From Tetrahymena thermophila SB210 (taxonomy: Eukaryota > Ciliophora > Oligohymenophorea > Hymenostomatida > Tetrahymenidae), in assembly GCF_000189635.1 (NCBI RefSeq), contig NW_002476327.1:100164-164163 (forward strand): a stretch of DNA of 64,000 nucleotides. The letters run 5' to 3'. A program made the translations under genes and the position numbers. Of the stretch, positions 1 through 64,000 are shown one piece after another. The notes under the pieces were generated by a model. That model saw nothing but the letters and a program-made list of their open reading frames with translations, did no database searches and was not told the origin of the DNA. How positions within the stretch are numbered: the first letter of the stretch is position 1; every line of letters begins with the position of its first letter.

Positions 1-940
1 ATGTTATCCATAAGCTTTTAAATCTTTTACTATTTAAATATATGGAAGTGCTTCATGATATTTTTTTTATGTTTTAAAATTATTGAATCAATATTTTCAT
101 CATGATAATAAATTAAATAAATACTTTTCCTGGAATAAAATAAAATAATTGAAAATTATTTGTGTTTATCAATTTTTTATTTATAATATATTTTTATTTT
201 TAAATAAATTGATTGTTTTTAAATGAATATTTAAATTAATTCTTTGGTCATTAATTTTTGGTTTTAGTAAGTAGTTAATTTCTTAGATTAAGACCACAAA
301 TACTATTTATATACTCAAAAATAAAATGCTAAAAATCATAATAAATTTAATTTGAACATTTATCAATAAAATAAATTAAAGGAGCTCACCTAGAAATAAT
401 ACAATACAGACAGATCAAGGTTTTTATAAAGAAAGTTTAGGAATTTCCTTAGAGAACAATACATCCGGGATATTTTGTCACAGAGTAAGATATGGGAAAT
501 CTTACTCGTTTTATATTTTATTTTTTTAATTTTACATACCTTTAAATATCCATATATTTGTTTTAATTTATCAGTATATTCAAACTCAATTTAATTTTTT
601 ATTTTCTTAGAGATAAATCTATCTATAGAAACCTATCAGTTTTAATAGGGTTTCGATATATATTAATACACTAGCGAGTCAAAGCATCTAATTAATCATT
701 AGAAATTAGAGGAAACTTTCACATAAGAGAGAATTCTTAAAATTGCAAATGTTGCTTCAGGAGTTAATAGATATAGATCGATAATTCAATACAATTATTA
801 TAAACCTATTAAAATTCTAAGATAAACTTTTCTCTATATTATATTCAATTAATTAAAAAATCAGATATTAAAATTTTTAAATTGAGATTAATTAATTTAA
901 AAAATTAATAATAAGTAAAAATTAATAATTAAATAAGAAA
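1..940. other. AT-rich stretch with no recognised gene
   Basis: No reading frame with ciliate coding character was found in either direction. The richest part, about 370-510, contains a perfect short hairpin (listed separately). The rest is low-complexity A/T sequence and presumably includes the promoter of the SIMPL gene that starts at 941. A 3' part of an upstream gene cannot be excluded. Confidence 0.5.
483..507. other. Perfect 9-bp hairpin followed by a T-rich run
   Basis: GAGTAAGAT pairs with ATCTTACTC across a 7-nt loop (ATGGGAA), and the plus strand then runs into GTTTTATATTTTATTTTTTT. A stem plus T-run could be a 3' end signal of a short RNA, but no such RNA is recognised here. It may also be chance. 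Confidence 0.35.
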
Positions 941-1771
941 ATGGCTAACTAAATTTTAAAAAGTTTATTGATAATTTCACTACTATCAATAAGCTAGCTA
1001 ACTTTCGCTTCAGATATTAAGGCTTCGAGTGAAAGACTAGAGAAAGGAGGCAGTTTTGGTCCTTCGTGGGAAGAAAGACAGCACTATCTTCCTGATTTTA
1101 TGAGAGTTTCAGGAGTAGCATCTGGATACCTTTCTTCTGAACAAGTTATTATTGAATTCGACATTGAAACTTTAAGCGATTCAGCTGGAACTTCATTACT
1201 GTAAAACAACCAAAGCATATCTAAAGCTATCAATTAGATGAAAAAGGCAGGAGTTGAAGAAAGCGAACTGACTACCTAAGATATGAGAATTTATCCTTCA
1301 TACAGATAAGAATATGATGATAGAACAAAGAATTACAAATCTATATTCGAAGGTTATAAAGTTGAAAATAAATTGAAATTTATTTCAAAAAAGCTCGATT
1401 TAGCTGGAAAGGTTATTGACGTAGCTGTTAGTAATGGAATCAATAAAATATCTTCAGTTCAATTTGTGCCAACTCAAACTAAAATAAAAGAATTAAAGGA
1501 CTCTTTAATATCATAGGCAGTAGAAGATGCAGTAAAAAGAGCAAATCTCGCTCTCTAATCTTTAAATTATGAAATAAAATCAGTTAAAAGCATAGACATT
1601 GAAAATGATTCATATGGTAGAAACCAACTTTACAACTCTAAAGCTTCCTTTTCAGATTCTTATTCAGCTGGAAGTGACTTAAGTGACGAAACAAAGCTTT
1701 TTGATAACCTAAAAAAGTTTACTGTCTCAGTGAATGTTTCTTTTATAATAGGAAGAAAAGAATCAAGTTGA
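941..1771 (+). CDS. Secreted SIMPL-domain (DUF541) protein, copy 1
   Basis: Single-exon gene of 276 residues. An N-terminal hydrophobic stretch (about residues 4-22, ending near TFAS) looks like a signal peptide, so the product is probably secreted or in the secretory pathway. From about residue 50 it matches the SIMPL/DUF541 pattern: a strand beginning MRVSGVASGYL, then a strand-helix unit with VIIEFDIETLSDSAG, and later YKVENKLKF and SVQFVPTQ. SIMPL proteins are mostly bacterial periplasmic or membrane proteins of unclear function; eukaryotic copies are fewer. TAA and TAG are read as Gln and TGA at 1769 is the stop. The start is the first ATG in frame and lies after an A-rich leader. The next gene (2633) is the same length and about 85-90% alike by eye, a tandem duplicate. 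Confidence 0.9.
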
Positions 1772-2632
1772 AATTAAATTAAAATAATTAATATAATAAT
1801 AATATTTATTTTTATATTAAATATTTTTCATGTCATTTTAAATACTTTAAAAGTTTTCAAAAAAATAATTGTTTTCAAATTCGCATAAAAAAATTATTTC
1901 TTTCTTGTTTGTTTATTTGTTTGTTTGTTCTACTTTGGTGAGAAAAAATTAATAAAATTTTTATTGCTTAAAAAAGTGGTAGAATTTCTCAAAAAATATT
2001 TGTTTTAATAAGAATTCTAAAATGATTTATCACTAATTGTATGATTATATTTCGTTGTTTATAAGATGTGCTAATAGCTTATATTTTTATAATCGTACAC
2101 TAGCAAATAACAAGTATATACTTCATAAATTCCAACTAATATATATCATTAATATAAATAATATTTTAAATAAATAGAGCTAGCTAAGATAGGAATTTAA
2201 AAAATATAAATTTTCTGATATTAGTTTGTTTAAGTATGTTGTATATATTTATTACCAAATTTGATAAGTACAAGCGAGTCATTTATTTGCTGAATAAAAA
2301 ATATTAAATAAATTAATACAAGTGTGAATTAATTAATGCATAAATATTTATTTTTAATTTATATAAAATAAATAGTTTTTATTTAGGTATCTTAAAATCT
2401 ACAAGTGTGAATAATTTAATAAGAAATCAAAATGTCTACTTGATTAATAAATTAATCAACACATTCTACTTTACTAATTTTAATTAAAAACTTTTCCTTT
2501 TCTCTGTTATTAATTGATATAAAAATCAAAAACTCAAAACAATCTTAAGATATTATTTATATTAATTACAATATTCAATAATTTATTAGTTCTAAAGAAA
2601 ACATTACAATTAAATTAAAGAAAGAAAGAAAG
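1772..2632. other. Intergenic region between the SIMPL paralogues
   Basis: AT-rich, no coding frame. It holds a short (TTTG)n tract near 1905-1927 and A-rich leader sequence just before 2633. It differs from the upstream region of copy 1 over most of its length. Confidence 0.5.
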
Positions 2633-3463
2633 ATGGCTTATCAAATTTTAAAAAGTTTATTCTTAATAACAGTTTTATCAATGAGCTAACTAGCATTAGC
2701 TTAAAACATGCATGCTTCTTGTGAGAAATAAGAAAAGGCAAGTTTAGGTGCTTCTTGGGAAGAAAGAAACCATTATCTTCCTGATTTTATGAGAGTTTCA
2801 GGAGTAGCATCTGGATATCTTGCTTCTGAATAAGTGATTATTGAATTTGACATAGAAACTTTAAGCGATTCTGCAGGGACATCACTTATTTAAAACAACC
2901 AAAGCATATCTAAAGCAATTAATGAAATGAAAAAAGTAGGAGTTGAAGAGAGTGAACTTACCACCTAAGATATGAGAATTTATCCTTCTTATAGATAAGA
3001 GTATGATGAAAAAACAAAGAGCTATAAATCTATCTTTGAAGGCTACAAGGTTGAGAACAAGTTGAAATTTATATCTAAAAATCTAGATTTAGCAGGAAAG
3101 GTCATTGACATAGCAGTTAGCAACGGAATCAATAACATATCTTCAGTTCAATTTGTGCCAACTCAAACAAAAGTAAAAGAATTGAAGGATTCGTTAATTT
3201 CATAGGCAGTAGAAGATGCAATTAAAAGAGCTAATCTCGCTCTCTAACCTTTAAATTATGAAATAAAATCAGTTAAAAGCATAGACATTGAAAATGATTC
3301 ATATGGTAGAAATCAACTTTATAACTCTTAAGTTTCTTATCTATATTCATCATAAGAAGGGGGTAATTCAAACGATGAGACAAAGCTTTTTGATAATCTA
3401 AAGAAGTTTAGTGTTTAAGTAAATGTTTCTTTTGTTATTGGAAGAAAAGAATCCAATAAATGA
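2633..3463 (+). CDS. Secreted SIMPL-domain (DUF541) protein, copy 2
   Basis: Single-exon paralogue of the gene at 941, also 276 residues, same strand, about 0.86 kb downstream. The N-terminal signal-like segment is kept (MAYQILKSLFLITVLSMSQ) and the domain core is nearly unchanged. Differences cluster right after the signal peptide (HASCEKQEKASLG, which gains one Cys) and in the low-complexity loop before the last strand (YLYSSQEGGNSND). That pattern fits purifying selection on the fold and relaxed loops. The stop is TGA at 3461. The leader ends in a purine run (AAAGAAAGAAAG) directly before the ATG. Function is unknown beyond the family assignment. Confidence 0.9.
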
Positions 3464-5323
3464 ATGTAATAGATACATACATACACACATAATAAATATT
3501 CATTTTATTGTATTTTTATTCATAATATTTTTATTGTAAATAAATTATATCTTGCTCAAATTTAAATTTAAATTGTAATAAATTTTAATATAAAATTATT
3601 TTTTAGTTTTGTTAACTTGATTTTTTTTGTATTTATTTTTATTTCAATAAATACATCAATTTCGATAAAAATTAATTAATAAATTTACTAATTAAATTAC
3701 GAAACTTCTACTTTATTATTTTATTTTACCCTAAATCCTCTAAATAAATAAATGTAGGAATTGGTGGATGAGGAGCACTATTTTTAGGGAAATTTAAAAT
3801 TAAAATTATTTATTTTATATAAAAAAGTAAACAAATAAATATATTTATATAAATTAACATAAAATTTAAAAAGTAATTAATTAATTTATTTTTTAATTAA
3901 TTTTAGCATGTAGCATTTCAGCTACAGAAAAAATTTGCTGCAAATAGCAATATAAAAAAAATGCTTTAAGAGAACTTAAATACAATTCAGTAAACAGAAA
4001 GAAGCTCGAATCAATAGTTTACATAATTCTTAAATAGTATATTTGATTAAATAAGTAAGTAAATCTTGGGAAAAATCAAGTAACAAATGTTTTAGCTAGC
4101 TAGTCTTTATATAAATTAATAATCCTTAATTCTAGAAAATCTAATTATAGCGATTTTATGGTATAACCTAATTATGTTTACATGCATAATAGTTCTAAAA
4201 ACTCTTAATTAAAATAGCCACAAGAAAAGAGGCAAAACAAACTTAATTTATTGATGAATTTTATGCTTTAATAAATAGATAAAACCATTTTCATTAAAAG
4301 AGAATAATTTAATTAGTATATTTGTGTTAATATCTTAATAACTTATTTTTTATTTTAGATATTTTATATTTAAAAATTAATTTTTAAAATTAAATTTAAA
4401 AGTTGTTAAAGCTATTTTATTTATTATTTATGAAAGTTAAGATAATAAATACTAGCAAAATCTAATTATAAATTGTGTTTTAGAACAAAAGCGAATAAAT
4501 TCTAGTAAAATCTAATTAAAATATATTTAATCCCTATTCTATCAATTATCCTAAATGTATTCAATCTATCTAAAAACTGTATCAAATTAGAACCAAAAGT
4601 GTTAAATTAATTTCAAAATTTAATTTATTTACTATCTATTTTAATTGATAATTCCTTATTCTTAAATATATTTTTTAATAACTTAATTATGGTTGACTTA
4701 TTAAAAATGTTAGATATAAAAATTAATTTATTAATTAAATTTAAAAATAATTAAAGCTATTTTATTTATTTATTTTTGATGATATATGGTGTCTCAAGTA
4801 TAATGATCAGAAATGAAAAATAAAATATTAATCAATGATCTTTTTATTGTATTTTAGAAGAATATTCATTGTTTTTTTGTTTTAATTGATTTTAAAAGTA
4901 GATTAATTGAAATCTATTAATATTTTTATTTACTCCTTACAAAAGTCATCCCTTTTTGAATGATATAATCTAATGTTTGCTTTAAAACTATAAATAGTTA
5001 AATTAATTAGATCACGTTAAATAGTACTTTACTTATGAGATTATTTAATTAACAGAGTATTTAAAGAAAGAAAGAAAAAAAATAGAAAATTCTCACACAT
5101 AAAATATAATGTTAAAGTAGAGCTTTTTGAAAAAATTTGTTATAATTAATTAATTTAAGTCTAGTTTTAATTAATAAAAGCTAAAAGCTAAAGTCTATAT
5201 TTTTAAATTTATAATTTCATATTTCTTAAGTTGTTAGCACTATAAAATATCAGTAAATCTCTGTGCTTCTTTCTATTTGAAATAATTAATTAATTAAATA
5301 ATATAAAAAAACTAAAACAAAAA
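3464..5323. other. Intergenic region with first copies of a dispersed CTAG motif
   Basis: No gene seen. From about 3890 the sequence resembles the flanks found later around 17.8-18.3, 28.8-29.3, 31.3 and 34.0 kb. It carries a recurring motif of the form TTCTAGNAAAATCTAATTATA (for example 4130-4150, 4450-4470 and near 4499), followed by a stretch ending in a TTTTTGAT(A/G)AT core. These flanks belong to the duplicated block that carries the Cys-rich genes. Confidence 0.55.
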
Positions 5324-5686
5324 ATGAGATTCTTCGCCATCACTTTACTTGCTGTAATTGCTATTTCTTCTGTTAGTGCCTAATCTTAACCTGATATTGA
5401 AGTAGAATATAAGACTATTGATTGTTTGTAAAATAATGAAACATATTGCTAGAATACAGACAAGGATTGCTTAACTGAATAAACTAAAATTGTAGAATGT
5501 GAAATGATATGTGTAGAAGATAATCCTTCTTCTAAAAATGATGTTTTGAGCTGTATTAATTTTAAGTGTACTTCCACCAATAAAAATATCTAAGCTTGGT
5601 AAAAAGCTATTAACGCTTGCCTTAACTCTAACATTACCTCTTTCGTTTTAGTTTTTGCTATTGCTCTTTTTGCTCTCTTATTCTGA
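5324..5686 (+). CDS. Small secreted eight-Cys protein, probable GPI anchor (divergent member)
   Basis: Single exon, 120 residues. A signal peptide covers residues 1-19 (ends SVSA). The mature part has eight cysteines with spacing close to C-x7-C-x5-C-x9-C-x3-C-x14-C-x4-C-x16-C. The last 17 or so residues are hydrophobic and run straight to the stop (ITSFVLVFAIALFALLF), the usual look of a GPI-attachment signal. This is the same cysteine framework as the eight genes further right, but the sequence is much more diverged and the tail differs. The inferred role is a cell-surface coat protein; the ligand and function are unknown. It could also be a tail-anchored protein. Confidence 0.82.
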
Positions 5687-6746
5687 GATATCGAATTTTA
5701 ATTTTATTTGCTTTTGTTAGATTTTTAATATGTATATGTTTGTCTTATAAGACTATCTAATTAATTTAGATATAAAAAAATGCTATTAAATAAACTAATT
5801 AATTAATTTAAATGTTCAAATATAAAATAAAAAAAATAAAAAAACTAATTTTATTATTGTAAAACAAGAAACATTAAAGTAAACTTAATAGGATTTTCTT
5901 TTTACATATGAATTTAATTAAAAATCCATTTAAATAAACTATTAAAATAAATTATTCTTGACTAAATAAACTTCTGCATGGATAATATTAAGTATATATT
6001 AATTATTTATGAATAAAAATACTCTATTATCAGTGGTGGAATTATATAAAAAAAAAGCAGCAATATAGACTAGTTTTTCAAAAATAACGATGATTTATTA
6101 AATGTCAATATCTTTACTTATTCCAAGAATTTTATTTTTTAAATAATTTTTCAACTGCCTATATATATTAGAGGAAAAAACCCTCATTTTATAAAGGCAG
6201 TTAATTATTCAAAAATTTATTAAATTAAAAGCAAAATCAAATTTATTTATTTATCTATTTTAATTGAAAATATTGTATCCATTAAATAGAGCAAAATTAT
6301 TTAAAAAAATTTTTTAATAAATTAATAATGGCTGGTCCATTTAAAAATGTTAGATATAAATTTATTTATTAAATTTAAAACTAAATGTACCTATTTTATT
6401 TATTTATTTTTGATAATGAAATTGAATAATACCAATATCTATCTATTACATTTTATTTATTGATAATTTATTATTTATATTAAATATACTTTATAGACTT
6501 TTTGTTATTGTAAAAATAGTTGGTTCTTGTGAGTATATATATTATTTTTTATACAATTAATTAATTTCAAGCAGATCTATTTATAGACAGATTAAAGGCA
6601 AGGAGCTAAAAATCACATTTATTTATTAAATTTTAAATATATTTTTATTTCAAGTATTATTATAAAAATAACATTTTAGTTTTTTTCTTAAAATATAATT
6701 AAATAAATAACTAAAAAAACAATTTAATTAAATTCAAAAAAAAAAA
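5687..6746. other. Intergenic region, start of the duplicated Cys-rich flank
   Basis: No gene seen. From about 6220 to 6740 the sequence is the upstream flank shared with the genes at 8576, 16377 and 19192: a run with ATTGTATCCATTAAA, then AATGGCTGGTCCATTTAAAA, then TACTTTATAGACTTTTTGTT, then an A-run before the ATG. This block is probably the promoter and leader. Confidence 0.6.
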
Positions 6747-7148
6747 ATGAGAATCTGTGCTTTTATTTTAATAGCTTTTGTTGCAATTACTGCTGCCTAA
6801 TATGATACTCTTACTTAAGATCAAATAAATAAAATAGATGGTTGTATGGTTAATGTTGACCCTGCATGCTAAATTTACACTGAAGATTGTTATAGTGAAT
6901 TATTATAAGCTGATTAATGCTTTGATTAATGTAGTGAAACAGACATCCATAATATGACTGTATGTACATAAGATTGTAAATCAAATTATAATGATGTCTA
7001 AGTTCACATAAAATAAAAGACTGCTTGTATGAACTTTTTAGAAAAAAATCCTACTAATAATAATGAAAATAAAATTCCTAGTATGAGTACTGGAATTAAC
7101 ATTCTTGCTTTTACTGTCATAGCTTCAGTTCTCTCTCTATTTTTATGA
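6747..7148 (+). CDS. Small secreted eight-Cys protein, probable GPI anchor (copy A)
   Basis: Single exon, 133 residues. The signal peptide (MRICAFILIAFVAITAAQ) is followed by a mature domain with eight Cys and the pairs DQCFDQC and TVCTQDC. There is one N-glycosylation sequon (NMT) in that region. The tail is a short linker (KIPSMSTG) plus a hydrophobic end (INILAFTVIASVLSLFL) with no residues beyond it, as expected of a GPI signal with omega site near S-T-G. The stop is TGA at 7146. The start ATG follows a 13-base A run, as in the other copies. It is the first of four near-equal copies (6747, 8576, 16377, 19192). Probable surface protein; function unknown. Confidence 0.88.
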
Positions 7149-8575
7149 AAAAATTCAAATTTTTTAAATTAGTTGTTAGATATTTTATAAGTTCTTGTCT
7201 TGTGATATTATTCCTAATATATTTACATAACAAATTTTTGTTGATTGATTGATTTATTTATTTAGTTATTTATTTAAATTTAATCAACTTAATGAATAAA
7301 TAATTAAAAGAAATAAAATTTTATAGTATTTAAACTGGCATATTTTGCTTGTAAAAATATTGTGTTTTTTGAATAGGTTGTATTTAAATATATTAAAGAT
7401 TATTAAATTAAATAGAATTTGATCATAATAATAATAAAGATTTTTAAGTAGTATGTTTCAATCAATAAATTCTTTCAAAAATAGCGAGTGAATCAAATAG
7501 GCAGAAATCAAAAATAAATAAATTCATAAAATTAATTTCAAATTTGAAAGCCATTTAGTAAAAATAAGCATAATTAATTAAAATATAGTAACTGAATATT
7601 TAAAAACCAATCCATGAAAAAAATTTAAAATCAGCGAAAAATGATAAATAGTAATTATAGTGCTTACAGGTATTAAATTAATATGAACTTGGTAAAGTAA
7701 TAGTTTAATTCATGCATTTGCAATAAATAAAGTAGATGATTACTTGAATATATTATTTTATTAATTTTTATTATAAAATCTTTGTTTTATGATTTTGTAA
7801 TTTAATTATATAATTTTGGATATTGATTTTATAATAGATTTTTATTTTATAATATAATAACCTTAATTATTTTAAAAGAAAATTTAATTATTGGATAAGC
7901 AAATAATTTCTAAATTCTTTTTTTTGCACCTTATCAAAAAATTCACCTTAACTACAGTGCCTCTTCTTAAAAGGTGTAGACGGTATTTATTTTTTGATAA
8001 CAGCTAATAAGTTCTATTAAAGTCTAATAATAGTATATATTTAATTAATTATATATCTAAACGCAAAAACCTTTTAAATTAGAACCAAAAATATTAAATT
8101 AAAAGCAAAATCAAATTTATTTATTTATCTATTTTAATTGACAATATTGTATCTATTAAATGGAGCAAAATTATTTAAATAAATTTTTTAATAAATTAAT
8201 AATGGCTGGTCCATTTAAAAATGTTAGATATAAATTTATTTATTATATTAAAAACTAAATGTACCTATTTTATTTATTTATTTTTGATAATGAAATTGAA
8301 TAATACTAATATCTATCTATTACATTTTATTTATTGATAATTTATTATTTATATTAAATATACTTTATAGACTTTTTGTTATTGTAAAAATAGTTGGTTC
8401 TTGTGAGTATATATTTTTAATACAATTAATTAATTTCAGGAAGATCTATTTATAGATAGATTAAAAGCAAGGAGCTAAAAAGTACATTTATTTATTAAAT
8501 TTTAAATATATTTTTATTTCAATAATTAAATAAATAACTAAAAAAATAATTTAATTAAATTCAAAAAAAAATAAA
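7149..8575. other. Duplicated downstream and upstream flanks between copies A and B
   Basis: No gene. 7149-7905 is a downstream flank repeated after copies B, C and D (landmarks TTGTGATATTATTCC and AAACTGGCATATTTTGCTTG). 7931-8000 is a hairpin-forming repeat (listed separately). 8040-8570 is the upstream flank of copy B, nearly identical to 6220-6740. Confidence 0.65.
7931..8000. repeat. 70-nt inverted-repeat element, copy 1 of 3
   Basis: The element begins TTATCAAAAAATTCACCTT and ends ATTTATTTTTTGATAA. The outer arms pair over about 11-12 bp and an inner pair CACCTT/AAGGTG nests inside, so either strand can fold into a long stem. Near-identical copies lie at 15694-15763 and 18470-18539, each about 620-720 bp upstream of a Cys-rich gene start. 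It could be a MITE-like insertion carried along in the duplications or a structured RNA or regulatory element. Confidence 0.7.
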
Positions 8576-8977
8576 ATGAGAATCTGTGCTTTTATTTTAA
8601 TAGCTCTTGTTGCAATTACTGCTGCCTAATTTGATACTCTTACTTAAGATCAAATAAAATATATAGAGGACTGTGCAGGTAAAGTTGACCCTGCATGCGA
8701 AATTTACACTGAAGATTGCATAACTCAATTAGAATAAGCTGATTAATGCTTTGATTAATGTAGTCTAACAGACATCCATAATATGACTGTATGTACATAA
8801 GGTTGCAAATCCAATAATAATAGTGTCTAAGCTCATATAGAATAAAAGACTGCTTGTATGAGCATTTTAGAAAAAAATCCTTCTAATAATAATGAAAATA
8901 AAATTCCTAGTATGAGCACTGGAATTAACATTCTTGCTTTTACTGTCATAGCTTCAGTTCTCTCTGTATTATTATGA
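8576..8977 (+). CDS. Small secreted eight-Cys protein, probable GPI anchor (copy B)
   Basis: Single exon, 133 residues, same length as copy A. The signal peptide ends ITAAQ. Eight Cys are at conserved positions (ACEIYTEDC, DQCFDQC, TVCTQGC, KTACM) and the NMT sequon is kept. The C-terminal hydrophobic tail ends SVLSVLL at TGA 8975. Changes against copy A concentrate in the first third of the mature domain (for example KYIEDCAGKVD), while signal and tail are almost fixed. The downstream flank is cut short at about 9285, where sequence associated with the minus-strand LRR gene begins. Confidence 0.88.
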
Positions 8978-9721
8978 AAAAATTCACATTTTTTAAATTA
9001 GTTGCTAGATGTTTTATAAGTTTTTGTCTTGTGATATTATTCCTAATATTTTTACATAAAAAATTTCTGTTGATTGATTGATTTATTTATTTAGTTATTT
9101 ATTTAAATTTAATCAACTTAATGAATAAATAATTAAAAGAAATAAAATTTTATAGTATTTAAACTGGCATATTTTGCTTGTAAAAAGATTGCGTATTTTG
9201 AATAGGTTGTATTTAAATATATTAAAGATTATTAAAATAAATAGAATTTGATCTTAATAATAATAAAGATTTTTAAATAGTATGTTTCAAAGAGAATATA
9301 CAATCGGGGCTTTTTTAGATCAGTAGGCAAAAATTAATTTTTTTTATTCAATCATGTTTTTAAATAAATTTTGTCCTTACTATATAATAATAAAATTACA
9401 GTAATATTTAAAATTTCAGTTTTTTGTCTTAAAAAGGGCATAATATACGAATATATATTTAAAAAAATTTAAAAGAAATTAAAATACTTTAAATAATGAA
9501 AACATAAATTTAATTAATAATTTTTAAAATTGTTATTTTTTTTTCTATTAATAAACAAACAAACAAATTATTTAAATAACAAATTTATTAGGAACAGAAA
9601 CAAAAAATTATTTAAATAACAATCTTAACAAGAATAGAACAGATAAAACATTTAAATAGTAAAATTAAATTGGAGCAAGATTAATAAAATCTAAATTAAT
9701 AAAAAGCAAGCTCAAAAATAA
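8978..9721. other. Truncated downstream flank and junction with the LRR block
   Basis: Up to about 9285 this matches the downstream flanks of copies A, C and D. There it departs from them (theirs continue TCAATCAATAAATTC), and unrelated AT-rich sequence runs into the end of the minus-strand LRR gene. No gene seen. Confidence 0.6.
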
Positions 9722-12700
9722 TCATAAATGTATATTTTAGGTAATTATCCTTTTTAATTTGAGACAAATCACTTTTATTCTATAGCTTTGTTATTCGATT
9801 TAGTTACATCTTTATAAATTTTATGAAAATTAATAAGTATCAAAAATATTTTGTCATTGAAAATGAAAATTCAGCTAAAATACTTAATGAATAAAATGAT
9901 AAATAAACTAATTCAAAATAAAAAATGATAAATTAATTAATTATTTAATTTAAAATGTTGATTGTGTTTGTTTATTTATTTTTTATAAAAATAAATTTCA
10001 AAAATAAATAAATAAGCTGTTTTTACCCGAGATTAAGAGTTAAATTTAAGAGATTAACAAGCTTGTTTAATGAAGAAGCTAAACTTGATGCACCTAGGTC
10101 ATCAATTTAATTATTACTTTTAAGTATTGAAAGAAAAATTATTTATTAAAACAACATTAATAAATCAAAGCAGAGCTTATAATGATTAAAATTGAAGAAA
10201 TGAATTTACTTTTAAAACAAGCTCATATAAATCCATAAAAAAAAATAAATAAAATAAAAAACTCAAATTTAATTATTTTAAAGAATTTTTAAGAAATATC
10301 AAAAAATAAAATAATTAAACTATTATTACTAGAGATTGAGAGTCAAATTTGTGATATGAATACAGCTCTCTAAAGTAGAACATAAGCTTGATGCAACAAA
10401 TTTTGAGCCAATTTTATTACCACTTAATATGTCAAATTTAATATGAAAAAATAAAGAATTTAAATTTATTAATAAATAAATATGTTAAACAAACTTAAAA
10501 AAAAGAAGCAGATTTTACTAAAGATAAAGTTCCAAACTTTAAAGTTTTGTGTTATTTTTAAAATTTAAATTTAAGCCTAATTCATCATGATCACTGAAAT
10601 AATTTGATCTATTTAAATATATTCAATATAATAATATAAAATAACAACTTAAAAGCTTAGTTTGTATCACATTTACATTAATTTTTATTTAAGATTCTAA
10701 TTATTTATTTACTTTTTATTTGTTATAGTGCTTAATTAATTGATTTTTATCTTTTTTAACTTTTTTGTGGAAATATTTTAAAAAACTGATGTGAATAAAA
10801 ATAAATTTTTGTTTTAATTTAGAATATTCTTTATTTATTTATTTAATGGGAGAGAGAAAATCCTAGGCAGGCACATTTTTTTTGGAATTAAAAAATCTAA
10901 AGTATTTATTTAATCTATTTATCTATCTACTCAGAAATGATTCATTAACTGACATATATTTATTATTATTAGATTAAAAATAATGTTAGTAAATAAACAA
11001 AACAAATTTTTAGGAGCACACCCTCTTTAAAAATTTCTTCATGTGAGCAAAAATAAAATATTTTTTTAATTTTTTTCTGGGGACAGAAGGCACTTTTTTC
11101 TATATATTATTTATCATAACTGCTATAATTACAGTAGATAAAATAGTTTGTTTTTTAAATATCTAATTGAGTTATGTAAATGAAAAATATAAATTATTTT
11201 AAATAATTTTAAGAAATATTACCAATTAAAATAAATAAATAAATATTTTACGATAGTTTGAGAATTAAATTTGAGATATTAGAGCTTTTGTCTAAGGCAG
11301 AAAATAATTCAACTTTAGAAATCATATTATGACTATTTAATTTTTCAATTATTTTTTTTATAAAGATAAAATTTAAAATATTAAATAAATATAAAAATAA
11401 ATAAAATATCTTTTTTAAAAACAAAATGAATATTAAAAAAAATTCCTAACTAAGTTAACAAAATAAGTTAAAAAAAAAATTATAAATCCAAATTTTTTAT
11501 AAATGTTTTGTCTTTTTATGTATTAGTTAGTTTTTATTCTTAGAAATATCACACATAACCCAAATAATTTTATTTACGTTAGATCAAGTTCCAAATTTTA
11601 GATTTTAAGACAGCTTAATAAAGAGGAATATAAATCTGATGCACCCTTATTGTCTATTTAATTATTACTTTTTATATTCAATAAAAAATTATTAGTATAT
11701 ATAATTAAATTAAAACAAATATGAATAGTAATAAATTTAAAAAATGCCATACCAGTAAATGTAAAATAAAAATCAAAAAAATAAATAAAATATGTTTTTG
11801 AATAATCAAAAAACGAGTTAACAAACAATTATTACCTTAGAGAGAGAGTTAAATTTGTGAGATCAATACAGCTAGTTAAAGCAGAACCTAAGACTTGTGT
11901 AGCTTTTTACTTAATTAAATTGCCACTTTTTAAACATTGAAGAAAAAATTATGAGGAATTTATTAACAAAAATTTAGTCATTAAAGAGGAATAAAAGTCT
12001 TTAAATCTATTCAGCTAGCTAAAAAAATAAGTGGAAATCATAACCAAACAAAAGAAATTTGTAAATAAAAATATAGTCATTAAAGAAGAATAAAATTTTT
12101 AAATCTATTCAACTAAAAAACTAAGTGGAAATCATAATCCAACCAAATAGAAGATAATTAAAATTTTTTTATTGTTCTCAATTAATTAATTTATTATCAA
12201 AAAATATCAATCAAAAACAAATAAATAAAAAAATTATTTTTACCTGAATTCAAGCTTTAAATTTTGAATACTTGTACTATTTGCTAAAAAAGAACATAAA
12301 CCTGATTCACCGTCGTTACCAAATTTATTATCACTATTAAATTATTTCAAATAAATTATGAAATATAAAAAATTATTCATTCATTCATTAATCATCATAA
12401 TCAAATATTTTAAGAAAATAAAATTTAAAAGAAATAAGTTTTTCTAAACCAAAAAAAAATATATCAAATAATAAAAATATCACAACTAAAAACAAATAAA
12501 TAAATAAATTGTTTTTACTTAAGATCAATTTTCAAATTTGTGAGCTTTTTATATTTAGATAAAGCTGAACCTAAGTTTGATACACCCAAAGCATCAACTT
12601 TATTTTAACTTTTTTGGAATTTAAAAGAAAGTTATTAAGTAAGTACTAAAATTAAGAATTATAAACAAAAAAATATTTTTTTATTTAAGAAATTTTTATA

Positions 12701-15426
12701 ATAAAAAAATTAAAACAAATAAATAAATTAATTTATAATAAAATAGCAAAAAATTTTTTTTGCCAAAATAATAATTTTTTTTTCAAAGAACAAAAAAGAA
12801 AAATTAATAATTTTTTACTAAAAATAAAGATCTAAATTTAAGAGCATTGGGGAGCTTATCAAACCTTAGCATAAACCTGAAGCACCAGCATTAGAGATTT
12901 CATTTAAACTTTTTAATATTAAAAATAAAACTTAAATGAATCGATTAAATAAGAAAATAAATGAGAATTAGATTGAACAATTAAAGTTGATAACTAAGTT
13001 TTTAATTAAATGTTCCCTTTAAAAAGTAAGTAGTTGATTGATTCCACTTAACTTCGAAATCAGAGAAAATAGAAAATTAAAAAAATAATAATTAAAATAA
13101 TAAAAGAATCAATTAAGTAGATAAAAAAAAGCTCAAATAAATATTTTAATTTATTTTCAGTTAATTAAATATTAAATAAATACTGTAAAAATACAAGAAA
13201 TTTTAGCTTATATTTAATAAAAAAATTCAAATTTTACTTGTAAAAATATTTGATTTACTAAATATATATTTTGATTTAATTAAATTAAGTAAAATTTTGG
13301 AAAAAATAATAAATGAACGAATTTGTATAAGAAAGAATTCATTATTTTTTTGATTTTTTATTTTATAATCTCCTTTTTTCTTTAAATTGAAAAATATTTT
13401 TATTTATTTAGTAAATTTGTATTTATTTTTGCAAAATAAATATTTTTTAAAATTCAAATGAACTAAATTTTTTTGGGCTGTAACATTATAAAAATAAATA
13501 TATTTATTGCTTATTCTTACCTGAGCTCTAGTATTAAAGTTTAAAGATTAACCAAGTTTACTAAAGCAGAACCTAAGTTTGAAGCACCTTAGTCTCTAAT
13601 TTAATTGCCACTTTTTAAATATTCAAAAAATATTCTTAATAAACATTAATAAAATAAATATTTATATTGAATAAACTATTTTCAATTTTAGAAAAAAAGC
13701 TACTTGCTAATAATAAATTTTAACAATATTAAAAAATGGAAATAAATTTAATGAATTTATTTTATTTTGTTTTCAAATCATTTTTTTATTATGAAATAAA
13801 AAGAAAAAACAAAAAAAAACATTTTTACAAAAGATTTAGATGCAAGCTTGAGAGATTAGAGCATTTTACTAAAGCAGATCCTAATTCTTATATACCTTAT
13901 CCATCAATTTGATTATTACTTTTTAATTATTAAAAATTAGGAGAGTAAAAAATAGCTCAAAAAATATGGAAAATTAAGCCAAAATATTTTATTGTGTTTT
14001 GTATTAAAAAATAAATAAAAAAATAAAATTGCTTTTACCAAAGATATAATCCCAAAAAAGATAGATTAATACATTTTGACAATGCTAAGCCTACACCTAT
14101 TGAACCTTAGGAACCTAATTCATTGTTACTTTATTATTTATTTAATAAAAAATTTTTAGAAATTTATTTTTATTGTAATTTAAAAAAATAAATAAATTAA
14201 AAGATATAAATTGTTTTTTGAATTAATTTTTTTTAAAAAAGAAATCCCAAAATCAACAACAAATAAATAAATTGTTTTTACTCAAGGAAAAGTGTCAACT
14301 TTTAAAGATTAGTACATTTCGATAAAGCTGATATTAAGCCATATGAACCTTCTGCTCCAATTTTTTAGACACTTTTTAAGTATTTACAAAAAATTTTTAA
14401 TTAATTTGAATTAGCTTTCATCAAAAAAAATACCTCAAACTTGAACAAGAAAGATCAAGTGTTAAACTTGAGAGATTGATATAGTTTGCTATAGCAGATC
14501 CTATGTTTGATGCACCCTATGCATCAATTTAATTTTTCCTTTTTTATTTTAAACATAATTTTTAACAAATTTAAAAAATAAAAATGATAATTAAAGATTT
14601 TAAATAAGAAAATTAATTTGGTTATTAATCAATTAATCAAATTAGAAAAAATAAAATAAATAAACAAATAAAAATCTCATAAAATGGTTTGTTGATTTGA
14701 AAAATAATAAATGAGACAATTTAAAATAAAAGAAATGGCTTTTACTATATATATAGATCTAATTGAGATAGATGAGTACTGTTTTGTAAAGCAGAAAGTA
14801 TGTTTAAAACACATTAATTATCCAATTTATTGTCACTTATTAATTTTTTAACAATAAAATTAATATTTTATGTAGATATTTTTTACTAAAAAATAATAGT
14901 TAAGCTAGAGAATAAACAGCTAAAACCAAAGAAGAAATAAATCAAATATAATCTGATGAAGTAAATGTTTACTCAAGAGAGAGTACCAAATTTGAGAGAC
15001 TAGTATAATTTGCTAAAGAACAAGCTAAAATTGATGCACCATCTTTACCAATTTAATTATCACTTTTTAACATTAAATAAACATCAATTTAGAAAAAAAG
15101 AAATAAAAACTTTTAAAAAATGAGGAGAAATAAAAAGAAAAATGAAAAAAATTCAAAGTAAAATTTATTTTTTGAAAAAGCTGGTTAGACTGATTATCTT
15201 TATTAATAGAAAATTAAAAAATTTTTGCTATAAAATAATAATTAATTAATAAAAACCAATATTTTTTAAAATTAAATTTGCCTGAGATAGATTTCGAGTT
15301 AAGTATGAGACTATTTAGAAGAGCATGCAAACTTTTGATGTAATAAATTAAATGTTAATAAACAAATTATCTTAAAACACAAGGTACTTCTTCAAGATTT
15401 TCAAATTGTACTTTCTTTGAAATCAT
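9722..15426 (-). CDS. LRR protein with 16 single-repeat exons (LRR gene 1)
   Basis: Spliced gene on the minus strand, predicted 536 residues. Exon 1 is 15388-15426 (13 codons, MISKKVQFENLEE). Exon 2 is 15282-15331 (50 nt, ends with QLEIYL). LRR exons: 14973-15062, 14746-14835, 14434-14538, 14282-14371, 14039-14128, 13829-13918, 13521-13610, 12819-12908, 12519-12608, 12244-12333, 11836-11925, 11578-11667, 11252-11332, 10519-10593, 10330-10422 and 10027-10116. The last exon is 9722-9809, TGA at 9722-9724. Twelve LRR exons are 90 nt; the others are 105, 81, 75 and 93, all multiples of 3. Each encodes one ribonuclease-inhibitor-like LRR (x-N-x-I-G-x-x-G-A-x-x-L-x-x-x-L, then L-x-x-L-x-L). Introns between LRR exons are phase 2, and exon 2 uses a GC donor. 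No kinase or membrane domain and no signal peptide is seen, so a cytosolic binding protein is inferred. Exon chaining is by pattern and needs RNA support. Confidence 0.8.
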
Positions 15427-16376
15427 TTTTTTTGTTTTATAAAATTTAGTTATATTAATTGAAAGAATTAATAAATTAAGTAAAAGAATTAATAAATATT
15501 AAATAAATAAATAGTACAAAATTAATTTTGAAAATATCCAAATCAAATTATGGGTAAATCATTAGATATAGTTTTTATCTATTTAATTTTGTTTCCGAAA
15601 AGCACATGCTATAAAATAATACCGTAATTATTTTAGAAATAGACACTTCTCAGAAATAATGAATGAAGTCCACTTTATTTAAAAATTTGCGCCTTATCAA
15701 AAAATTCACCTTAGCTACAGTGACTCTTCTTTAAAGGTGTAGATGGTATTTATTTTTTGATAACAGATAATAAGTTCTATTAAAGTCTAATAATAGTATA
15801 TATTTAATTAATTATATATCTAAAAGCAAAAACCTATAAAATTAGAACCAAAAATATTAAATTAAAAGCAAAATCAAATTTATTTATTTATCTATTTTAA
15901 TTGACAATATTGTATCCATTAAATGGAGCAAAATTATTTAAATAAATTTCTTAATAAATTAATAATGGCTGGTCCATTTAAAAATGTTAGATATAAATTT
16001 ATTTAATTATTAAATTTAAAACTAAATGTACCTATTTTATTTATTTATTTATTTATTTATTTTTGATAATGAAATTGAATAATACTAATATCTATCTATT
16101 ACATTTTATTTATTGATAATTTATTATTTATATTAAATATACTTTATAGACTTTTTGTTATTGTAAAAATAGTTGGTTCTTGTGAGTATATATATTATTT
16201 TTAATACAATTAATTAATTTCAGGCAGATCTATTTATAGATAGTACATTTATTTATTAAATTTTAAATATATTTTTATTTCAAGTGTTATTATAAAAATA
16301 ACATTTAAGTTCTTTTCTTAAAATATAATTAAATAAATAACTAAAAAAACAACTTAATTAAATTCAAAAAAAAAAA
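15427..16376. other. Upstream flank of copy C, with junction near 15690
   Basis: 15427-15690 is AT-rich sequence 5' of the minus-strand LRR gene. From 15694 the Cys-rich family flank resumes with the inverted-repeat element and then the standard upstream block. An (ATTT)n tract lies near 16035-16065. No gene seen. LRR gene 1 and copy C are divergent and could share this promoter region. Confidence 0.55.
15694..15763. repeat. 70-nt inverted-repeat element, copy 2 of 3
   Basis: Same element as 7931-8000, with a few substitutions in the loop (for example GACTCTTCTTTAAAGGTG) while the outer arms are unchanged. It marks the right edge of the segment that carries LRR gene 1. Confidence 0.7.
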
Positions 16377-16778
16377 ATGAGAATCTGTGCTTTTGTTTTA
16401 ATAGCTTTTGTTGCAATTACTGCTGCCTAATATGATACTCTTACTGAAGATCAATTTAATAAAATATAGGACTGTATGGCTAAAGTTGACCCTGCATGCT
16501 ATGTTTAAACTGAAGATTGCATAAGTCAAATAGTATAAGCTGATAATTGCTTTGATTAATGTGCTGAAAATGATATCCATAATATGACTGTATGTACATA
16601 AGGTTGCAAATCCAATGTTAATAGTGTGTAAGTTCATATAGAATAAAAGACTGCTTGTATGAACTTTTTAGAAAAAAATCCTTCTAATAAAAATGAAAAT
16701 AAAATTCCTAGTATGAGCACTGGAATTAACATTCTTGCTTTTACTGTCATAGCTTCAGTTCTCTCTCTATTATTATGA
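16377..16778 (+). CDS. Small secreted eight-Cys protein, probable GPI anchor (copy C)
   Basis: Single exon, 133 residues. Signal peptide MRICAFVLIAFVAITAAQ. The mature domain keeps all eight Cys with local changes (ACYVQTEDC, ADNCFDQCAEND) and the NMT sequon. The GPI-like tail ends SVLSLLL at TGA 16776. An open frame on the opposite strand (16398-16637) is only a mirror of this gene, made possible by the repeated TAA/TAG Gln codons. Both flanks match copies A and D closely, so the whole unit of about 1.8-2.8 kb was duplicated. Confidence 0.88.
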
Positions 16779-18806
16779 AAAAATTCACATTTTTTAAATT
16801 AGTTGTTAGATGTTTTATAAGTTCTTGTCTTGTGATATTATTCCTAATATTTTTACATAACAAATTTCTGTTGATTGATTGATTTATTTATTTAGTTATT
16901 TATTTAAATTTAATCAACTTAATGAATAAATAATTAAAAGAAATAAAATTTTATAGTATTTAAACTGGCATATTTTGCTTGTAAAAAGATTGCGTATTTT
17001 GAATAGGCTGTATTTAAATATATTAAAGATTATTAAAATAAATAGAATTTGATCATAATAATAATAAAGATTTTTAAATAATATGTTTCAATCAATAAAT
17101 TCTTTCAAAATAGAAAGTGAATCAAATAGGCAGAAATCAAAAATAAATCAAAAATAAATAAAATAATTTCAAATTTGAAAGCCATTTAATAAAAATAAGT
17201 ATAATTAATTAAATTATTGTAACTGAATATTTAAAAACCAATCCTTAAAAAAAATTTAAAATCAGTGAAAAATGATAAATAGTAATTATAGTGCTTACAG
17301 GTATTAAATTGATGTGAACTTGGTAAAGTAATAATTCCTGTATTTGCAATAAATAAAGTAGATTACTTGAATATATTATTTTATTAATTTTTATTATAAA
17401 ATTTTTGTTTTATGATTTTGTAATTTAATTATATAATTTTGGATATTGATTTTATAATAGATTTTTATTTTATAGTATAATACCCTTAATTATTTTAAAA
17501 GAAAATTTAATTATTGGTTATTGAAAAAAAATTTTTTTATTACTACTTTTTTTAAATTCTCTTTAAATTAGAAAATAATCAATTAGAGCTAAAAAGTAAT
17601 ATTTTTCGATTTTTTAATCTTGAATTTTATTATTTTATAATTAAAATATTTAAATTCATCCAAAAAATATAAAATAGCAAAATTAATTATTATTTATTAT
17701 AAAATATGTTTTTTTACAAGTAGTATCATAATTTAAAATTAGCATATTAATTAATTAATATTGTTTATATAAATATGTATAAATAAAATTTTATGTAAAT
17801 TTAAATGTCTTTAGAGCATTTAGGATTAATTCAGTATGATGGAGGCTTGAATCAATAATTTATTACATAATTCAAGAAAAGTATAATTGATAAAGCCAGT
17901 AATTGAAAGAAAAAATCAAGTAAGAAGTTATTTGTTAGTCTAATCTTAATTAATAGTACTTAATTCTAGAAAATCTAATTTTAGCTAATTTCATGCTCTT
18001 ACTTAATTATTTGATTATGTCTATAAACACAATAGTTCTAAAAATTCTTTAAAATAAGATAGCCAAAAGAATATAAGTAAAATCTAATTTCTTGATGAAA
18101 TTTATATTTTAATTAATTAATTGATAAAACCATTAAACATTAAAAGTAAATAAATTAATTTAAGTGTATTTTTAAAAATATTTTATTCATTTTTATTAAA
18201 AATATTTCATATTAAAATTAATTTTAATTTTATTAAATAAATCTAAAATTCATCAAAGCTATTTTAGTTATTATTGGTGATAGCTATGATACTTCTAGTA
18301 AAAACTAGTTAAAGTTTATTATTTATTTAGAATATACAAAATTAAGAATTTAATTAATATATATATTTAGCTATTTTTGCATTTGAAATATCACTAACCA
18401 TGATATCATGATTTGTTATATTTCAAATAACTTTTCTAAATCTTAATTATTTTCTTTATATTTTGCACCTTATCAAAAAATTCACCTTAACTAAAATGCC
18501 TCTTTTTAAAAGGTGTAGATGGTATTTATTTTTTGATAACAACTAATAAGTTCTAGTAAAGTCTAATAATAGTATATTTAATTAATTATATATCTAAACG
18601 CAAAAATCTATAAAATTAGAACCAAAAATATTAAATTAAAAGCGAAATCAAATTTATTTATTTATCTATTTTAATTGACAATATTGTATCCATTAAATGG
18701 AGCAAAATTATTTAAATAAATTTTTTAATAAATTAATAATGGCTGGTCCATTTAAAAATGTTAGATATAAATTTATTTATTAAATTTAAAACTAAATGTA
18801 CCTATT

Positions 18807-18849
<43 letters not shown>

Positions 18850-19191
18850 TTTTTGATAATGAAATTGAATAATACTAACATCTTTCTATTACATTTTATT
18901 TATTTATAATTTATTATTTATATTAAATACACTTTATAGACATTTTATTATTGTAAAAATAGTTGGTTCTTGTGAGTATATATATTATTTTTAATACAAT
19001 TAATTAATTTCAGGCAGATCTATTTTTAGATAGATTAAAAGCAAGGAGCTAAAAAGTACATTTATTTATTAAATTTTAAATATATTTTTATTTCAAGTGT
19101 TATTATAAAAATAATATTTAAGTTTTTTTCTTAAAATATAATTAAATAAATAACTAAAAAAACAATTTAATTAAATTCAAAAAAAAAAAAA
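16779..19191. other. Duplicated flanks between copies C and D
   Basis: No gene. 16779-17515 is the standard downstream flank. About 17520-18300 is a second repeated block that recurs at 28510-29280 (landmarks GATGGAGGCTTGAATCAATA and GGTGATAGCTATGATACTTC). 18470-18539 is the inverted-repeat element. About 18600-19190 is the upstream flank of copy D, including a long (TTTA)n tract near 18808-18852. Confidence 0.6.
18470..18539. repeat. 70-nt inverted-repeat element, copy 3 of 3
   Basis: Same element as 7931-8000 and 15694-15763; outer arms intact, loop slightly changed (ACTAAAATGCCTCTTTTTAA). The inner CACCTT/AAGGTG pairing is kept in all three copies even though the loop differs. Confidence 0.7.
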
Positions 19192-19593
19192 ATGAGAATC
19201 TATGCTTTTGTTTTAATAGCTCTTGTTGCAATTGCTGCTGCCTAATTTGATACTCTTACTTAAGATCAAATAAAATAAATAAATGAATGTTCAGGTAAAA
19301 TTGAATTTCCATGCAAAAGTAACGATTAAAATTGCATGAGTCAATTAGAATAAGCTGATTAATGCTTTGATTAATGTTCTCTAACAGACATCCATAATAT
19401 GACTGTATGTACATAAGGTTGCAAATCCAGTAATAATGATGTATAAATTCACATAGAATAAAAGACTGCTTGTATGAGCTTTTTAGAAAAAAATCCTTCT
19501 AATAAAAATGAAAATAAAATTCCTAGTATGAACACTGGAATTAACATTCTTGCTTTTACTGTCATAGCTTCAGTTCTCTCTCTATTATTATGA
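19192..19593 (+). CDS. Small secreted eight-Cys protein, probable GPI anchor (copy D)
   Basis: Single exon, 133 residues. The signal peptide starts MRIYAF, where the Cys of the other copies is replaced by Tyr. The mature domain is the most diverged of the four near-equal copies at its start (CSGKIEFPCKSNDQNCMSQ), then rejoins the family (DQCFDQC, NMTVCTQGC, KTACMSFLEKNP). Eight Cys and the hydrophobic tail are intact. Stop TGA at 19591-19593. The concentration of changes between the first three Cys across copies suggests that part faces varying partners. Confidence 0.87.
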
Positions 19594-21827
19594 AAAAATT
19601 CACATTTTTTAAATTATTTATTAGATGTTTTATAAGTTCTTGTCTTGTGATATTATTCCTAATATTTTTACATAACAAATTTCTGTTGATTGATTGATTG
19701 ATTGATTTATTTATTTAGTTATTTATTTAAATTTAATCAACTTAATGAATAAATAATTAAAAGAAATAAGATTTTATAGTATTTAAACTGGCATATTTTG
19801 CTTATAAAAAGATTGTGTATTTTGAATAGGTTGTATCTAAATATATTAAAGATTATTAAAATAAATAGAATTTGATCATAATAATAATAAAGATTTTTAA
19901 ATAGTATGTTTCAATCAATAAATTCTTTCAAAAAATAGTGAGTGAATCAAATAGGCAGAAATCAAAAATAAGTAAATAAAACTAATTTCAAATTTTAAAG
20001 CCATTTAGTAAAAATAAGCATAAAATTAAATTATTGTAACTGAATATTTAAAAACCAATCCATGAAAAAAATTTAAAATCAGTGAAAAATGATAAATAGT
20101 AATTATAGTGCTTACTGGTTTTAAATTGATGTGAACTTGGTAAAGTAATAATTTAATTCTTGCAATAAATAAAGTAGATTACTTGAATATATTATTTTAT
20201 TAATTTTTATTATAAAATCTTTGTTTTATGATTTTGTAATTTAATTATATTATTTTGGATATTGATTTTATAATAGATTTTTATTTTATAGTATAATACG
20301 CTTAATTATTTTAAAGAAAATTTAATTATTGGATAAGCAAATCCTCGTTTTCAAAATTTGAAAAAATAAAATGAATGATACTGCGTAATCCTCCCTACAC
20401 CTCTTCTGTTATAATTAATAGATAAATTTAATTAAAAAAATATATTTCTAGTCATTATTTAAAGTAATAGCGCTTAGTTCTAATAAAATCTAATTATGCT
20501 TATTCCTTCCATCCAATCCTTTTACTATTTTAATTAATTATGTTTACATTAATAATAGATCAGTATGAAATATGATATCTAATAGAATATAAGCAAAATC
20601 TAATTTATTGAGGATGTTTCTGTATTAATAAATTTGTTGATAAAGTTATTATTAGTTAAATATGTATAATTTAATTTCAGTATATTTTTTTAATTTATTT
20701 ATGGTTTTCCTATTTAAAAATGTTTATTAAAAATTAATTTTATTACTTAGATTTATTTGATTTATTTATTATTGATAGATTATATTACTATAATCCTAGT
20801 AAATTATGGCTTATTTCTTTAGAACAAAATCTAATTTATAATATCAATTTATGTATTGATTAAAGCTATTTTTTGATAAAAGCTAATAAGTTCTAGTTAA
20901 GTCTAATTATAGTATATTTAAAGCTTGCTTACTTTGTTAAATCTAAATGCAAAAATCTACAAAATTAAAACCAAAAATATTAAATTAAAAGCAAAATCAA
21001 ATTTATTTTTTTATTAAAGTGTCTATTTTAATTGAAAAAATAGTTTTCATTAAAAGGAACAACATTATTTAAGTAAATTTTTTAATAACTTAATTATGGC
21101 TGAACTATTTAAAAATGCTAGATATAAATTTTATTTATTTATTTTTGATAATATTTATGAAGTAAGTTTTAATGATATTGGATAAACAAATTAAAAAAAA
21201 AAATTTAATATCTATCTATTAAATTTTATTTATAGATAATTTATTATTTATATTAAATATACTTTATAGACTTTTTACTATTGTAAAAGTAGCTTGGTTT
21301 TTGTGAATATATTAATTATAATGCATACCTATTTATAGATTGATTAAAAGCAAGGAACTAAAAACGCATTTATTTATTATAATTTTGGATGTTATATTAA
21401 AAATAGATTTTTTAATTATATAAGAGCCAAATAAATGCCATTCAAAAATTTAGTGAATTGAGATCACTATTTTTTTGAATTGCTTGCTGATGGATACGTT
21501 TGAATATTATCTATATAAAAATAAATTAATAATTTTATAATATAATTTAATTAATTAATTAATAATATTTTTAATTTATATCAATCTTTATCAGTTTTCT
21601 ATTAAATATTTAATTAATTTTACCCTTTTTTAAAAATTTTTCTTCAAAAAAATTTAATTTAGATAAATTTTTTGTAATTTTTGCACAAAATTTTGAAATA
21701 TTTAGATGAAATATTTAATTATTTTATTTTTATTTCTAAATATTATTTAAATCATTGCTATAAATGGTAATGATTTTTTTTAATATTGCGAAGTTCTTTA
21801 TTTTGTATAACCACGTTTTAGCTATTA
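19594..21827. other. Duplicated flanks ending in an orphan promoter, up to the gap
   Basis: 19594-20340 is the standard downstream flank. About 20440-21380 again resembles the upstream flank of a Cys-rich gene (CTAG-type motifs near 20478 and 20889, AATTATGGCTGAACTATTTA, TACTTTATAGACTTTTTACT, GCAAGGAACTAAAAACGC), but no gene follows. At about 21380 it breaks into unrelated sequence that includes a dispersed repeat (21434-21661). No coding region seen. Confidence 0.6.
21434..21661 (+). repeat. Dispersed repeat shared with 49578-49791
   Basis: Begins AAATGCCATTCAAAAATTTA and runs through GTGAATTGAGATCACTATTT and a TTTATATCAATCTTTAT core to CTTCAAAAAAATTTAATTT. The same sequence recurs in the same orientation at 49578-49791. 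The two copies flank the interval that holds plus-strand LRR genes 2-4. Confidence 0.65.
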
Positions 21828-21927
21828 NNNNNNNNNNNNNNNNNNNNNNNNNNNNNNNNNNNNNNNNNNNNNNNNNNNNNNNNNNNNNNNNNNNNNNNNN
21901 NNNNNNNNNNNNNNNNNNNNNNNNNNN
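21828..21927. other. Assembly gap of 100 N
   Basis: A run of exactly 100 unknown bases, the usual placeholder for a scaffold gap of unknown size. It lies 155 bp before the start of LRR gene 2, so part of the left flank may be missing and the junction should not be trusted. Confidence 0.98.
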
Positions 21928-22082
21928 AAAGCAAACTTTATAAATTATGATTTAACTAGATTATTAATATTTGTTATTTTAATCCAAATAATTTCAAATA
22001 AAACTAAATTAATAATAATTAATTAATTAATTAATTAATTAAATCCCATCATAATTCAAAATAGTTATTCAAAAATAAATAA

Positions 22083-22572
22083 ATGATATAATAGAAAATA
22101 CGTTATTAAAATCTAAAAGATGTAATTATTAATTTTTTAATAGATATTATTTAAATTTATTTTATTTATAAAAAAAGTTTTTAAACTCTACGCTTTAATC
22201 TCATTCAGTATTAGAAATTGATCTATAGTATATTTAATTTATTAATATTATTACAAATAATTTTTTTTCTTTAATTTTCAAGTTCATTATAAAAATTTTT
22301 CTAATAAATAATATCATCAATACTCATTATTCATTTTTAACCATACAAGTATTTTTAAAATTATTTTAATTTATTTTTATATTTATTCATTGATTTCTTT
22401 TTTTTTCATATATTTTCTTTATTTTTCCTTTTTAATAACAAATTTATTATATAAATATTCCCCAATATTTAAAAAGTTAAAATTAATTGTGTGATGAAGG
22501 AATATCAGGCTTATGTTCTGCTTTAGTATAGTGCACTAATCTCTAAAATTTAGCTTTATATATTCAGTAGGT

Positions 22573-22603
<31 letters not shown>

Positions 22604-25600
22604 GGGTTTTGATATTTTAAATATTAAAATGAATTTAAAATAATTTACTATTATTATAATTATTAATTTATTTATTTATTAAAAAATTAAGCTTTTATTT
22701 GTTTATTTTTTTTGAATTCTGCTTTTTTAAATTTATATTTACTTTTTTTAAATTTAACTCATTTATTTTTATCATTTTAAACTTTTGCTTTGATTTGCAA
22801 TTAATTAATTTCTTATAATATTATATTTTTTCTTCTAAATAACTAACTAACTAACCAATAAATAAAATAAATAAATATATTTTCTTCAATAATTAAAAAA
22901 GTAACAATTTATTTAGTGTTGAAAGAATATCAGACTTATGTTCTGCTTTAGAATAGTGCACTAATCTCTCAAATTTGACATTAAAACTTTAGTAAAACAG
23001 TTTATTTGTTTATCTATTAGCTTTTTTAATTTTCTTTTAAAAATATATTTTTTTTCTTTATTAATTTAACTCATTTGTTTTTTAATTTTAAACATTTGGT
23101 TTGATTATTAATTAATTAGTTTCTCATTATCTTCATTTTAAATAATTAATTATATTTTAAATTTGCTTCTATATTTAAAAAGTGGAAAATAATTTGATGA
23201 TAAAGCTTCAAAAGTCTTAGTTTCTAATTTAGCAAAATGCACTAATATCTTAAATTTAACACTTAATCTTAAGTAAACTAAGTTTATTTTTTTATTTTGA
23301 TATTTCTTAATTTAAAAATGAATTTAAAACAATATAAATGACTCTATTAATTAATTTATTTATTAGCTTTTTATTTGATTTTTTTTTTTTATAAATTGCT
23401 TCTGTGTGTTTGTGTTTTTTTTTTCATTCTCATTAATTTTTATTTTTAACTTTTGCTTTGATTATTAGTTATTTCATATTTTTTATTTATTTTTTTCCTT
23501 CTAAATAACTAATTATATATATATATTTCTTCTTTAATTTTTAAAAGTTACAATTAAATTGGAGACGAAAATGCATCAGGCTTAGGTTCTGGATTAGGGA
23601 AGTGCACTAATCTGTCATATTTGATACTTAGTCTTTTGTAAAAACAGTTTATTCCTTTTAGATTTTAATAAGGAATTTAAAAACAAAAAAAGCATTTAAA
23701 TTAATTTTGTCTAATAATTTTATATTTGGTTTATTAACTCTTATTATTTCATATGTTGATTTTTCATTCTAGCTAACTAAGTATTAAATTTTTTTATTTT
23801 TTCCAAATCCTTAAATAGTGGAAATGAAATTGGTGTGGAAGGTGCTTAAGGTTTAGGTTCTGGTTTAGCAAAATGCGTTAATCTGTTAAATTTGTAACTT
23901 AATCTTACGTAAAAAAAAATTTTTTTGTTTTGGATTTTGATAGTTTTTAATAAAAATTAACATTGATTACTTTTCTTTTTATTTTTCTTGTTTTGCTTTT
24001 ATTAATAATTAGTTAATGAAGCCATTTCTTATTATTTCATATTTTTGTCTTCATTTTCTCCTTCTAAATAAATAAATAAATAACTATTTATCTAAATATT
24101 TATTTTCTTCTATACATACTTAAAAAGTGACAATTAAATTTGTAATGAAGGTTTATCTGGTTTAAGTTATGGTTTAGAAAAGTGCACTAATCTCTCAAAT
24201 TTTACACTTGAAATTGGGTAAACACAGTTTATTTATTTTATTTTATTTTGTATTTTGATATTTTTTAATATAAAAATAAATTTTAATTAATTAATTGATT
24301 TATTTATTATATCTGTATCTTGAATTACTTTTCTTTTTTATTCTTTCTGAGTATTTATTTTTTCTTCTTAATTTAATTCATTTATCTTTCATTTTTCTAC
24401 ATTTTTCCTTCTAAATAACAAATTAACAATATATTTTTTCTTCTATAAAAAGTGCGAATTAAATTGGTGATGAAGGTATATCATGCATAGGTTCTGTTTT
24501 ATCAAAATTTTCTAATCTCTCAAATTTGACACTTGATTTTTCGTAAAAATAGTTTAGTTTATTTTTTTAGGATATTAATATTAGTTATTTATTTGATTGA
24601 TTTTACCTTTTTTTATTCTGATTATTTTATTTTTTTCTTAATTTTACTTATTCCTATTTTGTTTTTATCAAGTTTTGCTTTGATTATTAACCAACTTATT
24701 TTTTTATTTCTTTTTATAAAATATATTTTCTTCATTTTTTCCATTCTAAATAACTAGTTAATTGTTTAAATTTTCTTAAATATTTGAAAAAGTAATAATT
24801 AAATTGGATTTGAAGGTGTGTCAGCCTTAACCTCTTCTTTAGCATAGTGCAATAATCTATCAAATTTGAAAATTTATCTTCAGTAAAAATAGTTTATTTG
24901 TTTTTTATTTTGATATTATTTAATAGAAAAATGAATTTAAAACAATGAAATTGTTTTAATGTAATTCATTCATTCATTTATTAAATTTTTATTTGATTTA
25001 TTTTCCTTTTTAATTTTACTTGTGTGCTAATTTATTTTTTTTAATAAATTTAATGAATTATTTTTTCGCTTTCAATTTTAATATGATTATAAATTAATTA
25101 ATTTCTTATCATCTCATATATTTTCTTAATTTTTCCATTTTATAATATTTAATTATTTATTTTTTTATCAATCTTTAAAGTAACAATTAAGTTGGTGTCT
25201 AAGGCGATTTAGATTTTGATTTTGGAAAGTGCACTAATCTCTAAAATTTGGAAATTTCTCTAAGGTAAACAAACAGTTTGTTTGTTTGTTTTGGATTTTG
25301 ATATATTTAAATAAAAATAATATTGATTACATTTTTATTTGATTTACTTTTCATTTTATTTGATCTTGTGTTTTTTATTTTTTCATTATTTAACTCATTC
25401 AAATCTTCAAATTTTGCTATGATGATCGATTAATTCAATTCATATTATCACTTCTTTTTTCTTCATTATTTCTTTTCTAAATAATTAATTATTTTTATAT
25501 TTCTTCTAAATTTTTTAAAAAGTAACAATTAAATTGGTGATGCAGGTGCATCAGGCTTAGGTTCAGGTTTAGGAAAGTGTACCAAACTCTCAAATTTAGT

Positions 25601-26737
25601 CCTTTTTCTTAAGTATAAACAGTTTATTTTGTTTTTGATTTTGATATTTAAAAAAAAATGAATTAAAAATAATAAAGTTGTTTTAAAGTATTTATTATAT
25701 TTTTATTTGATTTATTTTCATTTTCAAATTTTTTTTTTCATTAACTTATTATTATCTAAGATAACAAACATTCTCTTCATTTTTTCCTCTCACTAAAATT
25801 TAAATTTTTATATTTTCTCAATTATTTTAAAAGTCGAAACTAAATTAGTGTTGAAGGTGCATCAAGCTTATGTTTTGCTTTATCAAAGTGTACTAATCTC
25901 TCAAAATTGGGACTTTTTCTTAAGTAATAACAGTTTTTTTGTTTTAAAATTTTAATATTTTTTAAAATAAAAGTAAGTTTAAAATAATAAAATTATTTTA
26001 ATTAATTTATTTATTAGCTTTTTATTTGAATTACCTTTCTTTTTTATTCTGCTTGTATTCTGTGTATGTGTGTGTAATTTTTTTTACTTTCTTAATTTCA
26101 TTAATTTTTTAATTGTTAAGTTTTACTATGATTATTATTTAAAATATATCTTATTGTCTTATTTTTCTTCATTTTTTCCTTTTAAAATGTTTATTAATTT
26201 TATATTTTTTCTTGTATATTTAAAAAGTGAAAATTAAATTTGTGTTGAAGGTGAATCAGGTTTAGGTTCTGCTATAGCAAAGTGCAATAATCTCTCAAAT
26301 TTGGAACTTGAGCTTGGGTAAAAACAATTCATTTATTTTGGGCTTTGATATTTTTGAACATATATATATTAGATTTATTTTTCTTTTTTATTCTCCTTGT
26401 GTTTTTATTTCTTTCTTAGTTTAACTAACTAACTAACTAATTCATTCATTTTAGAATTTTCAACTTTTACTTTGGTTAATATTTAATTAATTCAAATCAT
26501 AATATTTCGTATTTTTCCATCTCATTAATTATATATTATATTTAAACATTTAAAAAGTTCCAATTAAATTGGTGATGAATATGCATCAGAGTTAGGATCT
26601 GCTTTAGCAAAATGTACCAATCTCTCAAATTTGTATCTTATTCTTGAGTAAAAACAATATAAATAACTAGCTATTTTAATTAATTAATTATCTTTTTATT
26701 TGATTTGATTTTTTTATTATATTTTACTTGTGTTTTT

Positions 26738-26785
<48 letters not shown>

Positions 26786-27516
26786 AATTTAATTCATTCC
26801 TATTTTCATTTTAAACTTTTTATTTGATTATTAATTAATTAACCTAATCTCATATTATTTATTAATTTTTTCCTTCTATTCAACTAATCAGTTATATATT
26901 TTTCTTTCAGGTACTCTTTTAATTTATTTTTGATTAGCTTTTTATTGATTACTGTTTTTTTATTCATCTTGTGTTTTTCTTTTTTATTTTAACTGATTTG
27001 TTTTTCATTTTCAGCTTTTAGTTTAATTATTAATTGATTTCTAATTATTTAAAGATTTTTCTTCATTTTTTCCTACTAAATAACTAATTAATTATTTATA
27101 TTTTCACCAATATTTAAAAAGTGAAAATTAAATTAGAGAGGAGGGTGCATTAGGTTTAGGTTCTGCTTTATCAAAGTGCACTAATCTCTTAAATTTAAAG
27201 CTTGGACTTGAGTAAAAATAGTTTATTTGGTTTCTATTTTGATATTTTAATTTTAAAATCTTTTAATTTATTTATATCTTTTTATCAGAATTTATTTATT
27301 TATTCATTCATTGAGATTGTGTTATTTTTATTTATTAAATTAATTTATTCTTTAAATATAAAAATTTTATTCCAATAATTTTGATTTGTAATTGACAAAA
27401 TTTATATATAAAGTAAAAACTAAATCAGTGAATCAGTAGAATAAAAAGTAAAGAACAAATGTCTGAAATCAAAAAGATTAGTTATCTTTGAAAAATATAC
27501 CTTGTTAGTATTTTGA
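22083..27516 (+). CDS. LRR protein with 14 single-repeat exons (LRR gene 2)
   Basis: Spliced gene, predicted 481 residues. Exon 1 is 22083-22121 (13 codons, MIQQKIRYQNLKD). Exon 2 is 22178-22227 (FLNSTLQSHSVLEIDL). LRR exons: 22477-22566, 22902-22991, 23183-23272, 23548-23637, 23819-23908, 24128-24217, 24453-24542, 24793-24882, 25181-25264, 25523-25612, 25834-25923, 26228-26317, 26558-26647 and 27122-27211. The last exon is 27414-27516 and contains the family motif NKCLKSKRLVIF before TGA. All LRR exons are 90 nt except 25181-25264 (84). Acceptors are mostly TTTAAAAAG and donors GTAAAAACAG. The LRR consensus is close to NQIGDEGASGLGSALAKC, then TNLSNLTLDL. All junctions after exon 2 are phase 2. 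The long introns contain open frames that are not genes. No signal peptide or catalytic domain is seen; protein binding is inferred. Confidence 0.85.
26733..26785. repeat. (TTTC)n microsatellite in an LRR gene 2 intron
   Basis: About 12 uninterrupted copies of TTTC within the intron between LRR exons 26558-26647 and 27122-27211. Slippage-prone and probably polymorphic. Confidence 0.9.
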
Positions 27517-30051
27517 ATAAATGGAGAAAAAAAGGATGAATAAATATAAAATTATTTGAAAGATAGAATCTAATATGTTTTATTTTACATAGTTTTGCAA
27601 TAGAATAATTTAACCTAAAAAGCAGAAAGAATTATAATTACTTTTATTAATAAATTCATAATTTTGATTAGTTAAAAAGTAGTTTAAAAATAAATAAATA
27701 AATTTTTTAAAATTGAATTTCCTTAAATTAAATAAATAGATAAGGGTAATTATAGACTAATTCCACTTTTTTTATTATAAACAATCAAATATTTAAATAA
27801 TTATCATAATCAAAAAATATATATGGGGAACATTTATGCTGGTGAGAATTAATTTATGAGGATTTAAGGTATTTTAATTAAATATCAACAATTAGAATAA
27901 AATAAAACAAATATCTTATTTTTAAAAATTAATTATTTATCAATTAATTAAATTGATCACACAAATAATAATTAAAAAAAATAAATATTGTAAACAAATA
28001 ATTTTAAAATCAATTTAATTTTTTGTTTGGAGTATTAATTAATATTGTACAATTTTATTTATTTTTCTAAAAAAAACTTAAAATAAAAATAAAATATTTT
28101 CAAAATCTTCTAAAATAATTGAGATATTAAGAAACCTCTTTTAGTAATAAACTATTTGAATTTTAATAATGTAATAAATTCAAATCATTAGTATTAAAGG
28201 AAATATATGATTATTATTCGTTTGCCTTTAATAAAGAAATATCCCCCTTTGACTGGTTTGTCTATAAATAATATATATCAACCAGTGAACATATATAATA
28301 GCAATTTAGCACTGCTTAGATATTAATGAAAATAAACAAAATGGACATTAAAGTATAATTGACTCTTTTTTTAACTAATTTATAAATTAAAATTGTATTT
28401 AATGCAATTTTATGTATTTATTTATTAATTTTGGTATTATTTTGATTTTATTAAAATTATTTTTAAAATTTAATTTAAAAAATTTTCTAATAAATCAAAA
28501 ATAATTTTTTATTGCAACTTATATTAAATTGTCTTTAAATTAGAAAAAAATCAATTTGAGCTAACTATAAAGATAATATTTTTTATTTGATTTTTTAATC
28601 TTGAATTAATAAATTTTATAATTAAAATATTTAAATATATCCAAAAAATATAAAATAGTAAAATTAATTATAATTTAAAATAAAATATGTTTTTTAATAG
28701 CAAGTAGTATTATAACAATTAGTAAATTAATTACTCAATTAACAATGTTTTAATAAGTAATTATAAATAAAATTTTATGTAAATTTTAATGCCTTTAGAG
28801 CGTAAGATGGAGGGAGGCTTGAATCAATAATTTATTACATAATTCAAGAAAATTATAATTGATAAAGCATGTAATAAAAGGAAAAAATCAAGTAAGAAGA
28901 TGTTTGTTAGTACTAGTCTTAATTAATAGTACTTAATCCTAGAAAATCTAATTATACTAATTTCATGCTCTAACTTAATTAATTGATTATGTTTATAAAC
29001 ATAATAGTTCTAACAATTCTATGAAATAAGTTAGCCAGAAGAATATAAGCAAAGTCTAATTTCTTGATGAAGTTAATGTTTTAATTAATTGATAAAATCA
29101 TTAAACATTAAAAGTAAATAATTTAATTTAAATATATTTAAAAAAATATTTTATTCATTTTTATTAAAATTATTTCATATTAAAATTAATTTTAATTTTA
29201 TTAAATAAAATCTAAAATTCATCAAAGCTATTTTAGTTATTATTGGTGATAGCTATGATACTTCTTGTAAAATCAAGTTAGAGCTTGTTTCTTTATTTAG
29301 AACAAAGTCAAATAGATTAAAGCTATTTTGTTATATTTGATAGTAGTTAATAAATTCTAGCAAAATCTATTTATAGATTATTTAATTCTTAATTAATTAT
29401 CCCTATAATAAATCTAAAAAGTCTATGAAATAATAACCAAAAATACTCAATTAATTGCAAAATCTAATTTATTTATTTACTGTTCATTTTTTATCTTAAT
29501 TTCTATTTTTAATTTATTAATAAATTAAGCAAATATTCATCTATTATTTAATTTAAATATATTCATTGTAAGTTTTATTTTTAAGATTTATATAAAATTT
29601 AAATATAGAAATCATTTCAAATTCATTAATTAAAAAATATATTTTTTGATAAGTGACTTCCAAACGACGGAATTATTGAATGGTATCTTGCTATATATTA
29701 TTAAAGTTATTTAATGCTAAAATATTACAAATGCCAATATCTTTTACATTTTGTTTATAGACAATTTTTTATTTATGTTTAATATATTTTGTAGACTTTT
29801 TGATTGATAAAAATAGCTTAGTCCTTTGTGAATATTTTATTTTTATGTAATTAATTTGAGACAAGTCTATTTATAGATTGATTAACAGCGTAGAACTAAA
29901 GATATACTTATTTATTTATTAAATTTAAAATTTAAAATTTAAAAATTGATTTTTATCAAGATTTACTTATTATAAAAATAGTATTTGAGCTTTTTTCTTA
30001 AAAGATAATTAAATAAATAAATAAACAATTTAATTATACTAAAAAAAATAA
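27517..30051. other. Intergenic region, mostly duplicated flank
   Basis: 27517-28480 is AT-rich with no gene recognised; 28244-28300 is locally less AT-rich and contains a weak inverted repeat (ACTGGTT ... AACCAG). About 28510-29280 duplicates 17520-18300. 29330-30050 is the upstream flank of the next Cys-rich gene (ATTTTGTAGACTTTTTGATT, then A-rich leader), more diverged than those further left. Confidence 0.5.
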
Positions 30052-30426
30052 ATGAGATTCTGTGCCTTTGTTTTACTTGCTCTTGTTGCAATTGCTGCTG
30101 CCTAATAAGATGCTACTACTGAGAATGATAAATAAGCCTAAATTTAGGAATGCATCGATAAAATTGGAAAACCATGCGAAAATGGTACTACTGAAGAAAA
30201 GTAAGATTGCAATCTCGAATTAGGTAAGCTCTTTAATTGCTTAGATAAATGTTTTGAAGAAAACAAAGAAAACAAAAACGAAATTTACATTTGTTAGAAA
30301 TCCAAATGTAAATCCGAAAATGATGATGCCTAAGCTTTCTATGATAAGAAGATTTCTTGTATGAACAATGGAATTAACATTCTTGCTTTTACTGTCATAG
30401 CTTCTGCTCTTGCTTTATTATTGTGA
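30052..30426 (+). CDS. Small secreted eight-Cys protein, probable GPI anchor (single-module, diverged)
   Basis: Single exon, 124 residues. Signal peptide MRFCAFVLLALVAIAAAQ. One eight-Cys module (ECIDKIGKPCENG, DCNLEL, NCLDKC, YICQKSKC, ISCM), more acidic and lysine-rich than copies A-D. The linker before the tail is shorter, and the tail is INILAFTVIASALALLL to TGA 30424. The module resembles the first module of the longer genes at 32492 and 35210 (KIGxPC), so it sits between the short and long subfamilies. Probable surface protein. Confidence 0.86.
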
Positions 30427-32491
30427 AAAAATTCATATTTTTTAAATTAGTTGTTAGGTGTTTTATAAGTTTTTGTCTTGTAAGATTATGCCTAATATTT
30501 TTAGAAAACAAATATCTATTAATTTTTTTATTTAATCAAAAATATTTAACATAAAAACTAATAAATAAATAAATAAATAAATATTTTTTAATGAAGCTTT
30601 AAAGTATTTTAATTGACAAAAATTGTTTGTAAAATGTATATTATTAACATTTTATATTTAAATATATTAAAGATAATTAAAATTAATAGAATGTGATCAT
30701 AATTATAAATAATTTTAATGATTATCTTTCAATAATTTATTTTAAAAATAGTTTATCAGAAATGAAATGAAATATAATTTATTTAAAATTTTAAGACCAG
30801 TTAGTTAAAGTAAATATAATTAAATTATTGTAAATTCAAATTTAAAAGTCAGTAAATGAAAATAAACTTAAGATTATTTAAAATAATAAATAGTAATTTT
30901 ATTTATAAAAATTCATTTTTTTCTATAAAAAATAAAAATTTAATTAATGTTCCCCAGACCAAACAAACCCAAAAATTTAATTTATGCCTCATGGGGCTAT
31001 TATATAATTTTCTATTATCTATTTTTATTCAATTAAATATAATAACTTACTCAACTTTCATATTTCTACATAGCTTAGTTAAACTAAAAAATTAATTAAA
31101 AACAAATAAATATGTGTAATTGAATGACATTTTGCTATATTATAAACTTAACTCTAAATATTAAATTAAAAATATTATTTTACATCTTATATAATATACA
31201 TATTTCTTTTTATAATAATATTATAAATATTTAAAATTATCAAATCAATTAATTAGTATAGTTTATTGTAATATAAGTAAATAAAATTTTATGTAAAATT
31301 AATTACCTTTAGAGTGCTGAAAGAAAATTCAGTAAGTAGAAAGCTTTAATGAATAATTTATTATAAAATTCAAAAATATTATTATAGATAAAGTCAGCAA
31401 TATAAAGAAAAAATCAAGAAATAAAATATACTAGTCATTATTTAAATTAAAAGTGCTTAGTTCTAATAAAATCTAATTATACTTAATCCATCCTATATTT
31501 GTTTTTACTATTTTTAATTAATTATGTCTACATTAATAATAGCTCTAAATCTATGAAATATGATAACCATAAGAATATAAGCATAATCTAATTTATCGAT
31601 GAAGTTTATGTATTAGTAAATTGATAGATAAAGCCATTATTCATTAAATATGTATAATTTAATTTAAGAATATTTTTATTATTTTTTTATGGTTTTCCTA
31701 TTTAAAAATGTTTGATATTGAAAATTAATGTTATTACTTAGATTTATTTATTATTGATGACAGTTACTATAATCCTGGTAAATTATGGCTTGTTTCTTTA
31801 GAATAAAATCTTATTGATTAAATCTATTTATTTTGATAACAGCTAATAAGTTCTAGAAAGTATAATTTTAGTATATTTAATGCTTAATTAATTAATTATA
31901 TATCTAAATGCAAAAATCTATAAAAATTAGAACCAAAAATATTAAATGAATAGAAAAATCAAAATTATTTATATATTTATCTATTTTAATTCACAATATT
32001 ATTTTCATTAAAAGTAGCAACATTATTTAAGTAAATTTTTTAATAAATTAATTATGGTTGGTCCATTTAAAAATGTTAGATATATATTCATTTTTTAGAT
32101 TTAAAACTAATTAAAGCTATTTTATTTATTTATTTATTTTTGAAAATTAAAATGAAAATGAATAATACCAATATCTATCTCTTACATTTTATTTATTGAT
32201 AATTTATTATTTATATTAAATATACTTTATAGACTTTTTGTTATGGTAAAATTAATTGGTTCTTGTGAGTATATATATTATTTTTTATACAATTAATTAA
32301 TTTCAGGCAGATCTATTTATAGATAGATTAAGAGCAAGGAACTAAAAATCGCATTTATTTATTTATTAAATTTAAAATATATTTTTATTTCAAGTGTTAG
32401 TTACTATAAAAATAACATTTGAGCTTTTTTCTTAAATGATAATTAAATAAATAACTAAAAAACAAATTTAATTAAATTCAAAAAAAAAAAA
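30427..32491. other. Duplicated flanks, no gene
   Basis: 30427-30850 is a downstream flank. About 31270-32490 is an upstream flank with CTAG-type motifs (near 31461 and 31851) and the standard block ending in an A run. 30945-31000 is locally richer in C and G (GTTCCCCAGACC), but no gene is supported there: the short open frame at 30856 has no ciliate coding character. Confidence 0.5.
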
Positions 32492-33136
32492 ATGAGAATC
32501 TGTGCCTTTGTTTTAATAGCTCTTGTTGCAATTGCTGCTGCCTAATAAGATACTTATACTGATGATCAAAAAAATTAAGCCTTGGAGTGTATGCAAAGAA
32601 TTGGAGAACCATGCCAAAGTGGTAACAATGAAGTAAAAGAAGCTTGCCAAGATGAAGTAGACTAACTTGATTAATGCTTTGATTAATGTATTGATGATAA
32701 TAAAGAAACCACCAATAATATTATTGGATGTGTATAATTGAATTGCAAATCTGAAAATAATAATGCCTAAACTTTCTTTGATTAGAAGACTGCTTGTATG
32801 GCCATTTTAGAAGAAAATCCTTCTAGTAAAGATGAAAAGAAAATTGATTTAGACTAGGAGAACATCAATAATACTGAAACTCCATGATAAGCTGGTAGCG
32901 AAGAAGAAATAAAAGCTTGCCAAGAAGAATTAAAGAAAATCGAAAACTGTTTAACTTAATGTACTGAACAAAATAAAGAAAACACTCATGAAATTATCAG
33001 ATGTTATAAATTGAACTGCAAATCCGAAAATAATGATGTCTAAGATTACTTTGAAAAGAAGATTGCTAGTATGAATACTGGAATTAACATTCTTGCTTTT
33101 ACAGTCATAGCTTCAATTCTCTCTCTATTATTATGA
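32492..33136 (+). pseudogene. Two-module Cys-rich surface gene interrupted by an in-frame TGA
   Basis: The frame starts like its neighbours (signal peptide MRICAFVLIALVAIAAAQ, eight-Cys module 1 from ECMQRIGEPC to TACM). At 32885-32887 TGA stands where the genes at 35210 and 39027 have TGC (Cys) in the context ETP-C-QAG. Termination there gives 131 residues with no second module and no GPI tail. Beyond the TGA the same frame stays open for 83 more codons through a full second module and the tail SILSLLL to TGA 33134. Three readings are possible: a recent nonsense mutation, a truncated secreted form, or recoding of TGA as selenocysteine (which ciliates can do) at a Cys position. The first is the most likely. 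Downstream codons look otherwise undamaged, so any inactivation is recent. Confidence 0.7.
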
Positions 33137-35209
33137 AAAAATTCACATTTTTTAAATTAGTTGTTAGGTGTTTTATAAGTTTTTGTCTTGTGAGATTATG
33201 CCTAATATTTTACTAATATTTTTACATAACAAATTTCTGTTGATTGATTGATTTATTTATTTATTCAAATTTAATTAGCTTAATAAATAAATAATTAAAA
33301 GAAATAAATTTTTATAGTATTTAAACTGGTATATTTTGCTAGAAAAAAGATTGTGTATTTTGAACAAGTTGTATTTAAAAATATTAAAGATTATTAAAAT
33401 AAATAGAATTTGATCATAATAATAAAGATTTTTAAATATTATGTTTCAATCAATAATTTCTTTCAAAAATAGTGAGTGAATCAAATACACAGACAGAAAT
33501 GAAAAATAAATAAATTAAATTCAAATCTGAAAGCCATTTAGTAAAAATAAGCATAATTAATTAAATTATTGAATAAGCAAAAATAATTTCTAAATTCTTT
33601 TAGAAAAATTTTTTTAATTTTGAAAAATGAATACAAATTTTAATTAATTTTTTACCTTTAAAAATACCTTTTTTAAAAAAAGAGATTACATTTTTTATAT
33701 ATTTAAAAAAAATAAATATTTTTTGAAAGTGTAACAAATTTTTTATTTTTAATTAAAGAATAAGTGTAACTAACAGTAAAAAGGCAAAAAGCTCTTTGCA
33801 TTCTTGATTAAACTTACGTAATAAATTTAAATTTTATTTAATTACATCATAATAAATTAGAATAATTCAACTTTTAAAATAAAATGTTTTTAAAATTTAA
33901 TTTAAAAAAATTATTAAATTATAAAATAAACAATTATTCATAAATTTAAATTAACTTACACTTTATAATATAAAAAAATAAACACCTAAAATAAATTATA
34001 TAGAGAATAGTTATAATTACCTTTAGAGTTTTAGAATGCTGGAACATAATTCAGTGAGTAGGAAGCTTTAATCAATAATTTATTATAAAAGTCAAATACA
34101 TTATAAAAGATAAAGTTAGCAACATAAAGAAAAATCAAGACAAAAATGTTCTAGTCATTATTTAAATTAATAGCTTTTAGTTCTAATAAAATCTAATTAT
34201 TCTTATTCCATCCACGCTTTTACTATTTTTAATTAATTATGTCTACATTAATAATAGCTCTAAAAGTCTATGAAATATGATATCCATAAGAATATAAGCA
34301 AAATCTAATTTATTGGTGAAGTTTATGTATTAATAAATTGATTGATAAAGCCATTATTCTTTAAATATGAATAATTTAATTTAAGTTTTTTTTAAATATT
34401 TTTTTATGGTTTTCCTATTGAAAAATGTTTGATATCAAAAATTAGTGTTATTACTTAGATTTATTTTATTTATTTATTATTGATGATAGTTACGATAATC
34501 CTAGTAAATTATGGCTTGTTTCTTTAGAATAAAATCTTATTGATTAAATCTATTTATTTCTTGATAACAGCTAATAAGTTCTAGTAAAGTCTAATTATAG
34601 TATATTTAATGCTTAATTTATTATATATCTAAATGCAAAAATCAATAAAATTAGTACCAAAAATATTAAATTAGTAGCAAAGTCAAATTTATTTATATAT
34701 TTATCTACTTTAATTGACAATATTGTATTCATTAAAAGGAGCAACATTATTTAAGTAAATTTTTTAATAAATTAATTATGGCTGGTCCATTTAAAAATGT
34801 TAGATATTTATTTATTTATTAAATTTAAAACTAATTAAAGCTATTTTATTTATTTATTTATTTTTGGTAATAAAATTAAATAATATCAATTTCTATCTCT
34901 TACATTTTATTTATTGATAATTTATTATTTATATTAAATATACTTTATAGACTTTTTGTTATGGTAAAAATAATTGGTTCTTGTGAGTATATATATTATT
35001 TTTTATACAATTAATTAATTTCAGGCAGATCTATTTATAGATAGATTAAGAGCAAGGAACTAAAAATCGCATTTATTTATTTATTAAATTTAAAATATAT
35101 TTTTATTTCAAGTGTTAGTTACTATAAAAATAACATTTGAGCTTTTTTCTTAAATGATAATTAAATAAATAACTAAAAAACAAATTTAATTAAATTCAAA
35201 AAAAAAAAA
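33137..35209. other. Duplicated flanks, no gene
   Basis: 33137-33590 is the downstream flank. 33600-34000 is AT-rich sequence not recognised elsewhere. 34010-35205 closely matches 31310-32490, the upstream flank of the previous gene, so the two multi-module genes arose by duplication of a unit of about 2.7 kb. Confidence 0.6.
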
Positions 35210-36127
35210 ATGAGAATCTGTGCCTTTGTTTTAATAGCTCTTGTTGCAATTGCTGCTGCCTAATAAGATACTTATACTAATGATCAAAGAAATTAAGTTT
35301 TGGAGTGTATGCGAAAAATTGGAGAACCATGCCAAAGTGGTAACAATGAAGTAAATGAAGCTTGCCTAGATGAACTAGACTAACTCGATTAATGCTTTAA
35401 TTAATGTATTGATGAAAATAAAGAAACCACCAATAATATTATTGGATGTGTATAATTGAATTGCAAATCCGAAAATAATAATGCCTAAACTTTCTTTGAT
35501 TAGAAGACTGCTTGTATGGCCATTTTAGAAGAAAATCCTTCTATTAATGATGAAGAAGAAATCGATTTAGATAACAACGATATAGATATTATTGAAAATC
35601 CATGCGAAAGTGATACCGAGGAAGAATTTTAAGCTTGTGATGCAGAATTAGTGATAATCGAAAGATGCTACTATGAATGTATTGATCAATATGAAGAAAA
35701 CTCTAATGAATTTATCATATGTTATAAATCAAATTGCAAATCTGATAATAAAAAAGCATAAGCTTACTTTGATAAGAAGCTTCCTAATACTAGCACTGAT
35801 ATAGATAATCCTTCTAGTAAAGATGAAAAGAAAATTGATTTAGATTAGGAGAACATCAATAATACTGAAACTCCATGCCAAGCTGGTAGCGAAGATGAAA
35901 TAAAAGCTTGCCAAGAAGAATTAAACAAACTCGAAAACTGCTTAACTTAATGTACTGAGCAAAATAAAGAAAACACTCTTGAAATTATCAGATGTTATAA
36001 ATCGAACTGCAAATCCGAAAATAATGATGTCTAAGATTACTTTGAAAAGAAGATTGCAAGTATGAATACTGGAATTAACATTCTTGCTTTTACTGTCATA
36101 GCTTCAGTTCTCTCTCTATTATTATGA
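35210..36127 (+). CDS. Three-module secreted Cys-rich protein, probable GPI anchor
   Basis: Single exon, 305 residues, no premature stop. Signal peptide (1-18), module 1 (from ECMRKIGEPC to KTACM), an acidic linker, module 2 (NPCESDTEEEF to CKSDNKKAQ), linker with KDEKKIDLDQ, module 3 (ETPCQAGSEDEIKAC to CKSENNDVQ), then the tail INILAFTVIASVLSLLL to TGA 36125. Modules 2 and 3 lack the final Cys seen in single-module members (KKLPNTS and KKIASMN at that position), leaving six or seven Cys each. Module 3 matches the second module of 32492 almost exactly, so module number changed by internal duplication. Probable surface coat protein. Confidence 0.87.
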
Positions 36128-39026
36128 AAAAATTCACATTTTTTAAATTAGTTGTTAGGTGTTTTATAAGTTTTTGTCTTGTGAGATTATGCCTAATATT
36201 TTACTAATATTTTTAAATAACACATTTCTGTTGATTGATTTATTGATTGATTGATTTATTTATTTATTGATTTAAATTTAATTAACTTAATAAATAAATA
36301 AATAATTAAAAGAAATAAAATTTTTTTGTATTTAAACTGGTATATTTTGCTTGTAAAAAGATTCTGTATTTTGAACAAGTTGTTTTAAATATATTAAAGA
36401 TTATTAAAATAAATAGAATTTGATCATAATAATAAAGATTTTTAAATAGTATGTTTTAATCAATAAATTCTTTCAAAAATAGTGAGTGAATCAAATAGGC
36501 AGAAATCAAAAATAAATAAAATTAAAATTTGAAAGCCATTTAGTAAAAATATATAATTAATTAAATTATTGTAACTGAATATTTAAAAACCAATCCATGA
36601 AAAAAAATCTAATTATAAATAGTAATTACAGTGCTTGCAGGTATTAAATTCATATGAACTTAATAAAGTAACAATTTAATTACTGTATTTGCAATAAATA
36701 AAGTAGATTACTTGAATATATTACTTTATTAATTTTTATTATATAATCTTTGTTTTATGATTTTGTAATTTAATTATATAATTTCGGATATTAATTTTAT
36801 AATAGATTTTTATTTTTTTTGTATAATACTCTTAATTATTTTAAAATAAAATTTAATTATTGAATAAGCAAGTAATTTCTAACACCCCGTTTTCAAAATT
36901 TGAAAAATTAAAATGAATTATACCGAATTAACCCTCCTCCCTATACCTCTCCTGTTAAAATTAATAGATAAATTTGATTAAAATAAATATATTTGACCTT
37001 TTGATTAAGTTTATTGAAATAGTCAGTAACATAATTAAAAAATCAAGAAAGAAGATATATGTTATAGTCATTATTTAAAATAATAGTGGTTAGTTCTAAT
37101 AAAATATAATTATGCTTATTCCTTCTATCCAATGCTTTTACTATTTCAATTAATTATGTTTACATTAATAATAGATCTAAAAAGTCTATGAAATATGATA
37201 TCTAAAAGAATATAAGCAAAATCTAATTTATTGAGGAAGTTTATGTATTAATAAATTCATTGATTAAGCCATTATTCGTTAAATATGTATAATTTAATTT
37301 AAGTAAATTTTTTTAATTTATTTATGGTTTTTTTCCAATTTAAAAATATTTGATATTAAATATTAATTTTATTACTTAGATTTATTTTATTTATTTATTA
37401 TTGATGATATTTACTATAATCCTAGTAAATTATGGCTTGTTTCTTTAGAATAAAATCTAATTTATAATATCAGTTTATGTGTTAATTAAAGCTATTTTTT
37501 GATAACAGCTAATAAGTTCTAGTAAAGTCTAATTATAGTATATTTAAAGCTTACTTACTTAGTTAAATCTAAATGCAAAGAATTAAAACCAAAAATATTA
37601 AATTAAATACAAAATCAAATTTATTTTTTTATTTATGTGTCTATTTTAATTGAAAATATTGTATTCATTAAAAGGAACAATATTATTTAAGTAAATTTTT
37701 TAATAACTTAATTATTGCTGAACTATTTAAAAATGTTAGAATAAACTTTATTTATTTAATTTAAAACTAATTAAAGCTATTTTATTTATTTATTTATTTT
37801 TGATAATAGTTATGAAGTAAGTTTTAATGATATTGATTAAACAAATTTAAAAAGAAATCTTTAATAATACCAATATCTATCTATTAAATTTTTTTTATAG
37901 ATAATTTATTATTTATATTAAATATACTTTATAGACTTTTTGTTTTGGTAATATCAATTTATGTATTGATTAAAGCTATTTTTTGATAACAACTAATAAG
38001 TTCTAGCAAAGCCAAATTAAAGTATATTTAAAGTTTACTAACTTAGTTAAATCTAAATGCAACAAAATATAAAATTAAAACCAAAAATATTAAATTAAAA
38101 ACTAAATAAAATTTATTTATTTATGTATCTATTTTAATTGAAAATATTGTATTCATTAAAAGGAACAATATTATTTAAGTAAATTTTTTAATAACTTAAT
38201 TATGGCTGAACTATTTAAAAATGCTAGATATAAAATTTATTTATTTAATTTAAAACTAATTAAAGCTATTTTATTTATTTATTTTTGATAATAGTTATGA
38301 AGTAAGTTTTAATTATATTGAATAAACAAATTAAAAAAGAAATCTTTAATAATACCAATAACTATCTATTAAATTTTATTTATAGATAATTTATTATTTA
38401 TATTAAATATACTTTATAGACTTTTTGTTTTGGTAATATCAATTTATGTATTGATTAAAGCTATTTTTTGATAACAACTAATAAGTTCTAGCAAAGCCTA
38501 ATTAAAGTATATTTAAAGCTTACTAACTTAGTTAAATCTAAATGCAACAAAATATAAAATTAAAACCAAAAATATTAAATTAAAAATAAAATCAAATTTG
38601 TATATTTATTTATTATTTAAAAATGTTATATATAAACTTTATTCTAAATTTAAAACTAATTAAAGCTATTTTATTTATTTTTTTATTTATTTTTGATAAT
38701 AGTTATGAAGTAGGTTTTAATGATATTGAATAAACAAATTAAAAAAAAAAAATCTTTGATAATACCAATATCTATCTATTAAATTTTATTTATAGACTTT
38801 TTGTTTTGGTAAAAATAACTTGGTTCTTGTGAGTATATTAATTATAATGCATATCTATTTATAGATTGATTAAATGCAAGGAACTAAAAACACATTTATT
38901 TATTAAATTTCAAATATATTTCTATTTCAAGTATTACTATAAAAATAGCATTTGAGCTTTTTTCTTAAAAGATAATTAAATAAATAAATAACTAAAAAAA
39001 ACAATTTAATTAAATTCAAAAAAAAA
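36128..39026. other. Duplicated flanks with an internal tandem duplication
   Basis: 36128-36880 is the downstream flank. 36890-37460 is upstream-type flank with CTAG motifs (near 37095). From about 37460 to 38830 the flank core is present about three times in tandem (listed separately), then the usual leader (38830-39026). No gene seen. Confidence 0.6.
37456..38830 (+). repeat. Tandem repeat of about 485 bp, about three copies, in an upstream flank
   Basis: Units begin near 37456, 37949 and 38435 with AATATCA(A/G)TTTATGT, then TTTTTTGATAAC, a CTAG-type motif, TTATGAAGTA and the stretch with CTTTATAGACTTTTTGTTTT. The third unit is shortened. The unit is the normal single-copy upstream block of this gene family, so putative promoter elements are multiplied ahead of the gene at 39027. 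Confidence 0.75.
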
Positions 39027-39920
39027 ATGAGATTCTGTGCCTTTGCTTTATTAGCTCTTGTTGTAATTGCTGCTGCCTAATAAGATACTTCTACTAATGA
39101 TAATAGAGAAAATTAATATAGTCAATCTAATTATGATGAAGAGGAATTTGATTTGTATTTGAAGGAATATAATTCTATATGCGAAAATCTTAGTGGCTAA
39201 AAATTTACTGATTGTGAAAAATAATTAGAATATATCTCATAATGCTACTATTACTGTGTAGGAAACGAAATTGATTTTAATATGTGTTATAAAAATGATT
39301 GCTAAACCGAAAATGAAAAGATATAAGCTTTCTTTGATAAGTAGCTTCTTACATTTAACACTGAAATAAATATGAAGGAATAAGAATCTATATGCGGCAA
39401 ACTTAGTGGCTAATAATTTACTGATTGCGAAAAAGAATTGAAATTAATCACATAATGCTACTAATAATGTAAATAATCTAATGAATAAAAGGATAATGAA
39501 TTTATCATGTGTTATAAATCCGATTGCTAATCCGAAAATTAATAGATAAAAGCTTACTTTGATAAGTTGCTTCCTAATACTAGCACTGGAATAGATACTC
39601 CTTCCACTAGTAAAGATGAAAAGAAAATTGATTTAGACTAGGAGAACATCAATAATACTGAAACTCCATGCCAAGCTGGTAGCGAAGAAGCAATAAAAGC
39701 TTGTCAAGAAGAATTAAACAAACTCGAAAACTGCTTAACTTAATGTACTGAGCAAAATAAAGAAAACACTTATGAAGTTATCAGATGCTATAAATCGAAC
39801 TGCAAATCCGAAAATAATGATGTCTAAGATTACTTTGAAAAGAAGATTGCTAGTATGAACACTGGAATTAGCATTCTTGCTTTTACTGTCATAGTTTCAG
39901 TTCTCTCTTTATTATTATGA
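39027..39920 (+). CDS. Three-module secreted Cys-rich protein, diverged N-terminal modules
   Basis: Single exon, 297 residues. Signal peptide MRFCAFALLALVVIAAAQ, then a Tyr/Asn/Glu-rich spacer and two related modules (SICENLSGQKFTDCEKQLE and SICGKLSGQQFTDCEKELK) unlike module 1 of its neighbours. The last module is the near-invariant ETPCQAGSEEAIKAC type, and the tail ends SVLSLLL at TGA 39918. The two N-terminal modules are more like each other than like others, which suggests a local duplication after the gene split off. It lies next to LRR genes 3 and 4 and is the last Cys-rich gene in the window. Function unknown. Confidence 0.86.
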
Positions 39921-40028
39921 GAAAATTCACATTTTTTAAATTAGTTGTTATGTGTTTTATAAGTTTTTGTCTTGTGAGATTATATCTAAAATTTAGCCAA
40001 TATTTTTACATAACAAATTTCTGTTGAT

Positions 40029-40060
<32 letters not shown>

Positions 40061-40491
40061 ATTTAATTAACTTAAAAAATAATTAAAAGAATTAAAATAT
40101 AATTTTATAAATCAAATTTTAAGTATAGCTGTTCCTGGTTTTAAAATTCAGCTGATTGGATATCACCAATACTCGTACAAAAAAAATTTTTTGAGCTGGT
40201 TTAATTAAGGAGGATTTACACTACTAAATAGAGATAATTATTTTTTTAACTATTACTATTAAGATTTAATAATGAGCTTTATTCATGCTAGCATTTTTGT
40301 CGTATTTCTTCCTAGAAGGAAATTTTATAAATTATTATTTATCAAAATTAAAATTTTTAATTATTTTTATCCATATAATTTCAAGATAAAACAAAATTAA
40401 TTTTTTAGTTTATTTATTTATAAATAATTAATTAATTAAATTCCATAAATCATTAATTAATTGCTATTCAAATTTTAGTAAAAATAAATAA
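39921..40491. other. Downstream flank and LRR gene 3 promoter region
   Basis: 39921-40110 is the Cys-rich downstream flank, with a (TTTA)n tract near 40030-40060. 40120-40330 is less AT-rich and not recognised. 40340-40491 (ATCCATATAATTTCAAGATA and on) is shared with the region before LRR gene 4 (about 45007-45124) and, more weakly, LRR gene 2, so it is the likely promoter and leader of that family. Confidence 0.5.
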
Positions 40492-43400
40492 ATGGTTTAA
40501 TAGAAAAAATATTACAAAAAACTAAAAGATGTAATTATTAATTTTTTAATAGAAATTATTTAAATTTAAATTTATTTTATTTATAAAAAAAAGTTTTTAA
40601 ACTCTGATCTTTAATCTCATTCAGTTATAGAAATCAATCTCTCGTATATTTAATCTATTAATATTATTACAAATACTTTTTTTTATTTATGTTTCAAGTT
40701 ATTTATCATTTTATATAATATAATATTGTTTGTTTTTCTAGTTTCTAATCTCATCTATATTATTTCATTTTTAATTTATTTTTAATTATTAATTTATTTC
40801 TTTTTATATCATATTTTCTTAATTTTTCTTTTTGAATAATTATAATAATATCTTTCAATATTTAAAAAGATCAAGTTATCTATTAGGTGAGGATATATCA
40901 GGTTTAGGTTCTGCTTTAGTATAGTGCAATAATCTCTCAAATTTGGTACTGTTTCTTTAGTAATAATAGTTTATATGCTTTAGATTTTGATATTTTTTAA
41001 TTTAAAAATGAATTTAAAACAATTTATTTTTTTATAATTTAACTTTTTTTTTGATTTACTTTTTTTAAATTTTGTTTGTTTGTTTGTATATTTTTTATTT
41101 TATTTTTTCAATTTAATTCATTCATTTTTTCATTTTAGACTTTTACTTTGATTTTAAAAATTTCTTATTATCATATTTTTTCTTCATTTTTCCTTATAAA
41201 TAACTAACTAACTAATTAAATAAATAAATAAATACATTCTCTTCAATATAAAAAGTGAATATTAAATTTGTGTAGAATGTATGTCAGACTTAGGTTCTGC
41301 TTTAGAAAAGTGCACTTATCTCTCAAATTTGTCACTAAATTTTTTGTAAAATCAGTTTATTTATTTTGGATTTTATATTTTTTTATTTTATTTATTAGCT
41401 TTTTATTTTATTTACATTTCTTTTTATACTGCTTATATGTTTTTTCTTTATTAATTTAACTAATTTGTATTTTCATTTTTAACTTTTAGTTTGATTATTA
41501 ACCATTATTTATTATCTTATTTTTTTTTTTCATTTTTTTCTTTTATATAATTAATTATTTGCTATATTTTCTTCAATCTTTAAAAAGTGGAAATTAACTT
41601 GGTAATGAAGTTGCAACAGCCTTAGTTTCTACTTTAGCAAAGTGCACTAATCTCTCGGATTTGGCAATTAACTTTCGGTAAAAATAGATTATTTTTTATA
41701 TTTTTATTTTTTTTAACTTAAAAATGAATTTAAAATAATAAAACTGTATTAATTAATTTATTTATTTCTTTTTTTATTAGATTTAACTATCTTTTATAAT
41801 TTTTTAATTCTTTTTTTTCTTTCTAATTCAATATTTATTTATTTTCTCTTTTGCTTTGATTTTTAATTTACTCATTTCTCATTATTTCATCATTTTTCTT
41901 CATTTTTCCCCTTCTAAATAAATAATTATTTATATACATTTTCTTCTATTTTTTAAAAGTTACAATTCAACTGAATTTGAAGGTACACCAGCCTTAGGTT
42001 CTGGTTTAGGATAGTGCACTAATCTCTCTTGTTTTATCCTCCATCTACAGTAAAAACTGTTTATTCGATTAGATTTTGATATTTTTTATTTTTTAAGGAA
42101 TTTAAAAACAATAAAACAGTTTTAATTTATTTTACTGTTTAAAAGTATGTTTTTATTTGACTTATTAACTTACTTTTTTATTCTGCTCTATTATCTCTGA
42201 AATTTTTTATTGATTTTTTATTTGAACTAACTTTTAAAGTTTTATATTTTCTCCAATATTTAAAAAGAGGTGGTCAAATTGGTCTTGAAGGTGCATCAGG
42301 CTTAGGTTTTGGCATAGCAAAATGCACTAATCTGTAAAAATTGTCACTCCATCTTAGGTAAAAAAAGTTTTTAGTTTGTTTTGGATTTTAATATTTTTTA
42401 ATATAAAAATGAATATTTAATTCAGTCAATATTTATCTTTTAATTTATTAGCTTTTTATTTGATTTAATTTTCTTTTTTATTCTGCTTGTTTTGCTCTTT
42501 TTATTAGTTAGTAAATCCATTTTTTATTAAAATTTTTTTTCTTCATATTTAAAAAGCGAAAATAGAATTTGTGATGAAGGTTTATAATGTTTAGCTTCTG
42601 CTTTAGAAAAGTGCGCTAATCTCTCAAATTTGGCACTTGAGCTTTGGTAAAAGCAGTTTTATTTTATTTTAGATTTAAACATTTTTTAATTTATTTTGGA
42701 TTTTTTTGATATTTTTTAAAATAAAAATGAGTTAGTTTAAAATAATAAAACTCATTCAATTTCTTTAATTTTTATTTTATTTACTTTTATTTTTTATTCT
42801 GCTTGTGTGTTTTTTTTTACTTTCTTAATTTAACTAATTATGTTTTTCACTTTTAGCTTTTACTTTGATTTTTAATTAAATTTTATCTCATTTTTTTTCT
42901 ACATTTTTTCCTTTAAATACTTATTTTTTAATTATATATTTTTTATTTTATATTTAAAAAGCGATAATTAAATTTCTGTTGAAGGTGTATCAAGTTTAGC
43001 TTCTTCTTTAGAAAAGTGTACTAATCTCTCAAATTTATCGCTTGATTTTAGGTAAAAACAGTTTGTTTGTTTAATATAAATTACCCTTTTAATTAATTAA
43101 TTAATTAATTTATTTGTTAACTTTTATTTTTCTTTTATATTCTACTTACTTGTATATATATTTTTTCCTTTCTTAATTTAACTCATTCCTTTTTTCATTT
43201 AAAATTTTAATTTGATAATCAATTAATTTATTTCTTGTAATCACATGGTATTTCTTAATTATCTCCTTCTATCTAATAATTAATTTTAACTTTATTTATA
43301 TTTTTCTTAAATATTGAAAAAGTAAAAATAAAATTGGTGATGAAGGTGTAAAAAGCTTAAGCTCTGAATTATCGAAGCGTACTAATATCTTAAATTTGAA

Positions 43401-44081
43401 ACTTTATCTTTTGTAAAAACAGTTTATTTGTTTTAGACTTTGATATTTTTAATATAAAAATAAAATTCTTAATTAGTTTTTATTTGATTTACTTTTCATT
43501 TTTATTCATCTTGCATTCTTTTTCTTTCTTAATTTAACTAATTAGTTTTTTCACTTTAGCTTTTACTTTGTTGATTCTTACTTAATTTTTATCATACTAT
43601 CTAAATTTTTTTTTTCATTTTTTTTCTAAATAACTATATTATTACTTATTTTTTCGTCAATATTTTATTAGAACAAATTAAATTATTAAGCTCTGCTTTA
43701 TCAAAGTGTACTAATCTCTTAAATTTAAAACTTGCATTTGAGTAAAATATTTTATTTATTTAGGATGTTGATATTTTAATATAAAAATCAATATAAAACA
43801 ATATAAATTTTTTATTTATTATTTATTATCTTTTTATTTATTCATTCATTCTTGCTAGCTGTGTTATTTTTATTTACTAATTTAATATATTCATTAAAAA
43901 TATAATTTTATTCTATTAAATTTGATTAGTAATTTACAATAATTATATTTAAAGTTGTAACGAAATCAGTGAATTAGTAGAATAGAAATTAAATAACAAG
44001 TGTCTTAAATTAAAAAGATTAGTTTTCTTTGAAAATTATTCCATACTAAAGAAGCTCACGAGATGTTTAAATGAAGAATGA
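40492..44081 (+). CDS. LRR protein with 9 single-repeat exons (LRR gene 3)
   Basis: Spliced gene, predicted 328 residues. Exon 1 is 40492-40530 (MVQQKKYYKKLKD). Exon 2 is 40594-40643 (FLNSDLQSHSVIEINL). LRR exons: 40870-40959, 41256-41345, 41588-41677, 41960-42049, 42268-42357, 42557-42646, 42962-43051, 43323-43412 and a shortened 43691-43741. The last exon is 43955-44081 (NNKCLKLKRLVFF ... NEE, TGA). Eight LRR exons are exactly 90 nt. The ninth has lost its first part: the old acceptor (AG 43670-43671) would give 70 nt and a frameshift, but AG 43689-43690 gives 51 nt and keeps the frame, so the gene can still be intact. Phase 2 throughout the LRR run. Short open frames in other phases (such as 41268-41459) are not genes. 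Confidence 0.83.
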
Positions 44082-45124
44082 CTAAATAAATATAAAACTA
44101 TTTGACTAACAGAATTTAATATGTTTTATTTTATATAGTTTTGTAATAGAATAATTTAATCTAAAATATAAACAGATAGATAGATAGATAGATAGAATTA
44201 TATTTATTTTTATTAATAAATTCATAATTTTGATAAGTTAAAAATTTCTTTATGAAATAAATAAATTTCAAATTGAATTTCCTTAAATAAAGCTTATTTC
44301 TTTCAGAAGTCACCAAAAAAAAAAGTAAAGACCAAAGTTTTAATAATTTTGTTTATCTATCTTACTAAATTATAGAAATATAAAACTTTTATGTCATACA
44401 TATTAATTAATTTTTTTATATAATATAAAAATTATTTTATATATTATTAATATTTAGATTTTATAAATTAATTAATTTCCTTTAATAAGTAATTTAAAAT
44501 TAATAATAATTTTATATTCTACAAATTTTTAAGATTTAATAATTAAAATTAATTATGTCTATAATTTAGACTACTGCATTAAAAGATAAAAAAATCATTA
44601 ACTCAAAAATAAATTGAACCAGAATCATAATTAGCCAACAACAACTTGATATATGAAATGCAGTTAGTTTTCTGTTTGTTAAGGTTTGACCAAAATTACT
44701 CAAAAATTTAGCATAATTTAGGTGACTATGCAAGCATTTTAAAATGACTACAATAGTTTTGTTATTAATATTAATAAATAAAAAATTAGTATAATAAAGA
44801 GTATCGCTAATCCTGGTATTGAAAAATTGAATAATAAATAGTCTTCATTTTATTTTTATCTATCAGAATTTATCTGATTCATTTATCTATCTGTGATTTT
44901 ATTAAAAATAAATAAATGTTTTTCATCACCATCTATCTGTACATACCTACACAATTCGTGATATTTGAATTGCGGGATTAGCAATATATTATAATTTTTT
45001 GTTATTTTATCCATATAGTTTCAAAATAAAACTAAATTTAATTAATTTTTTAGTATATTTTAAATTAATTAATAAAATTCCATAAATCATAAATTGCTAT
45101 TCAAATTTTAGTAAAAATAAATAA
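44082..45124. other. Intergenic region between LRR genes 3 and 4
   Basis: No gene. It holds a (GATA)n tract (44173-44196), a less AT-rich part at 44560-44780 with no recognisable product, and an imperfect inverted repeat (GCTAATCCTGG near 44813 against CGGGATTAGC near 44974) that could bound a small mobile element of about 185 bp. 45007-45124 is the LRR-family leader. Confidence 0.45.
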
Positions 45125-48100
45125 ATGAAATAATAGAAAAATTATTTTAAAAGTCTAAAAGATGTAAATATTTATTTTTTTAAAGAAGTTATTTGAATTT
45201 ATTTTATTAATAAAAAAAGTTTTTAAACTCTGATCTTTAATCTAATTCAGTTATAGAAATTGATCTCTAGTATATTTAATTTATTAATATTAATTATTAC
45301 AAATACTTTTTTATTTAATTTTCAAGTTTATTAATTATAATATAATATTATTTTCTAATAGACAATCTCATCTATATTAGCTCATTATCAATTAAAAATT
45401 TTTTTTTAAAATTATTTTAATTTACTTTTAATTTTTAATTATGAATTTATTTCTTTTTATATCATATATTTTCTTCCTTTTTCCTTTTAAATAAATAAAA
45501 AATTAATTAATTATAATAATTTTCTTCAATATTTAAAAAGATAAAATTTACTTGCTGATGAAGACATATCAGGCTTAGGTTCTGCTTTAGCATAATGCAA
45601 TAATCTCTCAAATTTGATACTATATCTATAGTAAGAATAGTTTGTTTGTTTTGGATTTTGATATTTTTTAATATAAAAATTAATTTAAAACAGTTTATTT
45701 TTTATTAACTTTTTATTTGATTTATTTTTTTTTACTTTTTAAATTTAACTCATCCGTTTTTTCATTTTAAACTTTTGCTTTGATTTTAAATAAATTAATT
45801 TATTATTATCTCATATTTTTCTTCATTTTTCCTTATAAATTACTAATAAATAAATACATTTTCTTCAATATAAAAAAGCAACAATTAAATTAGTGTTGAA
45901 AGTATATCAGACTTAGGTTCTGCATTAGTAAAGTGCACTAATCTCTCAAATTTAACAATATATCTTTAGTAAAAACAGTTTATTTGTTTTGGTTAATATA
46001 TTTTTTAATTTAATTGTTTATTAGCTTTTTATTTTGATTTACATTTTTTTTTATTTTGCTAACCTGTTTTTTTCTTTATTATTTCAACTCATTCATTTTT
46101 TATTTATTTTAAACTTTTTATTTGATTATTAATTATTATCTAATACTTCTTCATTATTTTCCTTTAAATAATTAACTATTTAAAAAAATTTTTCAATCTT
46201 TAAAAAGTGGAAATTAATTTGGTGATAAAGTTGCAACAGTCTTAGTTTCTGCTTTAGCAAAGTGCATTAATCTCTCCAATTTGACACTTAGTCTTGAGTA
46301 AAAACAGTTTATTTTTTTTGGATTTTGATATTTTTTAACTTAAAAATGAATTCAAAATAATAAAACTTGATTTATCTTTCTTTTTTAAATTTGTTCGTGA
46401 GATTTTTTTATATTTCTAATTCATTTTTTTAATTTATTTTTTGATTTGATTATTAATTAACTCGTTTCTGATTATTTCAAATTGTTTATTTATTTATTTT
46501 TCCTTTCTAAATAACTAATTATTATTATAAATTTTCTTCAATTTTTAAAAAGTTGCAATTAAATTGGAGATGAAGGTTCATCAATCATAGGTTCTGGTTT
46601 AGGTTAGTGCACTAATCTCTCATATTTGGTACTTTATCTTAAGTAAAAACAGTTTATTCCTATAAATTTTGATATTTTTTAGTTTTATAAAGAATTTAAA
46701 AACAATAAAACAGTTTTAATTAAATTATATAATAGTTTTTTATTTGATTTATTTAACTTTTTATTCTTCTCTTATTATCTCATATTATTTGTTTATTTTA
46801 TTCAAACTAAATTTTAAATTTTTATATTTTTTCAATATTTAAAAAGTGAAAATTAAATTGGTGATGAAGGTATATCAGGCTTAGGTTCTGGTTTAGCAAA
46901 ATGCACTTATTTATCAAATTTATCTCTCTATTTTTGGTATAATTTTTTTGTTTAGGATTTTGATATTTTTAATATAAAAATGATTATTTAAATAAATAAA
47001 TAATTATTAATTTTTTATTTGACTTACTTTTCTTTTTTATTTTGTTTGTTTTACATTTATTATTAATTAATTAATTCATTTCTTATTATTTTTTTTTATT
47101 TCTTCATTTTTTCCTTCTTATTAATTTTTTTTCTTCTATATTTAAAAAGTGGAAATTAAATTTGTGATAAAGGTTTATAAGGTTTATGTTCTGCTTTAGA
47201 AAAGTGCTCTAATCTCTCAAATTTGACACTTGATCTTGAGTAAAAAAAGTTTATTTTATTATTTTTTTTGATATTTTTTAATTCAAAATTAAATAAATTT
47301 TATTTATTATTATATATATATGTATGTATATCTTGGTTTACATTTCTTTTTTTTTCCTGCAGAGCTTTTCTTTTTCTTAATTTATCACATTTATTATTTT
47401 TATTATAATTTTTAGATTTGATTATTAATTAATTAATTCATTTCTTACAACCTCATTATTTATCTTCATTTATTCCTTCCAAATAATTATTAAATTAATT
47501 ATATATTTTTTAATCAATATTAAGTGAAAATCAAATTAGTGGTGAAGGTGCATCATTCTTAAGTTCTGCTTTATCAAAGTGTACTAATCTCTAAAATTTG
47601 ACACTTGATTTTGGGTAAAAACAGTTTATTTGTTTTGGATTTGATATTTGCAATTTATTTTATTTTATTTGATTTACTTTTCTTTTTTATTCTTTTTCTA
47701 TTTATATCTTAATTTTACTTATTTTTTTAAATATCATATGCTTTATTGATTAATTAATTTATTTATTTATTAATTATTTCATATATTTTTTTCATTTTTT
47801 TTCTTTTAACTAATTCGCTAAATATTTTTTCTTCAATATTTATAAAGTGGAGATTAAATTGGTATTTAAGGTTTATCATACTTAGGTTCTGCTTTAGCAT
47901 AGTGCACTAATCTATCAAATTTGAAATTTTATCTTCAGTAAAAACAAACAGTTTATTTGTTTTGGATTTTTATTAATTATATATTTTTTCTTCTATATTG
48001 AAAAAGCGACAATTAAATTTGTGAAGACGGTCTATCAAGTTTATATTTTGCTTTAGAAAAGTGCACTAAACTCTCATATTTAGTACTTGATTTTAGGTAA

Positions 48101-49462
48101 AAGCAGTTTATTTGCTTTGGGTTTTGATATTTTATAATATTAATTTAAAATTTTTTATTGATTTAATTATTAGCTTTTTATTTTATTTATTTTTCATTTT
48201 TTATTCTCTTTGTATTTTTATTTTCTTTATTAGAAAAACTAACTAACTAACACATTTATTTTATAGTTTTAAACTTTTGCTTTGATTAATATTTAATTAA
48301 TTCATATTTTATAATCTGATATTTTTCCTACTAAATAATTAGCTAATTAATTATATTTTATATTTTATTTAACTTTTAAAAAGTTTCAATGATATTGATG
48401 ATAAATGCGCATCAGAGTTAGGATCTGCTTTAGCAAAATGCACTAATCTTTCAAATTTGATACTTATGCTTAAGTAAAAACAATATAATTAACTCTTTTA
48501 ATTAATTTATTTATCTATTAATTAGCTTTATATTTTTCTTTTATACTCTGCTTGTTTGTTTTTTTTTCCTTTCTTAATTTAAATGATTCCATTTTTCATT
48601 TCAAATTTAGATTTAATTATTAATTAACTTATTTCTTATAATATCATACTATTTCTTGATTTTTCCTTCAAACAAACAAATTAATTAACTTTATATTCTT
48701 GCTTCAATATTTAAAAAGTGAAAATTAAATTGGCGATGATGGTGCATAAAGTTTAAGTTCTGAATTATCGAAGTGCACTAATATCTTAAATTTGACACTT
48801 TATCTTAGGTAAAAACAGTTTAATTGTTTTAGATTTGATAATTTTTAATATAAAAATAAAACTCTTTTAATTTATTTTTTCATTTGTTTTTATTTGATTT
48901 ACTTTTCATTTTTTTAATCTTGTTTTTTTTTTCTTTCTCAATTTAAATAATTTCATTTTCAACTTTACTTTGATTGTTAGTTAGTTAATTCATTTATTTC
49001 TTATTATCTAAGTTTTTTTTTCATTTTTTTCTTTTAATTAACTAATTAATTATTTATATTTTCATCAACATTTAAAAAGTCAAAATTAAATTACAGATGG
49101 TGGTGTATCAGTCTTAGGTTCTGCTTTAGCAAAGTGCAATAATCTCTTAAATTTGACAATTCAACTTGAGTAAAAACAGTTTATTAGTTTTTGACTTTGA
49201 TTTTTTAAAATTAAAATGTATTTAAAACAATAAAAGTTTTTAATTCATTTATTTATTATCTTTTTATTTTAATTATTTATTTATTGTTAAATATAAAATT
49301 TTATTCTATTAACTTTGATTAGTAATTTACAATAATTATATTTAAAGGTAAAATTATATCAGTGAATCAGTAGAATAGAAAATAAAGAACAAGTGCCTAA
49401 AATCAAAAAGATTAGTTCTTTTTAAAAATTAATCCTTACTAAATATTTTGAATTAATAATGA
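45125..49462 (+). CDS. LRR protein with 12 single-repeat exons (LRR gene 4)
   Basis: Spliced gene, predicted 427 residues. Exon 1 is 45125-45163 (MKQQKNYFKSLKD). Exon 2 is 45220-45269. LRR exons: 45541-45630, 45879-45968, 46208-46297, 46553-46642, 46847-46936, 47150-47239, 47525-47614, 47848-47937, 48007-48096, 48384-48473, 48719-48808 and 49080-49169, all exactly 90 nt. The last exon is 49348-49462 (NKCLKSKRLVLF ... NILNQQ, TGA). The intron between the eighth and ninth LRR exons is only 69 nt while others are 190-330 nt, suggesting a fusion or deletion between two units. The most regular of the four LRR genes; all introns after exon 2 are phase 2. Cytosolic binding protein inferred, no enzyme domain seen. 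Confidence 0.87.
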
Positions 49463-50714
49463 AAAATAGGATGAATAAATATAAAACTATTTGAATAATA
49501 GAATTTCATATGTTTTATTTTATATAGTTTTGTAAAAAAATAATTAAACCTAAAACATAAATAGATAGATATAGCTAAATGCCATTCAAAAATTTAGTGA
49601 ATTGAGATCACTATTTTTTGAATAGCTAATGCATTTGAACATTATTTATATAAAAATAAATAAATAATTTTATAATAGAATTTCATTAATAATATTTATA
49701 ATTTTAATTTATATCAATCTTTATGATTTTTCTATTAATTTTTTAATTTTAGCCTTTTATTAAAATTTTTCTTCAAAAAAATTTAATTTAAAATTCCCTA
49801 AGCATTTAATAGGTGGGCTTGTAAAAATGTAAGGAATTTAAGAATAATTTATTTAAAAATAAACTTTTTAATGAAACTTCAAAGAAAATGAAAAGTATTT
49901 AGCTTTTATCAAGCTCTATTTATTATTTAGCTACCTTTGGTTGTTTTTGTAAAAAGACAATGAGGTGTTTTATCTAATATATGTTACTTATTGTATCTAT
50001 TTAAGCAATTACATATTTATAAGAGAATAGGGTCTTTTAATAATCTCTAATTTAGTAAGTTGTCTTGAAAATGTTAATATTTGTTTATAGTCTTACAATT
50101 TATTGTTTTTTACTACAAAATTTGCAAAAAGTTTTATATCTAAGCTTCATTTATTAAGTTACCTATGTTTTAAATTATATGTTATTTTTGCTTCTTTAGA
50201 ATTATTGTGCCATTTATTTATTCATATTTTTACTATTATGAAGGCATTCATAGATATTAAAGGTTAATACCATCCAGTTTAAAATAGGAAACTGATTTTA
50301 TGGTCAATTACTTCAGTGATGGCTAACAATTTAAATTCTAAGTTTTTTTACTTCTATGTATTACTAAAGCTATGAATTGTTATTTTGTTTTCTTTCTTGC
50401 TTTATTTTACTCACATTAGTCTGCTAATTCTATTCATGATGTTATTTCGCATAATTTCGTAATTGAGATGACGTCAAGTTGGGATGTTAAAATCTTATTT
50501 ATAAAATGATCTAATATTTAATGCGTATTATTACGATTTTTATGAAAGAAAATTTTGATTTATCAAATATTCTTTTTACACGTAATTTAATTAATTTAAA
50601 TCAGATTTTAACAAAAAATAAATATTTAAAAACTTAACAAATTTTGTTTATAGTCATATAATTAATTAATTCAATTTAATTTGTTAGAAAAAAAAAATAT
50701 TGAAATATTAAAAA
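49463..50714. other. Junction with dispersed repeat and kinase upstream region
   Basis: 49578-49791 is the second copy of the repeat at 21434-21661. 49840-50690 is the upstream region of kinase gene 1, repeated at 58590-59460 and again, rearranged, at 59580-60470 before kinase gene 2. It has no coding frame by eye but is much better conserved than the other intergenic DNA, so it may hold the promoter or an unrecognised RNA. Confidence 0.5.
49578..49791 (+). repeat. Dispersed repeat shared with 21434-21661
   Basis: Same orientation and nearly same length as the copy at 21.4 kb; see that entry. Here it joins the 3' side of LRR gene 4 to the kinase upstream block. Confidence 0.65.
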
Positions 50715-53700
50715 ATGGATTTTATCAGCTAAAATCTTGTAGGATCCTAAGAAGCTAAATACAAGCTTGCTTTGCATCTTCAAAACAGGAAAAAAGTCAA
50801 AGAGATGTACAGAATGAAAGGTGTCTAAATGCTCGATAAGCCTGAGTTAGTCAGTAAAAAATATTTAAATTAATATTCATTTTTTATGAATAGATTTATA
50901 ATTATCAATATTTAACTATTAAAACTTGCATCTAGATATTATTAAAACATAAACGTTTAATCTGTAAAAATAAAACCAAACCATTCACTTAATAAATTAC
51001 CTTGTCTTAGCTCTAATCAAACTTTATTTTAATTTTAACAAAAGTTTCTGATATCTAAGAACCTAATATAAAGCCTTAATAAGCTTTAATTTATTAGACT
51101 ATGAAAAGCGAATTAATAAAAAAGGGCTACTCTGATTTTAGATTTTTAGGATAGGGAGTATAGGGACTTGTCTTGTTAGCTAAAGATTCTAAAAATAATA
51201 TTAGGTATGCTATCAAAGGTGTTTAAATTAGAGATCCTAACGGAAATCTTGACAAAGATCTTAGCGATAGAGTTAGTTAAGAAGTAGAAATACTTAAAAA
51301 ATGTAGAGAATCTCCTTACGTAGTGAGTCTTTTAGATTAATTTGAAGGATAACAATTTAGTTACTTAGTTCTAACTGAGTGTTAAGGTACAAATCATACT
51401 AATTTATTTTTAAAATTAATAAATAAATAAAAAAATCAAACCCCTTAATTGAAAGTTTTTAATGCAAAATTAAATTCTATAAATAAAAAGGAACTCTTAC
51501 CTAAATTTTAGAAAGAAACTAAAACAAAAGACTAAATGAAATATCAGCAATAAAATATGCTAATGATATTGCTCAAGGTCTCTACTACATTCACTCTAAG
51601 AGCTGCCTTGTTAATGATCTCAAAATGGATAATATCTTAATTGACTATCATGGAAATGCAGTTGTTTGTAAATTTTTAACAAATCTAAACAAGCTTGATC
51701 GATTTGATTTTCTATAAAATATATTAATTAATTAAATAGCTGATTTTGGTTTGGCAGATAACCTAATAAATAAATCTGGTTATGCTTTCAATCAATATGT
51801 ATGCACTCATATTTTTATAATACTTAAGTGATATTAAAAAAATTAAAGATGGGAAACTTCTTGTATCAAGCACCAGAGTGTTTTGACCCATCTGATCCAT
51901 TCATAGGTAAGGTTTATCATGATGAATATTTAAAATTAGGCGTCACTGTGAGACAAGAGCCAAGCAACAGAGTAAAAATTTTATTTAAATTCTTTCTCAA
52001 TAGGATAGTTGATATTATTCTTATTTATTAATTTAAACAGAGTGAAGCATGTTCTTTAGGTATTATTATATTAAATAAAAAATATATTACTTGTTTTTAT
52101 TTAACAAAAATTACTAAAAAGGATATCTAATATATACTTTTGTCTAGGGTTTAGATTTGAAATTAGCATCAAATAAGCACAAAGAATTAAATTATGATGA
52201 TGAATTTAAAAATTTTGTTTATCACAAATAGCTTAAATATATTATAGAAGGATTAACTAATTTTGTTCCAAAGAATAGAATGCCTATTAAAGAGGCTTTA
52301 ATTATTTTAAAGGGAATTATTTCTTTTGAATTTTAGTTAGATGAAATGCTTATTGAGATGATAGATGGAAACACTCAGCAGTTCACAAGTTCGCTCAAAA
52401 ATGAAATTGAGTTTATTTAAGATTTGTCAAATAAGTTTTACCCAATCATGTATATTTTTGTATTCTAATCTACCACTTTTGTTAAACTTTTTAAAGTAAA
52501 AACGAACAGACCTTAAACTAAGAGTTAAAAGAAGACGATCAAAAAAGATAATATGTTAATTAACATATTTTGTTCAAAATATCCTCAATTTATTCAAAAT
52601 AATTTGTAAAAAAGGAGGCAAAAATAGAAGAATTATAGAAAACAAATTTCTAACTATAATAAAGAATTAATGAATAAGAATAAACAATTCAAGATTTATT
52701 CTCCAAATTAGAATAACCTTAGAATTAGATAATGAATCAACCTTAGATTATGATGATACCAGCAATGAAAATGAATGACTAGTCACATGTTATTTTTTAA
52801 GAAATAAAAAATTAGGAAAAGAAAGATGAATTACCAAAAGAAAAAATCTAACTGTAAATTAATTTAATAGAAATTAATAAAAATATTATGAAAAAAAATT
52901 TAGCACACAAAAAAGGATGTAATTTTATTCACTCATTGAACATATTCAAAATTTGTTTATTTAAAAGGAAGTAAATAACTTTGAAAATCGTGATCATAAA
53001 TTAATAATCTTATTCATTTAGAGGGTTATATTTTTATCTATAACTATTACTTAATTAATATATTTTTCTAATATAGATTGTAATCACTAGTCCTTTCCAT
53101 AAAAAATACTAAATTTACTTATATATTCAAATAGCATGTAAAGTTTTTATCACAAAATGCTCAAATTAACTTTCATATACAAAATAGCATGTAATTAATA
53201 TTTTAGAATGATTTTATATGAGAAAATAAATGCTGAATTAACTTTCATATTTAAATTAGATAGTAATTAATTTTTAGAATGATTTTGATGAGAAAATAAA
53301 TGCTGAATTAACTAACTTTCATATTCAAAATAGCCAGTGATTAATATTTTAGAATGATTTTTGATGAGAAAATAAATGCTGAATTAACTTTTATATTCAA
53401 AATAGTGGGTAATTAATATTTTAGAATTATTTTTGATAAGAAAACAAATGCTGAATTAACTAACTTTCATCATCAAAATAGCTAGTAATTAATTAATATT
53501 TTAAAATAATTTTTTTAATTATATACAAGATATCTGCATAATTTTAAGATATTTTATATTGAGCCATTGTTGTATCTAATATTCTAGAATATTCTTTATT
53601 GGAAATTTTTATATTTTAAATATTCTCGATTAAAAAATTAAAAAATATTGTAAATATTGTAATAAAATAGATATTTTAAAATTAAAATAAAAATTCTAAG

Positions 53701-56700
53701 ATTTTAGTTAGATTCATTCTGATAAAAAATATAGAAAAAAGAATCTAGGATAATATAATATTTTTAAATTCTCAATAAATAAATTTTAATAAATTAATAA
53801 TTATTTTGAAGTCATATTTAATCTACTTATGATTTTATTAACTTCTAATTTAAGGAATAATATTTAAAGATAAAATAGCTATCACAACCAACAAAATATT
53901 TAAAAAATAAAAGTAATTTCAATTAAATATTAAGATTTCTTAGTAATATTTACTCTAATTAATCATATTTTAATATTGTGCCTATTTCTTGTATATAATA
54001 TTATCTTTAACCATAAAATAAATGCCAAATTTAACTTTCATTTACAAAATAGCTAGTAATTAATATTTTAGAATGATTTTTGATGAGAAAATAAATGCTG
54101 AATTAACTTCCATATTCAAAATAGGATGTAATTAATATTTTACAAAGATTTTTGATAAGAAAATAAATGCTGAATTAACTAACTTTCATATTCAAAATAG
54201 AGAGTAATTAATATTTTAAAATTTTGAATGAGAAAAAAATAAATGCAAAATTAACTTTAATATTTAAAATAGCGTGTAAAATATACATATATTTAAAAGA
54301 GGTGAATAAGTTATATTATTGAAAAATAGACAGTAATAAATATATTAAAGAATAATTTATAAATAATTAATTAATTATCTAAATAACCAATTAGGAAGTA
54401 ATGTTATTTGATTTATTTTTTTTAGAAAATGCTGATTTAAATTACTTAGTATTAACAAGAGGAGGTAATAATTTTAGTTAAATAGATAATAGTTAATAAG
54501 TTATATAAAATTTTGAAAAGGATGTAATATAATATTTGTGATTTAGAAGTATCAGATATTGAAAATGAGTTTATTGTATGAATAGTGGGTATGAATTTAT
54601 TTATAATATTTTTAAATTTTAAATATTGTATCATTAATATTTAAAAATAGATAGTAATCTTTTGATATTAAAACATCTAATTAATATATCAATAATGGTT
54701 TTAAATAGAATGTAAATAGTGTCTATGATTAAAAATAATCAAAAAAAATTAAAATTAAAAAAAGCAAGTAAAATTTAGACATTAATTAAAATAAATATGA
54801 TGAATTGTATTAAATAATTAAAACAGATGGTATATTTTGAATAATTTCATTGAAAGAAGCAAAATAAATTATTTTTAAAAAGCGAAGATTGGTAAATAAT
54901 TTTAAATAAATTTTTGAGAAATAAAAAATAATTTGAACATTATAATTATAAATAGGGAGTATTGAAATTGAAGATTTATTCAGAAATTTAAAAATTAAAT
55001 TTGATAATTAAAATAGCATGTAATATTTTAAAGTGCATTTAAAAATTATTCAAACATAAATTAAAATTATAATATAAATAGAAAAAATGGGTAAAATATT
55101 AAGATAAAGAAACGTATAGCTATAAAAAATTGAATAAAACATTAATTAGGTAAATAATTAATTAATTTAATTATATTAGAAAAGACAAACTCATATTAAA
55201 TAAACTGTTAATTAATAGGATGATGTATTACTTTCAGATTTATTTTATCAAATAATAAATAGTTAATTAATTTTACTTTTGAAACAGATTGTAATATTTA
55301 TATTACTTTCTTATTGACATATATTCATTCATTAATTACTTCAACCAAATAGCTAGTAAATCTTTTATTATTTTCTATTAATATTTATCTATTTATTTAT
55401 TTTTTAATAGTGAGTAAAATTTTTGAATGACTTTAAATAAGAAGAAAACGAAAAATTATAAATAGGGAGTAAAGCTTTTATGTTAAATGCCACTCTAAAA
55501 TAAATACAAAATTATTTTTTTTTTTCTATTATAGAGAGTATAATCTTTGAATAATATTTTATCAGAATATTTTAAAATATCTTCAAATTTAAATAAGGGA
55601 TTCGTAATTTTTAATTTTAGTATTTTGAAATATTCAAATAAAATGACTTAAATAGGAAGAAGTAAAGATCAATCTAGTTAAAATCTTGGCTTGATATTAT
55701 ATTTGCTTTTATTAAAATAAATAATAGACTGTAATTTTTTAATAACATTTCATAATCTTAGCTAGATCGATGAAATAATAAATTAAAATTAATAAAATAG
55801 AATGTAATAATTTAATTCAATTCTAATTCAAAAATACAAATTAAAACTTAAAATAGTGGGTAATTTTTTTACTAGATATTATCAAGAGATATTTATTTTT
55901 TTATTTTCCTTTTTTATTTAAAAAAGCAAGTAAAAAACAAGCAAACAATCATTTGTTGTTCTAAATTTAGAAACTACAAATTAACTTTTAAATATAAACA
56001 GAGCGTAACTTTCTTTATAAAATTTATTCTAACTATCTCAATATTTTTATTATACAAAACAGCTAGTAATATTTCTTACTTTATTTATTAGAATATTAAA
56101 TATATTTCATATTTCTAATAGCCTGTAAACTTTTATATTTGTTTCTTAAAAGATTAAACATATTTTACTTTATTATATCAATAAGCGGGTAATTTTATCA
56201 TCTTATACTAGGTCTTCTTCGAATTTTTTACATCTTTAATAGCAAGTAATTTTTTAAAATTTTTATAATAATTAGATTTTCAATTAATTTTTAAATTGAA
56301 AATAGGGAGTAATTAATAGTTTAGAATGATTTTTGATGAGAAAATGAATACTAAAATTAATTTTCATATTCAAAATAGGATGTAATTAATATTTTAGAAC
56401 GATTTTTGATGAGAAAATAATGTTGAATTAACTTTCATTATAAAAATAGCAAGTAATTTATATTTTAGAATGATTTTTGATGAGAAAATAAATACTGAAT
56501 TAACTAACTTTCTTATTCAAAATAGCAAGTAATTAATATTTTAGAATAATTTTTGATGAGAAAATAATGCTGATTTAACTTTCAAATTCAAAATAGTCTG
56601 TAATTAATATTTTAAAATGATTTTTGATGAGAAATAAATGCTGAATTAACTAACTTTCATATTCAAAATAGGGAGTAATTAATATTTTAGAAGGATATTT

Positions 56701-57816
56701 GATGAGAAAATAAATGTGTTGAATTAACTTCCATTTTCAAAATAGGATGTAATTACTATTTTTGAATTATTTTTAATTAGAAAATAAATGCTGAATTAAC
56801 TAACTTTCATATTATAATTAGGCTGTAATTCATATTTTAGAAAAATTTTTGATAAGAAAATAAATGCTGAATTAACTTACATTTTCAAAATAGCTAGTAA
56901 TTAATTAATATTTTAGAATGATTTTTGATGAGAAAATAAATGCTGAATTAACTTTCATTAACAAAATAGGCTGTAATTAATATTTTAGAATGATTTTTGA
57001 TGAGAAAATAAATGCTGAATTAACTAACTTTCCTATTCAAAATAGCTCGTAATTAATATTTTAGAATGATTTTTGATGAGAAAATAAATGCTGAATTAAC
57101 TTTCATAATCAAAATAGCTTGTAATTGATATTTTAGAATGTCTTTTGATATGAAAACAAAATCTAAATATAAAATAGCGAGTAAAATTAAATAAGAGTTA
57201 ATAATAAGAAATTAGAAAATTAAATGAACTTTTGAAAAAAGATGGTAATTATTAGTAGATGAAAAATTAGACAGAAGGAAAATAAGTTTAATTTTGAATA
57301 TACAGCGAGTAATATTTTAGAAGAATAATTTTTATATAAATATCTAATTTAATTTATGAAATAGATAGTAATATTTTTGAAAGGTACTATATAATGTAGA
57401 TTAAGTAAGTGTTAATTTTAAAATAAAAACAGTGAGTAAGAGTTATGAAAGTAATTGAAAAAATGTAACTAACTAACTATTTTAATTCTAAACTAGATTG
57501 TAAAATATTTGAGTGATTTAAAAATAATATATAAAAATTAAAAAAAAATAGGTTGTAATATTTTAAATAATTTTGGATGAAATGAAATCAAGAAGTGTTT
57601 TAATTAAAACAGCTGGTAATAATTAATTAATCCTATTAAGAAACCAAAATATGAAAATCTATCTACTACTTATTTATTATAAAGAAATGAAAATTATTTA
57701 TAAGAAAATTAAGTTTTCAACTAAACCTTTGAATAAAATAAATAGGGTATATATAACATATATAAAGTTTTAATAACAAAAAAGCAAGATTTAATAAACA
57801 TTTATAAAAATATTAG
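50715..57816 (+). CDS. Protein kinase with coiled coil and micro-exon-encoded C-terminus (kinase gene 1)
   Basis: Ordinary exons: 50715-50853, 51045-51386, 51512-51667, 51740-51798, 51849-51971, 52041-52059, 52122-52449 and 52497-52853 (507 complete codons). The kinase domain has a glycine loop GQGVQG (82-87), AIK lysine 104, helix-C Glu near 126, catalytic loop VNDLKMDN (194-201, so HRD is VND, a non-RD form with the catalytic Asp present), DFG 214-216, and YQAPE, then SEACSLG for the usual D-W-S-L-G. Lys and Asn in the loop fit Ser/Thr specificity. After residue 389 a coiled coil follows (KIEELQKTN, then QQRINEQEQTIQ). Intron 52450-52496 sets this frame; reading through it would stop at TGA 52725. 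A 15-nt exon (52904-52918, TQKR) and 64 micro-exons then give 70 more residues to a TGA split between 57614-57615 and 57816, about 582 in all. The kinase part is firm; the micro-exon tail is inferred. Confidence 0.75.
53191..53480 (+). repeat. Homogenised intron units, first block
   Basis: Four successive units of about 70-76 bp share the body GTAATTAATATTTTAGAATG, then TTTTTGATGAGAAAATAAAT, GCTGAATTAACTTTCATATT and CAAAATAG. The 3-nt insert differs at each unit end (ATA, CCA, TGG, CTA). The same intron unit recurs at 54056-54200 and in the two blocks below. Confidence 0.85.
56309..57180 (+). repeat. Homogenised intron units, second block
   Basis: Twelve consecutive introns of about 57-76 nt are near copies of one sequence (bodies as in the first block; some carry an extra TAAC duplication, AACTAACTTTC). 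The triplets at their ends vary: GAT, CAA, CAA, TCT, GGA, GAT, GCT, CTA, GCT, CTC, CTT, CGA. By contrast introns from about 54280 to 56240 share no sequence beyond splice signals yet keep the 3-nt spacing. Confidence 0.85.
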
Positions 57817-57818
57817 AA

Positions 57819-60470
57819 GGTAATTAATTTTTTTACAAATAAATTTATAATTTTCATTTAATTGAAAAACTTAATTTCAAAAAATAATAAAATATAAATC
57901 GTTTTTGTGATTTTAAAAAGTGACGAGCCACCAAATTATTGTTAGATTCAGGTAACACAGTTTACGAAATCAGAAATGCGCTTTTTGTTTGTTAGTTTGC
58001 TTGCTTGCTTGTTTATTATAAATAAAATAATAATTTAAATTATTGTTAACAAATATTAAAAATAATATGAATTTGTATAATATATTTTTATGTTTTCTAT
58101 ATTATTTGTAGCTTCAACTTTTAATTTCTTTTTTTTTAAAAAACATGAAAAAAAAAATAATTAGAGCGAAATGCCTATTTAATTTACAAAAGGCGAAATG
58201 TAATTTATCTTATAAAATAATAAATAAAGCTAAATAAGCTTAAAACAGCTTTATTTATTTTTGAGTTTTTAGAAACCTTTAAATTAGCAAAATGTTAAAT
58301 TTGAAATAATAGACACCATATATTCTTATAACATGTCATTTTTTTTGAAAAATATAAATTTTGAAAAATTTTTTGTTACCATTTTCAAAAAAGACATTAA
58401 CTTGTGGGTTATTATTAATATGAGTTTTTTGGATAACTCAGTAAAAGATACAGCTTATTTATAGTGAGCTTCTAACTTTAGAGTAGGTTTAAGGTACAAA
58501 AAATTTTTATTTTTTAACTTTTATTGTATATTTTTAAAGTTATTGGTTATTCATATCAAAAAATAATTTTGTTATCCACTAATCTTTTATTCAAAAATAA
58601 ATACATTTTTTAATGAAACTTCAAAGAATATGAAAAGTATTTGGCTTTTCCCACTATTTATTATTTACCTACTTATTTATGGTTGTTTTAGTAAAAAAAC
58701 AGTGAGGTATTTTATCTAATATACATTACTTGTTGTATCTATTTTAGCAATTGCATATGTGCTTTGTTAATTGGCTCTCAATATTTGAAGGTAAGATAAT
58801 GCTTGAACATTTTTAAATTTTATTTTTTAAAGAAAAAGGTCTTTTAATAAGCTCTGGTTTAGAAAGTTGGTGTGAAAATGTTAATATCTGTTTATAATCT
58901 TACAATTTATTGTTTTTTACAGCAAAATTTGCAAAAAGTTTTACATCTAAGCTTCATTTATTTAGTTATCTATGTTTCAAATTATATGTTAGATTTACTT
59001 CTTTAAAATTATAGTACCATTTATTTATACATATATTTACAATTATGAAGACATTCATAAATTTTAAAGGTTAATAGAACCCAGTTTATATAGAAAACTG
59101 ATTTATGGTCAATTAATTCAATGATGACATACAATTTAAATTCTAAGATTCTTTACTTCTATGTATTACTAAAGCTATGAATTTTTATATTGTTTTCTTT
59201 CTTCCTTTATTTTACGCGCATTACTCATCAAATTTGATTCATTATGTCATTTTGCATATTTTCGTGATTAAGATGATGGCAAGTTGGAATATTTAAATCT
59301 TATTTATAAAATGATCTAATATTTAATGCGTATTATTTATTACAATATGTATCAAAGAAAATTGTGATTTGTCAAATATTCTTTTTACAGATCATTTAAT
59401 TAATATACATCAGATTTTAACAAAAATAAACATTTAAAATATTAACGAATTTAGTTTATAGCGATCTTCTAACTTTAGAGTAGGTTTAAGGTTGAAAAAA
59501 ATTTACTTTTTTAAACTATTGTTGCATATTTTTCAAGTTATAAGTTATTCATATTAAAAAATAATTTTTTTATCCACTAATCTTTTATCAAAAATAAATA
59601 TTTTAATGAAACATCAAAGAATATGAAAAGTATTTTGCTTTTCGTGCTATTTATTATTTACCTGCTTTTGGTTGTTTTTGTAAAAATACAGTGAGGTATT
59701 TTATCTAATTATTACTTATTGTATCTATTTAAGCAATTACATATTTTCTTTGTTGATTGGCTCTTAATATTTGAAAATAAGATCTGGCTCGAACATTTTT
59801 CAATTTTATTTATAAAAGAAAAGGGTCTTTTCATAAGTTCTAATTTAGAAAGTTGGCGTGAATAATATTTGTTTATAGTCTTACAATTTATTGTTTTTTA
59901 CAGCAAAATTTGCAAAAAGTTTTATATCTAAGCTTCATTTATTTAGTTATGTATATTTAAATATTCCAACTTGCCATCATTTTAATCACGAAAATATGCA
60001 AAATGACATAATGAATAAAATTAGATGACTAAATCGCGTAAAATAAAGGAAGAAAGAAAGAAAACAAATAACAATTCATAGCTTTAGTAATACATAGAAG
60101 TATAGAAGCTTAGAGCTTAAATTGTTAGCCATCATTGAAGTAATTGACCATAAAATCAGTTTTCTATTTTAAACTGGATGGTACTAACCTTTAAAATTTA
60201 TTAATATCTTCATAATAGTAAAAATATCAATAAATAAATGGCACAATAAAACTAACATATAATTTAAAACATAGATGATCTCATATTTAATGCGTATTAT
60301 TTATTACAATATTTATCAAAGAAAATTTTGATTTTTCAAACATCCTTTAATTAATTTACATCAGATATTAACAAAAAATAAACATTTAAAAACTTAACGA
60401 ATTTTGTTTATATAATTAATTAATTAATTCAACATAATTTGTTAGAAAAAAAAATATTGAGATATAAAAA
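57819..60470. other. Region between kinase genes 1 and 2: duplicated upstream blocks
   Basis: 57921-57951 is exon-like: it follows TTTTAAAAAG, begins TGACGAGCCACC and ends before GTAACACAGTTTA, matching the borders of the 90-nt LRR exons but only 31 nt long. 58465-58600 and 59462-59600 are direct repeats (TTTAGAGTAGGTTTAAGGT). 58600-59460 and 59590-60470 are two copies of the kinase upstream block seen at 49856-50690; the second contains an inverted segment. No gene seen. Confidence 0.5.
59955..60280 (-). repeat. Inverted segment of the kinase upstream block
   Basis: This part reads as the reverse complement of about 50190-50480 (for example CATAGCTTTAGTAATACATA against TATGTATTACTAAAGCTATG near 50355). 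Sequence on both sides is in direct orientation and collinear with the other copies, so a local inversion, or an inverted duplication plus loss, occurred after the block was copied. Confidence 0.8.
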
Positions 60471-63400
60471 ATGGATATAATCAGCTAAAATCTTCTAGGA
60501 ACCTAAGAAGCTAAATATAAGCTTGCTTTGCATCTTCAAAATAGGAAAAAAGTCAAAGAGATGTACAGAATGAAAGGTGTATAAATGCTCGATAAGCCTG
60601 AGTTAGTCAGTAAAAAATATTTAAATTAATATTAATTTTTTATGAATAAATTGATAATTATAAATATTTAAATATTAAAACTTGCATCCAGAAATTATTA
60701 AAGTTTAAACGTTTAATCTGTAAAAATAAAACCAAACCATCCATTTAATAAATTACCCTGTCTTTGTCTTGGTTCTAATCAAATTTTATCTTAATTTTAA
60801 CAAAAGTTTCTGATATCTAAGAACCTAATATAAAGCCTTAATAAGCTTTAATTTATTAGACTATGAAAAGCGAATTAACTAAAAAAGGCTACTCCGATTT
60901 TAGATTTTTAGGACAGGGAGTATAGGGATTAGTTTTATTAGCAAAAGATTCCAAAACTAAAATGAGGTATGCCATCAAAGGTGTTTAAGTTAGAGATCCT
61001 CAAGGAAAACTTGACGAAGATCTTAACAATCAAGTGAAGCAAGAAGTAGAAATACTCAAAAAATGTAGAGACTCTCCTTATGTAGTCAGTCTTATAGATT
61101 AATTTGAAGGATAACAATTTAGTTACTTAGTTCTAACTGAGTGTTAAGGTACAATTAAAACTAATTTATTTTAAAAATTTATAAATAAATAATAAAACCC
61201 CTTAATTTAAAGTTTTTAATTCAAAATAAAATTCTGTAAATAAAAAGGAACTCTCAACTAAATTTTAGAAAGGAACTAAAACAAAAGACTGAATGAAATA
61301 TCAGCAATCAAGTATGCTAATGACATTGCTCAAGGTCTCTACTACATTCACTCGAAGAACTGCCTTGTTAATGATCTGAAAATGGATAATATCTTAATTG
61401 ACTATCATGGAAATGCTGTTGTTTGTAAATTTTTAACAAATCTACACAGCTTGATCGATTTGATTTTCCATAAAATATATTAATTAAATAGCTGATTTTG
61501 GTTTGGCAGATAACATAATAAATAAATCTGGCTATACTAACAACCAATATGTATACTCTGATATTTTTATCATATTAAAGAGATATTCAAATAATTCAAT
61601 TCAAAAAAATAAAGATGGGAAACTTGTTATATCAAGCACCAGAGTGTTGTGACCCATCTGATCCATACATAGGTAAGGTTTATCATGATGAATATTTAAA
61701 ATTAGGCATCACTGTGAGACAAGAGCCAAGCAACAGAGTAAATATTTTATTTAAATTCTTTCTCTCAAGGCTAATTAATATTATTTTTATTTATTCATTA
61801 ATTTAAATAGAGTGAAGCATGTTCTTTAGGTATGTATTATAAATAAAAAAGCTATTATTTATTTTTATTTAACAAAAATTATGAAAAAGGATATCTAATA
61901 TATACATTTGTCTAGGGAATAAATTTCAATTTAGCATCAAATAAGCACAAACAATTAAATTTTAATGATGAATTTAAAAATTTTGTTTATCACAAATAGC
62001 TTAAATATATTATTGAAGGATTAACTAATTTTGTTCCAAGGAATAGAATGCCTATTAAGGAGGCTTTAATTATTTTAAAGGGAATTATTTCTTTTGAATT
62101 TTAGTTAGATGACATGCTTATTGAAATGATAGATGGAAACACTCAGCAATTCACAAGTTCACTCAAAAATGAAATTGAGTTTGTTAGAGATTTGTCAAAT
62201 AAGTTTTACCCAATTATGTATATTTGTGTATTCTAATCTACCTCTTTTGTTAAATTTTTTAAAGTAAAAATGAACAGACCTTAAACTTAGAGTTAATAGA
62301 AGATCATCAAAAAAGACAATATGTTAATTAACATATTTTATTCAAAATATCCTCAATTTATTCAAAATAATTTGTTAAAAAGGAGGCAAAAATAGAAGAA
62401 TTATAGAAAACAAATCTCTAACTATAAAAAAGAATTAATGAATAAGAATAAAAAATTAAAGATTTACTCACAAAATTAGAATAATCTTAGAATTAGTTAA
62501 TGAATCAACCTTAAATTATGATGATGCCAACTATGAAAATGAAGGAATAGTAACATGTTATTTTTTAAGAAATTAAAAAATAGGAAAAGAAAGATGAATT
62601 GCCAAAAGAAAAAAACTTACTGTAAATTCAATAAATAAGTTTTTAATAGAGATTAATAAAAATATTATGAAAAAGAAAGTATACACTTTTCATCAGTTTA
62701 CTTCAAAAATATTATTTAATTAATTTTAATATTATAAAAAATAGCATGTAATTAATTCCTTTTGAAAATTATTTATTAACTAAAGAATTATCATTCACTT
62801 CAAAAAATTGAATGGCTAATAATTTGTTTAAATTTATAAAACCTTAATAATCAATCTTCCATTTAAAAACTTCTTAGAAAGTAAATTCTTTCAATTATAA
62901 TTATTAATTTAATCTCATATTTCAATAGCAAGTATATTTATTACTCTTTAATTACTCTTCTCCTTTTTTAAATTATCTTAACCTATTTTAGCACACAAAA
63001 AAGGATGTAATTTTATTCACTCAATTTCAACATATCCAAAATTTTTTATTTAAAAGGAAGTAAATAACTTTGAAAATCATGATCATAAATTCATAATCAT
63101 ATTCTTTTAGAGGGTTACATTTTTATCTATAGTTATTACTTAATTCATCTATTTCTCTAATATAGATTGTAATCAATCGTCCTTTCCTAAAAAAATACTA
63201 AATTTACTTATATGATAAAAATAGCATGTAAAGTTTTTATCACAAAATGCTCAAGTGAACTTTCATATTCAAAATAGCATGTATTAAATATTTAAGAATG
63301 ATTTTTGATAAGAAAATAAATGCTGAATTAACTTTCATATTCAAAATAGGAAGTAATTAATATTTTAGAATGATTTTTGATGAGAAAATAAATGCTGAAT

Positions 63401-63996
63401 TAACTTTCTTTTTCAAAATAGGGAGTAATTAATATTTTAGAATGATTTTTGATGAGAAAATAAATGCTGAATTAACTTTCATATTCAAAATAGATAGTAA
63501 TTAATATTTTAGAATGATTTTTGATGAGAAAATAAATGCTGAATTAACTTTCATTTTCAAAATAGCTTGTAATTAATATTTTAGAATGATTTTTGATGAG
63601 AAAATACATACTGAATTAACTTTTATATTGAAAATAGCTTGTAATTAATATTTTAGAATGATTTTTGATGAGAAAATAAATGCTGAATTAACTAACTTTC
63701 ATATTCAAAATAGCAGGTAATTCATATTTTAGAATAAAAATAAATACTGAATTAACTTTCATATTCAAAATAGCACGTAATTAATATTTTAGAATGATTT
63801 TTGATGAGAAAATAAATGCTGAATTAACTTTCATATTCAAAATAGGGAGTAATTAATATTTTAGAATGATTTTTGATGAGAAAATAAATGCTGAATTAAC
63901 TTTTATATTCAAAATAGCTTGTAATTAATATTTTAGAATGATTTTTGATGAGAAAATAAATGCTGAATTAACTAACTTTCATATTCAAAATAGCAA
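60471..63996 (+). CDS. Kinase gene 2, paralogue of kinase gene 1, cut by the window end
   Basis: Exons: 60471-60609, 60807-61148, 61269-61424, 61492-61550, 61615-61737, 61811-61829, 61890-62217 and 62265-62621, each exactly the same length as its counterpart in kinase gene 1. The kinase signatures are kept: GQGVQG, AIK, LVNDLKMDN (non-RD), DFG, YQAPE and SEACSLG. The coiled coil is conserved (KIEELQKTN, QKRINEQEQKIKDLL). After 62621 (phase 2) an intron of 123 nt leads to micro-exons 62745, 62878 and 62929 (3 nt each), a 15-nt exon 62992-63006 identical to the one in gene 1, then 15 more 3-nt exons up to the window end. The reading INNTQKRMKGFIMKEYFF has no stop. The gene continues beyond 64000. 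High identity to gene 1, introns included, marks a recent tandem duplication with a repeat distance of 9756 bp. Confidence 0.75.
62745..63996 (+). other. Micro-exon array of kinase gene 2 (partial)
   Basis: 3-nt units and starts: CAT 62745, AAA 62878, CAA 62929; 15-nt exon 62992-63006; then GAA 63057, AGG 63111, ATT 63166, CAT 63225, CAT 63278, GAA 63350, GGA 63422, ATA 63494, CTT 63566, CTT 63638, CAG 63714, CAC 63774, GGA 63846, CTT 63918 and CAA 63994. The first five after the 15-nt exon equal those of gene 1; the rest differ. From 63281 on, the introns are near-identical units of about 57-75 nt of the same sequence as the homogenised blocks in gene 1. All AG/GT borders are canonical. Confidence 0.72.
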
Positions 63997-64000
63997 GTAA
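63281..64000 (+). repeat. Homogenised intron units, kinase gene 2
   Basis: Ten successive units share the body described for 53191-53480 with few changes and continue past the window end. Copies inside this array are closer to one another than their enclosed triplets are, which points to recent unit-by-unit amplification or gene conversion of the intron sequence. Confidence 0.85.

Follow-up and report, generated by a model that had tools for sequence, protein, structure and literature searches.

Arrays of single-codon-length exons predicted in the 3' coding part of a Tetrahymena protein-kinase gene family

Kinase genes and exon arrays at the locus

The window, that is, the whole 64,000-nt stretch of Tetrahymena thermophila SB210 DNA that was analysed, carries two copies of a protein-kinase gene on the forward strand, each followed by an array of very short predicted exons. 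In gene 1, the kinase-domain exons and introns occupy 50846..52496 (limits approximate), as judged from open reading frames in the ciliate code and from the paralogous copy at 60.8-62.3 kb, the translation of which matched the Pkinase profile (PF00069, E 3.8e-37, residues 10-187). The last large exon of gene 1 (52497..52853) is rich in K, E and Q, appears coiled-coil-like by eye and ends in AACT/GTAAATT, leaving two codon bases (intron phase 2).

In the final model of gene 1, 64 exons follow at 52904-57615, 57 of which are 3 nt long, while seven have 6, 9 or 15 nt. The first conserved block (52904..53137) starts with a 15-nt exon, CACACAAAAAAGGAT, continues with GAA AGG ATT CAT and gives the peptide TQKRMKGF. 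It is followed by a first variable block at 53188..54397 (CAT ATA CCA TGG CTA CTA GAT AGA CGT ACA GAA). The middle conserved block (54450..56245) comprises a 15-nt exon, TATTAACAAGAGGAG, and then 3-, 6- and 9-nt exons up to CGG CAA; its peptide is NINKRRIGQIKCEDWDIKNGMIFYEEEDSKKLIGKAYLGK. The second variable block (56306..57180) consists of 13 single-codon exons, from GGA to CGA, separated mostly by consensus-type introns of about 70 nt, and the last conserved block (57242..57615; ATG CGA ATA TGA ATT GTT CTG) yields a peptide ending in ECEYELF. The last exon and a next exon starting with A would form a split stop, TG/A. According to an alignment of nine array ends, the sequence at 57616..57990, with a conserved stretch at about 57920-57980, is probably the 3' untranslated part. 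An earlier sequence-only reading had extended the array to 57818; its last triplet, TAG/AAG/GTAATT at 57816-57818, falls after the probable split stop.

The same reading had described about 60 consecutive 3-nt exons, with five units of 6 or 9 nt, at a spacing of mostly 49-76 nt. The regular spacing was largely retained, with array introns of 49-73 nt (median 62 nt) except for one of 128 nt and one of 568 nt, the latter forming a gap at 53485-54052 in the first variable block. At 52918 and 54464, on the other hand, the supposed single triplets are better read as the ends of 15-nt exons: in our reading of the alignment of 11 copies, exon 52904-52918 has 14 nt in copy C195 and 15 nt in the other 10, and exon 54450-54464 has 15-nt counterparts in several paralogous copies. 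The introns at 54.3-56.2 kb had been said to share no sequence beyond splice signals. The 27 introns at 54.45-56.24 kb are indeed mutually unlike (mean identity 0.549 vs 0.534 for shuffled sequences), but they pair one-to-one with introns of paralogues.

Gene 2 has kinase-domain exons and introns at 60863..62264, recognised from open reading frames and the profile match described above, for which its exons were joined by hand. Its last large exon (62265..62621) ends in CTTACT/GTAAATTC, again in phase 2; if this donor is left unused, the frame reaches TGA at 62668-62670. Array 2 (62745..64000), which is cut by the contig end, starts with CAT AAA CAA, a 15-nt exon at 62992-63006 and GAA AGG ATT CAT, and goes on with CAT GAA GGA ATA CTT CTT CAG CAC GGA CTT CAA. 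LRR-like repeat genes lie at 45.5-49.2 kb of the window; taken with code 6 and the base composition, such repeats point to Tetrahymena or a close relative. The motifs TGATGA and CTGA raised the idea of a small RNA within the repeat unit; no Rfam family matched in the window.

Arrays followed 23 of 26 examined copies of this kinase gene family. Their lengths are lower bounds, because contig C205 stops inside its array, an array lies about 350 nt or less from the end of C7 and of C88, and C319 ends just past the kinase part. Some members of the family are probably decaying, since 20 of 39 kinase stretches contain TGA, some of which are introns or second-frame hits. Judged by eye, exons of some paralogues have lost one or both of their splice sites. 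The copies taken as intact include C26, C274 and gene 2 of the window.

Exon length and reading phase

The regularity of AG, three bases and GT proved larger than first described. Across both array stretches of the window, TAG and GTA were separated by 3 nt 59 times, and by every other gap of 0-12 nt no more than twice each. Genome-wide, three successive 3-nt units gave 358 matches (106 + 252) vs 0 for the reversed pattern. A 6-nt control with two successive units instead of three showed no excess (7 matches vs 12 reversed), and neither did a TTAG-type array pattern (3 vs 2). When a splice-site model with free exon length (1-40 nt) was applied to 1174 exons from 23 sources, 3 nt was chosen for 930 exons, followed by 6 nt (31), 9 nt (14) and 15 nt (14); 135 had lengths that were not multiples of 3. 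Of 359 exons flanked by consensus introns, 355 were 3 nt and none was 6 nt. The gap counts, the reversed pattern and the 6-nt control rule out chance or a pure repeat artefact.

The reading phase was evaluated at 993 junctions in 36 chains. No stop occurred within the arrays in phase 2, while chains shuffled in order had a mean of 17.7 (sd 3.3) and none of 2000 shuffles reached 0. Stops numbered 49 in phase 1 (48.8 expected) and 33 in phase 0, and thus phase 1 and phase 0, in which each triplet would be a codon, were excluded. Six phase-2 TGA codons were found, all split as CTG/A or TTG/A and located among the final four exons of their chain. In all six gene copies in which the donor of the coil exon was matched, the open frame leaves two bases, with a second open frame in C195; the sequence-only reading had also placed the array in the right phase after the kinase/coiled-coil gene. 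The phase-2 amino-acid make-up was closest to that of 231 residues of the gene's normal exons, with a divergence of 0.19 in the variable blocks vs 0.60 and 0.62 in the other phases, and of 0.20 vs 0.35 and 0.41 overall. The phase-2 peptides KGF/KGY, IGYIK.EDW, FYEK.DWKK.IGK and YECEYEL recur in paralogues. The counts are not independent, because the paralogues have conserved order in common. In the variable blocks (350 units), GT within triplets was depleted (15 vs 51.8 expected). Splicing does not explain that TAN triplets were depleted too (2 vs 21.1) or that AG at the triplet start was not (24 vs 23.0).

Membrane helices encoded by the array were considered and rejected. Among 15 phase-2 chains, hydrophobic stretches exceeded shuffled order in C320 (p 0.007) and C29 (p 0.03), both values being uncorrected; these are not evidence, because one wrong-phase reading, L049 in phase 0, exceeded it as well (p 0.013).

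An intron minisatellite, a non-coding tandem repeat past the kinase stop in which the AG-NNN-GT pattern is a by-product of the repeats and the triplets are never spliced, would account for the 72-76-nt tandem repeat that makes up part of the array, and for several copies in which the coil frame, with the first donor unused, reaches TGA 8 nt before a GT. However, it would not account for the conserved blocks, where mutually unlike introns still enclose 3-nt exons in conserved order, nor for stops missing in one phase only, which is the phase set by the coil exon. Moreover, a repeat gives triplets no reason to avoid GT or to differ between identical units. We regard this explanation as highly improbable.

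Taken together, the free-length model, the openness of phase 2, the paralogue peptides and the avoidance of GT support real, translated 3-nt exons, as the sequence-only reading had proposed. That reading had not mentioned the splitting of every codon, the many loci of the family or the uncoupling of triplets from their introns. In this ciliate, where TAA and TAG encode glutamine, the array is very probably spliced and forms the 3' coding part of a protein-kinase gene. Its protein reading is in phase 2, each codon being split between neighbouring exons. Beyond the coiled-coil-like exon, the 64 exons would add a tail of about 79 residues to the protein. Since every intron follows the second codon base, a codon would be complete only once its two parts have been brought together by splicing. 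The introns are short, their GTAA and AATAG ends are strong, and they would have to be recognised by intron definition. Because the splice sites flanking an exon are only 3 nt apart, neighbouring introns could hardly both be spliceosome-bound, and their removal is probably stepwise. As almost every exon length is divisible by 3 and the phase is uniform, units could be gained, lost or skipped without a frame shift.

Origin of the variable blocks

The tail has two types of block, conserved ones with unlike introns and variable ones with near-identical introns between unrelated codons. Where two exons had identical introns on either side, their triplets were equal in only 6 of 46 pairs in C287 and in 0 of 15 in C440. 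This rules out tandem duplication of exon plus intron as the sole origin, although local duplications do exist, and agrees with the original view, based on the unlike introns at 54.3-56.2 kb, that simple tandem duplication is insufficient. Triplets unrelated even between identical introns imply that introns spread or homogenise independently of codons. Neighbouring triplets, compared with a possible 3-nt target-site duplication in mind, were identical in 4.5% of cases vs 4.0% when shuffled overall, and in 8-10% vs 4-6% around consensus introns; they are not generally identical. Codon types were not coupled across junctions in the variable blocks. The introns of these blocks are copied or homogenised separately from the codons, and the process behind this may be intron insertion, conversion or shuffling limited to introns, or replacement of triplets.

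In a burst of intron insertion, copies of a master intron would have entered phase-2 sites of successive codons in an ordinary coding stretch, the conserved blocks having been invaded long ago and the variable ones recently. This is consistent with the finding that adjacent introns (difference 0.101) are hardly more alike than random ones (0.106 within a source, 0.119 overall), with some 6-, 9- and 15-nt exons kept in conserved blocks, and with triplet divergence (0.38-0.83, mostly near 0.7) that does not rise as mean intron divergence per array goes from 1.2% to 21%. Triplet identity was also nearly uncoupled from the flanking introns. On the other hand, insertion leaves the exact 3-nt spacing without 6-nt exons between consensus introns unexplained. 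Units with three, four or five common rare intron variants shared triplets in 8%, 15% and 3 of 14 cases, respectively, above the 4% background, and thus some units were copied whole. Besides, variable blocks are unrelated even in copies with nearly identical-looking first blocks. No unsplit homologue of the tail was retrieved, an empty answer that carries no weight. Such a burst seems rather unlikely.

The whole-unit copies fit shuffling of codon cassettes, in which recombination and conversion between repeated introns of many arrays reassort units and homogenise introns, and selection for difference keeps codons diverse. Local duplications carried their triplets along (GGA four times, TTG TCG TGG twice, GAC ACT GAA twice), as did a duplicated CAA GGG/TGA GAA run in C320. 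Uniform exons in phase 2 follow the same logic as the 90-bp LRR arrays, as far as described in the part of PMC6564038 considered here. Between C7, C20 and C213, exons differed more (25/96, 30/96 and 33/99) than introns (6.3-10.1%), also outside the repeat block (21-28%), but this latter excess weakened when G-or-C sites alone were used (p 0.46, 0.011 and 0.11). Against shuffling, arrays shared no triplet runs beyond expectation (k=3, 3 vs 2.4; k=4, 0 vs 0.1), and the association of triplets with flanking introns was weak with no clear fall with distance (ratio 0.953 near and 0.980 far; null 1.00, sd 0.02-0.03). Cassette shuffling is a possible origin that we hold tentatively.

A process in the germline or during nuclear development that rewrites or adds three exon bases and leaves introns intact would explain the differing triplets between identical introns in C287 and C440, and also triplet divergence that does not follow intron age. 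The duplicated run in C320, which kept most triplets at 7% intron divergence, speaks against such directed replacement, and we consider it improbable.

Exons differed less than introns in the C-terminal block (55/354 vs 1279/4702, 7 chains), which favours coding exons, and about equally in the middle block (95/565 vs 1300/7011), which counts against them. Diversifying selection was considered for the blocks with unlike introns, where phase-2 pN was 0.32-0.37 vs a pS of 0.18-0.25 from only 12-14 synonymous sites; a base-controlled test was mixed, and this candidate was set aside. In this large kinase family, the tail may serve as a rapidly changing region for binding or recognition. Tentatively, it might be a protein region variable at single residues, in which codon cassettes lie between interchangeable introns, a dedicated process uncouples codons from introns, and codons are added, lost, skipped or exchanged without breaking the frame. 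Such a region could be a recognition repertoire of a single-celled organism.

Comparison with known systems

If transcripts confirm the arrays, introns interrupt nearly every codon of a coding sequence over a run of about 60 to nearly 100 codons. The spliceosome would then work without room for exon-bound factors and be forced into near-sequential intron removal, providing a natural test bed for intron definition. Uncoupling of codons from introns would make the origin of intron spread and one-residue diversity directly testable. Such tails may escape gene finders and RNA aligners that impose a minimum exon length, so that proteins are ended too early. Among the matches listed (100 of 452 and 100 of 358) for the genome-wide 3-nt pattern, most were on contigs with the kinase family. 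No earlier report of an array of 3-nt exons was found in the open-licence literature searched.

Introners are near-identical introns present at many sites, and they are not known to insert at every codon. The arrays resemble them in that near-identical introns are unrelated to the flanking exon sequence, but differ in their exact 3-nt spacing.

The 90-bp-exon LRR gene arrays of Tetrahymena consist of tandem 90-bp exons encoding a repeated protein motif (Xiong et al. 2019, PMC6564038). As far as the part of that paper considered here goes, the kinase tails share with them a uniform tandem exon length, phase-2 introns and membership in large, young, multi-copy ciliate families, whereas the tail exons have 3 nt, vary from unit to unit and contain no complete codon. 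The terms 3-bp, microexon, short exon and tiny do not occur in its main text. The MEG genes of Schistosoma mansoni, in the portion of PMC10526429 used, encode secreted proteins and have 10-20 exons, which mostly measure 15 bp within a range of 6-81 bp (the abstract gives 3-81), and introns of 0.1-5 kb. Many tiny exons, mostly multiples of 3, and variable proteins are common to both, while the array of gene 1 differs in having about 60 exons of almost uniformly 3 nt and introns mostly of 49-76 nt, and belongs to a kinase gene. In plant APC11 and VPS55, spliceosomes include 1-nt exons (PMC8831610); unlike the arrays, these are isolated exons in ordinary genes, and the only adjoining microexons in the portion of that paper used measure 5 and 12 nt.

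Exon length and genomic spread of the arrays

The + strand end of the window (C205:100164-164163) coincides with the end of contig C205, and two tandem paralogues of a kinase family lie on this strand, gene 1 with array 1 at ca. 50.8-57.8 kb and gene 2 with array 2 at ca. 60.8-64.0 kb. With TAA and TAG read as glutamine, gene 2 encodes a protein kinase (profile match PF00069, E 3.8e-37) whose kinase part is followed by a K/E/Q-rich, coiled-coil-like exon (coil exon; 62265-62621, and 52497-52853 in gene 1). Beyond this exon a regularly spaced run of TAG-NNN-GTAA starts in both genes, forming arrays of mostly 3-nt exons (triplets) between short introns (median 62 nt in gene 1). A several-hundred-base AT-rich sequence was seen by eye twice between the kinase genes (ca. 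58440-58960 and ca. 59440-59950). Gene 1 has a 568-nt gap (53485-54052) lacking 3-nt exons within its first variable block, where near-identical introns surround unrelated triplets. A long intron or an insertion may account for the gap, so that gene 1 may be partly degenerate.

In the array stretches of the window, TAG-3 nt-GTA occurred 59 times, while each other gap of 0-12 nt occurred 0-2 times. A splice-site model with lengths of 1-40 nt free, which scores intron ends alone and has no length term, was applied to 23 sources. Of the 1174 exons it placed, 930 were 3 nt long, followed by 6 nt (31), 9 nt (14) and 15 nt (14), with 135 exons not being multiples of 3; this model is anchored on 3-nt units because its intron-end weights were trained on their flanks. 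Under a stricter first version, 692 exons were 3 nt long and 13 were 6 nt long. Across the genome (101 Mb, 445 contigs), three successive 3-nt units gave 358 matches and a single repeat-type unit (three mismatches at most) gave 452, both against 0 for the reversed patterns, whereas two successive 6-nt units gave 7 matches versus 12 for the reversed control.

Used as a query, the 188-aa protein from the kinase side of gene 2 matched 39 stretches (E <= 1e-5) on 24 contigs. A chain (modelled exon series) of at least five 3-nt units lay downstream of 23 of the 26 kinase gene copies examined (from the window and loci taken from the genome, leaving out C262 and C13), these counts coming from one genome in which paralogues are non-independent samples. 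The copies lacking such a chain were C9:697220, C42:2382 and C319, whose contig ends directly after the kinase part (ca. 90 nt past the match). Among the matches listed (100 of 452 and 100 of 358, so that array places are at least those found), further arrays, read partly or not at all, were located on C4, C42:20152-21678, C182 and C262, the last with a distant kinase relative upstream. C4 had no match in the kinase search, and its 12 candidate 3-nt units within the 1 kb read (C4:456634-457269; L059:335-970) possibly represent a second gene type with 3-nt exons. Contig C205 stops inside an array, C7 and C88 stop shortly past one and C319 right past its kinase part (position 64000 of the window; loci L051, L052 and L054), and C9 and C26 start inside arrays. 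The assembly probably breaks at arrays, and the true arrays may be longer than assembled; several kinase-family copies are probably decaying.

Reading frame and splice-site signatures

The coil-exon donor GTAAATT was matched in six copies, in all of which the open frame leaves two bases (phase 2, the intron following the second codon base); one of them, C195, has a second open frame too. Using models restricted to multiples of 3 and free of frame information, the joined exons of 36 chains contained no internal phase-2 TGA at 993 junctions, versus a mean of 17.7 (sd 3.3) when exon order was shuffled within chains, and 0 was reached in none of 2000 shuffles. Six phase-2 TGA occurred at chain ends, all CTG|A or TTG|A within the last four exons. 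Phase 1 gave 49 TGA versus 48.8 shuffled, and phase 0 gave 33. With the unconstrained model nine phase-2 TGA appeared: the array end accounted for five, and a single conserved exon that the model skipped for the other four. Of the three phases, phase 2 brought the amino-acid composition of the arrays closest to that of the normal exons of the gene. The predicted joined protein of gene 1 (...KKDELPKEKIQL-TQKRMKGFIIYHGYQIDVQNINKRRIGQIKCEDWDIKNGMIFYEEEDSKKLIGKAYLGKEINNLEMLQLSFECEYELF), with a tail of 79 codons, has matching blocks in paralogues, and the distant subgroup C7, C20 and C213 has KGYL and IG.I blocks, likewise in phase 2. Since the tail is open and its peptide blocks recur in phase 2, a triplet is not a codon, and every codon straddles two exons. 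The tail reads as protein in phase 2, with splicing inferred from sequence throughout.

If the phase-2 donor of the gene 2 coil exon is unused, the frame reaches TGA within 49 nt (62621-62670), and retention of the first intron would result in a short-tailed kinase. At 57920-57980, 3' of the last codon exons, lies TGATGAGCCAC...GATTCAGG.AACACAGTTTACGAAATCAG, which is well conserved in most of nine aligned array ends; no Rfam match was found there or elsewhere in the window.

Among 350 triplets from 31 variable runs, with expectations from base frequencies, GT occurred inside 15 (51.8 expected) and a terminal AG in 10 (17.2 expected). No depletion of TG, GA, CT or AC was found in these triplets, nor was AG avoided at their start (24 versus 23.0 expected); triplets starting with TA were also depleted (2 versus 21.1), for which we offer no explanation. 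Avoidance of GT is what one would expect if an exon-internal GT competes as a donor.

Divergence of triplets and introns

In the conserved C-terminal block (21 pairs), exons differed at 55 of 354 positions and introns at 1279 of 4702, while in the middle block (15 pairs) both diverged similarly (95 of 565 and 1300 of 7011). Comparisons among C7, C20 and C213 were opposite, with 26-33% exon and 6.3-10.1% intron divergence. Without a short repeat block, exon divergence was still 21-28% (Fisher p 4e-4 to 7e-6; p 0.46, 0.011 and 0.11 at G-or-C sites alone), and by starting base, repeat block included, the exon excess was 1.5 to 4.5 fold. Their kinase exon diverged by 5-9%, chiefly at third positions; codons with a silent difference and codons with one that alters the amino acid were about equally frequent.

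Within 32 array stretches, mean intron divergence ranged from 1.2% to 21%, and triplet divergence was mostly about 0.7 per base (0.38-0.83). Unit pairs with identical flanks shared their triplet in 26 of 420 cases (6.2%), versus 4.1% of random pairs (6 of 46 in C287, 0 of 15 in C440). Adjacent introns were hardly more alike than random ones, and no triplet runs beyond chance were common to different arrays. Triplet and intron are nearly uncoupled in variable blocks. Against full uncoupling, units had the same triplet in 8% of cases when three rare intron variants were common to them, in 15% with four and in 3 of 14 cases with five; triplets are also retained in a few local duplications. Slow divergence after duplication would not produce this pattern. 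Candidate origins of the variable blocks are intron insertion, triplet replacement, and either shuffling or conversion limited to introns; insertion ranks about equally with shuffling combined with selection.

Proposed working and comparison with known systems

Array structure, phase, conservation and GT avoidance are established at the sequence level. Introns would be removed stepwise, since simultaneous occupation of two splice sites with 3 nt between them is hardly feasible. Gain, loss and skipping of units would be tolerated because all units are in one phase, and the product may serve as a fast-changing recognition tail.

No report of 3-nt-exon arrays was found in literature searches that covered open-licence papers. 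A T. thermophila RNA-seq study required junction reads to have at least 8 bp on each side (PMC3274533), and 3-nt arrays would therefore be missed. Isolated 1-nt exons are known in plants (PMC8831610), and schistosome MEG genes have 10-20 exons, mostly of 15 bp (PMC10526429). In Tetrahymena LRR genes, phase-2 introns separate tandem exons of exactly 90 bp, an arrangement attributed to exon shuffling (PMC6564038); the window itself carries LRR-like genes with tandem units of ca. 338-361 bp (45496-49217), which recall these arrays.
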